In this document: positions 1 to 64,000 of the stretch, piece by piece
Numbering within the stretch: position 1 is the stretch's first letter
How the letters are laid out: every line of letters begins with the position of its first letter
Source of the DNA: Amphibalanus amphitrite
Taxonomy: Eukaryota > Arthropoda > Thecostraca > Balanomorpha > Balanidae
Length of the DNA stretch: 64,000 nt
NCBI RefSeq assembly: GCF_019059575.1
Contig: NW_024881824.1
Coordinates: forward strand, 186,001 to 250,000
Reading direction: 5' to 3'
Made by a program: the position numbers and the translations under genes
The notes under the pieces: model-generated
What the model saw: only the letters and a program-made list of their open reading frames with translations
Told to the model about the DNA's origin: nothing
The model's database searches: none

Positions 1-400
1 AGCGAGCGAGAGGGTGGGCCTTGCACGTGCGAAATTGCGAGGTGGTACCTCCCACTGACTTGTGCACGGCACCCTACTAATCGGTCTCTAGCGATGTGCC
101 AAATTTGAGCACAATCGGCCTGGCCGTTCTCAAGATCTGGAAGCGGCACCCTGCACGTGCGCACGTGCAAAATGGATCCCAACTGACTTTTGCACTGCAC
201 CCTACTAACCGGTCCCTAACCACGTACCAAATTTGAGCGCAATCGGTCCAGCCGATCTCGAGATCTGGAATCGACCCCTGCACGTGCGCACGTGCAGCAG
301 CACCCCAACTGTGGCACATGCAAATGCATTGCCTAGTGGGTGCCTACCTACATGCCAAGTTTCAGCGCAATCGGCCCAGTAGTTACCAAAATATTGCAAT
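1..400. repeat. Tandem satellite, unit about 128 bp
   Basis: At least three units are visible. The phrase CACCCTACTAAYCGG recurs at 70 and 198, and CCAARTTTSAGC recurs near 97, 227 and 353, giving a period of 126 to 130 bp. The array probably continues to the left of the window. Units one and two each contain the perfect 18-bp palindrome TGCACGTGCGCACGTGCA (152-169 and 279-296), which holds two CACGTG E-boxes. The third unit is more diverged. No coding sense is seen; the short frames here are chance openings. Confidence 0.75.
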
Positions 401-1312
401 TGTTACAAAACTGACACTTCTTCGTTTTGCACGTGGCACGTGCATAAGGGGTCACCCACATGCGTCGGGAATAGTCCAATACTTGGTAGAAGGAATGAAG
501 CTACCCTACAAAAATTACCGCATGTAAATCGGTCAAGTGGTTGCTGAGATATAAGCGTCGCAAAAGCGTGACCACGGCCGGCCGGCCGCTCATACTCAGA
601 CATTTCCGTTATTCTACGTGACTCCGCTCGCTTCGCTCGCTCCGTAATTAGAGCTTGAGATTGTCCGGCATTTAGCCCAACAGGATACCTCTTCAATCGT
701 CGTAGCTGAACCCAGCATAAACTCAGCTTGTCTGAACTCAGACACACCATCAACATTGCCGAGTCTGAATTTGAGCTCGACGCCGGGCCCATGGGCCTGG
801 ACTTTGTGGTCATGGGCGCGGGAGCCAAGGGGCAGTGGGGGCGGCCTGCCCCCACAGGCCACAACTCTGGGGCCGTGGGAGCGCTGCCCTCACAACTTTT
901 CATAGGGCCAGGAACCGTCGGGGCAGCTTGTCCTCCCCGAATTAACGGTTGTGGGTCACAAAGGAAAACTAAAGGGAAGAAAACATTTAAGAAAAAAAAA
1001 ACCTCTTTACCTGGCTTGACAGCTCATGTGGAAGATTTAAGCCTTAATTCTACGTTACCAAAAAGGTAGTTCCTTGTCTCAGCTGGGACGAAATATCTCA
1101 CTTTTTGAAAATGTTTTCGTTTCGTTTTTTTTTTCGATGAAAAGGCGAAGGGGTGATAAATAAGTGGCCTAAAACCGGTGAGAAAACTAGATTTGGGGGT
1201 ACCCTAGGTTTGGCTAGTCCCAACCGGTTGGCACCCCCCAAGACGGCCGGCTGGATCCGCCCTTGAGTCAGGGGACTGTCCCGATCCCGTTCAGATGTCA
1301 GGAGGTTGACCT
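401..1312. other. No gene seen; mixed repeat-like sequence
   Basis: This stretch holds a run of GGCCGG units near 575, a CTCGCTTCGCTCGCTCC simple motif near 628, and A- and T-runs near 985 and 1120. A 113-codon frame at 728-1069 has no recognisable motif and looks like chance. Confidence 0.4.
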
Positions 1313-1541
1313 GAGGCCAGTTTCACCAACAAAAAACGGTCGGTTGCGATTATTTTTTGACAAAACGACAGTCTGTAAATCCTATCAACAGGTGAAAAAA
1401 GTAATTGCTGACCAAATAATAATACTTGTTACATTTTTCAAGTCAGCGATTAGTATTTTCAGCAGAAAATGACATTTCGAGACTATCATTTTGTCAAAAA
1501 ATAATCGCAGCCGTCTATTTTTTGTTGGTGAAACTGGCCTC
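1313..1541. mobile_element. Foldback MITE-like palindrome
   Basis: Two arms of about 62 bp face each other, 1313-1375 and 1480-1541. Both carry the same words (GAGGCCAGTTTCACCAACAA, then a TTATTTTTTGACAAAA block) with only a few differences. The central spacer is about 100 bp. There is no coding capacity. The arrangement is typical of a small non-autonomous DNA transposon; the superfamily cannot be told and no clear target duplication was found. Confidence 0.65.
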
Positions 1542-2062
1542 TGATCACATCTTTTATTGTTATCTAATCCGCCTTCAATCTTTGACTGGTGTCGCCAATA
1601 TTTTGTATGGTCTACTGAGCGCTGTCGTATGCTCAGGAAGGGCCCTCAAACGATAGCCGAGATCCTACGGCCGATAGCGAAGTCGCCGATTGCAGGGATC
1701 CGCATTCCCTGCCGCTTTTCAGAGTGGCGAGGCCCCGGGACCTCTTCAGTGCTGTTGATACTGCGCGCTCGATATAGTTGCATCGATAGTTGCATCAAGT
1801 ATACGTTGCATGACGCAAATGGCTCTGCAACGGAAAATTTCCACTGCAATACCTAAGTGGTTCGATACTGTATATTGTTCATTTTGACAAATGTTCAGTT
1901 TAATGAAAAACAATATCAAATTCTTATATGTATTCAATGTAAACGCGTTTCGATTATTTCATTATCAATACATTGATACAATACAGATATAATGATTATG
2001 TACACAAACGATTCAATGTGGGTGAACGCGAGCGATGAGATTGATATTTCAAACGTTATGAC

Positions 2063-2521
2063 CTATTCACGTGGCAAAACTTTCTGTTCCCTCCATAAAA
2101 TTCTGCCCAAAATTGGTGCCAATGAGTAATCTCCTCTTTTTGAGTTGATATTTGGCAAACATTCAATCACCGCAGCTTCGATCAGTTTTCGTCGATTTTT
2201 CCCTTTTCCGCTCCATATAATTCTTGCGTCTTTCCACTTTGGTAAATTGTTTTGTTCCTCTATAATATGAATAACGAAAGAGCTTGTATCTTTGTGGTTT
2301 CGAACGTCTCTTTTATGTTCGTCTAGTCTCTTCTTCATTCCCCGATATGTTTCGCCTATATAAGATTTGGAAAACCCCCCGCACGGAACTCTGTACACGA
2401 CGCTGTCCAAACTTTCGTCCGCCCTTCTTTTCTTGATTATATCTTTGGTCCTAAGACCGGTCCTTTCCACAAGTATGACGCCTGCCTGTCTTAAGGCCTT
2501 AGATATGATTTCTGTATTTTT
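2063..2521 (-). pseudogene. GIY-YIG endonuclease domain of a Penelope-like element (left arm)
   Basis: This is the minus-strand counterpart of the right-arm domain, with the same end of frame (REQKVLPRE then stop). It keeps the YIGE motif, the conserved Arg and the Glu in VIECLPNIN. Compared with the right arm it differs at several residues: one of the paired Cys before YIG is replaced by Phe (CGGF), Ile is Leu after MKKR, and one Ile is Arg in KDARIIW. The paired-Cys change suggests this copy is the more decayed of the two. Confidence 0.75.
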
Positions 2522-2591
2522 GCTGCCTGGTACTACTATCATCGTTCTATGGCGTTCTCTTTTTCTATATAGTAGTACCAGGCAGCAAAAA

Positions 2592-3050
2592 ATAAATACA
2601 GAAATCATATCTAAGGCCTTAAGACAGGCAGGCGTCATACTTGTGGAAAGGACCGGTCTTAGGACCAAAGATATAATCAAGAAAAGAAGGGCGGACGAAA
2701 GTTTGGACAGCGTCGTGTACAGCGTTCCGTGCGGGGGGTGTTCCAAATCTTATATAGGCGAAACATATCGGGGAATGAAGAAGAGAATAGACGAACATAA
2801 AAGAGACGTTCGAAACCACAAAGATACAAGCTCTTTCGTTATTCATATTATAGAGGAACAAAACAATTTACCAAAGTGGAAAGACGCAATAATTATATGG
2901 AGCGGAAAAGGGAAAAATCGACGAAAACTGATCGAAGCTGCGGTGATTGAATGTTTGCCAAATATCAACTCAAAAAGAGGAGATTACTCATTGGCACCAA
3001 TTTTGGGTAGAATTTTATGGAGGGAACAGAAAGTTTTGCCACGTGAATAG
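2592..3050 (+). pseudogene. GIY-YIG endonuclease domain of a Penelope-like element (right arm)
   Basis: The frame reads through about 150 codons to a stop at 3048-3050. It contains VVYSVPCGGCSKSYIGE followed by an MKKRIDEHKRDV block: the GIY-YIG core (VY...YIG), the conserved Arg in the helix after YIG, and a later Glu in AVIECLPNIN. The paired Cys just before the YIG motif (CGGC) are usual in Penelope-like endonucleases, as is the EH pair after it. The reverse transcriptase that should precede this domain is absent, so this is a 5'-truncated fragment of a retroelement protein. Frame upstream of about 2592 runs into the opposite arm and has no meaning. Confidence 0.8.
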
Positions 3051-3555
3051 GTCATAACGTTTGAAATATCAATCTCATCGCTCGCGTTCACCCACATTGA
3101 ATCGTTTGTGTACATAATCATTATATATGTATTGTATCAATATATTGATAAAGAAATAATCGAAACGCGTTTACATTGGATACAGATAAGAATTTGATAT
3201 TGTTTTTTCGAGGTTCGATATTGATATAGCTAATGCCTCGTGATGGCCAGGCTGCCTTTGCTAATCCGAACAAGGTGTTCCTGTTGCTGTACTCTGTCCT
3301 GTATCGTGTGAGCTCGACTGGTGTCTAGGAGGGGGAGGGGGGGGGGTGCAGGCACGGTGCACTGGAGGTCACGGGGCCGACCAAACTGCTGACCTCTGAC
3401 CCCGGCCATGACCCGAGGAGGGGAGCTGATCGGCTGGTGACCCGAACACGGTCCAAACTCAATCCATGCACACTTTGTAGTCGTTGCCAACAAGTTGAAA
3501 ACAGGTATATTCTTCATCAGTGGCATGGTTAGTACGAGCATGAGGTCTAAAATTT

Positions 3556-3760
3556 TCCCATACCTGCTACATTGCATGATTAAATCGAGACATCCAGGCA
3601 TTTAAACGGCACGTGCACTGTACCACACTTTTCAAAGTTTAATGCAATGCTTTCATATTACAAGCCGTGTGGTTCAAGGGGTGTGGTTAAACACGTTGAA
3701 CCACACGGCTGCTGACGTCACTATCATATAGTTGTGAGCTTTTTGGCAGGTATGGGAAAT
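3556..3760. repeat. Short inverted repeats and hairpin
   Basis: TTTCCCATACCTGC near 3557 is mirrored by GCAGGTATGGGAAA near 3746, enclosing about 200 bp. Inside lies a second hairpin, AGCCGTGTGGTTCAA near 3664 against TTGAACCACACGGCT near 3697. A perfect TGACGTCA lies at 3713-3720. This could be a degraded MITE; no target duplication is clear. Confidence 0.45.
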
Positions 3761-3781
3761 ACCTACCTTCCAGCCCTGAGG

Positions 3782-3896
3782 CCGGGAATTCAATAAATGT
3801 CACCTCGCTTTTTTTAGCAAAAGCACCTCGGGCCTAACGGCCCTCGGAGTTTTCGCTAAAAAACCTCGGTGACATTTATTGAATCATCCCGGCCCC
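3782..3896. repeat. 115-bp foldback hairpin
   Basis: The left arm (CCGGGAATTCAATAAATGTC onward) and the right arm (ending GACATTTATTGAATCATCCC) fold on each other almost end to end with a 4-base loop between GGGCC and GGCCC. It abuts the TTAA element that starts at 3914. It has no coding capacity. Confidence 0.6.
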
Positions 3897-3913
3897 GGGC
3901 AGGAATATATTAA

Positions 3914-5090
3914 CCCGCGCCGGGCCGGGGCCGGGGGGGGGGGTGTTTAAACACCCCCTCCCTGCAGTTTTTCGCAGATATTTCAAAAACGGCGGCGCGG
4001 AGCGACGCCGTTTTTGGCACAATTGTTCGTGTATCTTTTCCGCACATGTTGTGAAAATTTCAGACCCAGGTCGCCCAAGGTCAGGTCACCAGGTCACGCG
4101 AAGTAACCTCACCTCAGAAAAAAGGAATGCTCGTCATAGCTACACCGATTGAACGATTGCCTTGAAACTTTCAGCGATTGATAAGAATAACAGTATCTAT
4201 AAAATGTATATCTCGGAATTTTGATATCGGTGACCTAAGGTCAGGTCAATTTTGCGGACTCTCCATAAGTCAATGGGAGAAAATTGAAAAGCGTCTGTTT
4301 TGCACGAACGCCATTCTAGACACTCTCAAACATCGAGATGCAGGTAAAATTGACACACTGAACCGGAAAATGGCACCTGTGACCCCTTGTTATGTCCTTC
4401 AGGTCATCTCAGGTCACGAATAGTATCTAACAGGTTTTTGCTAATAACTTCTGATAGAGACATGCTAGAGCGATGAAAACGCCTTAGATGTGTTCGGCTC
4501 GACGTTGCGGATCGACTGATATGCAACATGACCTTTTCCGGTCAGGTCATGACCTTGACCTGAGGTCAAATTTTCAAATTGACCTTTCAAGGTCAAATTA
4601 TAGTTCTTTCGACGCGTCTCGACGAGAGGAACACGATGCTGGCACAAGAAATGTCGTGGCTCTTTTGAGTCAAAAGTTATTGCCGAAAAACACTTTTCGT
4701 AAAAACGGCTATTTTTGGAGTTTTTGCCCTCTGGAGGCCAAGCCGTTGACCTGAGGTTAAATCTGAGGACATGTCAGCAAAGAGCGTGAAAAGAGCTATC
4801 GAATGCGCTTTTCCGCGGCGCTGTAGCTCTATCGGTTCCCGAGTTAGCCGTTGGCAGTTTCCAAAATGTTGAAATAGCCAACATTTTACCTTGACCTCTG
4901 GTGACCTCTAGTGACCTGACCTTTGACCTAACCTAAAAAATGACCGAAGTGTTTTCGTCCTGATTTTGGCCGTTCTTTCGAATGCCGCTTACCGCGTGTC
5001 GCTACGTGGCCCAGGAGCCGAGTTAGAAGGGGGGTGTTTAGACACCCCCCGGCCCGGCGCGGAAGTCGCGGAGCACCGGCCCGGCGTGGG
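3914..5090. mobile_element. TTAA-flanked, piggyBac-like non-autonomous element A
   Basis: The element is flanked by TTAA at 3910-3913 and 5091-5094. Its ends are inverted repeats: CCCGCGCCGGGCCGGGGC on the left against the complement CCCACGCCGGGCCGGTGC on the right, 16 of 18 matching. A TTAA target and CCC ends are hallmarks of piggyBac-type transposons. Just inside each end is a hairpin, GGGGGTGTTTAAACACCCCC on the left and a similar GTGTTTAGACAC form on the right. The 1177-bp interior has no transposase and about twenty AGGTCA or TGACCT words in both orientations. Parts match the element at 59792-60795 in inverted orientation. Confidence 0.75.
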
Positions 5091-5349
5091 TTAAACCAAA
5101 TAACAATAGGACAGATAAGATGTTTTCATTATATTTTTCAACACCCACAGTTCATTCTGTAGAAATAGTCCGTTCTCCGTTCTCTCAATCCAGGTGATAT
5201 TCTTAGTGAGCTGTGAAGTAAGTACATACATAAGAATTATATGAAGTAGGTATCATATCTGTACTCAGTGGCGTATCCAGGGGGGAGGCCAAGAGGCCAT
5301 GGCCTCCCCTTTGGCATCAAACATGCAAGTGGGCCCTTTGGGTCACTTG

Positions 5350-6370
<1,021 letters not shown>

Positions 6371-7160
6371 TTCAATGGTATGGCCAGGGGCGAGGGGGCA
6401 CGTGTCCGTTATAGGGTTTAGGGTCCCCTCGGGCCCGAGAGGCCCTGCGGTGCCAATTGGCGGCAGAGGGCCCGCGCTGGCAACACTTTAACTGGAAAGG
6501 AGACCACAGGGCTTGTGAGAACACCCCATGGGCTCTTGTGTAGCCACACTTATCTCCAGAAGGGCCTCACGCCAGGTTCTGAGGGACCATGCCGGCCCTG
6601 AGGGCTCTTGCCGGCCAATAAGGGATCAGCTGTGAGGGCCCCATACCCGTTTGCTATGGCCCCACGGCCCACACCGGTGTTTCTGAGGGCCCTCACAACG
6701 GCGCCTGCGAGGGCCTCCACTGCCACCTCTAAGGGCCCCACACCAGTGCCTACTACTTCGGCTACTTCGGCGGCTCTGAGAGCCCCCACACCGGCGCCTC
6801 CGAGGGCCCTATGCAGCGCATCTAACGGTCACTTACCAGTGACTCTGAGGGCCTCTTACCGACCTCTGAGGGTCCCTTGCCGGCCTATGAAGGGCCACCA
6901 GTAACTCAGGGCCCCACACATGCCTAAGTGATGGCCCCCACCAATGTCTCTAAGCCCTAAGGCCCCCACAACAGCGCCTGTGAGGACCCCACGCCAGCGC
7001 ATCTGGCGGCCTTTCACCGACACCTCTGAGGGACTAGCACAGGTGACTGTGAGGCGCTCGCTCGCTTCACTTCCTCATAAAATACCGTGCATTTTATGCA
7101 TACTTCTCAAGCAAAAATTATATTTTTACCTGCCAATTATGCACATTTTCTCAGGGCTAA

Positions 7161-7194
7161 GACAGACAGACAGACAGACAGACAGACGGACAGA
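7161..7194 (+). repeat. (GACA)n microsatellite
   Basis: About eight GACA units with one GACG variant lie within hAT element 1. Longer, more degenerate arrays of the same word are at 23773-24020 and 43921-44170. Confidence 0.85.
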
Positions 7195-8154
7195 GGGGCC
7201 CGTCTGCAAGGGGGAACCGGACCCAATGTGCCCAATCTTCTCATCGAAAGGTTCTGGATACGCCCCTGCCTGGGTTGACAGCGGCATCCGGGTGACCCGT
7301 GGGCCCCTTTGAGAGCAGGCGGCCCCCTCCTGGGCGAAATCCTGGGTACGTGCCTGCCTGAGTGTCCCAAGAGAAACAACCTTCAGGGCCTCATCTAAAG
7401 TACTGGCCCAAGCATAAATAAAGTCAAACTGCGTCAAACTATCTTAAAATGCCATTTGATGGCCCTCATAGGCCCTCAGGGGGCATCATGGGCTTCTAGA
7501 GACGGGCGTGGGTTCGAGAGCGGCATAAGGTCGGCAGACTGACTCAAAGACTTCCAAGAGCCGGCGGGGGGATGCCTATGAGGCCAGCCATAGCATGGGT
7601 CTCCTGAGGCCATTATGGGGCCCGGAGGCCAGCGAGGTTCACTCTGTTGCCGGTGTGGGGCTTCCAGAGGCCAGAATGAGCCTTCAGAGGTCGGAGTGAG
7701 GCCAATGTGGACAACATAGGGCCATCAGAGTCTAGATCAGAGCTCAACCCGAGTCGGGCCCTTCAAAGTTAAGGGTATCAGCCCTCAACCAGCGCAAACC
7801 ACTAAGAGATTGACATCTGCCCTTTGAAAAATGAAATGACAAAACATTTTGCTTTTGATAATCTTTAGTGGCCCCGGCGACGACCAAAGCAAAAAAAAAA
7901 AACTGTATGCCTACTGCTGAAATAAATCGTACACTACATACAGAGCTATCGATATCAATGGCTTTTTCACGTTTTTCTTCTCTCTTTTTTAGATTGCCGA
8001 GTGTGCCTAAAAAGGCTCCCTCATATGGGTGAAAAAGGCAAAGAACCGCACCTGGGCGTGAGTTAAGTACAACACTACTGGGGCCCCTAAGGTAAGGGTG
8101 GGGCCCCTTGAGCAGGTTTGGCCTCCCCTTTTCAAGATCCTGGATACGCCACTG

Positions 8155-8818
8155 TCTGTACTAATCTTTCACCTCCAGTCTCGTCACCGATAGCGGTTTT
8201 CAGTTCTGATAGTGTATGAAGTGAGTCTGTCAGTGAGGGAGCTCAGCGCCGACCGGTAGGACGTGTGTGTGTTGGAACGCCTGAGGATCGTACATCGAAC
8301 GAATAGTGGTGAAAAACTTGAGCCGAGGATAAGGAACAGTGATGAAATTTTTAGCTGGGAACATGTGATAAAAGTGAAAATTAGCGCTGGGGAAAAGAGA
8401 GACTGATGAAATTTGCAGCTGAGGACAAACAAATGGTGATGACAGTCAACATGCTGGCAATCAGATAGTTATGAAAATAAGTGCATAAAGAAAGTGGTAA
8501 AAATTATCGCACGACGCCATTGAAAATAAAGGCATTGTCCACAAACAACAACAGAAAATGATGGAACCAATCGCCAAGGACAGTGAAAAGTAATGCAAAT
8601 TAGAGCCGCAGACAGCTATTAGTGATGCAACTCAGAGCGATGGACATCAGACCAGGCCTCAGTGAACGTCCCTTCATGACCCGTAAGCGTTCCGTCGGTG
8701 GAGAAGATCGGGCTGATGTCTGCACCTCGAGCGGTCAGATTTCGATGACGTAAGCCGCGACCGAGCTGCCCGACCTCCACCGCCTGCGGGTGTGACCTGA
8801 CCGAGACGGAGCACAGCG
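8155..8818 (+). promoter_or_regulatory. Upstream region / 5' UTR of the Mab-21-like gene
   Basis: This is the only single-copy sequence between the right end of hAT element 1 and the start codon at 8819. No TATA box is obvious. Initiator-like TCAGT words occur near 8209 and 8229. Any promoter must lie here or inside the transposon, so the insertion may have displaced or supplied upstream control sequence. Confidence 0.35.
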
Positions 8819-10696
8819 ATGTCTGACCCAGGGAGGACGGCCAGTGGTGGCAGCGGTGAGGGTACGGCTACACCGCAGGACTCAGACGGGGCTCGGCTGA
8901 TGGCAGCCTGCGGCGAACACATCGATCTGGTGGTGGACGCGTGGTTTGATTCCAATGACATAAGATACGAGCTTCAATCAATTAACAACATGATGGCCGA
9001 AAGGAAGGGCAATTACGGTGCCCTGTGGTACCGTCCTATCTACCTTGCTGTGCGATCCCGTTACGTCAAATGCCAATGTTCACCGTTTAACTCCATTCTG
9101 CTGAAGAACACAGTCACTTCCGGTAGCAGGGCAGAGAAGCTAGACACCAAACCGAGGCCACCAACTTATCAAGGCGGCTCAGATGCGGACATCATGTTTG
9201 AACTGGGTCCGGTAGACTGGGTGTTTCCCGACACTGCCAACGGCAGTTCAGCGGAGGATACCAATACAGGAGCGGCACCAACTGCCGATCTCGGGGGTCC
9301 GAACAGCGACCCGCCTCCTCGCCTGGTGATCACCGAGACAGAGAACCCCGGCTTCGTGCTGCTGTTGCAGGAGCGTAAAGACGACTGTCCTCACCAGGAG
9401 AGGGTCATCTTCAAAGCTGAGGACGTGACAAATTTTTTCAAGGAACACCAAAACGTAGGGCTAGCACCAAACGCCACAACAAAAGGTGTCAGCGGGCCTG
9501 CCCTAACCCATTCATCTTATCTGTCGTACAATATGGCGACCACCGACTATGACAGAGTGCCATGTCTGCACGTCGCAGTGTGGTTCATCTCTGACGAGTT
9601 TTTTACCCGTCACCGCCGCCACAACTGGCCACCAGAAGCCGTCAGGGACAATATCAGACAGTTCGGCCTACACCTGGTGCCGGTGGGTGCTCACGGGAGC
9701 AGCACTGAAAGGTTTGAGTTCAGGATATCCTTCTCAAGAGCGGAGATGTTACTCGCTTCCTTGCTAACTGATCGACAACGACATGCTGTCATTGCTTTCA
9801 AGCTGTGCAAAGCTCTCGTACCAAACGGCAAGATGGTGAAGTCCTACTATGCAAAGACAGCGATGCTGTGGCTATGCGAGCAAACACCAAAGGATGACTG
9901 GACGGTTGTCTCTCAGAGTGTCATCAAACTGCTGGACTTCCTGGAAGAGGCTATCGACACGGGAAACCTTCCGTGCTACTTCTGGAGCCAGCTGAACCTA
10001 CTCCGGTTTACCAGTCAGGGTGACCGGGAGCTCATGAAGAAGGCTCTGCTAGACATCAGACAAAATCTGAGCATCCTTCTGGCACGTGAGTTGTGTGTGT
10101 ATCAGCCTGGACTTCAGAAGATGCTGACACAGACGACCACGCAACTAACGGAGCGCCAGGTGCGTGTCTGTCTGGCTCGATGGAACATCCTATTTGGCGT
10201 AATAGGAAATCTTGAGTTTTATCTGGCGATGGACACTTCACCTGAGGGAGAAAGACTGCTGTCCGTCCTGGTACATTCCAAACAGTTTACTGCATCTACT
10301 GTATCTAGACTGTTGAGAACATTCAGTCACCAGTACATACTGCACAAGTACCTGTTCAAGGCGATGACTGTTGCTCCAGAGGACGTGACATTGCAGATCC
10401 ACTTCACCCCCTTTGGCCATGGTTTCGCCTGGGACGCGGCTCCTCTGATAGAGCTACTCAATGGATGTGACATGCGATGCCTTCTGGGGGATCCTGACGC
10501 GGTGCGAGCCTGGCTGAGGCGTCAGCAACAGCTGCCGGAAGCTGAGCGGCCGGCCGGTCTGCCCGCGGACCTGAGGTCGCTGGGTGACCTCTGTGACCTG
10601 CTGTTCAACATTCCACTGCTGAGCCAGGCTCTCAGGGGAAGTGTACTGGACAAGTGGTCAGGACATGCAGTTAACAGTGAGCGCGCGATGGAATGA
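8819..10696 (+). CDS. Intronless Mab-21 / cGAS-like nucleotidyltransferase-fold protein
   Basis: The 625-residue frame starts at the first ATG after a stop-rich leader. Residues 102-103 (GS in TSGSRAEKL) and 122-124 (DAD in GGSDADIMFEL) match the GS...[D/E]h[D/E] catalytic signature of the cGAS/Mab-21 fold; an Asp in the DYDRVPCL segment (243 or 245) is the likely third acidic residue. Residues 268-310 (HNWPPEAV, GLHLVPVG, FRISFSRAEM) and 339-362 (MVKSYYAKTAMLWLCEQ...DDW) are classic Mab-21 helical-lobe motifs. Intact acidic residues suggest an active enzyme, possibly a cyclic-dinucleotide-making immune sensor (cGLR), but many Mab-21 proteins have unknown function and I see no clear zinc-binding insert. 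No introns are seen. The same frame continues past the stop (see next entry). Confidence 0.85.
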   Translation: MSDPGRTASGGSGEGTATPQDSDGARLMAACGEHIDLVVDAWFDSNDIRYELQSINNMMAERKGNYGALWYRPIYLAVRSRYVKCQCSPFNSILLKNTVTSGSRAEKLDTKPRPPTYQGGSDADIMFELGPVDWVFPDTANGSSAEDTNTGAAPTADLGGPNSDPPPRLVITETENPGFVLLLQERKDDCPHQERVIFKAEDVTNFFKEHQNVGLAPNATTKGVSGPALTHSSYLSYNMATTDYDRVPCLHVAVWFISDEFFTRHRRHNWPPEAVRDNIRQFGLHLVPVGAHGSSTERFEFRISFSRAEMLLASLLTDRQRHAVIAFKLCKALVPNGKMVKSYYAKTAMLWLCEQTPKDDWTVVSQSVIKLLDFLEEAIDTGNLPCYFWSQLNLLRFTSQGDRELMKKALLDIRQNLSILLARELCVYQPGLQKMLTQTTTQLTERQVRVCLARWNILFGVIGNLEFYLAMDTSPEGERLLSVLVHSKQFTASTVSRLLRTFSHQYILHKYLFKAMTVAPEDVTLQIHFTPFGHGFAWDAAPLIELLNGCDMRCLLGDPDAVRAWLRRQQQLPEAERPAGLPADLRSLGDLCDLLFNIPLLSQALRGSVLDKWSGHAVNSERAME

Positions 10697-10960
10697 CTCA
10701 CACATTATCAGTTCAAGACATTTGAAGATATCATGAAAACATGTCTGAATGAAGCCTCATGTTGGAAGGATAAAGCGATTGACTTTCAAACCAAGGTCGG
10801 CATGGACTACCAGACGGCGCTGCGGACGGCCTGCCGTTTTGGTGTGGAGGTGCGGCGGTTCTGTGACGACCCGGAGACGGCCAGAGAGGATGAGAGGCGC
10901 AGACGCCGCCTGCCGGACCCCTGGGGGCTGCTGCTCTTTTGGCTGGGCAGGCCACTCTGA
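10697..10960 (+). CDS. In-frame 88-codon extension after the Mab-21 gene's UGA
   Basis: Directly after the TGA at 10694-10696 the same frame stays open for 88 codons, ending at 10960. It begins LTHYQFKTFEDIMKTCLNEA and continues with a WKDKAIDFQTKVGMDYQTALR segment, an acidic/basic stretch and a tail ending FWLGRPL. It reads like real protein, and the helical segment would be a natural C-terminal continuation. The stop context is UGA followed by C, the leakiest four-base context. Three readings are possible: programmed read-through, a premature stop shortening a longer ancestral protein, or a sequencing error. An internal ATG at 10733 could also start a separate 75-residue frame, but nothing favours that. 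Confidence 0.5.
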   Translation, partial: LTHYQFKTFEDIMKTCLNEASCWKDKAIDFQTKVGMDYQTALRTACRFGVEVRRFCDDPETAREDERRRRRLPDPWGLLLFWLGRPL

Positions 10961-11023
10961 GGTGTGGACGGGAGAGGTGGTGTTATGCCACTCTGGGGTG
11001 TGGACGGGAGAGGTGGTGTTATG
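10952..11023 (+). repeat. Two-copy 36-bp tandem duplication across the extension's stop
   Basis: The units at 10952-10987 and 10988-11023 are identical at 35 of 36 bases (CCACTCTGRGGTGTGGACGG onward). The one difference makes TGA in the first copy and TGG in the second, so the first copy supplies the stop codon of the extension frame. Confidence 0.8.
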
Positions 11024-11684
11024 TTACTGGTGGTAGATCTACATAGAGGCGAGGGGAGATGGCTTACTTTTGACATATAGGCAAGGCATTGCTTTTAGAG
11101 ATGCTAGGTACCTATAGATGAGGTTAAATGCGGCATGACAAATTTGTTTTCTCATCTTACGGAACATACAGGATTTGGGATTCTGAACATGATTATTGCT
11201 GACTTTTGTTGATATTATGCGAGTAGAAATGTCAGGAGAACATGATGTGTTCTTATTTAGCGATTGTAAATGCTTGCTGGCGACTTGTATTTTCCGCGAT
11301 TCATTATGAGTTTTTACTTGTTTTCCCTTTATCAACTATAGACTATGATTATTGATGCATTCGTTTTTTTTTGTGTGTGTGTTTGATACACATTTACCTA
11401 GATGATTTGACACTCGTTCAGTGACTGAACCATGTGTAGACATATTGTGCGGGTGATGGAAGTAAGCGTAAGCGGGCAGGTGGCGCCCGAGCAGCGCTTA
11501 TACGCTACCTGCCCACTGGTGGCGGGGACTTATCTTGTAGACTACTGTACCTCGTGAATCACATGATGGATGTGGTGCATTGCTTTGTGAGTTCAATGTG
11601 AAGAGTATAATACACTGAGTGGAACATGTGCTTTAGGAAAATAAGAAAAACAATCGTCGTTTTACTTAATACACTACATCTTAA
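11024..11684 (+). other. Probable 3' flank of the Mab-21 gene; no gene seen
   Basis: This is AT-rich sequence with TATTTA-like words and a T/GTGT run near 11366. No canonical AATAAA was found. A small inverted repeat, GGGCAGGT near 11474 against ACCTGCCC near 11507, is present. Confidence 0.35.
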
Positions 11685-12094
11685 CCCGCGCACCGACTGG
11701 GGTCCGCGCCAACTTAGAACCGACGGGGGGGGGGCGGATGACCCTCACCCCCTGGAATCTCGAGAACGAAGCAAGATAGCGACGAGCGGTAAACGGCATG
11801 TGGTACGCACGGACAAGTTCTACAATTTTTACTGAGGTCATTTTCAGGTCAGGTCAAAGATGACGTCACAGGGGTCAAAAACGTTAAAATGGCGGCGCTA
11901 CATATGAAGAGTTTTTCTCGAATAACTTTCGAAGTAGCCAAGCTAGGAACAAACTAATGGCGCCATCGTGATCCTCTCGTCAATCCGCATCGATTCATAT
12001 ATATGTTGACCTCGAAAGGTCAAGGTCAAAGGTTGCCCTCAGGTCACGTGTGACGTGACCTCGAGGTCATCATGCATATCATTTGAATTGCGCC
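11685..12094 (+). mobile_element. Truncated TTAA element (left half), kin of the 59.8-kb copy
   Basis: TTAA at 11681-11684 is followed by CCCGCGCACCGACTGGGG. From about 11785 to 12094 the sequence follows element D (59880-60190) closely, including paired AGGTCA words, TGACGTCA at 11861-11868 and AAAATGGCGGC at 11886-11896. The right half is missing; a LINE fragment and other repeats follow directly. Confidence 0.7.
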
Positions 12095-12400
12095 CTGGAT
12101 CTGGGCGTTTGAATCTGGGCGCCCTGGATCTGGGCATTTGAATCTGGGCGCATCGGGACGTCGCTCACCGCCTAGGCCTGGCGGTGGACGCGGCCTGCCC
12201 TGCGTGCGGCGAGCCGGACAGCGCAGCCCACCTGCTGACCGACTGTCCGGCCTATGAGGCTGACATAGGCCGGCCTGTCCGGCCTCGAGCGCACTGACAC
12301 CTGGCGACCACTCCGAGAACTGCGCCTGCTCCGCTTGTCAACCAAGGCTCCTCCACTCCTAAAGGAAAACGATAGAAAAGTCAAGGTAGCGAAATGGCAG
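12095..12400 (+). mobile_element. LINE reverse transcriptase C-terminal fragment
   Basis: A short CTGGGCGTTTGAAT-like tandem repeat (12098-12148) leads into a frame reading HRLGLAVDAACPACGE, then PDSAAHLLTDCPAYEA. This is the C-x2-C-x7-H-x4-C knuckle found near the C-terminus of non-LTR retrotransposon proteins of the R1/Jockey/CR1 kind. The frame soon ends at a stop after RPRAH, and the reverse transcriptase domain is absent. It is a dead 5'-truncated fragment. Confidence 0.65.
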
Positions 12401-12542
12401 GTAAGATTTGTTATTGGAATCACGGCTCTTTTGGCACTTGCGAATTATGCTCAGTCAATTCCGTACAGCTGGAGCAACCTTTAAGACCCACACAGACAGA
12501 AGGCAATTTGATGCATTTAGACGGATTTATAACGTTCATCAC

Positions 12543-12860
12543 CCGTTCCGTGCTTCTATCCTCAGGATACTGAAATCCTTCTCCTCCACGCCGCAACCCC
12601 CTCCGGGCTGGACAGGCAACTTTATCTCATGCGGGCTACTCCCTTGGAGCGGCACCGCTGCTCCTGAGGGAGCGCACCCCGTAGCCGGGTGCAGTGAGTA
12701 CCTTGGGGCTGGGTGGCCTGTCCTCTGGACGGGTTCAGCCCCGGTGACTCACTAGGGTGCCTGCCCAGACCAATGTCTCCCCCTAATTCCTATCATCCTT
12801 CCGGCTCTGAAATGGTCTCGTCAGACCGAAAGGGCCTAACCCAACAAAACAAAAACAAAA
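12543..12860 (+). mobile_element. SINE-like retroposon with target duplication
   Basis: The 12-bp direct repeat AACGTTCATCAC flanks the unit (12531-12542 and 12860-12871). The 3' end is an A-rich tail of the CAACAAAACAAAAAC kind. The body begins CCGTTCCGTGCTTC and matches a minus-strand copy at 41605-41910. There is no open frame. It could be a SINE or the shared 3' end of a LINE; a GGTTCAGCCCC word near 12729 resembles a tRNA B box but is not convincing. Confidence 0.75.
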
Positions 12861-12871
12861 ACGTTCATCAC

Positions 12872-14368
12872 TTTACTTTAAGGAATCATACTCACGAATA
12901 TTCCACCCCTCCCCTTTGTAAAGGGTCTTTTTCATGAAAGATCTCCATCTCTTCGAAGCATCCATGAAAAAATCACAAGTTCTTATCGCTAGCTTCTGTC
13001 CTAAAGGGGTCGAATGCCCGAAAAGGATAAAATTTTCCACAAGTAAAAAATATCATCGTACGGCCGAGTAGGTAATTATAACGGAGATACAGATTCTCAC
13101 TCGCCAAGGATGCCAATACTTCTCTGAGGTCATTTAATTGATTTTCATGGAAAATTGAGCGTTGGTGCGTTATGCTAACTACCGTACGATTTCGGTGAAT
13201 TTATGTATCGCACTTAGCTTATCTTACGTCATGTGATAAAAACACTTCCTACAGAAGCTGCAAGTAAGCTATATGCAACATATCACGCAATTTCACAAAA
13301 ACATCAAGAGTTATATAAGGTGCATTGCGTCAACAGATAAGCATCTTTACATAAGCTCCATGTAATTAGTCCCGATATACACTAATTCGTCTCACGCACG
13401 CTGTCAGAAGTTGAGCTCACCGGCTGTTTCTGCCGTCCAATCCCCTGGCGTCCTCTTCCGACGCTGCGCCCCTGATCGGCTCCGATTGGGCGTCACAGAT
13501 CAGCGGCTGAAACCGGGCAGAGGTGAGCTGAAGGGTCGCGGCTCAGGGCGCCGAGATCAGTCGGAAGGACGCGGCTCAAGGCTCTCTGTTGTAAGAATAT
13601 GCGGAAAAGTGCACCACACGCACGAGGGCTCACAGCGAAGTGATGACGAAGTAATGCGATCTTCGGAGAAATGTGTAACGATGTAGTTTTTCGGGCAGGC
13701 GCTGTTTGACCTCAAATGAGATATTATGACATCTTCATTGTTAGGACAAGATACATACACGAGGAAGTGACAAGCCATTAAGAAGTTAGATCGATAAAAA
13801 CCTACAGCTGCTTGGGCCCTTAAATACCTGGTTGCCACAACAAATAAACCGTGAAAATTAAAGACCGAGGATATTCGGCATTTTCTACTCACCGTCAGAA
13901 GTTCGTCATAGCCCCCAGCAGCCACAGAGCCGACGCGACTCCGGCTCGACTTCAGTTCCATCGTGATGGCTACCAGGCACAGTTCAGGCACATGACTTTG
14001 CTACGGGTCGCTGTTGTTTGGTGCTACAGAGTAGCAGTTCATGATGCTAAATAGAGCGCTTACTAGCTATTGGCAGCAGAATATATAATGTGATCTTTCT
14101 TATTTTCCCTTAGCCATGAAAGCCCGCGCCACTTTTGAGTAATTCGGTCACAAACATGTGGCATTCTGCCATTGCCGTTTTCGTCGCTTTCTTCTTGATA
14201 TCTTCGAGCGTGCTACGATACCAGACATATTTTCCGAAAAGAAGATGCCCGATCTTTGCGGTGGTCAAGCAGTACAAAATCCACACCCTACTTAGACTTG
14301 ACAATCTTCAAAATGAACCATCGAAATGGGAAGGAATTTTAGGAAACTAGCATGGTCAACATAGCTTG
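12872..14368. other. No gene seen
   Basis: This is single-copy-looking sequence between the SINE-like insert and the probable COPZ 3' end. Short frames on both strands (for example 144 codons on the minus strand at 13557-13991) lack motifs. It may include unseen untranslated exons. Confidence 0.4.
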
Positions 14369-14374
14369 TTTATT
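14369..14374 (-). terminator. Candidate AATAAA polyadenylation signal for COPZ
   Basis: TTTATT on the plus strand reads AATAAA on the minus strand, 465 bases downstream of the COPZ stop codon. The distance is plausible for a 3' UTR, but no downstream GU-rich element was verified. Confidence 0.4.
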
Positions 14375-14838
14375 GATAATTGTATCAAACCATCAACTAC
14401 TTAGCAGCATTTCCGCCACATGTAGACACGTCTATCGTCCGTGTTCTTTTCATTTTAAATATAACCGGCACAAAACAAACAGATCCAGTGTCGCGGCAAC
14501 TACACCAAGACACTCGACGGAATGCAACACCGACTCTCCCCAACGCCGTCCCCTTTTTTCATCCAGCGGCAACACCCGACGCGTCTTTGGGAGCAGGGGC
14601 CGCTCTCTCCAATCCAACTTCATCCAATCGTCATACGCCCGTGACGCAGTCGCCTTTCCTATCCATCCCTTCAAACCAATCTACAAAGTACAAAACACGG
14701 TGCGGTAGCCACTCCAACCCATCTGACACTTAGCCCTGCCCCTCGCCTGTCACGGTCTCTCCCGACGGTGGTCCCACTCCGTCTCTCTGTGTATTCCGCA
14801 AGAGCGGAGTCGGTGATCAGAAGGTGCAGCGGGCGGTG

Positions 14839-17800
14839 TTACTTCAGCAGACTCCATTTCAGCTGCTCTCTGGCCGACTGAAGCACCTGCAGAACAGACG
14901 AGCCGTTACCACCAGCCATTGACAACCGGCGATACACGACGCAATAACGTAAAAATTGGCAGCTGATTAGATCTGCCTAAAAAAGCAGCAACAATTTTCT
15001 ATTTTAATAGCCCGGCGCAAAAAAAAGAAGAAGAAGCATAAAACGCTTGCATTGGGCAAGTCGGTCGAGCGATGTGGAATGGCGACCTATTTTCCGAGAA
15101 GCATACAGCAGACTCTGAATCGGATTAAGGTTAGGCCGTTACAATATAAGTTATTCGTGTTTTTCATCGGATATGATGCATAACTTCTATTTTTCTCCGC
15201 AATTTTCTACGGACACTGTGGAAGCATGCATCTACGTGCCATGCAGTTCTTTTGCGACACTTGGTCATTATCTAGTTACTCCTCTCTAAACCTACTACTG
15301 TTTCTTCGCAAGAAAAGACGAAAAGAGAAAATGCACCGTAGCTCACAGTGCAAGAAAATTGGTTCTGAGTGAGCATGCATTTCATTCCTCCATACATAAG
15401 CCGAACGATTAAACATAAGTTAACTTAACTTGTCTTAGGTCTTTCGTGTGATTGGAGCCTCGCTCAATTTTTACTCAACCACATACGCTGAAATATCGCA
15501 CTATATGCTCAGTGGAAACCGCAATCAACGACGAACGAAGCAGACAAGCTGCCACATGCTCCATGCACTAACCCATTTCCACCACCACCACTACCACCAG
15601 CACCAACGACACGCTTTGCCACACCACCTGAGCACAATCACACAGCAGGCACAGCACAACTTCACACTGTCCACAGGATTTCTCGGGCCCCCAGGTACGA
15701 CCCTCCCCCGGCGGATTAACTCTCATCAGGCTGCGGTGTTAGGGACCTTGCTAGCGTCCGACGTTTAATCAGTAATACGTTGATACAGGGTTATCGTTAC
15801 CCAGTGCTCGTTCTTTGAGACCGACAGGGATATAACGGAGCCTCTGATTCAACAGAATGAGAAGAAGTTGTCATAGCCTCCCGTTTCCCAACTGAGCACC
15901 ATACTGGTATGGCACAGACCGCTAGCATGCAGTGTCGACTATACGTAAGCCTTAGCCGGCCAAACGGGCGCGTCCACAGCCGTGAAATGTCCCCAGATCA
16001 CATTACAGGACCGGACAACCCAAAGTGCTCACTCAGTAGTCCAGTGTCAGTGAAAGTAGATGGCGCCATTACAGTGAACAGACCACCGCCGACCAGCCAA
16101 GGATACATAGCTGATGGGACAGCTCAAGGATATTAAAGCGACCCCATAATTTCCAAAGGGGCGACTCAATCACCCATAGTCCAGGGAACAGTCTGGCGTT
16201 AGGGAACCTGCAGCGTGGCCCTAGCAGTGCACCGTTTCCGCCTACCACCACCCACAGTCAGTCGCCCAGGCCAGTCGAGGACAGAGAGAACCCAACACTT
16301 ACACTTCCTGTCAGACCAGAGACCCTAGCCTTCACCTGCGACACGTAGACATAGTCAGAGGTCAGCCACAGGAGGAGGTCAGCCCTCGGCACCAACAGTT
16401 CCCGATCACGACATAGAGGAGCTCAGCTTACAGGACTACTTTCTACGCATGCCCCAGAGCCACGAGCACGGAAACACAGACGTCCCCCATCAAGCCGATG
16501 ATAGACGTTGTGATTCACAGGATCACACGATCACCAAGTCAATGTAGTCGAAGACGTAAGACCCACCCGGATAGAAAGGAAAAAAAACGTAAGATTCAGA
16601 ATTTAAGTGATTCCACTAATATCAGCATCGTGTTCAAATTTGAGAGAAAAAAACCGCATCGAACATTATTGAAAGTTGAAACAAAGTCTTACAGTAGACG
16701 AAGAAAGGAAGTCTACACAAACTTGATAGAAAAACTTCCCTTAGTAGCCAAAAAAATAATATCAAATATGTGAACCACGCGATAGTTATAATAGCATATT
16801 TAGCCACAATATGACGATCAGAGGTAACTAGAATTATGTTCTGCAGTTCCATGATTGAAGAGAGCACACATTGATTTTATCACCAATTAACTACGATGCA
16901 TTGGCATTCTGGCTCTGTTTGCACGATCGACATAAACATGCCCGTTTCCATCCCAGCACCAGACATGGACACAAAGTACAAACATTGATCTAGCTAGTCA
17001 TATCCCGACACCACAGGTTAGCTACTACCGTACTAGACGTGCTACATTGAGACAGATGCTCCGCCTATCCCACAGCTGATTACTATGTCTATACGGATTA
17101 CCGGGCCGAACGAGCTGGGACAGACAGAGAAGGCAGTGACAGAGACTGAGCCACGAATGGCGCACACAGGGCTTACCTGGGCCACCGTCTGTTCCCCGAG
17201 TGGGATATCGTCTGTACGGACCGCCACCCGCTGTAGTACCGCGCCCGAGTCGGCCTCCATGATGATACTAGCGGCACAGAAGTGGGGCACGCTCAGAGGT
17301 CAATGGTTACAGTACCAGGTAGGGCCACACGTCATAGGCTTATCGTAATCACCGTGTGAATAGCACGGTCACAAACCAGTCACGGGATGTACGGCAGAGT
17401 AATAGAGCTTACTAAGGGAAGTAAGGCAGAGTTATAGAGCTTACTAATCACCATCAAAGGTCCGCTAAAGCTCTATCAAAAAGTTGAACTACAATGGCCT
17501 AAATGGGTAGACGATCTTACAACTGTATTCAGAGACTTTCAGGTCCTTACCCGTTGTCACAAATCTCATCCATGGCCAGCATGACAACGTCAATGTTGTC
17601 CAGAAGTGCCCGCTTCTCAACGTTCTTCCTCAAAATCATGCTGACTGACTCATAGAGACAGTTCAGCACTGTCATCAAAATGAGCTGCAGACACAAGAAG
17701 CATTGTTTTAAGGGACAATGGGCAGGGTGCAACATTCGTCTCATAGATAGGTAGGAACCTAGTTTTTGCAGCCTAAGATTCCTAAAAATGGGAGACCAGG

Positions 17801-18805
17801 GACACAACCTCATGACATAAGGTGGAATCCCTCAGGCACGCCACACAGGAGTCTCATGGCAGGGTGGTCCACAGTTCATGGAACCGTGCCACAACTATTT
17901 TGGATCAGTAAATTGAATGGACTGTGTCCTCCAGGGTTGTCACTGAATTCAGGCAAAACTTTCACACCTAAATTATTCTGACAAGCTAGGATCATTAATC
18001 AGATGGTGGAGGTGAGGACCTTCTGGCAAGACTGTTCTTCTTGCTTATTAGTTTAGGCTCTTACCTCTTCATTGTTTATTAATGATTCCAAATGTGTCAA
18101 GCAAATTTCCCAAAAATGAAAAAATACGCAAAGTTATAATCAAGCAGTAAAAATAGTATCAAATGCATGTAACTTCAAAAAACAGGCCTAGTCAATTGTT
18201 AATCATATTCTTATAGACAACTCACCTCATTTTCCTGTGAGCTACCCATGACATAAAAGAAGAGGTCCACATTGCTCTTGTAGATGCAGGTCAGGCCATC
18301 CAGCATGATAATTTCGGCGCTCGCCCTATGCGTCTTGCTGAAGAGGTTCTTTTCAAAAGCCTTTTGCTCCTTTGCAGTAGGGAAGGTCTCCTTGTCATAG
18401 TACTTGGTGAGAATTCTGTTGCCATCATTGTCCAGGATGACCATGCCCTTCACACAGTACAATGATGGATCCTGAAAAAGAAAAAAAGAAAACTTGTTTT
18501 ATTATGAAACTGCTTGAGATGCATTGCATCCCCTATCACTATCAGTCCTATTCAGGCATCCGCACCATTTGAAAAAAAAAAGAAAAAATGATGAAATTGG
18601 CATTCATATACAAATGTGTTGAAGCTATGCAGGCAGTTTTGCATTTTATATTTTGGTTTTGACGGTAGACTTAATTTGTTTCAACTCATTGTGATTGTCA
18701 GCATCGCACAGACTCACACCGACCGCAGCCTGAGCCAAACGCCCAGACCTCACCCTAGCTTGAGCTCTATATTTTGATGATAATTACCGGCATCCCGAGG
18801 CGCAT
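14839..18805 (-). CDS. COPZ: Coatomer subunit zeta, five exons
   Basis: COPZ is the small longin-like subunit of the COPI coat that drives Golgi-to-ER vesicle traffic. Minus-strand exons: 18226-18471 ([17 protein letters not shown] to GSSQENE), 17551-17684 ([20 protein letters not shown] onward), 17177-17267 ([10 protein letters not shown] to EQTVAQ) and 14839-14886 ([15 protein letters not shown], stop). Every junction is GT-AG and the phases agree (0, 2, 0). Residues match animal COPZ almost throughout. The first exon must encode only a few residues; the best candidate is 18788-18805 (ATG CGC CTC GGG ATG CCG before GTAATT), in phase and giving 178 residues, against about 177 in human COPZ1. 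That exon is tentative because its donor is weak; the others are secure. The last intron is 2.3 kb. Confidence 0.93.
14887..17176 (-). other. Long last intron of COPZ
   Basis: This 2.3-kb intron has a CCACCA-rich plus-strand patch near 15580-15610 and several short frames (75 to 106 codons) without recognisable motifs. A 91-codon Lys/Arg-rich frame at 16498-16773 is probably chance. No transposon ends were found. Confidence 0.6.
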
Positions 18806-19933
18806 CTTGCGAATGTTATAACGCTGTTGATTTAATATGCTTTTAACAAAATTCAATTTAGTTTTTTTTTGCACAGCAGCCAGCAGCACGAGCAGCGTCG
18901 CGGCGCCGCGATGTTTGTGTATGACTGTGTAGTCAGTTATGACGCAGCAGTGACATACCTGATATGACGCGTCATTAGTTGCAACTACTAATTTAAAAAA
19001 TGTTGTGATGCTTCTGATATTTTACATTCTCTTTGAAAAATAATACTTACTTACTTACTTAAGTTGAACGGAATTTAGAGAGGCCAAAGGCCTGTAAACT
19101 ACCGGTCCAGTCGAGCTTCTAGACGGATCATGTTAGGGCTCATAGGGCGTAGGTAGGTATATAAGGTATATAATAGATATATTTACCACATCATCAGGCG
19201 TATACGTGACTTTGGAGCATTCTTTCTGGTGATCAATAAAAAATGGTTACCTCTGTTACCTTTCAAAAGGTATCTTGCTTTATCATTTATGCATAGCACT
19301 GGTCTTCAGTTTCCTGTTAGCGCCCAAACTGCAGTTCTGTCAGTCCCCAACGCATTAGAAAATGTTCTTGTCTTGCTGAACACTATTGACCCGTACACTT
19401 TTTTCACCAACATTATTTGAAGCTTGTCTTTCATATAGGTCTTATTGTTTTTTTTTTATCTGTGAAGCTTTGAAATGAAATGAGGTGCCAAGTGCCAGCG
19501 TTGTATGATATGGATGAGGTCGAAGACCACTTGTGCAGCTATTGAGCGATCACTAATAAAAGCAAACTGTTGTGTGGTGTCGTGCTCGATTCAAGGTTGG
19601 AGCTCGACTTTCTGTATTGGTCTAAAATCTAAAAGTTATGTTGCTTTTCTCTCCTGTTTTTCATTTTTATACCTCTTGATAAAAGGATTATTCAAAACAT
19701 CAGACAACTCGTGCTCGTTGAATAACTTCACGTGTTGATTCGTCAATATTCTTCGTTGAGCAGAAAACTGTTCTTCTTTACGCATACTGAACACAAATTC
19801 TGCGGCAAAATAAGCGGAGAAGGGGCGAAAGTTTTTTCCAGGCAGTCTTTTGCCTTTGCACAGAGGCCCAAAAAAATCATTTTGCTCAGAGATTTATCTG
19901 TGATTTGATTTTCTGTTGGGGTGAAGAATAAAC
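18806..19933. promoter_or_regulatory. Possible shared region between divergent COPZ and NDUFA8
   Basis: The two genes point away from each other across about 1.1 kb. A GC-rich patch at 18880-18920 (CGCGGCGCCGCG) may mark a promoter, and a (TTAC)n run sits near 19048. The rest is AT-rich with no gene seen. Confidence 0.35.
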
Positions 19934-20062
19934 ATGCCTGTTACTTTGGATACCTATCTCCCCTCCGAGCAGGAGCTCACAGTTGAAGAGTTGAACATCG
20001 GCTACCCTGCCCTGAAAGCTGGGTCCTTCCATCTAGGAAAATATTGCGAAGCTCAACGAGAT
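19934..20062 (+). CDS. NDUFA8: NDUFA8 (complex I) first coding exon
   Basis: The 43 codons read MPVTLDTYLPSEQELTVEEL, then NIGYPALKAGSFHLGKYCEA and QRD, and end exactly at a GT donor (GAT then GTGAGT), phase 0. This matches the N-terminus of the NDUFA8/ND-19 accessory subunit of mitochondrial complex I, including the LxVxELN..xALxAGxxHLGxxC pattern; the Cys before the donor is the first of the family's twin CX9C cysteines. The remaining exons (expected motif FMLCR.E..DPR and further CX9C pairs) were not found downstream. The intron side is packed with transposons, so they may lie far off, be missed by eye, or be lost. Confidence 0.75.
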
Positions 20063-20183
20063 GTGAGTACCTACCTACTTAGATAAGTACCTATCAAAAT
20101 ATGAAAATTGAATTTCCATGCATGTATGATTGTTCTAGCCCAATGTGATTTTATTGTCTGCTTGTTATGGTATGGAAACAGTT

Positions 20184-20685
20184 CAGTCGGGGAAACTATG
20201 GTAAAATCTGTTATTTTTAGCAGTCTGCTATTTTTAGCAGAAATCTGCCAAAAATGGGTACGCATGTGACGTCATCGTACCCAAATATAGCAGATTTGGG
20301 TACGGCCCCATACAAAAGCAGATCTACACCCTAATTGAAGCAAATGTGCATCAAATGCCTGGCAGATTCATGATGAGAATAGTGCTGAGAGTGATCTCTG
20401 CTATTTTTGTTCAGATCCGACTATTTTCAAATTCATTATTTGAAAATAGTCGGATCTGAACAAAAATATCAGAGGAGATTCTCAGCACTATTCTAATCAT
20501 GAATCTGCCAGGCATTTGATGCGCATTTGCTTCAATTAGGGTGCAGATCTGCTTTTGTATGGGGCCGTACCCAAATCTGCTATATTTGGGTACGATGATG
20601 TCACATGCGTACCCATTTTGGCAGATTTCTGCTAAAAATAGCAGACTGCTGAAAATAGCAGATTTTACCATAGTTTCCCCGACTG
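20184..20685. mobile_element. 502-bp near-perfect palindromic foldback element
   Basis: The whole element is an inverted repeat with arms of about 245 bp, ending CAGTCGGGG and CCCCGACTG. The centre is near 20437 in a TTCAAATTCATTATTTGAA stretch. AGTT flanks both sides (20180-20183, 20686-20689), suggesting a 4-bp target duplication. The arms differ at roughly a dozen positions. It lies inside what should be the first intron of NDUFA8. Confidence 0.8.
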
Positions 20686-20887
20686 AGTTGCTTTTATGAT
20701 TGCTGGCGGGTTTCAGGAAGCTTTTATTTTGGGACATTTGCCTCAATTGCAGTACCCAATATTCATGAATTGGTGAAGTTTTGCTTTCCTCACTTAGAAG
20801 GAGACATGAAAACATAATGGTTACTAGATATGTATTCATTCAGGGAGTGTGTTTGGAAATGAACAATATTTTGGAGCTCCTGCTCAC

Positions 20888-21708
20888 TGCTAGAGCTTCG
20901 CGGAAAAAAAAACGAGCGTGCTGCCCGTCACGAGAGGAAGCCAATAATGATACCCAATTTTAAGGTCCTAGGTCATCGGTTGACCTTCCAGGTCAGGTCA
21001 ATGACCCAAAAATCGGAAATATCGGAACCTGTTAGAAAGTCGTAAAGTGTGGCTGCTAATGGGTTTTCTGGGGTGCTGATCACGAATATCGTGTTAGTTT
21101 TGATCACAGATCTGAGATCATGACGTTAAGCGTTTAGAACAGGTCGGGTCAGGTCAGGTCAGGTCAACCGGTAGGGGTCATGACGGGTATTCGTAGTACC
21201 TGTCATCCGCCTCTGACAGCTTCGTAACATGTTACGAAGGCACTAAAACTACTTCGTAAATGTTCAAATAGCTGCTAATTTCGAATTCAGGTCCAAAAAC
21301 TAACCTAGAAACATGTAAAACTCGAAAAAGTGAACCGAGGTCACCAAAGGTCAATGACCTGACCTGACCTTCAGGTGACCTTGACACCCACCCTAATGCA
21401 TGGGAGCAACATCAAATTACATGTTTGAACGTTTGAAACCACGAAAAGCTTGCAAACGCGCGGCTAATGCGAGCCGACATACGCCGAATCGCGATTCCGG
21501 CCAAACATGGTCTCGGAAAAGAAGTCACAGGTCAAAGTTCATTTGGGTCAGGGTCATGAAATTTTAAGGGTAGGTGTAAAATTGATCAATGCGAGGGTGC
21601 TGAAAGTTTCGTTGCGATCGGCCGCTATTTACGCGAGTAATTTGCGAAAAAAAAATATTAGGGGTTTGCATGTTGCATCACCCCCCCCCCCCCCTGTGCC
21701 GGCGAGGG
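20888..21708 (-). mobile_element. TTAA element B, inverted and left-truncated
   Basis: This is the reverse-complement relative of element C (22521-23412), sharing GCTTCGCGGAAAAA, an AGGTCA-dense core and the TTTGCGAAAAAA block. Its right end, GCCGGCGAGGG then TTAA (21709-21712), keeps the CCC-type terminus and a long C-run; its left terminus is missing. It encodes nothing. Confidence 0.7.
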
Positions 21709-22109
21709 TTAAATTACGTATGAGACACAAACTGCTTTGCGTAAATAGCGAGGAGAGTAATGCTGTTCGAAAGGTGTACCTATATGTGCTTTTCTACGCA
21801 AGAATTGGATGCTTCCATTCGCCAGGTGCTGGAAAAGCACCCCCAGGGATTATGACAATTCTCCGCCCCTGACTATGAACATTCCCTTAACAAAGTCTTT
21901 AAGGGGCAATGCAGTCTTAAAAAGTCTACATATGGGGCTTTCCTTTCAATTCCATTTCACATTTTACTCCATGGTGTTTAGGACGCCCACAGTATCTCTT
22001 CTCATAGTGGTCTTGCCTGCAGTGATCCTGCACTAGTGACTCCTTGGTGGCAAGACGTAATAGAATCAGGCATCAGGATGGTCTGGATCACTCATATAAA
22101 TTTGGTATT

Positions 22110-22340
22110 ATGCCGTGTATGTTCAAATGATTGCTAAATTCGAAATCAGCTCCAAAAACTAGCCTATAAACATGTAAAACTCGAAAAAGTGAAAAAGTGA
22201 AAAATGTGAAAAAGTAGGTATTTTCTTTGTCGAGACGTCTGCTTCAATTGCTAAAATTTGAATAAGAACGTCATGTAATTTGTCTTAAAAAATTCAACTC
22301 GAAAAAATAACCCTAGGTCAGGGTCACAGCGGCACAGCCT
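22110..22340 (+). mobile_element. Fragment of the same TTAA family
   Basis: From TGTTCAAATGATTGCTAAAT to about 22200 it follows element B near 21257 (AAACATGTAAAACTCGAAAA shared). It has no ends and looks like an older decayed piece lying between B and C. Confidence 0.55.
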
Positions 22341-22520
22341 GACCGAAAACGGTACTGTTGCATTTCAGCTAATCCCACCGTTGAACTGAACGCATCCAAT
22401 ATGCTTCCATCGATCTAGCATGTCTATCAAAAGTTATTTCTCGAAAAGCTGCTGATGAACTTTGCTAATCTGAGATAACCTCAGGGGTATCAGGTGGGGT
22501 TATGGATGCTTTCGATTTAA

Positions 22521-23412
22521 CCCTCGCATGTGTAGGGGGGGTCGGATGGACCCCCCCCCATGGTTTTTCGCGAATAACTCGCGTAAAAAGCGGCCGATCG
22601 CGACGAAACTTTCAGTACCCTCGCATTGATCAATTTGACACCTACCCTGAAAATTTCATGACCCTGACCCAAATGACCTTTGACCTGTGACCTCTTTTCC
22701 GAAACCATGTTTGGCCGGAATCGCGATTTCGCGTATGTCGGCTCGCACTAGCCGCGTGTTTGCAAGCTTTTCGTGGTTTCAAACGTTCAAACATGTGATT
22801 TGATGTAACTCCCGTGTGTGTCAAGGTCACCTGAAGGTCAGGTCAGGTCATTGACCTTTGGTGACCTCGGGTGACCTCGGGTCACTTTTTCGTGTTTTAC
22901 ATGTTTCTAGGCTAGTTTTTTGGAGCTGAATTCGAATTTAGCAACCATTTGAACATTTACGAAGTAGTTTTGGTGACTTCGTAACATGTTACGAAGCTGT
23001 CAGAGGCGGTTGACACGTACTACGAATACCCGTCACGACGCCTACTGGTTGACCTGACCTGACCTGACCTGACCCGACCTGGTCTAAATGCTTCAAGACA
23101 TCATCTGTGATCAAAACTTACACGATATTCGTGATCAGCACCCCGAAAAACCCCTTAGCAGCCACACTTTACGACTTTCTAACAGGTCCCGATTTTCCCG
23201 ACTTTGGGTCATTGACCTGACCTGGAAGGTCAACCAATGACCTAGGACCTTAAAATTGGGTATCATCGGCTTCCTCTCGTCACGGGCAACACGCTCGTTT
23301 TTTTCCGCGAAGCTCTAGCTCGATCAGGGGCCAAACGGCAAGGGGGGGGGTCCAACCGACCCCCCCCCCCCCTACACATTAGAAGCTGGCAAACGCCGCA
23401 CACATGCGAGGG
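22521..23412 (+). mobile_element. TTAA-flanked, piggyBac-like non-autonomous element C
   Basis: TTAA at 22517-22520 and 23413-23416 flank matching inverted ends CCCTCGCATGTGT (13 bp). Next to each end is a hairpin of the form GGGGGGGTC...GACCCCCCC. The 892-bp body has no transposase and many AGGTCA/TGACCT words, including a run of overlapping GGTCA near 22830 and of TGACCTGACC near 23050. With element B it makes a 2.5-kb inverted arrangement. Confidence 0.8.
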
Positions 23413-23772
23413 TTAATTAATATTCAAAACTTACCCATAGCACAATATCCGTCCTTTGATGTTTTGTATATTGGGATGGCATACATCTTCATCATTATGA
23501 AACTTCTTCTTGCCACATTACACACTAGCACAGTCCACAGTACCTACTCACGTTTCCGTTTTTCTTGCAGGCGTTAATTTAGAGAATGAAGGTACCATGC
23601 ACATGATAATTATAACCGTAACTATGAGAAGACACAATGCACTATTTTCGTGTGCATCTAAAAAACGCCTATCAATTTTGCAGCGCAGGCTCTGTATGCC
23701 TGTGGCTGGCCGGTGATACGTGACACTGCGATTACCTACCCTCTGTTTGGCTGGCCGGCGGCAGCCGCTATG

Positions 23773-24020
23773 CCTTCGTTCCTTCATCTCAGTCCGCCCG
23801 TCTGTCCGCTCATTCATCTCAGTCCGTCCGTCTGCCCGTATATCTGCACGTCCTGCGGGTGTCTCATAGTCAGCCCGTCTGTCTATCAGTCCGTCTGTCT
23901 GCACACCCGGCCGTTTGTCTCAGTCCGGCCGTCTGTCCGTCTGTCTGCACGTCCGGCCGTCTGTCTTCCCTTCCGTCCTTCCCTCACTCAGGCCGTCTCC
24001 GTATGTCTGCCCGTCCAGTC
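23773..24020 (+). repeat. Degenerate (CCGTCTGTC)n / GACA-type array
   Basis: CCGTCTGTCTG-like words repeat with many substitutions, the complement of the GACA/GACG arrays at 7161 and 43921. The long open frames across it (184 and 84 codons, rich in Cys, Pro, Ser and Val) are products of the repeat. Confidence 0.75.
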
Positions 24021-26721
24021 CGTCGCGCCGGCCTGGCCTGCACCGGTCTGCGCTACCCCCGGGTCTTTGGTGAGAACAGGACGGAAGCTGTGGCTGTCGG
24101 GTCTCCTTCCTGAAGTTCAGCTTCCGGCTTCGAATGTTTTATGTCAGTGGTTCTGGCGAGACGAATTCGGAGAGATCGACTTCATCTTGAAGCTGTGCTT
24201 AGCTTGCTGGTATAATGGAATGAACGTCAACGTCCGGCTGAATTTGGAGAATGTGTTAAGCATTTGATGTGATATTTTCCTGGCACCCTTTTAATTGCTC
24301 GCTGGGACCAAACATAGCTGTTGACTGTTATTTGATTGTCATTCTCAGTTGTTATTTTCTCCGTATTTTACCATTATAATTGCTGGTTATTTGTTACTTA
24401 ATTTGCTCTCGAGGTAATCATTTCACTCAACCTTTTCTAACTAGATCACTGCAATTCGACCCTTGCCTAATGTCTATGCATCTTTTATATTGCATATTCT
24501 GCTCACCATGCGATAGCTTGAATTTCATCCATGACGCCTTGCCATGAATTCGTCTGCGATGGATCTCTCGTCCAGACTGTTTGTCTCCCCTAGCATTTTG
24601 CAGACGCTTGGTGAGTCGTTGTCCTTCATTGAGAACAGTTGAGGCAATTGCTACGAGTAGAGAGGCCGCAGGCTGTAACTCTCCCGGCGTGCTCACGGTC
24701 AGTGTTCATGCTTTCCTCATGGTCGGTGGTAGAAATAACAACCGCAAACTATATAGCACGGTGAGGTACTGCGCACTGGCCTCGCTTATTCGCTGCTGTC
24801 GTGCTTTGAACGAGCATACGCATTGTGTGATTTGCGTTATATCCTTTTTTATACAATCATTTGAATATTCAATCATGACACTGGCTCATTTCTGCACAGG
24901 AGCTTGTGAGTATACCTCCTCATAGTGTCGGCAACCAAAAAGTCAGCAATGCATGCCATTTTAAGACGCTATTTTGCGAAAAGCATTGCTATTTTTTAAA
25001 GTGCAAGACACCTTTAATGACTATACCTGGTATGCTAGTTAAGGTCCAAACGAGACATCTTCGGCTTACCTGTGCAGGTACAACTATTAATTTCGTTTTC
25101 TACGAACGGTCTGAGAGAATTAAGCAGTATTGATGGCTTGCGAAATTCTTCGGATTGTGCTCTTTTTAGCAACGCATTCAATACATAGAAAGTATCCCTT
25201 CCTGACGGCATTGCCATTTGCACTCATTTCGTACAAATGTTACCCTCCCGGCCGGCTACTGGTAGAAATGCTGGAACTAAACAGAACATTGCAAAGGCTT
25301 GATTATTGACCGTTACACAACTTTGGGTAGAATGCTCCCCTAGACCTTCTCCTATGATCTGTCCCTTGAATTACATCATTTAAAACATGAATCTGACTCA
25401 TTTCAATGTGTCACGCGCTCGGCGCTGGTGACGTACTATGGCGTGATGATGAATATTTCCATTTATGGTATTATTTGCGTTGCAGGAAGTGACGCATAAC
25501 GTCAAGTTTCCCTTCAGTGGTGATTCAGTAGAGTTAGATGACTCGACATCTTTGTAATGATTCATAAAGGTGTTCGTCACTTTTTGCGGTGGTGGTGGGA
25601 AGGGGGAGGGGGATGAAAACTTAGTTGTGTAATTTAAAACCTGTATTGAGAAAAATATGTACAAAGCGCCCGTTGAACAACGACCCAGCTATAAACGATA
25701 CAAAACACCGAGCGACCCTAATCTAAGCTGTGTCCCGTCACCTCACTCGTGCTCGTGCTCCCAGTACTGGAGTTCCCGATCGACACTCATCAGACACTCG
25801 TGCTCCAAATTCAAGGTCACCATAGGTATCCGTATTCACTTTTTGCATCGGTCATGAGAACCAGTAAGTGTAGCAGTGTAGCACATGCTGATGTCTCCCC
25901 CTTTTCCAGATCTCTTGTGGTTCGTCTTAGCAACTCTTCATGTTCATAAGCGTGCAGAGTTTTGGTAAAACACACAAAAGTGAGCTTGATGATGAACATG
26001 ATCTATTTTTTTTATCAAATTCCTTCTTGCTATATACAACAAAAGCACATACCTAGATTATCAGTGGACACGTGTCGCAATATGCTTGAACACATTATCT
26101 CGCAATATCAAAACGATGTTGGTTCCGGATGAAAATGAGATGGCGCTGACAAGCACACTTCAATAATGGCAGATGACAAATATCAAAATTCAAACATACG
26201 CACACAAAGCGTTCGGCAACACACAGTTGAGCCACTCGTATCACACACAAACAGGCACGTTAAAATATCACCATAGATAAGGTATCTACTGACACAACCG
26301 TCGTAATTTTGATTACGGTATTGCATGGACGGTTCCCGCTGGTTACAATATCCGAATATTGAACGATCCACTGTAAGACATCCCGACTAAAAGTCCGCTG
26401 AACTTTGAGTTGGCCATGACAGACTTAATCGATTTTGGCGGTGTATGTTGTCTAATATTTTGACGGTTGATGTGACTAGTGTGCGACCGCACAGCGGGGC
26501 AGCGGAATGAGACGTTCGAGCACCGGGTGCAGGCGATCCTCCAGGCGATCCTCGGTCCTTCATGGCAGTCTGACGAAGTCAGTCCAGAGCATCACCATCC
26601 CGGTCCCCTCGCGGGGCCGACGTCCTCTCCTGAAGCGCAGCGGTCGCAGAGGATGCGCGCGATTTGACGGCGGCGGTTGGCTGGTTAGCGAGCACAGCTG
26701 GTGGTTGTCACTGCTGACTTC
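24021..26721. other. No gene seen; probable 3' flank of the minus-strand gene
   Basis: About 2.7 kb without transposon ends or recognisable exons. I looked here for NDUFA8 exons with CX9C pairs and found none. The high end should include the 3' UTR of the solenoid-protein gene, but no AATAAA on the minus strand was evident. Confidence 0.4.
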
Positions 26722-28719
26722 TCAGACGGCCATCCCGAGCGCCGCAGAGGCGGCCAGCAGGATGGTCAGCGCCCCAGCGACAGCCGAAGAGGCGCCGCTG
26801 TCATCCCTGACCGTTTTCAGACACTCGAAGTCGTCCGAGTAGGAGAGGAGCCGGTACTGGTCCAGCGCCTTGTTGCCCTCCACGCACCTGCTGGAGCTGT
26901 ACAGCGCTCCATAGACGTCCTCCAGCTGGAAGAGACCATCGCTGTGATCTTCGTCGTCATCCTTGAGATACTCCTCCTCTCCGGCGCTCACTAGTTCCTT
27001 GAGCTCCTCGCAGCGGCACGCGAAACGGTTGCCGTAGATGCGGTAGAGCGCCGAGTAGCTGTCCTTCTCGTCGGCTGGTGTCAGGAAGAGGCCGTAGCTG
27101 CCGTTAGCTGAGGCGCGCAGCGTGTTCTCGGCGAACGTGAAGGCAAACTCCTCGGAGCTCTCGCCGAAGCGCAGGTTCACCGGGTCCAGCCGGACAAACT
27201 CTGAGAACACGGACGCTCCGAGCCGCCCGACCTCGTTGCCCTTGACGGCGGCAGTGGTGAACTCGACGCGCAGCGGCGCCAGCAGGCTGCCGATGGTGTT
27301 GTTGACGATCTCGATCGTGTCCAGCGTCATCTCGACGTCCCACGAGTCCATTGACGAGATGGTGTTGCGCACGAGGGTCATGTTGTTGGAGTCGGTCGAG
27401 TGGGCGTTCGGGCGCGCGTTGATGCGAAGTGTGTCAACCTTCTTGATGGTGTTGTCGGTGACCGCGACGGAGAGCACGTCGCCGATGCTGATGCTGAGCG
27501 AGTCCAGCTTGCACTTGGACACGGTGACGTTGTCGGACTTGTCGACGAGGATCCTGACATCCTCGGCCACCGAGTCGCTGATGTGCATGTTCACCACGTC
27601 GGCACCGTCGGGCAGACCGTCGAGCGGCAGCGGGCCGGTGACGACCTCGGCGATGTTGAGCTCCTGCAGCTGCGTCACCTGGCTGAAGGCCTCCTCGTGG
27701 ACCTGTAGATCGGCCACGCGCTGCACGGTCACCCGCCGCCGCGGGCCGCCCTCCGTGTACAGGGAGCTGGCCTGCAGCTCCAAACTGGCGATGTCGCTCA
27801 GCTCCAGGTCGACCAGCGAGATGGCGTTCGATAGGGCCTCCGAGACCAAGCTGACGTGGCTGCAGTTGTGCACCCGCAGACTCCGGGTGCGGTCCGACAG
27901 GTACGCCTCGCTCCTTGCTCCCAGCATCAGATGCTGAAATATAAGTTAAGAGTTAGTTTGGGAAAGTGAAGACCTTGCGGGTAACAAGTCAATGTGGGTG
28001 CATTATGGGAGAGATATGCCGCATCTACATAGGTGTGATGTTTCACAAGAGGGGTGCATGGAACAGCATGAATGTCGAGCAGTACGGTGTGCTAAGAAAC
28101 CGGTTTCCATTGGCCAAAAGTAGAACGACCGTTGCACTTGCGTTCAAACGAGAGCGGCATGTGATCAGAATTGGACTGGAGCGCGGGTGTTTCGGCTCTC
28201 TGGACAACCGCCGTCGAGTCTGCAACTGGCGTGAAAGTTGCACAACTCGCCGAGCCAAGGCCATTCACTGTTTGTACTAAAACCTGTTTTACATTTGAAC
28301 TGAATCTCTCGTTGATACTGTTTCTCGCCCTGAACATCTGCGAGCGAGCGAGGGTTTTTTGAGCACCGACATAGCGAAAACTAAGTCCACCTCAATGGTG
28401 TAACTGCGGCGATTCGGTTAACGGTTCGTTTCGTACGGTCGTTTGCCGGCGGTGAGCTGGGCCGTTGTCCGGCTGCCACGTCCGCCATACTGCGCAGCTG
28501 GCCGCTGGGCGTTGTCTCTAGGCTCTGACTACTCACCTCATTGCTGCCGCCGGTGCTGCAGTCGCAGGTGACCATCTCCAGTCCGTCCAGGTCCTCACAG
28601 GAACACTCGCTGCGGCTGCACACAAACTGGATCGGCCGCGTCCCGGCGCTGGCCTGGGGCGCGGCGGCCGCCATCGCTGCCGCCGCGCAGAGAACGAGCA
28701 CGATCCCAGCCGGCCTCAT
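26722..28719 (-). CDS. Secreted, probably GPI-anchored solenoid (LRR-like) protein, two exons
   Basis: Exon 1 (28537-28719) and exon 2 (26722-27933) join at GAG|GTGAGT and TTTCAG|CAT in phase 0 to give 464 residues. Residues 1-20 (MRPAGIVLVLCAAAAMAAAA) form a signal peptide. A Cys cluster follows (FVCSRSECSCED, then VTCDCSTG). The middle consists of irregular repeats of about 20-25 residues with Leu/Ile/Val ladders and recurring N-x-I/V turns (TDNTIKKV, VRNTISSM, VNNTIGSL, VKGNEVGRL), suggesting an LRR or beta-helix solenoid. It has sequons NCS, NVT, NMT, NNT and NGS. A Cys cap (FACRCEEL...SSRCVEG...FECLKT) resembles LRR C-terminal caps. The tail DDSGASSAVAGALTILLAAS plus hydrophobic residues looks like a GPI signal. 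It is probably a cell-surface recognition protein; I cannot name the orthologue. Confidence 0.85.
27934..28536 (-). other. Intron of the solenoid-protein gene
   Basis: A 603-bp GT-AG intron with a strong donor (GTGAGT) and a polypyrimidine-containing acceptor (TTATATTTCAG). Nothing else was recognised within it. Confidence 0.8.
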
Positions 28720-29410
28720 AGTGTATTTCCTCTTCACAAGCTTCTCTGGATGTCCACACACTGACTGCTCACCAAGCGCGTTGCGAGCTTGCGGCTGTCG
28801 CAGGAGGTATAACGGCTGCGACCGCGGGCACCAGCTTTATGACAGCTGCGTCGCCGAGCTGCGCTCCCTGGAACAGACTGTGGTCGTGATTCAGCCGCGC
28901 AGTGGCGGCCCGCTCCGGCCGTGACGTCACTCCTCGGACGGCCGGCGGGCGTGCAGCGCGCGGCACGTTCCAGAAAAGCGCCGAGACCAGAGAGATAGCG
29001 AGCGTCCGGCACGGTCGCAGTGCCACACAGCCGGCTAACTGCCCCGGCGTGGTGCCAACGAGGCCGGGCCGCCCAGCGTCGTGCCACGAGACGGGCCTGG
29101 TTCAAATATCGATTGATGGTGTGCCCTTGAAGCCTGCCATCCTGTGTCAGTTGGCCGCTCCCTCCGCCCTGCGGCGGCCGGCCACGTAGTACCGGTCCTG
29201 GAAAGTGTGACGTCATCCAGGTGTGGCGTCACAGGTATGAGGCCTTCAGGTGTGACGTCGGACCGGATTCGACCAACCAGACGTCGTGTTAGTGGAAACG
29301 AATTTCACTGGATGCTTCCATAGTCTATGACGGCATAGTTTGACGTCACACACCTTTGCGGGTCGGTTAGCGAATAATTGGGCACTGCCGGTGATTGTGA
29401 CGTCACACCG
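28720..29410 (-). promoter_or_regulatory. Upstream region of the solenoid gene with TGACGTCA cluster
   Basis: Four perfect TGACGTCA palindromes lie at 28922-28929, 29208-29215, 29341-29348 and 29398-29405, with a one-off form (TGACGTCG) near 29253. This is the CRE/ATF consensus. A TCAGTG initiator-like word on the minus strand sits near 28759-28764, about 40 bases before the start codon. No well-placed TATA box was found. The region is GC-rich. Chance would give far fewer than one such 8-mer in 700 bp. Confidence 0.5.
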
Positions 29411-31780
29411 GGGCGGTTTGAATCGTCCAGTGACGGCGGTTGCGTCACCGCCCAGTCACCGACAGCGCGCCTCAGCCGAGTTCCTACGGAAGGAAGCGTC
29501 CGAGCCTCCTGCCGCTGAGGTGCCGCGGAAGGGGCTTTGGAGGGGCAGATGACACATCCATACCGCTGTGTCACTGTCGCTGACTGGACGTCATGTGAGG
29601 CCAATCAGTGATGTGATTCATTACAGGGCCTGGAGCCCCTGAGCCATGAGTCAGCCACCAGTGCTGGTACATGGAAACAGCGTGGCTGGCGGAAGGAAGG
29701 AAACGAATTAGGAAGTGACGATTTTAAACAGAATCTGAGTCTCTTTTCACTGATATGGTGGTGACTGGTAAGCGGTGACGGAACTGGACAATGGACATAT
29801 ATGGAGAAGTAGAGTATCGGGGATTTTTTACTTACTGCGAGCATCCCCAGCTATCGGACGTGACTAAGACACGATCATGCAAGACATGCTAGCTCATAGG
29901 TCGGTTGCAAGCACTGTGCGGTGTGCCTGTAGCACGTTTACCGAGTGCTTTAGCCTTTAATAGCTGGTGCTAATTATGTGGTTTTATGTGCTCGTCTGAC
30001 GCCTCCACGTTTCACGCGCGTCCTGGGTATCTGTTGATGTAGATATCGTCCACGCAAATGTTTAAATTACGGCCCTAATTTGTTAAACACTCGCTTTACG
30101 GTGGACTTGCAGCGCTATGTCCCGGCGGACCCGTTGTCTATGGCAACCGTCCCACTCCCGCCCTCGCCTCACCTTGGCGAGCTCTATGGACATCAGGGCT
30201 GGCCGCTGCCGCGAGAGGCGAGGGCTGTGCAGCTGAAATGGTCGTGTCGTGTGGCCAACGACTCGTGATGGTCCCCTGCCAAGGTCAGGCCGTGGCGTGG
30301 TGACGTCAGATACTGGGAAACGCCCATCCCCGCTGGCAAGACAGAGGCGTTTTGGATACTGCCTTGGCTGGTGTGGTTCTCTGAGGCAGGCTGGTGGGAA
30401 GATTGGCTTGGAATCACAGGTCACAGTGATACTTATTTACATTACCGATTGCCGCCGAATTCACCAGCCTACCTCTGCTACCTACCCGATATATTCTTTA
30501 TACCCTCATCTGTCCCACTTATCTGCACTCTTCCATGTTTCCTTTCTCCTTCCCTTTATCTCTTTTTTTTCTCACTCTCTCTCTTTTCTTTATTTCTTTT
30601 AGCTCATATATTTGCTCTGCTCTCCATACTCTGTCATTTCATTCTCTCCGTCGGCTCTCCTCTGCTTCTATCATGTTTGTAGAATGACGCTGAAGAGACT
30701 TCCAGTCTTCTCCTAGTGCGCAATATTGGTATTGCACTATGCACTATGCAGTGTGATTTGCAAAAACAATGCCTGCGCACATAAACTGGCCCGTCGTAGA
30801 GCGCTCTGACATTTCGTCATTTCTGTTGTGTATTCCGTCAAGGAAAAAAGGAACATGGTTAAGTCCCTATTCTGGCCCTATCTTCTTTCGTTGAAGCAAT
30901 TCCTTGCCAACCCTTTGTCGCTGGGGACTCACTCTTTGTTTGCTGCTGAATAAAAACATTACGCAAGCAAGCTACCCTACCTTGCCCCGAACTGAGTCAT
31001 GCCGAGAGGAGAGTTCTACTGTCCCGCATTCCATTGCAACTCACTCGAGTTGCGCCGGAGCGACCTCGGTGCCGACCGCATGGAGTGTGCTGTGAACTCG
31101 TGACGTCACGGCTCTCCCCGCGCTGTTTCCCTGGCACCACTGGCCTCGCAGAGCTCAGTGTTACAGAGGGCGCCAGCAGGCCGGTGCGGTGGTGCGCCCT
31201 GCCTGCCATCTAGTGGTGCGGTACCGTACTGGTGCCTCCGGCGAGCATTATCGGCGTGGCTGAAAGTTGAAACTGTATTTGTGTAGGCATCGATCAATGA
31301 CAAATGCAAAGGCTTAAAATAATTTTTTAGAGGCTGCCGTTGACTGAATCGGCTCATTTGGTAGCTTCAATGTGTTTAATTATAGGTGTCTGGTGAACAT
31401 CATAAGTCATAACTGATGAATTGATGAACGATTGAAAATATTATTGAATAGAACGAATTGATATTGTGCAGCAGCCAATTTTATAACATATGTAAAATCT
31501 AATCAGCTGTCGTACTGACGTATAGGATTCAGCTAGCTTTACTGCCCAGCCTCATGCATTTTAAATCGTTATTCCCAATCCAAGATGTGCAATTTAGAGA
31601 AAATTTGTGGTTTTTAATTCTGTGTTTCCATTTAAATGAAGCAGACAGCAATGAATCTGGCTCTTGCATGAAACTGGCCAGACTTATTAACATTAAACTA
31701 TCGAATATGCTGCTTTAATGTGATTGTGAAATTATCGGGCTGTAAATATGTTCTCTGGCAAAATTGTCCCGTCATTCTCA
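29411..31780. other. No gene seen
   Basis: Mixed sequence with a pyrimidine-rich patch at 30530-30680 and two further TGACGTCA sites (30301-30308, 31101-31108). Several 60-117 codon frames on both strands lack motifs. Confidence 0.4.
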
Positions 31781-31782
31781 TA

Positions 31783-33551
31783 CAGGGTGTCTCAAAAGTT
31801 CGCTTACAGGTACCAGCCATGCTTTTTTTGTCAATAATTCTGAATCAACATGAAATTAACAGTCGAAATTTTGCATGGGCATTGGTAACAACCTTCCTCA
31901 AGCAGCTTCATTGTTTTCAAGCGCATTCGACCCTTCATGAGCACACAAAAAGGGTTCACCTCTGACCATGGATCAGGCATGAAAATGGAGGTCGCATACT
32001 CGGGTCGGCTGAGAAACTCTCTGCTTCACGAGTAATGGGAATGGTTAGGTCGGAAATGACACATGGCAAAGTGTCGGCGAGGATGAGTACAACATGATGG
32101 TCATCTAATAAAAACGGTGGCTAAAATTCTTGAAGGACAAAACCATGCGAGACTAACAGCGCTTTGAACGACCCTTGTACCGCAGCAGACTCGTGCTCCG
32201 GAAAGCAGCTGAAAATGCAGTCCTAACTATTGAAAACTGACTAGAAGCTCACAGACAGAGGTTACCCAGTTTCAAAAATTGCAGGTCATCATAAAATAAA
32301 GACAAAATATCATTTAAAATTGTTTATAATATCTATAACGCTAAATTTTGAGGGAAAATAATGCGAAAATCGTCAATGCCGAGGACAAGTGACCCTCCAA
32401 AAGTGTCAATTAATGTATAGTTTTATCTAACGAAGTTTCAAGAGGCAGATCTGGAGTAGAGTTGCAAAATTTCCCTACCGCACTACCGGCATGCCGGTAA
32501 TTTTTCACTACCGCAGGTTTTTTCGTGGTATCTGGCATGTCTTGCCGGTAGCATGCCGGTATTTTTGATTTTGCACAAAAAATTATCAGCATATGATTCA
32601 AACTTTGGACACTAAGAGGCTATTGAATTGTAATAAGTTGGACAATGGGTGGCTGTTAGGTGGGGCGGTTACTGAAATTGCCAAAATGTGGCATCTCATG
32701 TAGGGGTAAGCCAGAATCAATAATGCAGGTTTTTTTAATATGCCGGTAATTTGGCGGTTTTTTTGCTTGAGGCGTGGTAGCATGCCGGTATCCCAGAAAA
32801 TGTTTGTGGGGCGGGGCGGTGCCGGTAGCAGCCCATTGGGAAAACTTTGCAACTCTAATCTGGAGCAAATAGCTTTCTTTTACACACAAAATCCGGACAA
32901 AACCGCACGATGGACAGGTTTTGGCCGTTTACGAAGCAGAACCTCTCCTGAGGAAAACACTCCGGAACCCAGCGAAGGTCTTGGCATTGGGAATGACGAG
33001 CGTTCGGGATTTGCAAATTTTGCAAAATGTGTCTAAGAAACAGATGGCCGACACATTCTGCTACGATATGCTGCGAAAAATTTGCCCCTGGCACTTCCCA
33101 TTTGTTCAGGAATGGGGTTGTTTTGAAAAGGAAAATGGTGCTTGGGAGGTCGGCGCCAGTCATTCATGAAGGAGTTAGCGCCAGAGAAGACCTACAAAAT
33201 ACTCACGGATGGTGTCGATGCAAGCTATCGGCTTTCAGGGAGAAGCGGATGTTGCCGGGGAGCTCGTCAAACCTAAATCCGACGCAGAAACTGCGGGGGA
33301 TTCCCCTACAAGAGCTTGAAAGCTGGTAACCTTTTATCAGCCTCCGGCAGCTGACGGAGTGACGAAAATCGGTATGGGCAAATATTTTTGGAGATACAGC
33401 AAAGGGTTTGGTTTCCAACCTTCCGAATCAGTTGTCAAAGCATGCATATTTGTCTAGTGTACACACGGACGCCAAAACCTTAGATTTTTGGCCGGTTCTT
33501 ACATGCTTTATTGACATGGGAAATGTGTAAGCGAACTTTTGAGACACCCTG
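31783..33551. mobile_element. Decayed Tc1/mariner-type element
   Basis: The ends are CAGGGTGTCTCAAAAGTTCG plus CTTACA and the exact complement, 26 bp, flanked by TA on both sides (31781-31782, 33552-33553), the mariner target. Removing the nested 401-bp hAT insert and its 8-bp duplication leaves about 1360 bp, the usual length of a full mariner. Only hints of transposase remain (LRKTLRNPAKV in one frame resembles the helix-turn-helix segment of such proteins); the coding region is broken by many stops and frame changes. Confidence 0.8.
32457..32857. mobile_element. hAT MITE nested in the mariner element
   Basis: Ends TAGAGTTGCAAA and the complement are flanked by a perfect 8-bp duplication ATCTGGAG (32449-32456, 32858-32865). 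The 401-bp body repeats a GCATGCCGGTA word several times, including the palindrome CCGGCATGCCGG. There is no coding capacity. It must be younger than the mariner it interrupts. Confidence 0.9.
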
Positions 33552-33553
33552 TA

Positions 33554-36500
33554 AGTCATCACTCCAGCATTCACTCTAGAATTTATGCCTGTCGTCTAGT
33601 GTCTACACTGCAATTATGCATGTAAATTTTGCACTTCCTTTATAATATCTGTGCTATCAATATCAACCAGGAACTGCACCGTTTAGCGATAACTCTGAAC
33701 ACATGTTTGTTATTCAGCTCACTTTACCACCTTTGCATATGACCTTGTATACGGTTATTTATAAAATCATACGAGATCCTGAACTAAACAATGTAAAAAG
33801 AACCAGTGAATGATGAGCTCACTCATGCCGGATAATCTGATTACGTAAGTATCGCACGGATCCCAAATGGGGCCTTTCTGACTGACCGGCGAGCTTTTGG
33901 TTGACGTTTTACGTCCCGTCAATTCGTTTCGTACAGATGCAACCATTGATTACCAGCTTGTTCTGTCGGACCGGGATACCACATCAAATAACTCTGCCCA
34001 GTCATTCGACCACTCTGATATTTAAGTTAGCACCGGATGATTCTTATATGAACGCCCCGACCGCGCCACTATATCACTACAGGTTAGAATTATCTCGCAG
34101 AGATTACACGAGATACGGTACTTTGATTTCACATCTTGAACACAGCGTATCGTCCAGGACGTTGCTCCTCAATGCCAAACCTGCCTGGCAACCGCCTGGA
34201 ACGATCGTGATCGACATTGGTTCGCGGCTATCGGACGCCCACTCTCCGACTCCTACAGTCTGGGGCACAGCCATTCAGCCCTCCATTGGGTCAGAGATGC
34301 GTCAGATGTGTTCGCGTCTGATGTCTTTCGCAGTTTGGTCAATTGTGTTACATACCGTTTGTCGTAGTGCATATCCGGAAAGATATATTTCTTATGGTAC
34401 AGGAAGTTTTTAACGATATTCTCTTGTAGATTTTAGGGACACAACTCAGTATTGTACGCTTGGCGGCCGGCTCTACCCCATGTGACGCACGTCACCCTCT
34501 TATCACTTGACTCCTACTCAGACCAGTCATCTGAGTCAGACAGTTTGTCAGACTCTCCGAATCAAATGTGACAAACCTGGTATGACTGATCGGAGGTGTC
34601 TTTCCAATCCCGCCAGACCAGCCCGACACTGCGCCGGAAGCCCTTCCGTTACAAATGACAATCATTACTTATCATAAATCTGAGAACAGTCGTGCCTTGC
34701 GGACACATCGCTACATTATTATCATACGGGATATGACACATTGACACAGCTAGTCCAGGCCGCTGGCCGGTAACAGACAGGACCGGTATGACATGCTTAG
34801 CCCAGTGCTCAGGGAAATACAGACTGCAGATGCTGCGTGATGTTGTGAAACACCCAGTCCCAAGTCAATGCTGCAGTGGGAATTTTTGAGCCATTGCTCC
34901 TGTAATAATCCTGGATTGACGTGAGCTTGAATGCTATTTATAGAATTGTATGTGTGTTAGATTAGTAATGAAATGCTCACAGGCTGCCCAAAAGTCTCAC
35001 TGAGCATCAGCACGGGCAATCAACATGCCTCCGATTGGCTTGTGTCTGGAAAATGCCACTTTTTAGCCAAATGTGTCGATAGTTCCTTGGATCCGTCAGC
35101 GTAATCATGTCTGATAAATAAAATACAGTTTATCCTGGCAATCAAACAGACAAAGATCGCAATTCCACAGTTTTTCCGCTTTATACTATCCGCTGCATAT
35201 GTAGATGTACGTGATACCTTTGCATTTCACTTGCTCCTCATTCTATTTATAACCGCTGTGACCCACATTGTCACCTAGCTGTAAATCCCGAACTTTTTAA
35301 GCTGGATATTTCCCAGTGATATTAGGAATGCCAGTTTTATTGGACAACGGAACATGATGACACATGCTCATTTTTTTCGCCACGGGAAGGCCCTCTGGAT
35401 GATGCCTATCTGCGTGAACCATGGCTGTCCAGAGATAGCAAATCTCTTGTTCCGATTGACGGTGCTTGGGACATGGCGCAGGTCTGAATTACTAAAGAAC
35501 TTCAATGGATTAGGATTTGCTTCAGAGCTTTAGCTTAAGTTGTCAGTGATGGACGGGTGTTTTTTAGGGACGGTTCCGATCAATATTGGCATTGTGACTT
35601 CCTTTTGCGTTCAGGACTTTTGATGCCTCTATTTTTGGAGTCATTTGGAAGACATCTTGGAAATAATCAGTTCTTCTTCCTTTCATCCCTGTATCAATCC
35701 ATGTGGCATGCAGCCAGGCCTCAGTGTGCTCCTGCCCCCTGTCCAGGGCAGGGGTCGGGACGGGGCAGCGCTGGCACCCCAGTCGCCTCAAACGCCGCCT
35801 ACTGGCCGCTGTGCACACTTGACTTGCAGCGGAGGCCCGCGCGGGGTCGATGCGGTTTTCACACCGTGCAAAGTGCATTGGGGTGGCAGAGACGGCGCGA
35901 TGAGACCCTGTCCGGTTGAAAGGTAGTGATAAGGTGTCGGAGTGGACAGCGATCCAGATCTGTTTGGGGGTGGTTATTAAATTTGACGCAGCATTGGAAT
36001 CCTTGGTTACGATGATTTCAGATCGTACTTCCTACATCCTGTCTCCCGGGTAGGACATCCACCCATCTATCCTTTATTAGACGTCAGTCAACGGCCAAGG
36101 TGCCGTCACTGTCAAGTCACAGAGCATAATCAATATGTGCATTTTGCATTTGTCGCACCGCATTAGCATTGCATTTGTCGTACCGCAGAGACGGTGCGAT
36201 GAGACTCGGTTGGCATGAAAGGCGGTGATTATGTATCAGAGTGGACAGGGGGTGTAGTACGACTTGTGTCAACAGCGATTTTCAATTACTTTATTTTATA
36301 TTACGAAACCATTCGGCGTTACATAATTTCATCAGCTTAATGGTTTGAGCTCAATATTTGTCTTATCGACAATTTATAATTGCTGAAATAATCCTTCAGC
36401 CATGAATGGCTTTTTATTACAAAAATGTGTTACATCTGTTTTTCCATTCGCACATTTTGTTCAGTTCCATCGCCGCGCCTGTTGCCCCGTGTCCATCGCA

Positions 36501-38540
36501 GTATATTTCTCACAGCAGACAGACACTCCCATATTTCTATCAGGCTGTGTGCGGTTTTCATGAGATCACCCCAGTCTAGTTTATGGTCGATCCGGACCTG
36601 CGATATCAATTCAAAATGTAACGCCCCGTGCGAACGTGCTGATGAAACCTTTTCGCGAATGGTTTACGGATTCTTTTTGATCGCCATTGAAATAGATTCG
36701 ATTGATATTTGTCTATGCGGAAGCAGTGTGACAAATGATGGGGTTTTACGCTGCCCGCCCCAGTTTCATTAATGAATTCGAAGACCAATCAGTCCGCTGA
36801 AACGTGCATTCTCCGTAGTTGGTCTTTTCAAAGGGAGCCGCCGTCGCCCTTCATAGTTCACCAATCACTTCCGCGGCCGGAATTACCAGACGGGCTGCTA
36901 ATTTATTGCGTCTCTTTACTTTAATCCTGGTTCAGACAGTGCTCAATTGGCTTCAAAAATATACCGACTTCAGACGAATTCGCCTGACATAATGTCTGTT
37001 GATGTTTCGCATTCTTACTTCAATGTTCCGACTGTTGCACGGGCGCTACTCTATCTGCTAATGAACATCCGGTAACCTATCCGTTTTCCTCCAGCGGTTC
37101 TGGAAATCTGCGTGATCTAACATACCGCCCGAACTGATTACGTGTGCCAGACACTACGCGGATTGCAATTATCTTTTTTTTATTCAGACGGAGCCTGCAT
37201 CCTGAAGGCGCGATGCTAGAAGCTATTGTGAAATACTTAAAAACGAAGAAGACATGTGTGCGCATTGCACGTATGCATAGTCGCTGTTATAAACCAAACG
37301 TTTTATTAGTGCGCTTCTCCCGAAATGTATAGTATGGTACGATTTTAATTGTTTTTAAAAGCAGCGAAAAGTTGATAAGCTGTTACTCTCCTCTGACCAA
37401 AATCCTTCTTCTAATTTCCCAACTCCTGTTAAGCGCACTTTAACTCGCTCTGCCATTATGCTGGCGATTTACCGTGTATATTCGTTATTTATTTCGTTTA
37501 GAACGGATGAGAGTGTTGCAAAGTACAAAAAGCTTCCAGAAGAGCCTGTCCTTGCTAGTCGGATTTGGCCTTCATTTGTTTTTGTCGGCCTTGTGACCTT
37601 TTTGAGTGCAGAATTTCCGCAAGTTGATGAGTGTTGTCCTCCTCCAGATATGTTCACTTTTAGCTCGCATTTGTAGCAAGCTTGCTGACTATGAAAAGTA
37701 TTTACATGCCATCGTTTTCCCTAAAATACTCCTAGCTGAACAAGGCCGTGCCTCATCAAGAGATGCGATATCGTTCCCACTACCTTGAAATGAATTTGTG
37801 TCACCGTCTTTTTAAGTGTATTGACCTGCAACTGCATTTGCTAGATTGCTATTTAACATTAGAAAATACGTACAACATGTTTTGGTAGCGTATTATGTCT
37901 GTAATGCGACTTTTTCTTTCCAACTAATGGTAGTTGAGCACGATATTTGTGTTCTCTCGACTCTCGCATCGCTGGATGTTTCCCTTACTTCACCCACTGA
38001 GCCAGTTGGCAGTTGGCTTTTAACTGTCCGATTCTTCAAAAATATGTAATTACAATGGAGCTGTACTCGAAGGACACTGATTTACATGTTGGCACTCAGT
38101 CCTTTGATCTATCCCAACCCTCCGCAATTAGGCTATTTGATGGTGCGCCTGTCGTGTCGGAAGCCTGTTCATTGGGGTACCGTCTTTCTTAGTGCGCAAA
38201 CCGTCACACAAGCCGTCACATGCCCTGGCGTGTTGTTGCTGCCACGTGACCTCGGCTCCTGGGTGCACGTGTCGCTGACACCGGGAGGCCAGCTCGGGGG
38301 CCGTATGTCACGTGCTCGAATCACGTCCTAAATTAGCAGCGGCGCGGCTGGCCACATAAAACCTCTGAACATGATCCGCACACTAGAGCCATGTTCGACT
38401 TTACGAGTGCTAATCTTGCCGGGCCTGATTTAGCGTGTTATCAGCCTCCATACGCCGTGTCTTATGCTTGTGCCTGAGGCGGCTCCGGTGACCGTGGACT
38501 CGGTGATTCGGGCGGATGGTGCCCTGACGGTGACCGTTGG
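33554..38540. other. About 5 kb with no gene recognised
   Basis: AT-richer sequence without clear transposon ends. The longest frame, 170 codons at 33901-34413 on the plus strand, has no signal peptide, known motif or repeat, and its composition is ordinary; I treat it as chance, with low certainty. Confidence 0.35.
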
Positions 38541-38545
38541 TCGTC

Positions 38546-38616
38546 GCCGCCTCCACCGCCACCACCACCACCATCGCGTCGCCGCCACCGCCCACAGCCG
38601 CCACCGCCCACAGCCC
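38546..38616 (+). repeat. (CCACCG)/(CCACCACCA) simple repeat
   Basis: CCACCACCACC followed by GCCGCCACCGCCCACA units, about 70 bp. The His- or Ala-rich frames across it on either strand follow from the repeat. Confidence 0.7.
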
Positions 38617-40094
38617 GTTGTCAGGGGCGGTGGGCTGGTCTACATCACTGGTCTAGCTGTCGACCTTGCTCGTGGTTATACCCTCTTTTGCGCGCCCGGC
38701 GCTGCAGTCTCCCAGCCCTTCAGAGCAGTCGGCCCCTGACGACTGAGCCTTCGACGATCTTCCAACACTGGATAGGAACACTATGGCTTCCAGATTTCTG
38801 GCGAATAGGCAAACAATTGGACTCTTGTGTGTTGACAATTGACTCTTGAAAACAAGTTGTGTGATGAATTATAGAGCTAACTTAGGGATAGTGAAGGTCT
38901 TTTTAGCAGAACCCATTTTGAAGGTTTGGATATTTAATAAATGACTAAATATTTATAAGAAATAATGATATTTTGTAAGTACGTGACGCTTACATGGACC
39001 CATTATATTTAAATGGCCGACATGAAAGTTATAGTTGATGAATTTTACACAAATGAGATGGCGCTTGGGAAGGCGTCTCATAAACATTGACATGTAACCG
39101 AGCGTTCGTGTCTTCAAAACATCTCGGTTACAGACCGTTTGCGTAAGCATTACGCAGCGACCTCGGTAAAAGTCCCTCCATTCACAGGTGACGCATACTG
39201 CGGATTACCTGAGCTTGTGTGCCACAAGAACCGCATACCACTGGTATGAGACACACTATCGCTCACCGCATACCTCCGGATGCCAACGTCGCGGTACATA
39301 TAGCGCTGTTCCTGGTCGTCACTTGTGACGTCCTGACCGCTACTCTTGACGTCACGGTGATGTTGTTTGTTGCTCCTCACGCAGTGCAGGCTGATGTTTT
39401 GTTCCTCCCACGCGACTGCGCCCCTGCCCCTTTTCCCGTCAGGAGTCTCCACCGCTCCCCCTATTTGCTGTCGCTTTGCTCCGCTGCTCCACTCCTTATC
39501 GATGACATCATCTCTCATCCGGACGAGCTGTGACCTCCGTGAGCGGTATATCCGATCGTACCAGTCACCACGGGCACCCTCACGAGTCACGCTCCGTACC
39601 ACTCCGTCCGGAGCACCCCTCGCCGTGACTTGACTCCTTCGCTACCTTAGTTACCTCCCCATTACAAAGGTCCACATCCCGAACGATTGCCGCCCACCTG
39701 GCGTGACGTGACGTCACTGTGACTCGTCATATGACGTCACGGCGGCACGCAGGTCACTCATCATGACCTGCGGCCAGGTAGTGTGAGTGTCCGGCGAGGT
39801 ATGCGCGCACGGGGAGATCCCTCTGCCCTTGGTATCATGCCAAGACAGCAGAGAAGCCGACAGGTGAAAGGTGGAGCGAGTCGGCTGATGGCCAGATCAT
39901 TGGGTTACGGTTTGTTGCGCATGTTATTGTGAGCGACACGTTGCGCAGTTGCACGTTACGTATTCAGCATTCCGTTGCTTGCGCTGCGTGGCTGTCGTTA
40001 AGTTGTTGGCGCTTCCTTGAACGTGTTACGAGTTCGTTCGCTACGCTATGCACATTGCGTCGTTTACTGTATGCTTTGCATTTAGTGTTGAACG
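38617..40094. other. No gene seen; TGACGTCA-rich
   Basis: Three perfect TGACGTCA sites lie at 39347-39354, 39709-39716 and 39732-39739. Frames of 104 and 150 codons overlap on opposite strands at 39150-39602 and have no motif. The region may hold a promoter or an untranslated exon, but nothing firm can be said. Confidence 0.35.
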
Positions 40095-40662
40095 TTAACC
40101 CATTTACGCCCTTCGTTGCGTTTTCGCAACGCAAGCAAGGGTCGACGTGATCGTAGCTTGAGAAGTGTGTAAAAGAGGCTCACCGATGAGACAAGTTTCA
40201 GCGTGTGTAGCATGGTTGTGCGCATGACGCTACGCAGTTACAAGTCTGTGCAGCCGGTAAGTTACTGCCTAGAGCTCCCAGAGTGAAGTCGAAGGTTTTG
40301 TGAGTGATGACGTCACGAAAACCAAGATAAGTAGGCTAAGTGCTTAATAATATCGTAATGAATATTGTGTAAACATATTCTGCAGAGTCCCTACAATAGC
40401 TTAGATATGCATTTTGTTAAGAAATCATGCTACAAAAAGGGTTTGTGACTATTTTCAAATATGACTACGGTCGCGTTGCGGGAACGCAACGAAGGGCACA
40501 TCGGAAAGACAGCGGTGTTGCGAAAACGCAACGATGGGCACATTGGCAGGGTAGCGGAAGTATGAGTATCAACAATAGACTTCACTCGTGATACGCTGTG
40601 GGTTCTCTCTTTCTCTCCCCCATCTTCCTCCCTCTCCTCCTCGTTCCCCAACTCTCTCCCTC

Positions 40663-40871
<209 letters not shown>

Positions 40872-40883
40872 GTAGCCATGATG

Positions 40884-41043
40884 CTGTAGCGGCGGAACAT
40901 CTTCAATTAAGGGGGGGCACTGCCGACTTTTGGTCCCATTTTTTCCATTTCCATTTCCATGCAACGCCCATAGGAATAATGTTAAAATGGCAAAATCAAG
41001 GGGGGCACGGTGCCCCGGTGCCTCCCCCGCTCCGCCGCCTATG
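40884..41043. mobile_element. 160-bp hAT-type MITE
   Basis: CTGTAGCGGCGGAAC on the left resembles the complement of the right end, CATAGGCGGCGGAG. The flanks CCATGATG (40876-40883) and CCATGAGG (41044-41051) agree at 7 of 8 bases, fitting a hAT target duplication. It has internal G-runs with a GGGGCACGGTGCCCC hairpin near the right end. Confidence 0.55.
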
Positions 41044-41604
41044 CCATGAGGGACGTGTATAGGTATGTTTAGTGCAAGGTGCGTTCGCACGTAAAATGTT
41101 GCGACACATTTCACATTTACTGGCTCAAACAGCCACTAACACTCCTTTCTTTTTCTCTCGCAGATTATCGGCCTCGGGCTGTTCGTTCACTAAGCAATGT
41201 GTTTCCATGCATCTGAAAATCGCATGGTACGAAAAGGACCCATGCATCAAACGGTCGGCGATGCTAACGGAGCTGAGAGATTTCTTTGGTTCTTTGGAAA
41301 TTGGATCTACTATGTACATTGTGCATATATAATGAATAGCGGGGATGTAGTCTGGTATCAGGCGACAGATAGGCATCGCCATTCTCTGGATACAATCTGC
41401 TGACTAGTGACTACCAACCTTTACGTTAGAAAAGATAACTGAGGGTCGGCAAATAGTGGGATAGGCCCCCTCTGGGGGTAGCAGAGCCATTCGGCATGGG
41501 GGTAAAGAGGGCGGACCTGGGAAAATAATATTTTTTAGGATTCATAACTTGCATAGATTTATAAGCTGCTTGATGTGGAGTATATGCTTGTTTTCTTACT
41601 TTGA

Positions 41605-41910
41605 TAGGCTTTTTATCCAATCAGACCATTTTAGAGCTAGCAGGATTATTGAAATTAGGGGAGACATTTGTCTGAGCGGACACGGTTAATCGTAGACTGG
41701 AGACTGAGCCCAGCCAGTGGGCAGGCCACCCATGACCCACCCCCTTCCCCCCTCCCAAGCACTCACTGCACCCGGCTACAGGCGCGCTCCTATATGTGAG
41801 CTGCCCGATTGCGATATACATATAGTTGCCCGTCCTGTGTCCCGCCCGGAACAGGGGGTTGAGGCGTGGAGGAGAAGGATTCAACTATCCTGAAGATGGA
41901 AAGGACGGAT
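41605..41910 (-). mobile_element. SINE-like retroposon, second copy
   Basis: Read on the minus strand it follows the 12543-12860 unit: TCAGGATA..TGAA.TCCTTCTCCTCCACGCC, then GTAGCCGGGTGCAGTGAGT and ATGTCTCCCCTAAT. The A-rich tail is degraded and no target duplication was identified. It is inserted in TTAA element E. Confidence 0.7.
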
Positions 41911-42756
41911 TGACGTCGAATCACCATTCTGTCCTGGCATTGTCTCGAGAAAGAGGTTACACGTGAAGGTCGCTGAGAGGAGTGGGGCCATGAAAATTTT
42001 GGATTAGGTGTAAACATGATAAACTGGGAGTCGATTTGTTGTGATGCGCTACGCCTTACGCGGGTAATTTGTGAGAGCCGGGTCGGTCCTTTTTTCTTTT
42101 TGCTGAGAGTGGGTACGACTAACCTGCAATGGAATTTAACTTTACTCCTAAGAGGGTGGTTAACAATGATTGCGGATATACGCGCAGACGTGAGGCACTG
42201 GTTTACTCCTAATCCTCCGTTTAATTGTATTCAGTGTGGGGTCTGATAGGTGGGGGTAATGGCTCTGTCTAGCTTCCAAAAAGAAAGCATCACCCTGGAT
42301 ACGTGTCGACCACAACTTTACATGGACAACAATGGACAACGTAAATGGTTGATAATGACCGTGTTGCCATCTCCCCGTTCGCGAATCATGAAGTTATGCT
42401 TCCTCACTGAGGCTCTCAGGCGGGTTATAGAGCATGACGGATGTGGGTTCCGCATTTTCAAGCAATAGTTGTCAACAGTTGATTGATGTTTTGTCAAAAC
42501 ATATTAGCATATACGGCAGTTCAGTGTACTTTATGTCCGTCTGATGAGCCCGTCGTTGCGTTTTCGCAACACTGATGGCGCCCGGTGTGCCCTTCGTTGC
42601 GATTTCGCAACGCATGTTTTTTACGTTTTTCTCGAAAAACTTTTGCTGCAGGCAAAAATTATTTTCGATTCTGTGCAAGGCCGTGGTAGGAGCATAACAT
42701 ATTTTGATTTCATCGATTTTCATGATGGTCAATATTCCTGGGCATAAATGGGTTAA

Positions 42757-43920
42757 CAGGCGTTATTTGTCATGATGGGCGCGGCACTACCGGCGACTTA
42801 ACCTTGTCGCCGGGCCCGCGGGCGTCTGGCCAGAAAATGATCCGTATCGCACCGCCCTGACACGATTCAAAGGGCTGCTCGTGTCGTGGAGAAAGGACGG
42901 TGTGAATCGGGCATTTTTCGGTGTCGCGGTCTCTTTGAGGATGGAGATTTGATGAAAGGTTATGTGTAATTCCGTTTCGGGACTTTGTAAACCTTGCGAA
43001 ATATGAAAGAAGATGCGAAAAGTTTTGTCGGTCGCGACTGTTTACTGGGTGCGACAGCGTACGTAAGACGCCTCAGTTTTATGTTATCTCATTAGGGTTG
43101 AAGAAAATGTGTTAATAGCTTTGATTATCCGGAATTTCTCCCAATACATTTCCTTCCAAACGACATTCTAACGGTGTTGTTGCTAAATGCTAAGGTGCGC
43201 CTCTTCTCTGTTAGCCGAACTCGTCGTGCCTCTTCTAACGATTCCCATAAATTGCGCAGAGCACATCATTCCGATCCGTCATCACCTTACGTCGGATGTG
43301 TGTCTCCGAGCGGGCAGTAGCATTTACAACACAGTCAGACACCGTCCACGTCACCGGCATACCGTAAACGATCTCTGGGCGGCAGTTCTCGGTACTGAGC
43401 TCGAGCAGTGCTGCCGGGGGCGGGGCGGATTTCCGTAGTAAGCGTACGAGCACTATCGTGGGAGGGTGGAGTGAGGGCGAGCGGGCGCGCCCGCGGCCGG
43501 CGTGTGCCGCCTGCTCGGCCGACACCCTCCCACGGGGGAGGAGATAACCCAGGCCGGCTCGGTGGGCCGCCGGCCGAGCTGCTGAGGCCGCTGGGGTAGA
43601 CCGACCCACGTGCGGCCCCTCAGCGGCGGCCACAAACGGAGCCAGCCCTAGACGGCACCGGCCGGCGGCGGTGGTGTGTTGTGGCGGCGTGCTTTACACG
43701 AGCAGTAAACCGACCGTACGACCGGCCGAATGGCTTGATTCCAGCCGCGTAGTGCTATTGGCGGTCGCCAACGACCTGGCGGCCGATTATTTATCGATGT
43801 GAATAACGTCCCGCTAAACGGCAGGTGTGAAAAATCCGCCCGTGATCCATATGCAGCTCACGGCTCCGTGTGTTTATATCGGTGGTGGTGCATACGGGTC
43901 TCGGTGGCGGCCGTGAATCC
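42757..43920. other. No gene seen; GC-rich island
   Basis: The segment 43400-43760 is strongly GC-rich, which keeps frames open on both strands (up to 132 codons). No motif or splice pattern was recognised. It could be a CpG-island promoter. Confidence 0.35.
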
Positions 43921-44170
43921 TAGACGGACGGGAATGCTGACGAGCAGACGGACAGAAGGATGGACGGACGGCTAGATGGGCATTCGGGAAGATAAGCAGG
44001 CGGACAAACGGGAGATAGACAAAATGGACTGATCGAGAGACAGATGAGAAGGCTAATAAAGGGACAAACATGTAGACGGAGAAATAGGCTGACAGATGGA
44101 GGAACAGACTAACTACAGACGGATGGACGGACAGACAAGCAAACGGACAGCCTACAGACGCACAGACGGA
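43921..44170 (+). repeat. Degenerate (GACGGACA)n array
   Basis: GACGGACAGA-like words with many substitutions span about 250 bp. It belongs to the same simple-sequence class as the arrays at 7161-7194 and, in complement, 23773-24020. Confidence 0.75.
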
Positions 44171-46226
44171 CATACAGTGACAACTGACGAGTGGCATTCA
44201 GCGCCCGGCTGGCGGACCGGAGGCCGACTTCTGTACGTTTTTCTCGTGCACTCGCTGTCTTTTTGTGTTGACCACCGTTCTGTGAAATCGAGTCGCATGT
44301 CCACTGTTGTGGAGGGACCGGGGAGCCGGTCAGTGGCGCCGGTCCGTGTGGCCGAGGCCTTGTTTGGTATGTCTAACCGGTAAACCGGACGAAAAACCAT
44401 TGGGATGGTTCCGAGTATTACCAATCCGTCCATATTAGTCGACGAAGGAGCACGCCTGTCAGCACTACGTGCCGTGGGAATCGTCGTATGCGGTGTAAAA
44501 GTTGACGGTTTTGTCGAGTTCTGAGTGGGGACGATGGCACGCAGGGCTGAGACGGCGCTGACTCAACTGGACATTGTGCACTCGTCACAGTTATCTGGTC
44601 CGTGCACGGGTGCACACGCACTCACTGGGAGCGATGCATTCTTAGGAGGTCAGTGGGAACAAGTGAACTTTGAAAAATAATTACTTCTTGGTAAGCCCGT
44701 TTTTCCGTTGCCATGTGCTCAACATTATTTTGGTTGGATTGCAGTGGTCATATTCCGACGTCCTACGCCTGTCGTTATTCGTCACATGCCTTCTTAGTCT
44801 CTGATGCTGTACTGAACGCATGGACAAAGACTGTTCGACCGGTCAATGTCATTTCGAGGTCGCTGAATTGGTACGATTCTGCGCCGTTTTGGCGCCGACT
44901 CCCACCTGTCCATTACGTCTGCCGCTCACACACACGGTGCACCCTAATCACAGGTGTTGTGTTTCTGACACTGGTGTCTCTGACACATCAATCACGGCCG
45001 ACCCTCTGACACTGCCGTTCATCACCGGTGGGTGGTCTCGTTGAGCGCCAGTTGCTGCTGTCCAGTACGTCATTTCAGGCCAGTGATCCAAGAAACTTGA
45101 TTTGTGACCGCTGGACCAGAGACCAAGGGTCAGGTATTTTTTGCGTTTCATTTTTAGTTCCTGCGCTTTGAATGTGATCTTTAGCGCGTCCTTCTTTTAA
45201 AAGTTCATATTTCCATCAGCGATTTAAAAATCGCACTTCTTATCTGTACATACGTTCCGGTCCATTTTCGGTTCATGCTCCAGGAACCGCTCTCCCTGGT
45301 GTGGCCCGTTTCCCCGTCGTCTTGTTCACTTTTAGGCGCACGTGCAGTTCAGGAAACAGCCACGTGACCTCCCTCCTATTCTGGGCAACGGTGGCGTTTC
45401 CTAAACTGGCCGGCTCGTGCGCCCGATCATGTTACCGATTAGATGGTCCGCGGTGACTCTTTCTGTTGGCAATAGCCCAATGACGAGACGGCGCCCGCTC
45501 GATGGTGTGATAGTTGGGTATTGTTGGCGGAGAACCATCCTCATTACACCCGTCGTCTCGTGTTAACAACGCTTGTGAAATTGGTAGCCGGTGTCGGTCC
45601 GGGCCCGAAAACCGGCCGGACCGCAACGCCGGACCGTTGTTGAGGCCACCGTTTCGTCATTTTCTCCCTGTATTTGCTGCTGTAGGGCCGGTGGAGGGTA
45701 TTGTTCGGTGTGTGCTGTTAGCAAGTAGTCTCGTTTACCCGCTAACCTCCAGGGCTGCACTGCCCGGGTAACGGGTTATCACCCCGACTGCAGTTTCTCA
45801 AACTCTTCTAACCCTGTGATAAGCGCAAAGCACTTGCTGAATAGGCGGCTGAATAGGCCAGCTCGGAAAGGAGCACGAATTCTTATGCGACTAAGCGCAG
45901 CTCCGTAGGTGCTAAGTTCATGTTTCACCTGCTTTGCTGTTATGTAAATAGTTGAAAAGGTATTCGCAGGTTTCATGATTGCCGGTGAAATATTGGAAAG
46001 GAATGCTGACTATTTTCTTTTCTAACCGGACCTGAGGAGACGCTCCCGTTGATTGCAGCATTGCGCGGTTTGGACTCAACACGGTTCGATTTTCCCATTG
46101 CCGATCATTCCGGAATAGGCTGATGAAAGGCTAAGTGCCTGTCATTGTGTGACGCATGCGCACTAGCAGTTAGTCACTATCCAATCGTTTCCGATACTGG
46201 AACGAGGCCGCACATTCCAGGAATGT
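44171..46226. other. No gene seen
   Basis: Frames up to 107 codons lie on both strands, none with recognisable motifs. No transposon termini were seen. Confidence 0.35.
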
Positions 46227-46257
46227 GTGACGTCACGTGAACGGTACGTGACGTCAC
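46227..46257. promoter_or_regulatory. Double TGACGTCA inverted repeat
   Basis: GTGACGTCACGT (46227-46238) and its exact complement ACGTGACGTCAC (46246-46257) are separated by 7 bases, so two perfect CRE-like palindromes sit 21 bp, about two helical turns, apart. A C-run of about 18 follows at 46264, then a GC-rich island to 46720. It may be a promoter, but no gene could be assigned. Confidence 0.4.
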
Positions 46258-49200
46258 GTCACGCCCCCCCCCCCCCCCCGTCCCGCTCACGCGCGCTCTC
46301 GCGCACTGCCGGCGTTTCGCTCCGTGAAACGCTCTTTTGTTTTGAACTGCCGGGCTGTCCGATCTCACTGGAAACGGCCACCTGCTCATGGCTGGACGTC
46401 CGATGACTGATGCCCGATCGAATCGCCGATGAAACGGCTTCCGTGCCGCCGGCCAGCCCCGCTCGGCGGCGGCGGCGTCCCCGATGACGTGGCCAAGGGC
46501 GACCAAGGCCGGCCGTCGGCCGCCGGGGGCCGTCGGCGAGCCACAGACGGATATGGGAGGTCGTGTGGACGAGACACGGAGGGGCGTGAGGCGCCGAGCC
46601 GCCCCCGGCCGGCAGACTGGAGGCGCCGTGTCGCCCCGAGCGGACTGACCGAGAACGGCGATCGTCCGCGGGCCGCCGTGGACTTTCCGTTGACCGAGTG
46701 AACCGCCGCTAGTGTCGGGGGCACCGCGAACGTCTGATGTTGATTCAGTCGGCAGACATTATAAGTGGGCTACCTGGTGTGATTGAGGAAGGCCACGATA
46801 CCCATAAAGATGTCTGTAGTAAAGTTACTCATGGGGAACTCAACTGGCTACGCTGTACCCCATTAATGAGACGTAGTACAACTGGACTGGTGTTGAGGCC
46901 TTGTTATGGGCGGGATTTCTCAGCCTGGCACAATGCTCGATTTGTTTAGACTGGCCGACATTGTCAAGATATATGAACCTGACATTTGCAACATAAAACC
47001 CACTTAATTAACTTCAGACCTTCATGTCATTCAGTAATGCCATTGTATTGCGATTTGATTGAATGTTCAACGTTATTCATGAAATTCGTTCAAGGTCATA
47101 TTCTTTGCTTTGCTCTTTTTCCCTTTATATCTTTATACGTTGCACACCACGCTAAGATTTTCCGTTGCCTCAGATGTCATACTTTCATCTAGATATCTCT
47201 GTGAAACCAAACCATATGACCATTTCTCTGACTGTACGTCTCCTCTCCAGTCCTGCTAAATACCCTACTCATGCTGGCTCTCCGCTGACAATGGCTGCAG
47301 AGTGGGAAATCCAAACTTCAAGTAAATGCTGAGCTCTTTCCACAAATTATTAGCCTAGGTAGTTAACGGCATCTCTGAGTCACAGCTTGGCAGACAAAGT
47401 CAGCGCCGGAGTCGCTGACACACACGAGCTCAGCTCGTTAGCCGACCGGGAATTTTTCGACAACCCCGCGACAAGCTATTTAATCCGCTGCGGCTGTTAC
47501 TCATTGGGAGTTCGTGCATTCAATGATTTTTCTTGTGCTGCTCATGGTCACCGTTGGGATTTCTTTTCTTTTTGCAGTTGTAGGCATTGTGCAATGTGCC
47601 CTGTTTTGCCGGTGTTAGTGTATCGGTGTAGGGTGTGCTCGGACGGTTAACGAAGCTCGTATGTTTAGCTAAATCTGTATAACTAGATCTGTTTTCCTTC
47701 TTTAACTGAATTTTGATTCGAATTTATTGAAAACTCAGTAACACATATGTTCTTTAATATTTTCGGTGGCCTTCATAACATAGAGTAACGTCAAACGTAG
47801 AGACTCCTATGTATTAGGTTAGAACTCCCATGTTTTGGCGCATGTGCATCCCACGTTTCTTCTTCACTCTCTATCGCTCAGCGTCATTTCGTTAGCGGAT
47901 CAGCCTTGCCGTGCTTTTATCGCCTTAAATGTGCACGTGCCACGTACTGCTTTCATTTGCATGCACATCTGATTGCTATCCTGATGAATTATCCTGAAAT
48001 TTGACCCTAAATATCCTCACCCACCTGCTGATCCGATATTGTTTTTCATTCATTCAACCGAAGAGCTTATGTCGTCTATCTGCTACTGATCCCCTGGCGC
48101 GACCACCTGGCTCGGCGGTCCCAGGAGCGTCATTGGGTGGTTGATCGGCCCTCCCCGTGGCGTCACAAGTGTGCTGTTCCCGTCAGAGGCCCCCGCGCCG
48201 TGCCGCGAACCGGTCCCGGTGGCAGAACCGATCCGATACTGCCCCTAACGGACTGTTCAGACCGCTACAAACGCGGATCATGCAGGTTCTGATAGACCAG
48301 ACAGGCATCCAGACTGCGTCTTCACCGCTGTCTGGCCTCGGAGCGGAAATGTCGGCTGTTTAAGGGCGATTTATATCGGTTTTGATTTCACGGCGCTGTG
48401 GACAGTACCTGTCGTCTCGGTGCAGGGCGCTGGTGCGATTGATGACGGTGCAGTGACGGGGCTGGTTTTGAAGCCGGCCGCCCCACCGCAGACGGCCCGG
48501 CGCGGCGGCTCGGTGTCGGACTGTGCGACCCTGCGCGCCCCGCCGACCGCGGTGGGTGCCCGGCCAGGTGGGCTGCACTGGGCGCCAATTGCCGGCCCCC
48601 CGCGCCGCGCCGGTCGGATGTGGCCACCGCCGACACCGCCCAGTCGGCCGCACCGGCAATTCCGCGACACGGCGCCGCTTTTCAACGACACCGAATGGCC
48701 GCCGGTGGCCAGACGCAATGGCTGTCGCCGCACGGTGTTCTCAGACGGGCCGGAAATGGCGCCGATTGGCCGGCGCGGCGCCTCTGATCGGCCGGGGTCG
48801 CCGGGACGGCCCGGTCGGCAGGGCGGCGGCACCACCAGCACCGGCGCACGCGCGGACAAAGCCGATCGGCCGGAAGCGGGTGGCCGATCGTCGGGTCAGA
48901 CCGCGCCGTCGGCCCCCGCGCGCCGCATTCGTCGAACGGCGACCGGCGACGCCGGCGGCCGCCGCAGCCGCCGCCGCACAACGAGGTGGCAATCGGCGCC
49001 GCCGCCGCTGACGGACCGTCTGGCCGCACGCAGAGCCGCCTCCAGGGAATCCCACGGTCTGCGGCGCGACCCGCGACCTCCCAGACAGACTCTGAGCCGT
49101 GCTCCGGTGATGTGTCGCCCGCTCCGTCCGGACGTGGTGACGCTCACTGCCCTCGGTGACGCCCGCAGTCCAGCGGTATTTACCAGACTTTGTACCGGAG

Positions 49201-52200
49201 TTGGTTGACGTCTACGTGATGCAACCGGCCAAGATGTTGTTCTCTCTCCACACACAGCTCCGTGACGTGACTGTCTGAGGTGGATCGCCTCTGACCGTGG
49301 CCAGGGAGGTCCCCGTCGCGGGCACGGTGCCCAGTAGCAGCCGAATATGGAGCACGCCCGTCCGATGAAGCAGATTCATCTGCTTGTGCCAATGGCGTGC
49401 ATATCGCGGCAAGGTCGCAGAGCGGCGAATGCAATTGACCGTTACTATTGTCGAGTTCGGTGCACCGTTGCAAGGATGCAACCGGCACGGGTATTTCTTT
49501 TGGATCAATTGAGCTGCCATGTTACGCGGTAGTGCTGTGGACTGGAGCTGGAGCCCGTTGACCAGGGCGTTTATCGGTGTCGATCGCGAGACCCGGGTTG
49601 CCCTTGGCACTGGTGGAGGCCGTGAGCGGGGTCAGTAGGTCTACTATCTGTGTGCCGGAGCAGGGGGCTGCACTGTGCCACCGAGCTGTCAGAGGTTGTC
49701 GTCACCGCTGCAGTGCGATGTCATGTCAGAGATGTTATAGCGTGGGATGCATCCCGCTGTATCTGTCTTCAGAACTACTACACGACGTCGAGCCGAGCAG
49801 TGGAGCATACACTGACGCGACGCTTTTTGTACAGCGACTGCTAAACACGTTCCACGTGGCACCATATACAGCGCAGCCCTAGACCGTGCTTCTCTCGGAT
49901 AACGCGAATACCCCCGATATTTCTGTGAATGATTTCAGAGCTGCAGCGGCCGAGCTCTGATTATATAACAGACTGGCTGGATCGTCGGGACTCCTGGCAC
50001 GGCGCTCTTCGGCTTCCTGCGTCGGAATGGAGCCATCCAAAAGACCTTGAGCGGTTACCAGCCAGCACTGTGCGTGGGCAGTGGCGGGCTGGCGACTGTG
50101 TCGCGCACACGATTCTTGTGGTTTAGCTCGAGATGGCCGTACCAGATTGGTTTGGGTAATCCAAATCCTGTGTGGATCTCAGGCGGAATGGAATTTGGAA
50201 CGCAACGCTGCCTTATGCAAGGAGTAAAGCAAATACATAGGTACCTAGTCGAGGGAAGTGAGTGCCGAGCCCGAGTCCAGGGGTAGTAGCGTAGAAACGG
50301 CGTAAAAATTACATGTGAGCTCTCTTTTGTCTGAGGTTATTCCATCCTTAAAATATAAACTATGTTTTTTTCCAGAACATTGAGTGACTTTTCTCTTTCG
50401 GGATTGGCTGTAATTGGCTGTTAGGAAAAAATATTGATACCTTATGGATATCTTCTTGGTCGATATGATATGCTAATGCAAAAGCAGTTTGAATTTTGAT
50501 GGAGGCCGAGCATAGATATTCCTCCCCAACCACCATGGTGTTCCCCGATGTTCATCACCCACAAACAAATGGAGTCACCAACAAACACATCACCATGTGG
50601 TGTTATTTAATCACCGATGATCCCCAACAACGATAGCATAACATCCGGCCATTCAATGTCTCCGCGCGGGTCCAAAATAGGGCTCGCAGTGCGCGGGGTC
50701 CCGCCAGTCACCAGAGAGGCATGTTGGTAGGTGTGAGGAATGACTGTGTGAGGAGTGTGATTGCAGGGGTGGCGTTCCTTCGGCCTTTGTCACCGTAAGC
50801 TATTCGCTGCACGCGTCATGCCACTGTCCCGTGTCGATTGAACGGTGGGGAGCGTGAGATGTAGAAATGGGACGTGATTTGTCGCAGTCAGGTCGGGGTA
50901 TGAGATGGAGTTGTGTGACTGTTGCTGGGCAATCGACGCCTCTAGTTTTTTCTTGGTGAAGTCTGGCCATTGTCCATGATTGCCCTGTGCTCACTCATGA
51001 ATATCCTTAGGAGATCTTCACTGCAGGAAGCTCAGAGCAGATCAATGTCAAAGTCCAAATGCGTCGAGATTTACCCTTAAATAGCTACCTACATTTTTTA
51101 AGCCAGCGTAAAGTGGCAGTCTTTTGTGCGATTATGGCGCTAATTTGGGTAATTATGTGTCTCGTAACCTGAACATAAGGTAGATCAGTGCAGTGCAGAT
51201 GGTCATGTGGAAAACAGTAAACGGTGCCTGCATACAGGACATTCGAATGGTTTACGTCAGTCTTTGAACTGCCGACGGGCGTGTGAAGTGTAAAAATGTA
51301 ACCGCAGTTTACACGGTAAACTATTAACCGCATAATTTGTTTTTTCGTCTGCTACCAATTTACCTGCATTGAATTCCTCTTACGAGAACACGCTTTTTAT
51401 TGGTTTACTGCAATAGTTAAACAAAAACACCATTATGCAAGTGCACAGCTTAGCTGTTGACAGCTGTCTCTTCCCAGAATATCTATCGGAAGAATAGTGT
51501 GGATGGAGATTTTCACACAACACTTTGACCTCGATGTGGTTTTGATTTGACTTCCTTTCATTATGTTTCCGATTCAGCTTCGACCCTTGCGAACGAGTTC
51601 ACGACACTTAGCCTCAACTCGCCGTCGTTAATTCGCTCCACCTTTTGGCGTGCTTTCGTAAGGCCGAAAGTCTCAGGTGAATTGCGAAGATGTTTTCTGT
51701 CCACGCAGTTGTAATTAGTGCTTGGTGTGTGTGTGACATTGAATAATCGCTCACAATTTTATCGCATAGTTTGAGTGGACTGTTTTAAAGATTTATAAGC
51801 TGTTTTATAGATTTTGTTGGTCAATTGGGATGAAGGGGATTCCCCTCTTCTCCCATTTCTCTGAATAAAGGCGTGGCACATGGCTACCCAAGGGCTATCC
51901 GTCCCTTCCTAAAGTTTTCCCTCTCGACTTCCCTCTCGGTCTCGGTCTCTCGAAGTTTCGGCGGCGCGACCGACAGGTTCCGGCATGTCCGTCCGCAGCG
52001 ACACCGTTTTGCCTGATCATGGCGCGGCACCGGCCCATACACTGGGTCCGGAACCCGTAACGTTACGCAATTGGGGGGTGGCATGTCGTCAGCCGGCCCG
52101 GGCCTCGTGGCGGCCCGATCGGACCCGATGGAATGCGAAGATTGTGAATCGATGAGGTACACCCCTTGAATCAACCCTGTTCAGCTCTTTGACCCCGGTT

Positions 52201-52516
52201 TGAGTGGTGGCTCGGTCGTTGGCGAACTCACGAGTCGGGTCGGCCGAGCCGCGTCATCGCTGTCATGAATGGCCTACGATAGCGGCACTCCTGAATGGGC
52301 ACGATAAGGCCAGTAGTAGGTGGCGAGCTGAGAACGGTAGCCGACGGTGGTGTCCCTGCGATTGACCGGCTGCTCGGCGGCAATTGAGTGAAAGCTGCCG
52401 GCGCCGCGACGTCGCCAAGTCGAGCTCCGAGCGCTGCCGGCCGGCGCCGCGCTAAATCGGAAGTGTGGACGCGGCGCGGCGAGCGGCCGCCGGCCCGGGC
52501 AGCCCGCCGCGCGCGC
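46258..52516. other. About 6 kb with no gene recognised; GC-rich islands
   Basis: GC-rich islands at 46260-46720 and 48120-49180 hold overlapping frames on both strands (up to 262 codons at 48420-49208). Their translations are Arg/Pro/Ala-rich with no domain, as expected from composition alone. Between them the sequence is ordinary. These islands may be promoters or first exons of genes continuing elsewhere. Confidence 0.35.
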
Positions 52517-52580
52517 TGACGTCACGACCTCCGAGAGACCACTCACCTTATAAAGCCGGCCGGCCCGACGGCACTTCAGT
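52517..52580 (+). promoter_or_regulatory. CRE-TATA-Inr core promoter
   Basis: A perfect TGACGTCA is at 52517-52524, TATAAA at 52549-52554, and an arthropod-type initiator TTCAGT at 52575-52580. With the A at 52578 as +1, TATA begins at -29 and the CRE at -61. This spacing is textbook for a focused promoter. It predicts a 103-nt leader before the first ATG at 52681, with no earlier ATG. Confidence 0.75.
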
Positions 52581-52680
52581 AGCAACCAGTCAGCGACGAG
52601 AGACGGGCCGTGCTCCGCCGATCCGCGAGCCCGACACAGTGTGCTTTCGAGACCGAGCGATCGCCTCATACGCAAGCGTC

Positions 52681-53169
52681 ATGCACGCAGCCCGCGCCGA
52701 CCCCACCCGCACCCGTCCGCAGTTCAGCATGCGTGCCGATCCGACGCGCACCAGACCGGTGTTCCAGCTGAGGGCGGACCCGACCAGGACCAGGTCGGCC
52801 GTCCAGGAGCTGCGGGCAGACCCGACCCGAACCAGGTCGGCTGTTCAGGAGCTGAGGGCTGACCCGACCAGAACGCGACCGGTCATCAACTTCAGGGCAG
52901 ATCCGACCAGAACACGGCCTGCCATTCAGCTGAGAGCGGACCCGACCAGGACCCGGCCGTTTGTGCAGCTGAAGGCGGACCCAACCCGCACTCGGCCAGC
53001 GCTTCTGCTGCGGGCTGACCCGACGCGCACCCGCCCGGCACTGGAGCTGCGGGCTGACCCGACGCGCACCCGCCCGTGCCTGGAGCTCCGAGCTGACCCG
53101 ACCCGGACCCGGCCAGCTCTGGAGCTGCGGGCTGACCCGACCCGGACTCGTCCGGCGCTGAGCTGTTAG
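52681..53169 (+). CDS. Twelve-repeat ADPTRTR protein, unknown family
   Basis: The 162 residues are MHAA followed by twelve units: ten of 13 residues and two of 14. The consensus is RADPTRTRPALEL; ADPTRTR is invariant in all twelve, the leading Arg is Lys once, and the tail varies as a short, mostly hydrophobic linker (PVFQL, SAVQEL, PVINF, PALLL, ending PALSC). Codons vary freely under this constancy: all four Ala codons, and all six Arg codons at the last Arg of the motif, so protein-level selection rather than recent DNA duplication explains the sameness. There is no signal peptide, membrane span or dibasic site; the protein is basic and probably extended, in cytosol or nucleus. It is intronless. 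I chose the start as the first ATG downstream of the TATA/initiator; the frame is also open further upstream, but that part lies outside the predicted transcript. I recognise no family. Confidence 0.8.
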   Translation: MHAARADPTRTRPQFSMRADPTRTRPVFQLRADPTRTRSAVQELRADPTRTRSAVQELRADPTRTRPVINFRADPTRTRPAIQLRADPTRTRPFVQLKADPTRTRPALLLRADPTRTRPALELRADPTRTRPCLELRADPTRTRPALELRADPTRTRPALSC

Positions 53170-53640
53170 GACCGCGGCAGCTCGCGACTCATCCGGTGGT
53201 GTCCAGCAGCGTCCTCAAAGAGGAGTCGGCTGGAGATGAAGAGAGAGCGTGTACCAAAGAGTTGGGACCAAGCGTTCACTGGGACCTATAGATCTCACTG
53301 CCGTGCCGTGTAGGCGGCGCCTCTGACCGGGCGCGGCCGGCCCTGTGTCGCGCCGCGCGCCTCCCGCCGCCGCAACCTGTTACCACTGTCAGTGCCGCCC
53401 GACCGGCCGGCCGCCGGCTGCTCATCCTGTGTAGATATTTGTGTACAAATGGCTCGGTGGAGATCACGGTCAACGTTCCTCTTGTTGTAGATCTGATGGC
53501 GATCTGCGGCTTTTCCCAGATCCGTCACCGACAGCGCGCTCAACGGCTCTTGTGTTGTTAATTATTTGTGCGCGTTTGACTACTCTGTGTTATATTATTC
53601 AGTGTTATTTATTCGGATAATACATTTTATGGATAGACAT
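53170..53640 (+). promoter_or_regulatory. Probable 3' UTR with Pumilio-type and AU-rich motifs
   Basis: Downstream of the ADPTRTR frame are TGTAGATA (53430-53437), matching the Pumilio site UGUANAUA, and TTATTTATT (53605-53613), matching the AU-rich destabilising nonamer UUAUUUA(U/A)(U/A). An AATACA variant polyadenylation word follows near 53618. Together these suggest a short-lived, tightly controlled mRNA. Each motif alone could be chance. Confidence 0.45.
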
Positions 53641-55385
53641 GATCACGGTATTTTGTATCGGAACGCCTGCGGCGAAGATGTGAGCTGCATCTTCAGAATG
53701 AGGCACTTGTCTGGGATCGGGAGATTATTCATAATCGGGATCGGGATGTGCACAATCGGAAGATTCTCCACAGTTTTGACATCAGTCATCACCTCGCCCT
53801 TGAGCCAATGCTGCGCTTGGGCCACCCCTAAGGGCAATGACCGCTGAGGTCTGCGAGCTCCGGGGAAGGAGCAGGACACTGGCTGGCCTCCGGGTCTGCA
53901 CACAGCCCTGGTCCACGCAGGACCCGCGGCGACCGTCCGGCCGGCTGGATGGCCTGTTTTTGTCCACCCGGCCGGCACGTGACGAATGGACCGAGCACGT
54001 GGGTCCAGTGGGGCTCCACCACGTGGCTCGTCCTTCCCGCAGTCGAGTCCGGCCTCACGTAAAGTGGCGCCAAAATTAACGAGCTATACGCCCTACTTGT
54101 AAGGATTGAATGGGCGATAGTAGAAATTACAAATGCGGCGCTATCCATAACACAGATATTCAAATTAAGTTTATTGAACGCACCCGATGCTTACTGGTGT
54201 GTTATCCTTCACTTGATACACTTGTCTAATGAAATATCTGACCCCTTACATCTTCTGTTCAGGTTAAGATACAGTTGACTGTCTCATTTGACACAGTGAA
54301 CTTTCGCGTACCGTGAACCTTTTGCCCCGGCGTAGGATGGTCCCTGTTTGGTGCGATAGATCCGGCCTGATAACACTGTCACCGGCGTGATATGGCAAAT
54401 GCCAAACGGGAATGTCAGCAGGCACACGGAATTACCTGCATTATTCTGGGAATCCAGCACGCCCTCCAACCAGCTCATCGAACTTTCCGCGCCACGGTCT
54501 GTGCGACCGCGCGGCGCATTTTCACCTTGTGTCCGCGACCTGCGCCGCCCACGGCTCGCGGCACGCCCACGTACCCTGTTAGTCTTCCTTGTTGGCACCG
54601 AAAACGCCATTCACACCACCTCAAGTCACTTTGAAACGTTGGTATGCCGTATTTCCCTGGCAAGTTACGATTGTCTGGTTTTTGTAGCGCGGACAATCAT
54701 ATTCCATAACTTGCTGAGCTGTGAGTGTCTTTATTTAGTACCGCGAAAGGCTATCTGTGGTCATTCATGGTGGATAGATGGCTAACTATCGGCTCATTAT
54801 AACGTGTCACAGTACCACTTTGGGAATAAGAGTTGTTCTAAGCGCAAGCTAGTCCATCGCAGTTCATTGTCAGGCAAAATAATCCTTGAACAGTTTAACA
54901 GATTGAAGCTCATTAGAGAAGAAAATGATAATCACACTCGATATTGTTTTGTTAGAAGTCTTAGAGTCATATTTTTCCCAGGTTTATGTTTGTATGATAT
55001 AAAACTTTATCGGAATTCACTGGGATTGTATTGCGTATGCAAGTCCAAATATTTCGGCCAATATTGTTTGGCCTTGGTCACTGGACAACTACAATAAATA
55101 GCCTTGAATAACCCTATAAGTATAGCTCACATTGCAGCGATACCCAAAATTCTAAATTAAATTCACAGACAAAAAATTCAAATCCCCGCGCGCTATCAAC
55201 CATGTAGGAGATTCCAAGTTAAGAATATCTAGATACACTCACTATTTCCTATCAAAGTATGCTGTAAATTTAACTATAAAATACATACAAACACACAGAC
55301 AAGAAGTTATACACAGAACACATTCGGCGTCATTAGTTTTTAATTCAGTCCACTCATACTACAGTGATGAGAGGAACGAATATCA
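53641..55385. other. No gene seen
   Basis: Frames up to 132 codons lie on both strands without motifs. The sequence becomes AT-rich after 54700. No transposon ends were identified. Confidence 0.35.
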
Positions 55386-55523
55386 TCTTGCGTTTTTTAG
55401 AGGCAAATCCCAAATTGGGCTCAGTGCGAATTTTCCAACATCTCTGTTCATATCTGGATCCTTCTCTTTTATTTCGATGGCCTCGCGCACTGTCCTCTTC
55501 CTCCAATCACTGACATAGGCTAC
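55386..55523 (-). pseudogene. C-terminal scrap of a Penelope-like or related retroelement
   Basis: The minus-strand frame reads VAYVSDWRKRTVREAIEIKE, then KDPDMNRDVGKFALSPIWD and a stop. The pattern RxxREAIxI....xMNRDxGxxxLSxxWD closes many GIY-YIG-bearing Penelope-like proteins and some related retroelements. Only about 46 residues remain; upstream sequence on the minus strand does not continue the domain. It is not from the same subfamily as the pair at 1905-3208. Confidence 0.55.
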
Positions 55524-56228
55524 TGTTCTTGCCTCCAAAGTCGTTAGAAGTTGGAGGCTTCTCAAAGTTGTTAGAAGTCGTAAAGGTCGAAACATCAAAG
55601 CCATGCAAACAAGCACGTTAATGACTATAAGTGTGAATCCTGCCTACCTAGTTTGGAGGTTATCTGCTGCTTGACCTCAGCGTTAGATATATCAGTTATT
55701 TCTCAAATGGCGATGGCAAGTAGTGCGTATCCGCGGTTTAGCATGTCGTTTAGTTATTTAGAATTGCAATCAGTACAAGAAGGCCACGATTTTACACAGT
55801 GCTGCCGCCGCCAACAAACCAAAAACGCTTGATTTACAATGGTAGGTATTCATAGTTTTGTGCAGTTTATATTTTGGGTATTCGCTAATCTACCATGATA
55901 CGTTAATTTTGCCTTCGATAGTGTCGATGTGCTTTCGTCTCAGCAATCACAAGAGAATCCAGCTCCGCGGCAGTGAATCCTGAATCTTATATTCCCATTT
56001 GAGCAGGCATTTTGAGGAATGAAGATCGTTTGCCCTGCCTAGAGCACTTTGTCATTGGAATGGTCACGGCCCCCGGCCTGTCACAGTTTGTTACAATCAC
56101 AGGGACTTCTGTCACAGGTATCAGTTACATGTGGGATCCGTTTCTCTGTGTTACCATGCAGCAACTGGTAATGCGAAACTGTTGACCACTGATCGACACT
56201 TGTTTTACAAGCTGCTACATGGTCCTTT
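55524..56228. other. No gene seen
   Basis: Ordinary AT-moderate sequence between the retroelement scrap and hAT element 2, with no recognisable motif. Confidence 0.4.
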
Positions 56229-58248
56229 CACTGGCGGTCGCAGCCGCTAGCAAAAGGGGGGGCCAAAGTCACACTCGCGGGACATAACATTTATCCGTCA
56301 CCGGGGGGGGGGGGGGTGATCGGCTAATTTTTTACGTCCACGAGGTGCCGCGCAGTTGGCATTACTTCATCTTCTGATTCTTGCGTGAAATCTTTAAGCT
56401 CAATTTAAGGCAAAATCACCAGTTCCATTTCCCGTCCCACGGTGCTTCCACCGGTCGGCCCACTGCACCATGACGACGGATCGGTGTAGCATAGGTATAC
56501 TGGAAGGTCAGGCACGCGGATTCATGACCTTACCACTATAAAACAATTCGGAAAAGTACAGATACCTCTTGCTTTGAACAAGCATGGGAAACCCAGAGAG
56601 CATTTTCAGACTATGGCATTTACCCATATGGGTAACATATCTAGTTGTGTGGCGGCGGGAGAGAGTAGGTACACCGACCTCTGGAGAGTGGAGACCCCCC
56701 ACAGGTTCCGAGCTTTCAAAATTGGCATCTGAGGGCCGCGCGCGACTCCTGCGGGGCTTCGCAACGGCTCTATTGGGGCTCACTCAACCTGCCTAGTCTT
56801 ACTGCTAAAAAGACTGGCCCTGAGCCCTAAGGAATTCATCAGTCTCTGCCAGCCCCAGGACCCACACCGGCTCATGGGGTCCCGACGTCGAAATATGAGG
56901 GAATCTGCGCGGGACCATCAGGACGTAAAGTAATCTCGATCAGGACCAACGTAAGGCTGTGCCGGAGACTGCGTGAGCCCTCTGATCTTCAGAAACCCAC
57001 CCATGTATGTTTTCACGTAGAGGCCAGTTTAGGGCCCTCAGAGACCAGTACAGGGCCTGCAAACTACAAAGGCCAGTAGTTTGAGACAATCAGTGACCGA
57101 GTTGGGCTCTCAGAGGCTAATGTGGGTCATTACAGGCCAACATGGGCCCTCAGAGGTCAGCGTGGGGCCCTAAAAGACCGGCATGAGCCGTCGTTGGACC
57201 CCAGAGGCCAGCAGAGGGCCCTCAAAGGCCAAGATGGGCCCTCCTCAGAGGCCAATGCAGGCCCTTAGAGGCCGGCATCGGGTCTTCAGCAGCCAGTGCG
57301 GGGCCCTCATTGGCACCTAAAGATTCGTCTTGGGACACCACAGACAGAAATAAGGCCACCAGAGACCGGTGTGAGACCATCAGACGCCGGTTGGGACCCC
57401 TGAGGCCGGTTAGGGGCCTCATAGGCCAGATGTGGAGTCTCAGAGGTTGATGTAGGCTCTTAGCGGTCAACGTGGGCGCTTGACCGCCACTGAAGTTCCC
57501 TCAGAGGTCAGTGTAGGGCGCTCAAAGACCGGTGTGGGAGCTATATTAATAGCTGGGCGTGGGTTTTTTGAGCCTCGTGACGATCGAGGGCCCCATACAC
57601 CTATATGGGGGCCCATTGGTTGTTTGAGGGGGGAAATGATATGATGGCCCCCTTTATTGACCTTTGGGGGGGCATGGCCCTGATGCCCCCCCCCCCCCCC
57701 CCCGCGACCGCCACTGTGTACACATTACACACATGCCCCTGAGATTACATACTAGCTCATGCAAACTCTATGCAGGCCCCGGAGTTCCCACGCTAATCCT
57801 TAAGAAACCAAGCCGGCATACGGCGTCACCACCGGGCTTCTGAGGTGCACAGCACCAACCCATGAGGTCTTACTTTAGTGTCTTAGAGCCAATCTCCTTT
57901 AGCAGGGCCCACCCACCACTGCCGAAGCGGGTCTCATTCCAGCCATTGCTGGGCCTACGAGAGCCTCAATTAAACCCACGCTGATATTCCATATAAGATC
58001 CGGCCATACTCGTGAACCGGTGCCAGCGACGCTGACCGCCAAATTGACAGAATGCGAAACTGAGCCCACTCATGAGTGAAATTTACGTCCTTTGATGGCG
58101 CAAGAAAGAAAATGAAACATACGAAAAGCTTTTTTAGGACTTTTGTTCGATCTGAAAGGTGGGGCCAAAAGATAGTATGGCCCCACCTTTCAGCACCAAA
58201 GGGGGGGCCATGGCCCCCGTGGCCCCCCCCCCCCTGGGACCGCCAGTG
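56229..58248. mobile_element. hAT-type non-autonomous element 2
   Basis: The left end CACTGGCGGTCGCAG and right end (complement) CACTGGCGGTCCCAG are flanked by the perfect 8-bp duplication GGTCCTTT (56221-56228, 58249-58256). The interior is an array of about 25-bp AGAGGCCAGYGTGGGGCCCTC-like units (56990-57560), akin to those in hAT element 1. A second, internal right-type terminus, CCGCGACCGCCACTG, lies at about 57701-57715 and pairs better with the left end than the outer one does, so this may be two related elements overlapped. G-run/C-run hairpins abut the termini. No transposase was seen. Confidence 0.8.
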
Positions 58249-59787
58249 GGTCCTTTGTGTGTTTACTTTGGTTCATTGGGTACACAGACTGTTTTGGAAT
58301 AGGGCTCATCAGTTACGCGAGGCGGCTACTGGCCTTCATATAGTTAAGTTATATAACTCGCTAAATTTTCGGTTCGTTGGAAAAGACAAAAAGCAACTTT
58401 TTTAGATTTTGATGATAACTGTGTTCATTGCGAATTGTTGATTTTTTTTTACCGAGAATCACCAGCAGGATATGCACCACTGACAGGCGAAATCGATAAT
58501 TAGAATTGAGCAATTTAATGGCTGGAAGTCGATTGCTTGAAAGTCTCATAACAGCCATACGATATAATTTTGAATTTTGTTTTCTTAATGAAGTATTATC
58601 TACTGTCATCTTTGTTCCTACCAAAATTTCGTATTTGGGCTTATTTGAATGGTGGCGCGATTTTTTTAGTCGCTTTGTTGGTATGAATACCGCTGCACAC
58701 AAAAAACTAACGTCATACCGTTTCACTCATGGAGTTTCTTGATGTTTTTCTCCAGCTTTGTTCGGCAGAAAATCCCGATTCAGGTCAGCCCTCTGACTCA
58801 GTCCGTCTGGAGTTTCGTAGTGAGATGAGTTTACCTGATTTTGTCAATGCATGCTGATGCACAATGTCGAGTTAGCCAGCAGCACTGGACCAGAATGTAC
58901 TCTGCAACGGTTGCACAATAAGGAAGAAGGGTTCCAGAGTCGGGTATTCTGTTGAATGCTGCGACTGTTGCAAGTTACTAGTATGTCTGCGGCACCGTTC
59001 CTCGCTGGGTTTAGTTCGTGCCTACAGCTAAGTTGCAAGAACCGCTGACACAGTTGTATGCAAATGGTTTTAGTCTGGGTATCATCGCGTCTATGTGCAG
59101 CTTATGTCAAGTTTATCTCTGCGCTTTCAACCTACTTTTGCCTCTTCTGAATTGTGCACAGCACGGCATTGCGGTTTTTGCGGAGAAAAATGTGTGATTC
59201 TCTGAATACACGTGTCGCCTTTTCTGGCGGCGGATTTTGGCTGTGGCCATGGGTTCAGCGGCTGCATTCTTGTCGTGATGATAGGTCTATTTTCTGCTTT
59301 TTTAGCTTTGAATTAGAGCTGGTGTATTACCAGTGCATGAAAGCTCCTATATCCCTTTGGCTACTTCCTGCAACATAGCACATAACACATGCAATATTCT
59401 CGCAAGATTTGTGATGAGGGCTAAATTATAACGGTGAAAATAAAATTACATAGCTGCGCAGTCATTCTAGAGATAATCTTACTCATAACTATGTCATTTA
59501 TAAGCAAATATTTTACGCCAATAAGGGACCAAAAAATTTGCTCAGAGTCATGCCATCCAAATCAAGTACCGCGCTATGTTAGATATAAAATTGGTTTGAA
59601 ACCGAATTTGAATCCGTACTTGGGTTTTAAGATAAACGAGCATGCTGGTTTACCAGCAGGCAGCGCCAGGTGTGATAAATAAAGCCTATCTAAAGTTTCG
59701 TTGACATTCCCCATGGAAATGATTTATTATTATTTTTACCATGGTAAAAGCGATCACATATACAACTTTGGTTGTGCTGGTCTTGAC
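58249..59787. other. No gene seen
   Basis: AT-rich sequence with short frames up to 121 codons lacking motifs. No splice-linked coding pattern was recognised. Confidence 0.4.
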
Positions 59788-59791
59788 TTAA

Positions 59792-60795
59792 CCCTATTCC
59801 TGGCGGGCTCCGCCGGGACAAGAAACTGGCGGGGGGGGGGGGGCCGATTCGGCCCCCCCTTCAGATCTCAAAAACTACACATCGCAGCGACAAACGGTAA
59901 ACGGCATCGGATACGCACGGTCAAGATCTACAATTTTTACTAAGGTCATTTTCAGGTCAGGTCAAAGATGACGTCACAGGGGTCGAAAAAGTCAAAATGG
60001 CGGCGCTAGATATGGAGAGAGTTTTTCTCGAATAACTTTCGAATTAGTCAAGATAGGAACAAACTAAGGGCATCATCGTGATCCTCTCGTCAATCCGCAT
60101 CGAATGATATATATGTTGACCTCGAAAGGTCAAGGTCAAAGGTTGACCTCAGGTCACGTGACCTCGAGGTCATCATGTATATCATTCGATGCGTCTTGAC
60201 GAGCTGAACACAATGAGACCATCCACGCGTCTGTATCTTGTTCCTGTACGGAGTTATTGTCCAAAAACCTTTGGTGACCTTTGATGACGTCACATGACCT
60301 CACAGCTGCCCAACAGCAAAACAGACCTCAAGGTAGTGAAGGTTGATCGTATATGAAGTCATGTATGGTATATGGGGCCATTCCGACCCGTTTTAGTGGT
60401 AAAAACAGGGAGTTGATTTTTCCCCCCATTGACTTATAATGGGGAGGTCGCGAAACTGACCTGACCTTAGGTCACCGATATCAAAATTCCGAGATAAACA
60501 AATTGCACATACTGGTACCCTAACTAAAGCCTGAAGAGAAGAAATTGATCGGTCAAAAACTCTAGCTCTGGTGTGATTGCAAACTTTTCTGAGGAAGGGT
60601 CACCAAACCGCCTCTGGTGACCTGACCTGAGGTCAGATCAACTCAAAATTTTCAGACATGTTGCGTAGAAGCCTTTTAGGAAAAGTCAGAAAATTTGAGC
60701 TTCCTAGCTCAACGCGTTTGGGAGAAATAACCAAAAAAACCTCAGGGGGGGGGGGGGCTCCTGAGCCCCCCCCCCCCCCCCCGCCAGGAATAGGG
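59792..60795 (+). mobile_element. TTAA-flanked, piggyBac-like non-autonomous element D
   Basis: TTAA at 59788-59791 and 60796-60799 flank identical inverted ends CCCTATTCCTGGCGGG. Hairpins sit just inside: GGGGGGCCGATTCGGCCCCC on the left and GGGGGGCTC...GAGCCCCCC on the right. The 1004-bp body has dense AGGTCA/TGACCT words, TGACGTCA at 59969-59976 and 60285-60292, and AAAATGGCGGC at 59994-60004. It is the best-preserved member of the A/D lineage and encodes nothing. Long uninterrupted G- and C-runs and identical ends suggest a young insertion. Confidence 0.85.
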
Positions 60796-60799
60796 TTAA

Positions 60800-63700
60800 G
60801 GAACTGAAGACTCGTTGAACGCGCTCAAAATATGTCTTATTAGCTTGTTTTGATACACAAAAATAGACGCTTTGTTTTACTTGGACATTTTTTTTAAATT
60901 TTCGTATTTTCTGCTATTTTTCGAATGTTTTCTGTCTACTAAGTATTGCCTTATACCTAAACCTAGGCGACTTTCATAGCTTGTACTTATGGCTAGTGAT
61001 AAAGATATCCGATGGATGTCTGATTTTTACGTAACTGTAAAAATTCATTTTTAGGAACAAACACGCAACAGTAACAACCATTTTCAAGGCTTTCTAATTT
61101 CTTTCGATTAGTCTCTCGCTGATTTCTCAATTCTAATTGAATTCCCGGTTCAATTTAATGTTCGGTTCACCGGTGTGAGCCGCGTCATGTCCATACATTT
61201 TTGGTTATATAACGGGAGAACGAGTTTTGGCGGTAATTCGGTGTCGTGTTCAGCCTATGGTGAGCATTAAGTACCAAATATAGCCTAAGATGAATATTGT
61301 CAAGGGCTTACAACACGCAGATCTTCAAACGTGGAATGCCTATCGTAAAATATGTCTTAAAACGGAAAGGATAATGTACTGAGTAGATGACACCGGTTGT
61401 CCAAGTCGTTTTGTAGAGGCGCAATCCAGCGGATCCCAACGACGCTCACACCTTCCGTGTCACTTCAGCCACGCACCCGTTAGTCCGTCGATGCGTAACA
61501 GTCCTGCTTTCCTCTGTCATCATCCACTACATATACTGCGCTCTCGTAATAGCACGGGAGGCGTGGAAGGCTGACACATCAGCTCCTGATTAGCATCTTC
61601 CAACAATTGCAGGAAAGCGGTCCGGACGGGATGTGCGGCTCGCTCGCGCACCTGTCGCGCCTGATCCTCTACCGGGGGCGCCGATCAGGGGCTCCGGTCT
61701 GATCTGGCGGGCAGAGGCGTCGGCTCGCTCCGATCAAACCAGTGCTATCTCGGCGTGTCCTTCTATTACCGGAGGACCTGTGACCCACCCCGGCGTGGAT
61801 CATCCCGCCCGGCGCCGTGTGTGATCACAACCCGTCATCACCGTCTGCTATTGGTCACCGTTCGTCGATGGTTTGCCAGTCATTGATTCCCGCCGAGCGG
61901 CGCGTGGGGTCCTCTTCCGGCGGACATAAGTCGTGGCGTGGCGCGGCGGTTGGCGCCCTCACTGCGTCGCAGTCTCTCTACAGCCTCGGGCAGCGTCGGG
62001 GCGGCCTCCGGCGGCGGCGGCGGCGCCTCAGACTCCGTCAATGACCCGACAACCGCCGACGGTTCGGCGACAATTAGTGCGAAATCGATATTGCATGTGG
62101 TGTTTACGGCTGCGCGACCGCGCACATTATGTGGGTTCAAAGCGCTCGCCGCGCACCGCCCCTCGTCTGCAACAATCAGCGCTGTAATGGCTGCGACCGG
62201 GGCGGCGGCGGCCGGGCCGGTGTCGTTTTCACGGCGGCGGCGGCGCCTGTGATTGGCGGCGCCGTCGTCTGGTGGCCGCGCCGCGTCTGTCTCCGGTGCA
62301 CCGATGATTGGTCGGCCGCCGCCGCCGATTGGCACGGAAACTGAGCCGACGCTCATAGGGGCCGGGCACGGCAGCAGCGCCGGCGTCCTGGGTGGCCCAC
62401 CGAGCACACTTGTCACCAGAGGTCGGCCCGCGGCACCCTGCGGTCGGTGCGCCGCCGACCGGTGGGGCCGACGGTGACAACTCTCTCAGACAGGCTAGTC
62501 TGATGCGCAGTGCGAAAATGAGGCCGGCATTTTGCGTGGCCTGCCTAGATGGATGCTTCTAGAGTCGAGAACTCTAGACTGTCGCAAATGATCGATGTTA
62601 GAATTGCGCGCTAACCACACCGGTGTGTTCTGTGGGATCCCCATTTGCTATCTGGAGGCACAATCTCAAGAAATGCTGACTGATCATGCCGACAGCTTTG
62701 TCGAGTGTTTCTACAAACACTGACGGAATTTGTTACCTGCCGGCCATTTGTTTCAATTTACTTTCCCAATCTGTATGCGATCGCCATTCACAGTCTGGCC
62801 GATAAGACCGATGCATTGTGACCCAGACTTCAAAGCTGGCGTGGGCGATCGCGCCGCCGGTGCCTGGGCCGGCCGATGAGGCAGGAAAGGAATCACACCG
62901 CCGACAGCAATGCCTCACAACTCGCGCCGGAGAAACCCCCGTGCGGAACTGAACGGTTCCGCCGACTCTTGCCTCGTGCGCCGGCGGGTGTCGCGTTTCG
63001 GCGACGGGCGCCTGGGGGTCGACTCGCCGGCGCCGTGACTCCTGACTCACTGACTCCGCGCGGTCCTCCCGTTCAGTCAGCGCGCGCGTCCGTGGCGCCG
63101 GCAGTGACTCACGCACTTCCTGTGAGACGCCGGCGGCGGCGGCTGGGCGGCGCCGGCGCTCCACCTGCTGATGACAGCACACCTCGTCCCGCCGACCCGC
63201 CGTCCCTCCTCTGACACGTCGGGCGCCGTCACGGCGGAGTTGCGGGGTGCGTATCTCGACACCCGACGGGGCGCGGAGTGTCGTGTTGAGTCGTGTCGGC
63301 GGAGACGGCGCCTGTTTGTCGCTGATCGGCTATGAAACAATCGTGGGTGGAGGTGTGAACTCTGTGGTTGTTTTGAACGCAGGGGATTCGATGTGTGAAA
63401 TCGATTGGTGGTGTATTGGTTGGGTTTTTTCTTCTTCTAAGTACGGCTGAATTAAAGCATGCGTCTCATGTGCATGAAAGTACATATGCGTGGTTGTTTT
63501 GAATGATTGACTTCGCCTGTCAATGAAGCATGTTCCTGTTGGTGATTCACGTACATAAAAGATCAACAACCAGTTAACATTGTAGGTTTTTTTTGGAACG
63601 CATTCTATATTTCAAAATGATTTAGCTATGATGGTTATTTATAATAGGTTTTATCTCATCTTTAGGGATAACTTGTTATTTTTGCGTGTCGGCTTGGCGT

Positions 63701-64000
63701 TGATGCGTAACTATTTTAAGACACTTGTGGCATTTTAAAGACGGGAATGAAAACTTCCATTGGCGCCTAGACCTTGTTGTGTCCCAGTTATATAACCAGA
63801 GGCGTGCAGTGGCGTCGCGACCTGGGGATTATCATATGCTGGCTGGCTGGGAGAAATCTGTCGGATTATCTCCGCTTCTCTCCGATGAACTTGGCACGGA
63901 CTCAGTGGAGACATTCGAGAACCCGCCGCGGTATGCCTTGGATTGACGCCATTGAGCCAACAGTGGTCTGTCAATACTTTGCTTCCCTTATCAACTGGAA
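60800..64000. other. No gene recognised; GC-rich islands with CCAAT boxes
   Basis: Islands at 61640-62480 and 62850-63260 are GC-rich and keep frames open on both strands. ATTGG (CCAAT on the minus strand) recurs near 61851, 62249, 62306 and 62326, suggesting promoter character. No exon could be supported; the last 700 bp are AT-rich. Confidence 0.35.

Follow-up and report, generated by a model that had tools for sequence, protein, structure and literature searches.

A stretch of the Amphibalanus amphitrite genome, 64,000 nucleotides long and hereafter called the window (G000:C327:186001-250000), carries an open frame of tandem repeats downstream of CRE and TATA words, which raises the question of whether the frame is a gene and, if so, what holds its repeat constant and what the product might do. 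A first-pass annotation had described the region 52517..53613 as encoding twelve ADPTRTR repeats, and this description stands. The coding sequence of gene A (52681-53169, forward strand) is a single open frame of 162 amino acids plus a TAG stop codon, within which the array (52693..53166, forward strand) comprises 12 units of [RK]ADPTRTR, each followed by a linker of 5–6 residues. Eleven of the 12 units begin with R and one with K, and they recur every 13 residues except for two spacings of 14. The frame is uninterrupted, in agreement with the lack of introns that had been claimed; the term 'intronless', for A as for the paralogue described below, denotes here an uninterrupted frame read from genomic DNA alone.

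Variation among the units of gene A is concentrated where it leaves the protein unchanged. Both the first and the last arginine of the core are encoded by all six Arg codons, and the alanine by all four Ala codons, which bears out the near saturation of synonymous codons noted at first pass. Averaged over the eight core codons, diversity amounts to 0.178 at the first codon position, 0.021 at the second and 0.545 at the third, and, the single K apart, the variation at position 1 is the switch between CGN and AGR arginine codons. At least 14 changes are needed to account for the 18 DPTxTR columns of gene A, and 100% of them are synonymous, compared with ~30% for random single changes (rough P ~4e-8, assuming that the changes are independent).

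The best evidence for gene A is a paralogue, B, which is absent from the first-pass annotation. A search of the genome (807,550,619 bases in 2,644 contigs) with the A protein shows one clear paralogue ~91.5 kb from A, on the opposite strand and outside the window (G000:C327:330697-331539, minus strand). It encodes 280 amino acids with 17 units of TDPTKTR in an uninterrupted frame, and its diversity at codon positions 1, 2 and 3 is 0.066, 0.000 and 0.537, respectively. It is because of paralogue B that a longer unit could be recognised, the one common to both proteins being D-P-T-[RK]-T-R-P-x-hydrophobic-x-hydrophobic. Across the 29 units of A and B, the residues D, P, T, [K/R], T and R are invariant and are followed by P in 27 units and S in 2; next come a variable residue, a position occupied by L, V, I or F in all 29, one that is mostly Q or another polar residue, and one that is L, F or M in 23.

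Contig C323 holds a near-identical copy of the A and B loci, which is read as the second haplotig. Between the two haplotigs 10 codons differ in A and 32 in B, with equal lengths and an unchanged frame (NG86 dN and dS values of 0.016 and 0.048 for A, and of 0.015 and 0.108 for B). Within the seven-codon core, 203 codons in all, 11 changes are synonymous and none alters an amino acid, against 18 synonymous and 13 amino-acid changes outside it (Fisher P 0.009 versus the core). Two of these 13 changes, L216F and V229E, hit hydrophobic positions of B, and V229E breaks one B unit on one haplotig. Within-array codons and haplotig polymorphism demonstrate, at the level of sequence, that A and B are protein-coding genes whose core is held by selection on the protein, as had been proposed for A; the accompanying description of the repeats as old holds in relation to haplotig divergence. 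The alternative of a GC-rich minisatellite whose open frame is incidental, or of a gene on the antisense strand, would agree with the many weak matches to other repeat arrays in the genome and with an antisense frame of 182 amino acids that is also open, but it is refuted by the codon pattern, as the core variation in the sense frame lies in third positions and in the synonymous first position of Arg codons. Core residues are moreover spared by the haplotig changes, paralogue B uses different codons and K for R, and the promoters are conserved, which leaves this explanation with next to no probability.

A reverse-translated DPTxTR pattern occurs at 65 places in the genome, 54 of which belong to the two genes or their haplotig copies. 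Seven of the remaining 11 were read and all fall in frames of 22–72 amino acids; a place on C223 consists of two adjacent DPTQTR copies in a 34-residue frame, and one on C260 reads DPTKTSP. The places at C378, C575, C749 and C1256 were left unread, three of them sharing their matched letters with read ones. Given the short frames in 7 of the 11, the isolated places were rejected as further members, and the pattern search, with these 7 outlying places read, revealed no other long DPTxTR array in this genome. Protein searches of the genome with A and with B gave 74 and 46 listed matches, respectively, with 150 of 290 and 138 of 442 first-look candidates scored, so that a weak third member may have been missed; with B as query no third member appeared, the matches listed beyond A, B and their haplotig copies being 22–38% identical. 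Weak distant matches were rejected as relatives, since the eight regions opened (L012-L014, for frames of at least 180 amino acids only, and L066-L070; L015-L018 are not among them) hold other repeats, for example ITGATLKPSVTSF or TEVTTLEATGPVT. Regions L067 (C194) and L069 (C780) contain other long Thr-rich repeat frames, made for instance of FITGATLKPSVTS units, without the DPTxTR core. By their sequences, A and B constitute a two-gene family of tandem short-linear-motif arrays, with 12 and 17 copies, respectively.

The promoter of gene A is composed of the CRE octamer TGACGTCA (52517..52524, forward strand), the TATA box TATAAA (52549..52554, forward strand) and TTCAGT (52575..52580, forward strand), which we take to be an arthropod-type initiator with a predicted start at 52578; all three words lie where they had been placed at first pass. 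TATAAA precedes the A at 52578 by 29 bases, and the first ATG past TTCAGT is that at 52681, leaving a predicted 5'UTR (52578..52680, forward strand) with no upstream ATG. The layout is repeated at B, whose leader also lacks an ATG: the same octamer is used, the CRE begins 32 bp before the TATA box at each locus, and the TATA box begins 29 bp before the initiator A in gene A and 30 bp before it in B. The longest haplotig-identical run at A, 329 bp in an alignment of 3,072 bases whose outer ~500 are poorly alignable, encompasses promoter, 5'UTR and first codons (52470..52798, no strand assigned; -211 to +117 of the ATG), and the longest at B (293 bp in 3,556 aligned bases) is likewise a promoter-leader-start block. 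CRE, TATA box and candidate initiator thus stand at core-promoter spacing in A and again in B and on both haplotigs, and the equal CRE-TATA spacing in B, together with haplotig invariance, strengthens the first-pass assignment of a CRE-TATA-initiator promoter. Besides its CRE, B has an AP-1 site, TGACTCA, 260 bases upstream of the ATG (L010), which is present on both aligned haplotigs yet lies outside the 293-bp identical run.

The weight that each promoter element carries depends on its frequency elsewhere. The octamer TGACGTCA alone has 18 copies in the window versus 1.05 expected, and CRE plus TATA with the initiator left out is found 293 times genome-wide versus 158 in the control, about twice as often; because of this excess in the window and the modest genome-wide one, the CRE carries less weight alone. 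A single spaced CRE-TATA pair is present in the window, where 0.01 would be expected, and a genome-wide count of the strict layout TGACGTCA-N22-26-TATAWA-N19-25-CAGT gives 12 places in 808 Mb versus 1 for a backward control. Four of these 12 places are A, B and their haplotig copies and, when near-identical matches are paired, the layout resolves into eight distinct loci: A, B and six others. Among the six (eight places read), only one has a long frame from its first ATG, the remainder having frames of 7–40 amino acids. This locus (G000:C632:90227 and C1827:15737; L062 and L065) encodes a serpin-like protein of 428 amino acids in an uninterrupted frame. Like A and B, it combines a long uninterrupted frame with the strict CRE-TATA-CAGT layout, whereas its product, named by eye, is unrelated and has a hydrophobic leader.

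Some of the TGACGTCA copies in the window are clustered (28922, 29208, 29341 and 29398; 39347, 39709 and 39732), and those at 11861 and 59969 have near-identical flanks and look like one repeat element. Four copies, at 28922-29405, lie just upstream of two minus-strand frames, 26722-27945 and 28381-28836, which perhaps belong to one gene; the second has a hydrophobic leader by eye, and the first, of 407 amino acids, has no Pfam match. Elsewhere in the window, a Mab-21-like protein is encoded in one long frame (8801-10696, forward strand; Pfam Mab-21_C and Mab-21), and two overlapping, nearly identical frames of 228 amino acids on opposite strands form an inverted duplication at 2063-3050 that has the look of a GIY-YIG element by eye, for which Pfam gives no support.

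The predicted 3'UTR of gene A (53170..53630, forward strand) has a guessed 3' end: AATAAA and ATTAAA are absent from the 3' flank, and the nearest variant of a poly(A) signal is AATACA at 53619. The flank contains UGUAGAUA (53430..53437, forward strand; the TGTAGATA position), presumably a Pumilio-type word, and UUAUUUAUU (53605..53613, forward strand; the TTATTTATT position), which we take to be of the AU-rich destabilising nonamer type. The words reported in this flank at first pass are in place, TGTAGATA at 53430 and TTATTTATT at 53605, but UUAUUUAUU and UGUANAUA are not common to B. Exact UUAUUUAUU, UGUANAUA and UGUAGAUA words were not found in the 1 kb past the B stop, where TATTTAT occurs twice, at +607 and +623. 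A fast-off mRNA is plausible for gene A from its flanking words, and from the two promoters we infer that A and B are transcribed via CRE-binding factors upon cAMP, calcium or MAPK signalling. In their CRE, TATA box, initiator, uninterrupted frame and downstream AU-rich words, A and B are like immediate-early and cAMP-responsive genes as generally known; we know of no product of such a gene that theirs resembles.

The first-pass claim that the repeat belongs to no known family is upheld by the libraries searched. In Pfam the best scores are 7.1 bits for A and 12.5 for B with a cut-off of 25; PDB sequences and IMG/VR hold no relative of either protein, the four PDB matches to A (E 0.25–0.4) being judged chance; prokaryote genomes, queried with B only, hold no relative; and a literature search found no publication with ADPTRTR, DPTKTRP, DPTRTRP, DPTRTRS or TDPTKTR. 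Tandem-motif intracellular proteins are known as a kind, and this unit and its pairing with the promoter appear new within Pfam, PDB, IMG/VR, the prokaryote genomes and the literature searched.

The products of A and B probably reside inside the cell. By eye, no hydrophobic leader and no KR or RR between units, the expected marks of a secreted neuropeptide precursor, are seen in either. Both are net positive (K+R versus D+E of 36 versus 17 in A, and of 42 versus 22 in B) and combine a long regular repeat with alternating hydrophobics, and male-germline CRE genes are known elsewhere, all of which would suit a basic structural or nucleic-acid-binding repeat protein of chromatin, of egg or sperm packaging, or of a fibrous or mineral-associated kind. 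Such a role is nevertheless unlikely: the charge is moderate, every unit contains an invariant acidic residue, no hydrophobic signal sequence is seen by eye at the N terminus of A or B, and the invariance of every core residue exceeds what charge would need. Threonine is abundant (24 residues in A and 63 in B), as would be expected of the phosphorylation array that had also been put forward at first pass. However, sites for PKA, PKC, CK2, Akt, S/T-P and CaMKII-type kinases, in consensus forms written from general knowledge, number 0, 1, 0, 0, 0 and 2 in A and 0, 2, 1, 0, 2 and 1 in B, all fewer than shuffled A and B contain on average. With these sites at or near zero in both proteins, the phosphorylation array was rejected as very improbable.

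The composition of the unit suggests that A and B are, most likely, multivalent docking arrays, for which MAP-kinase D-motifs would be the best specific fit, as a feedback sponge or scaffold. Proteins known to carry D-motifs have one or a few of them, joined to a kinase, phosphatase, scaffold or substrate. D-motifs consist of one or more basic residues, a linker and alternating hydrophobics (PMC4670726, in part), and comparable elements are present in the arrays. Basic residues (R/K and R) occupy two fixed positions in 29/29 units, and the phiA-x-phiB hydrophobic pair is present with L/V/I/F as phiA in 29/29 and L/F/M as phiB in 23/29. The third hydrophobic position, phiL, is P in 27/29 and S in 2/29, and a published reverse-D expression permits P (PMC5753338, in part). 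Overall, 21 of the 29 units (7 in A and 14 in B) match the ERK/p38 (MEF2A-class) expression as we know it, the eight mismatches being two A units with S for P and one extra residue, and six others. None of 2000 linker shuffles reached 21 under either of two schemes (mean 7.5 and maximum 14 over 2000 shuffles when P is kept and the next five residues are permuted); since the units share descent, the shuffles overstate significance, and they are evidence that the spacing has been retained, not of an origin for this purpose. The density of this expression is 4.3 per 100 amino acids in A and 5.0 in B, compared with 0.0–0.5 in four other frames of the genome. D-motif patterns are degenerate, with 87,857 matches in the human proteome by pattern alone for seven classes (PMC4670726, in part). 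The JIP1-type JNK docking form, [RK]P[^P][^P]L.[LIVMF] as generally known, was rejected, with 0/29 units matching.

The A and B units are thus like D-motifs of the greater MEF2A class (MEF2A and MKK6 type; PMC4670726, in part) in having 1–2 basic residues, a short linker and alternating hydrophobics, and they differ from known D-motifs in their 12 and 17 copies, which make up about the whole protein, in the invariant D-P-T and in the use of P as first hydrophobic. Several features speak against the assignment: D-P-T, the most invariant part, is unaccounted for, an acidic residue sits unhelpfully three positions ahead of the first basic one, proline has to act as the first hydrophobic residue, V229E disrupts a hydrophobic position in one haplotig of B, and a broad calcineurin-binding PxIxIT form fits nearly as many units (18/29).

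The last point introduces a calcineurin PxIxIT array, in which the linker would be an added strand on calcineurin and the protein a CRE-driven feedback inhibitor, with RCAN and Cabin1 as comparison models. The broad form, P[^PG][IVLF][^PG][IVLF][TSHEDQNKR] from general knowledge, was matched as often in 0 of 2000 shuffles. The P-x-hydrophobic-x-hydrophobic spacing is common to the A and B units, to RCAN as generally known, and to NFAT and AKAP79 (PMC6728138, in part), and the R that precedes P in A and B is weakly favoured at that position by calcineurin (same source, in part). The strict form, P[^P]I[^P][IV][^P] as we know it, was rejected, however, as it occurs in 0/29 units; the hydrophobic pair is mostly L/L rather than the I/I of PxIxIT proteins, and the invariant basic core DPT[RK]TR is left unexplained. 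A calcineurin array accordingly has only a slender chance of being correct.

With the CRE-driven logic kept, the multivalent array might serve as docking platform or scaffold for some partner that is not a MAP kinase; this is a serious possibility, if short of a probable one. The strong constraint on the core and the near absence of kinase consensus sites agree with it, and the D-P-T invariance, which none of the motifs tested explains, is the strongest reason to keep it as the main rival. It fails, on the other hand, to predict the basic-P-x-hydrophobic-x-hydrophobic docking match at 21/29 units.

If the MAP-kinase docking reading holds, CRE-driven transcription would make the A and B proteins on demand following a signal. 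Speculatively, each unit would then be a peptide bound in a groove on some signalling enzyme. An ERK/p38-type MAP kinase would be the likeliest candidate, and in its docking groove the two basic residues of the unit would face the acidic patch while the P-x-hydrophobic-x-hydrophobic segment would occupy the hydrophobic pockets. S/T-P sites are absent from A, and the two in B lie outside the array; this scarcity makes the arrays unlikely MAPK substrates and suggests decoys or scaffolds instead. Acting multivalently, these would damp or concentrate the kinase and so form a feedback loop. As a whole, the proposal that A and B are CRE-induced arrays of ERK/p38-type docking peptides serving as decoy or scaffold is tentative, possible but more doubtful than not.

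Barnacle biology offers settings in which such a loop might operate. Settlement rate correlates with cAMP level, and the type I-alpha regulatory subunit of PKA co-localises with phospho-p38 in cement glands (PMC4593178, in part); p38 is phosphorylated by recombinant MKK3 of the barnacle, a kinase implicated in settlement, and barnacle p38, ERK and JNK have been produced in E. coli (PMC3726695, in part). The consulted portions of these two reports do not mention the A or B genes, and the cAMP and p38 settings that they describe are compatible with the proposed feedback mechanism. A crustacean-restricted family of CRE-driven, substrate-free kinase sponges, built from docking motifs only and possibly placed in the cAMP/p38 circuit of settlement, would be a bolder reading and is quite unlikely.

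Mechanism aside, A and B are well supported as a pair of genes, their core-promoter layout is rare in the genome and their products are unmatched in the domain libraries searched. Were the docking reading true, they would be natural multivalent arrays of one docking motif, whose 29 native units can be compared with one another and would already supply the material for testing how ligands are read by a signalling groove. They would also offer a genetically simple handle on a cAMP/p38 circuit with a link to settlement in barnacles, the step from which ship fouling follows.
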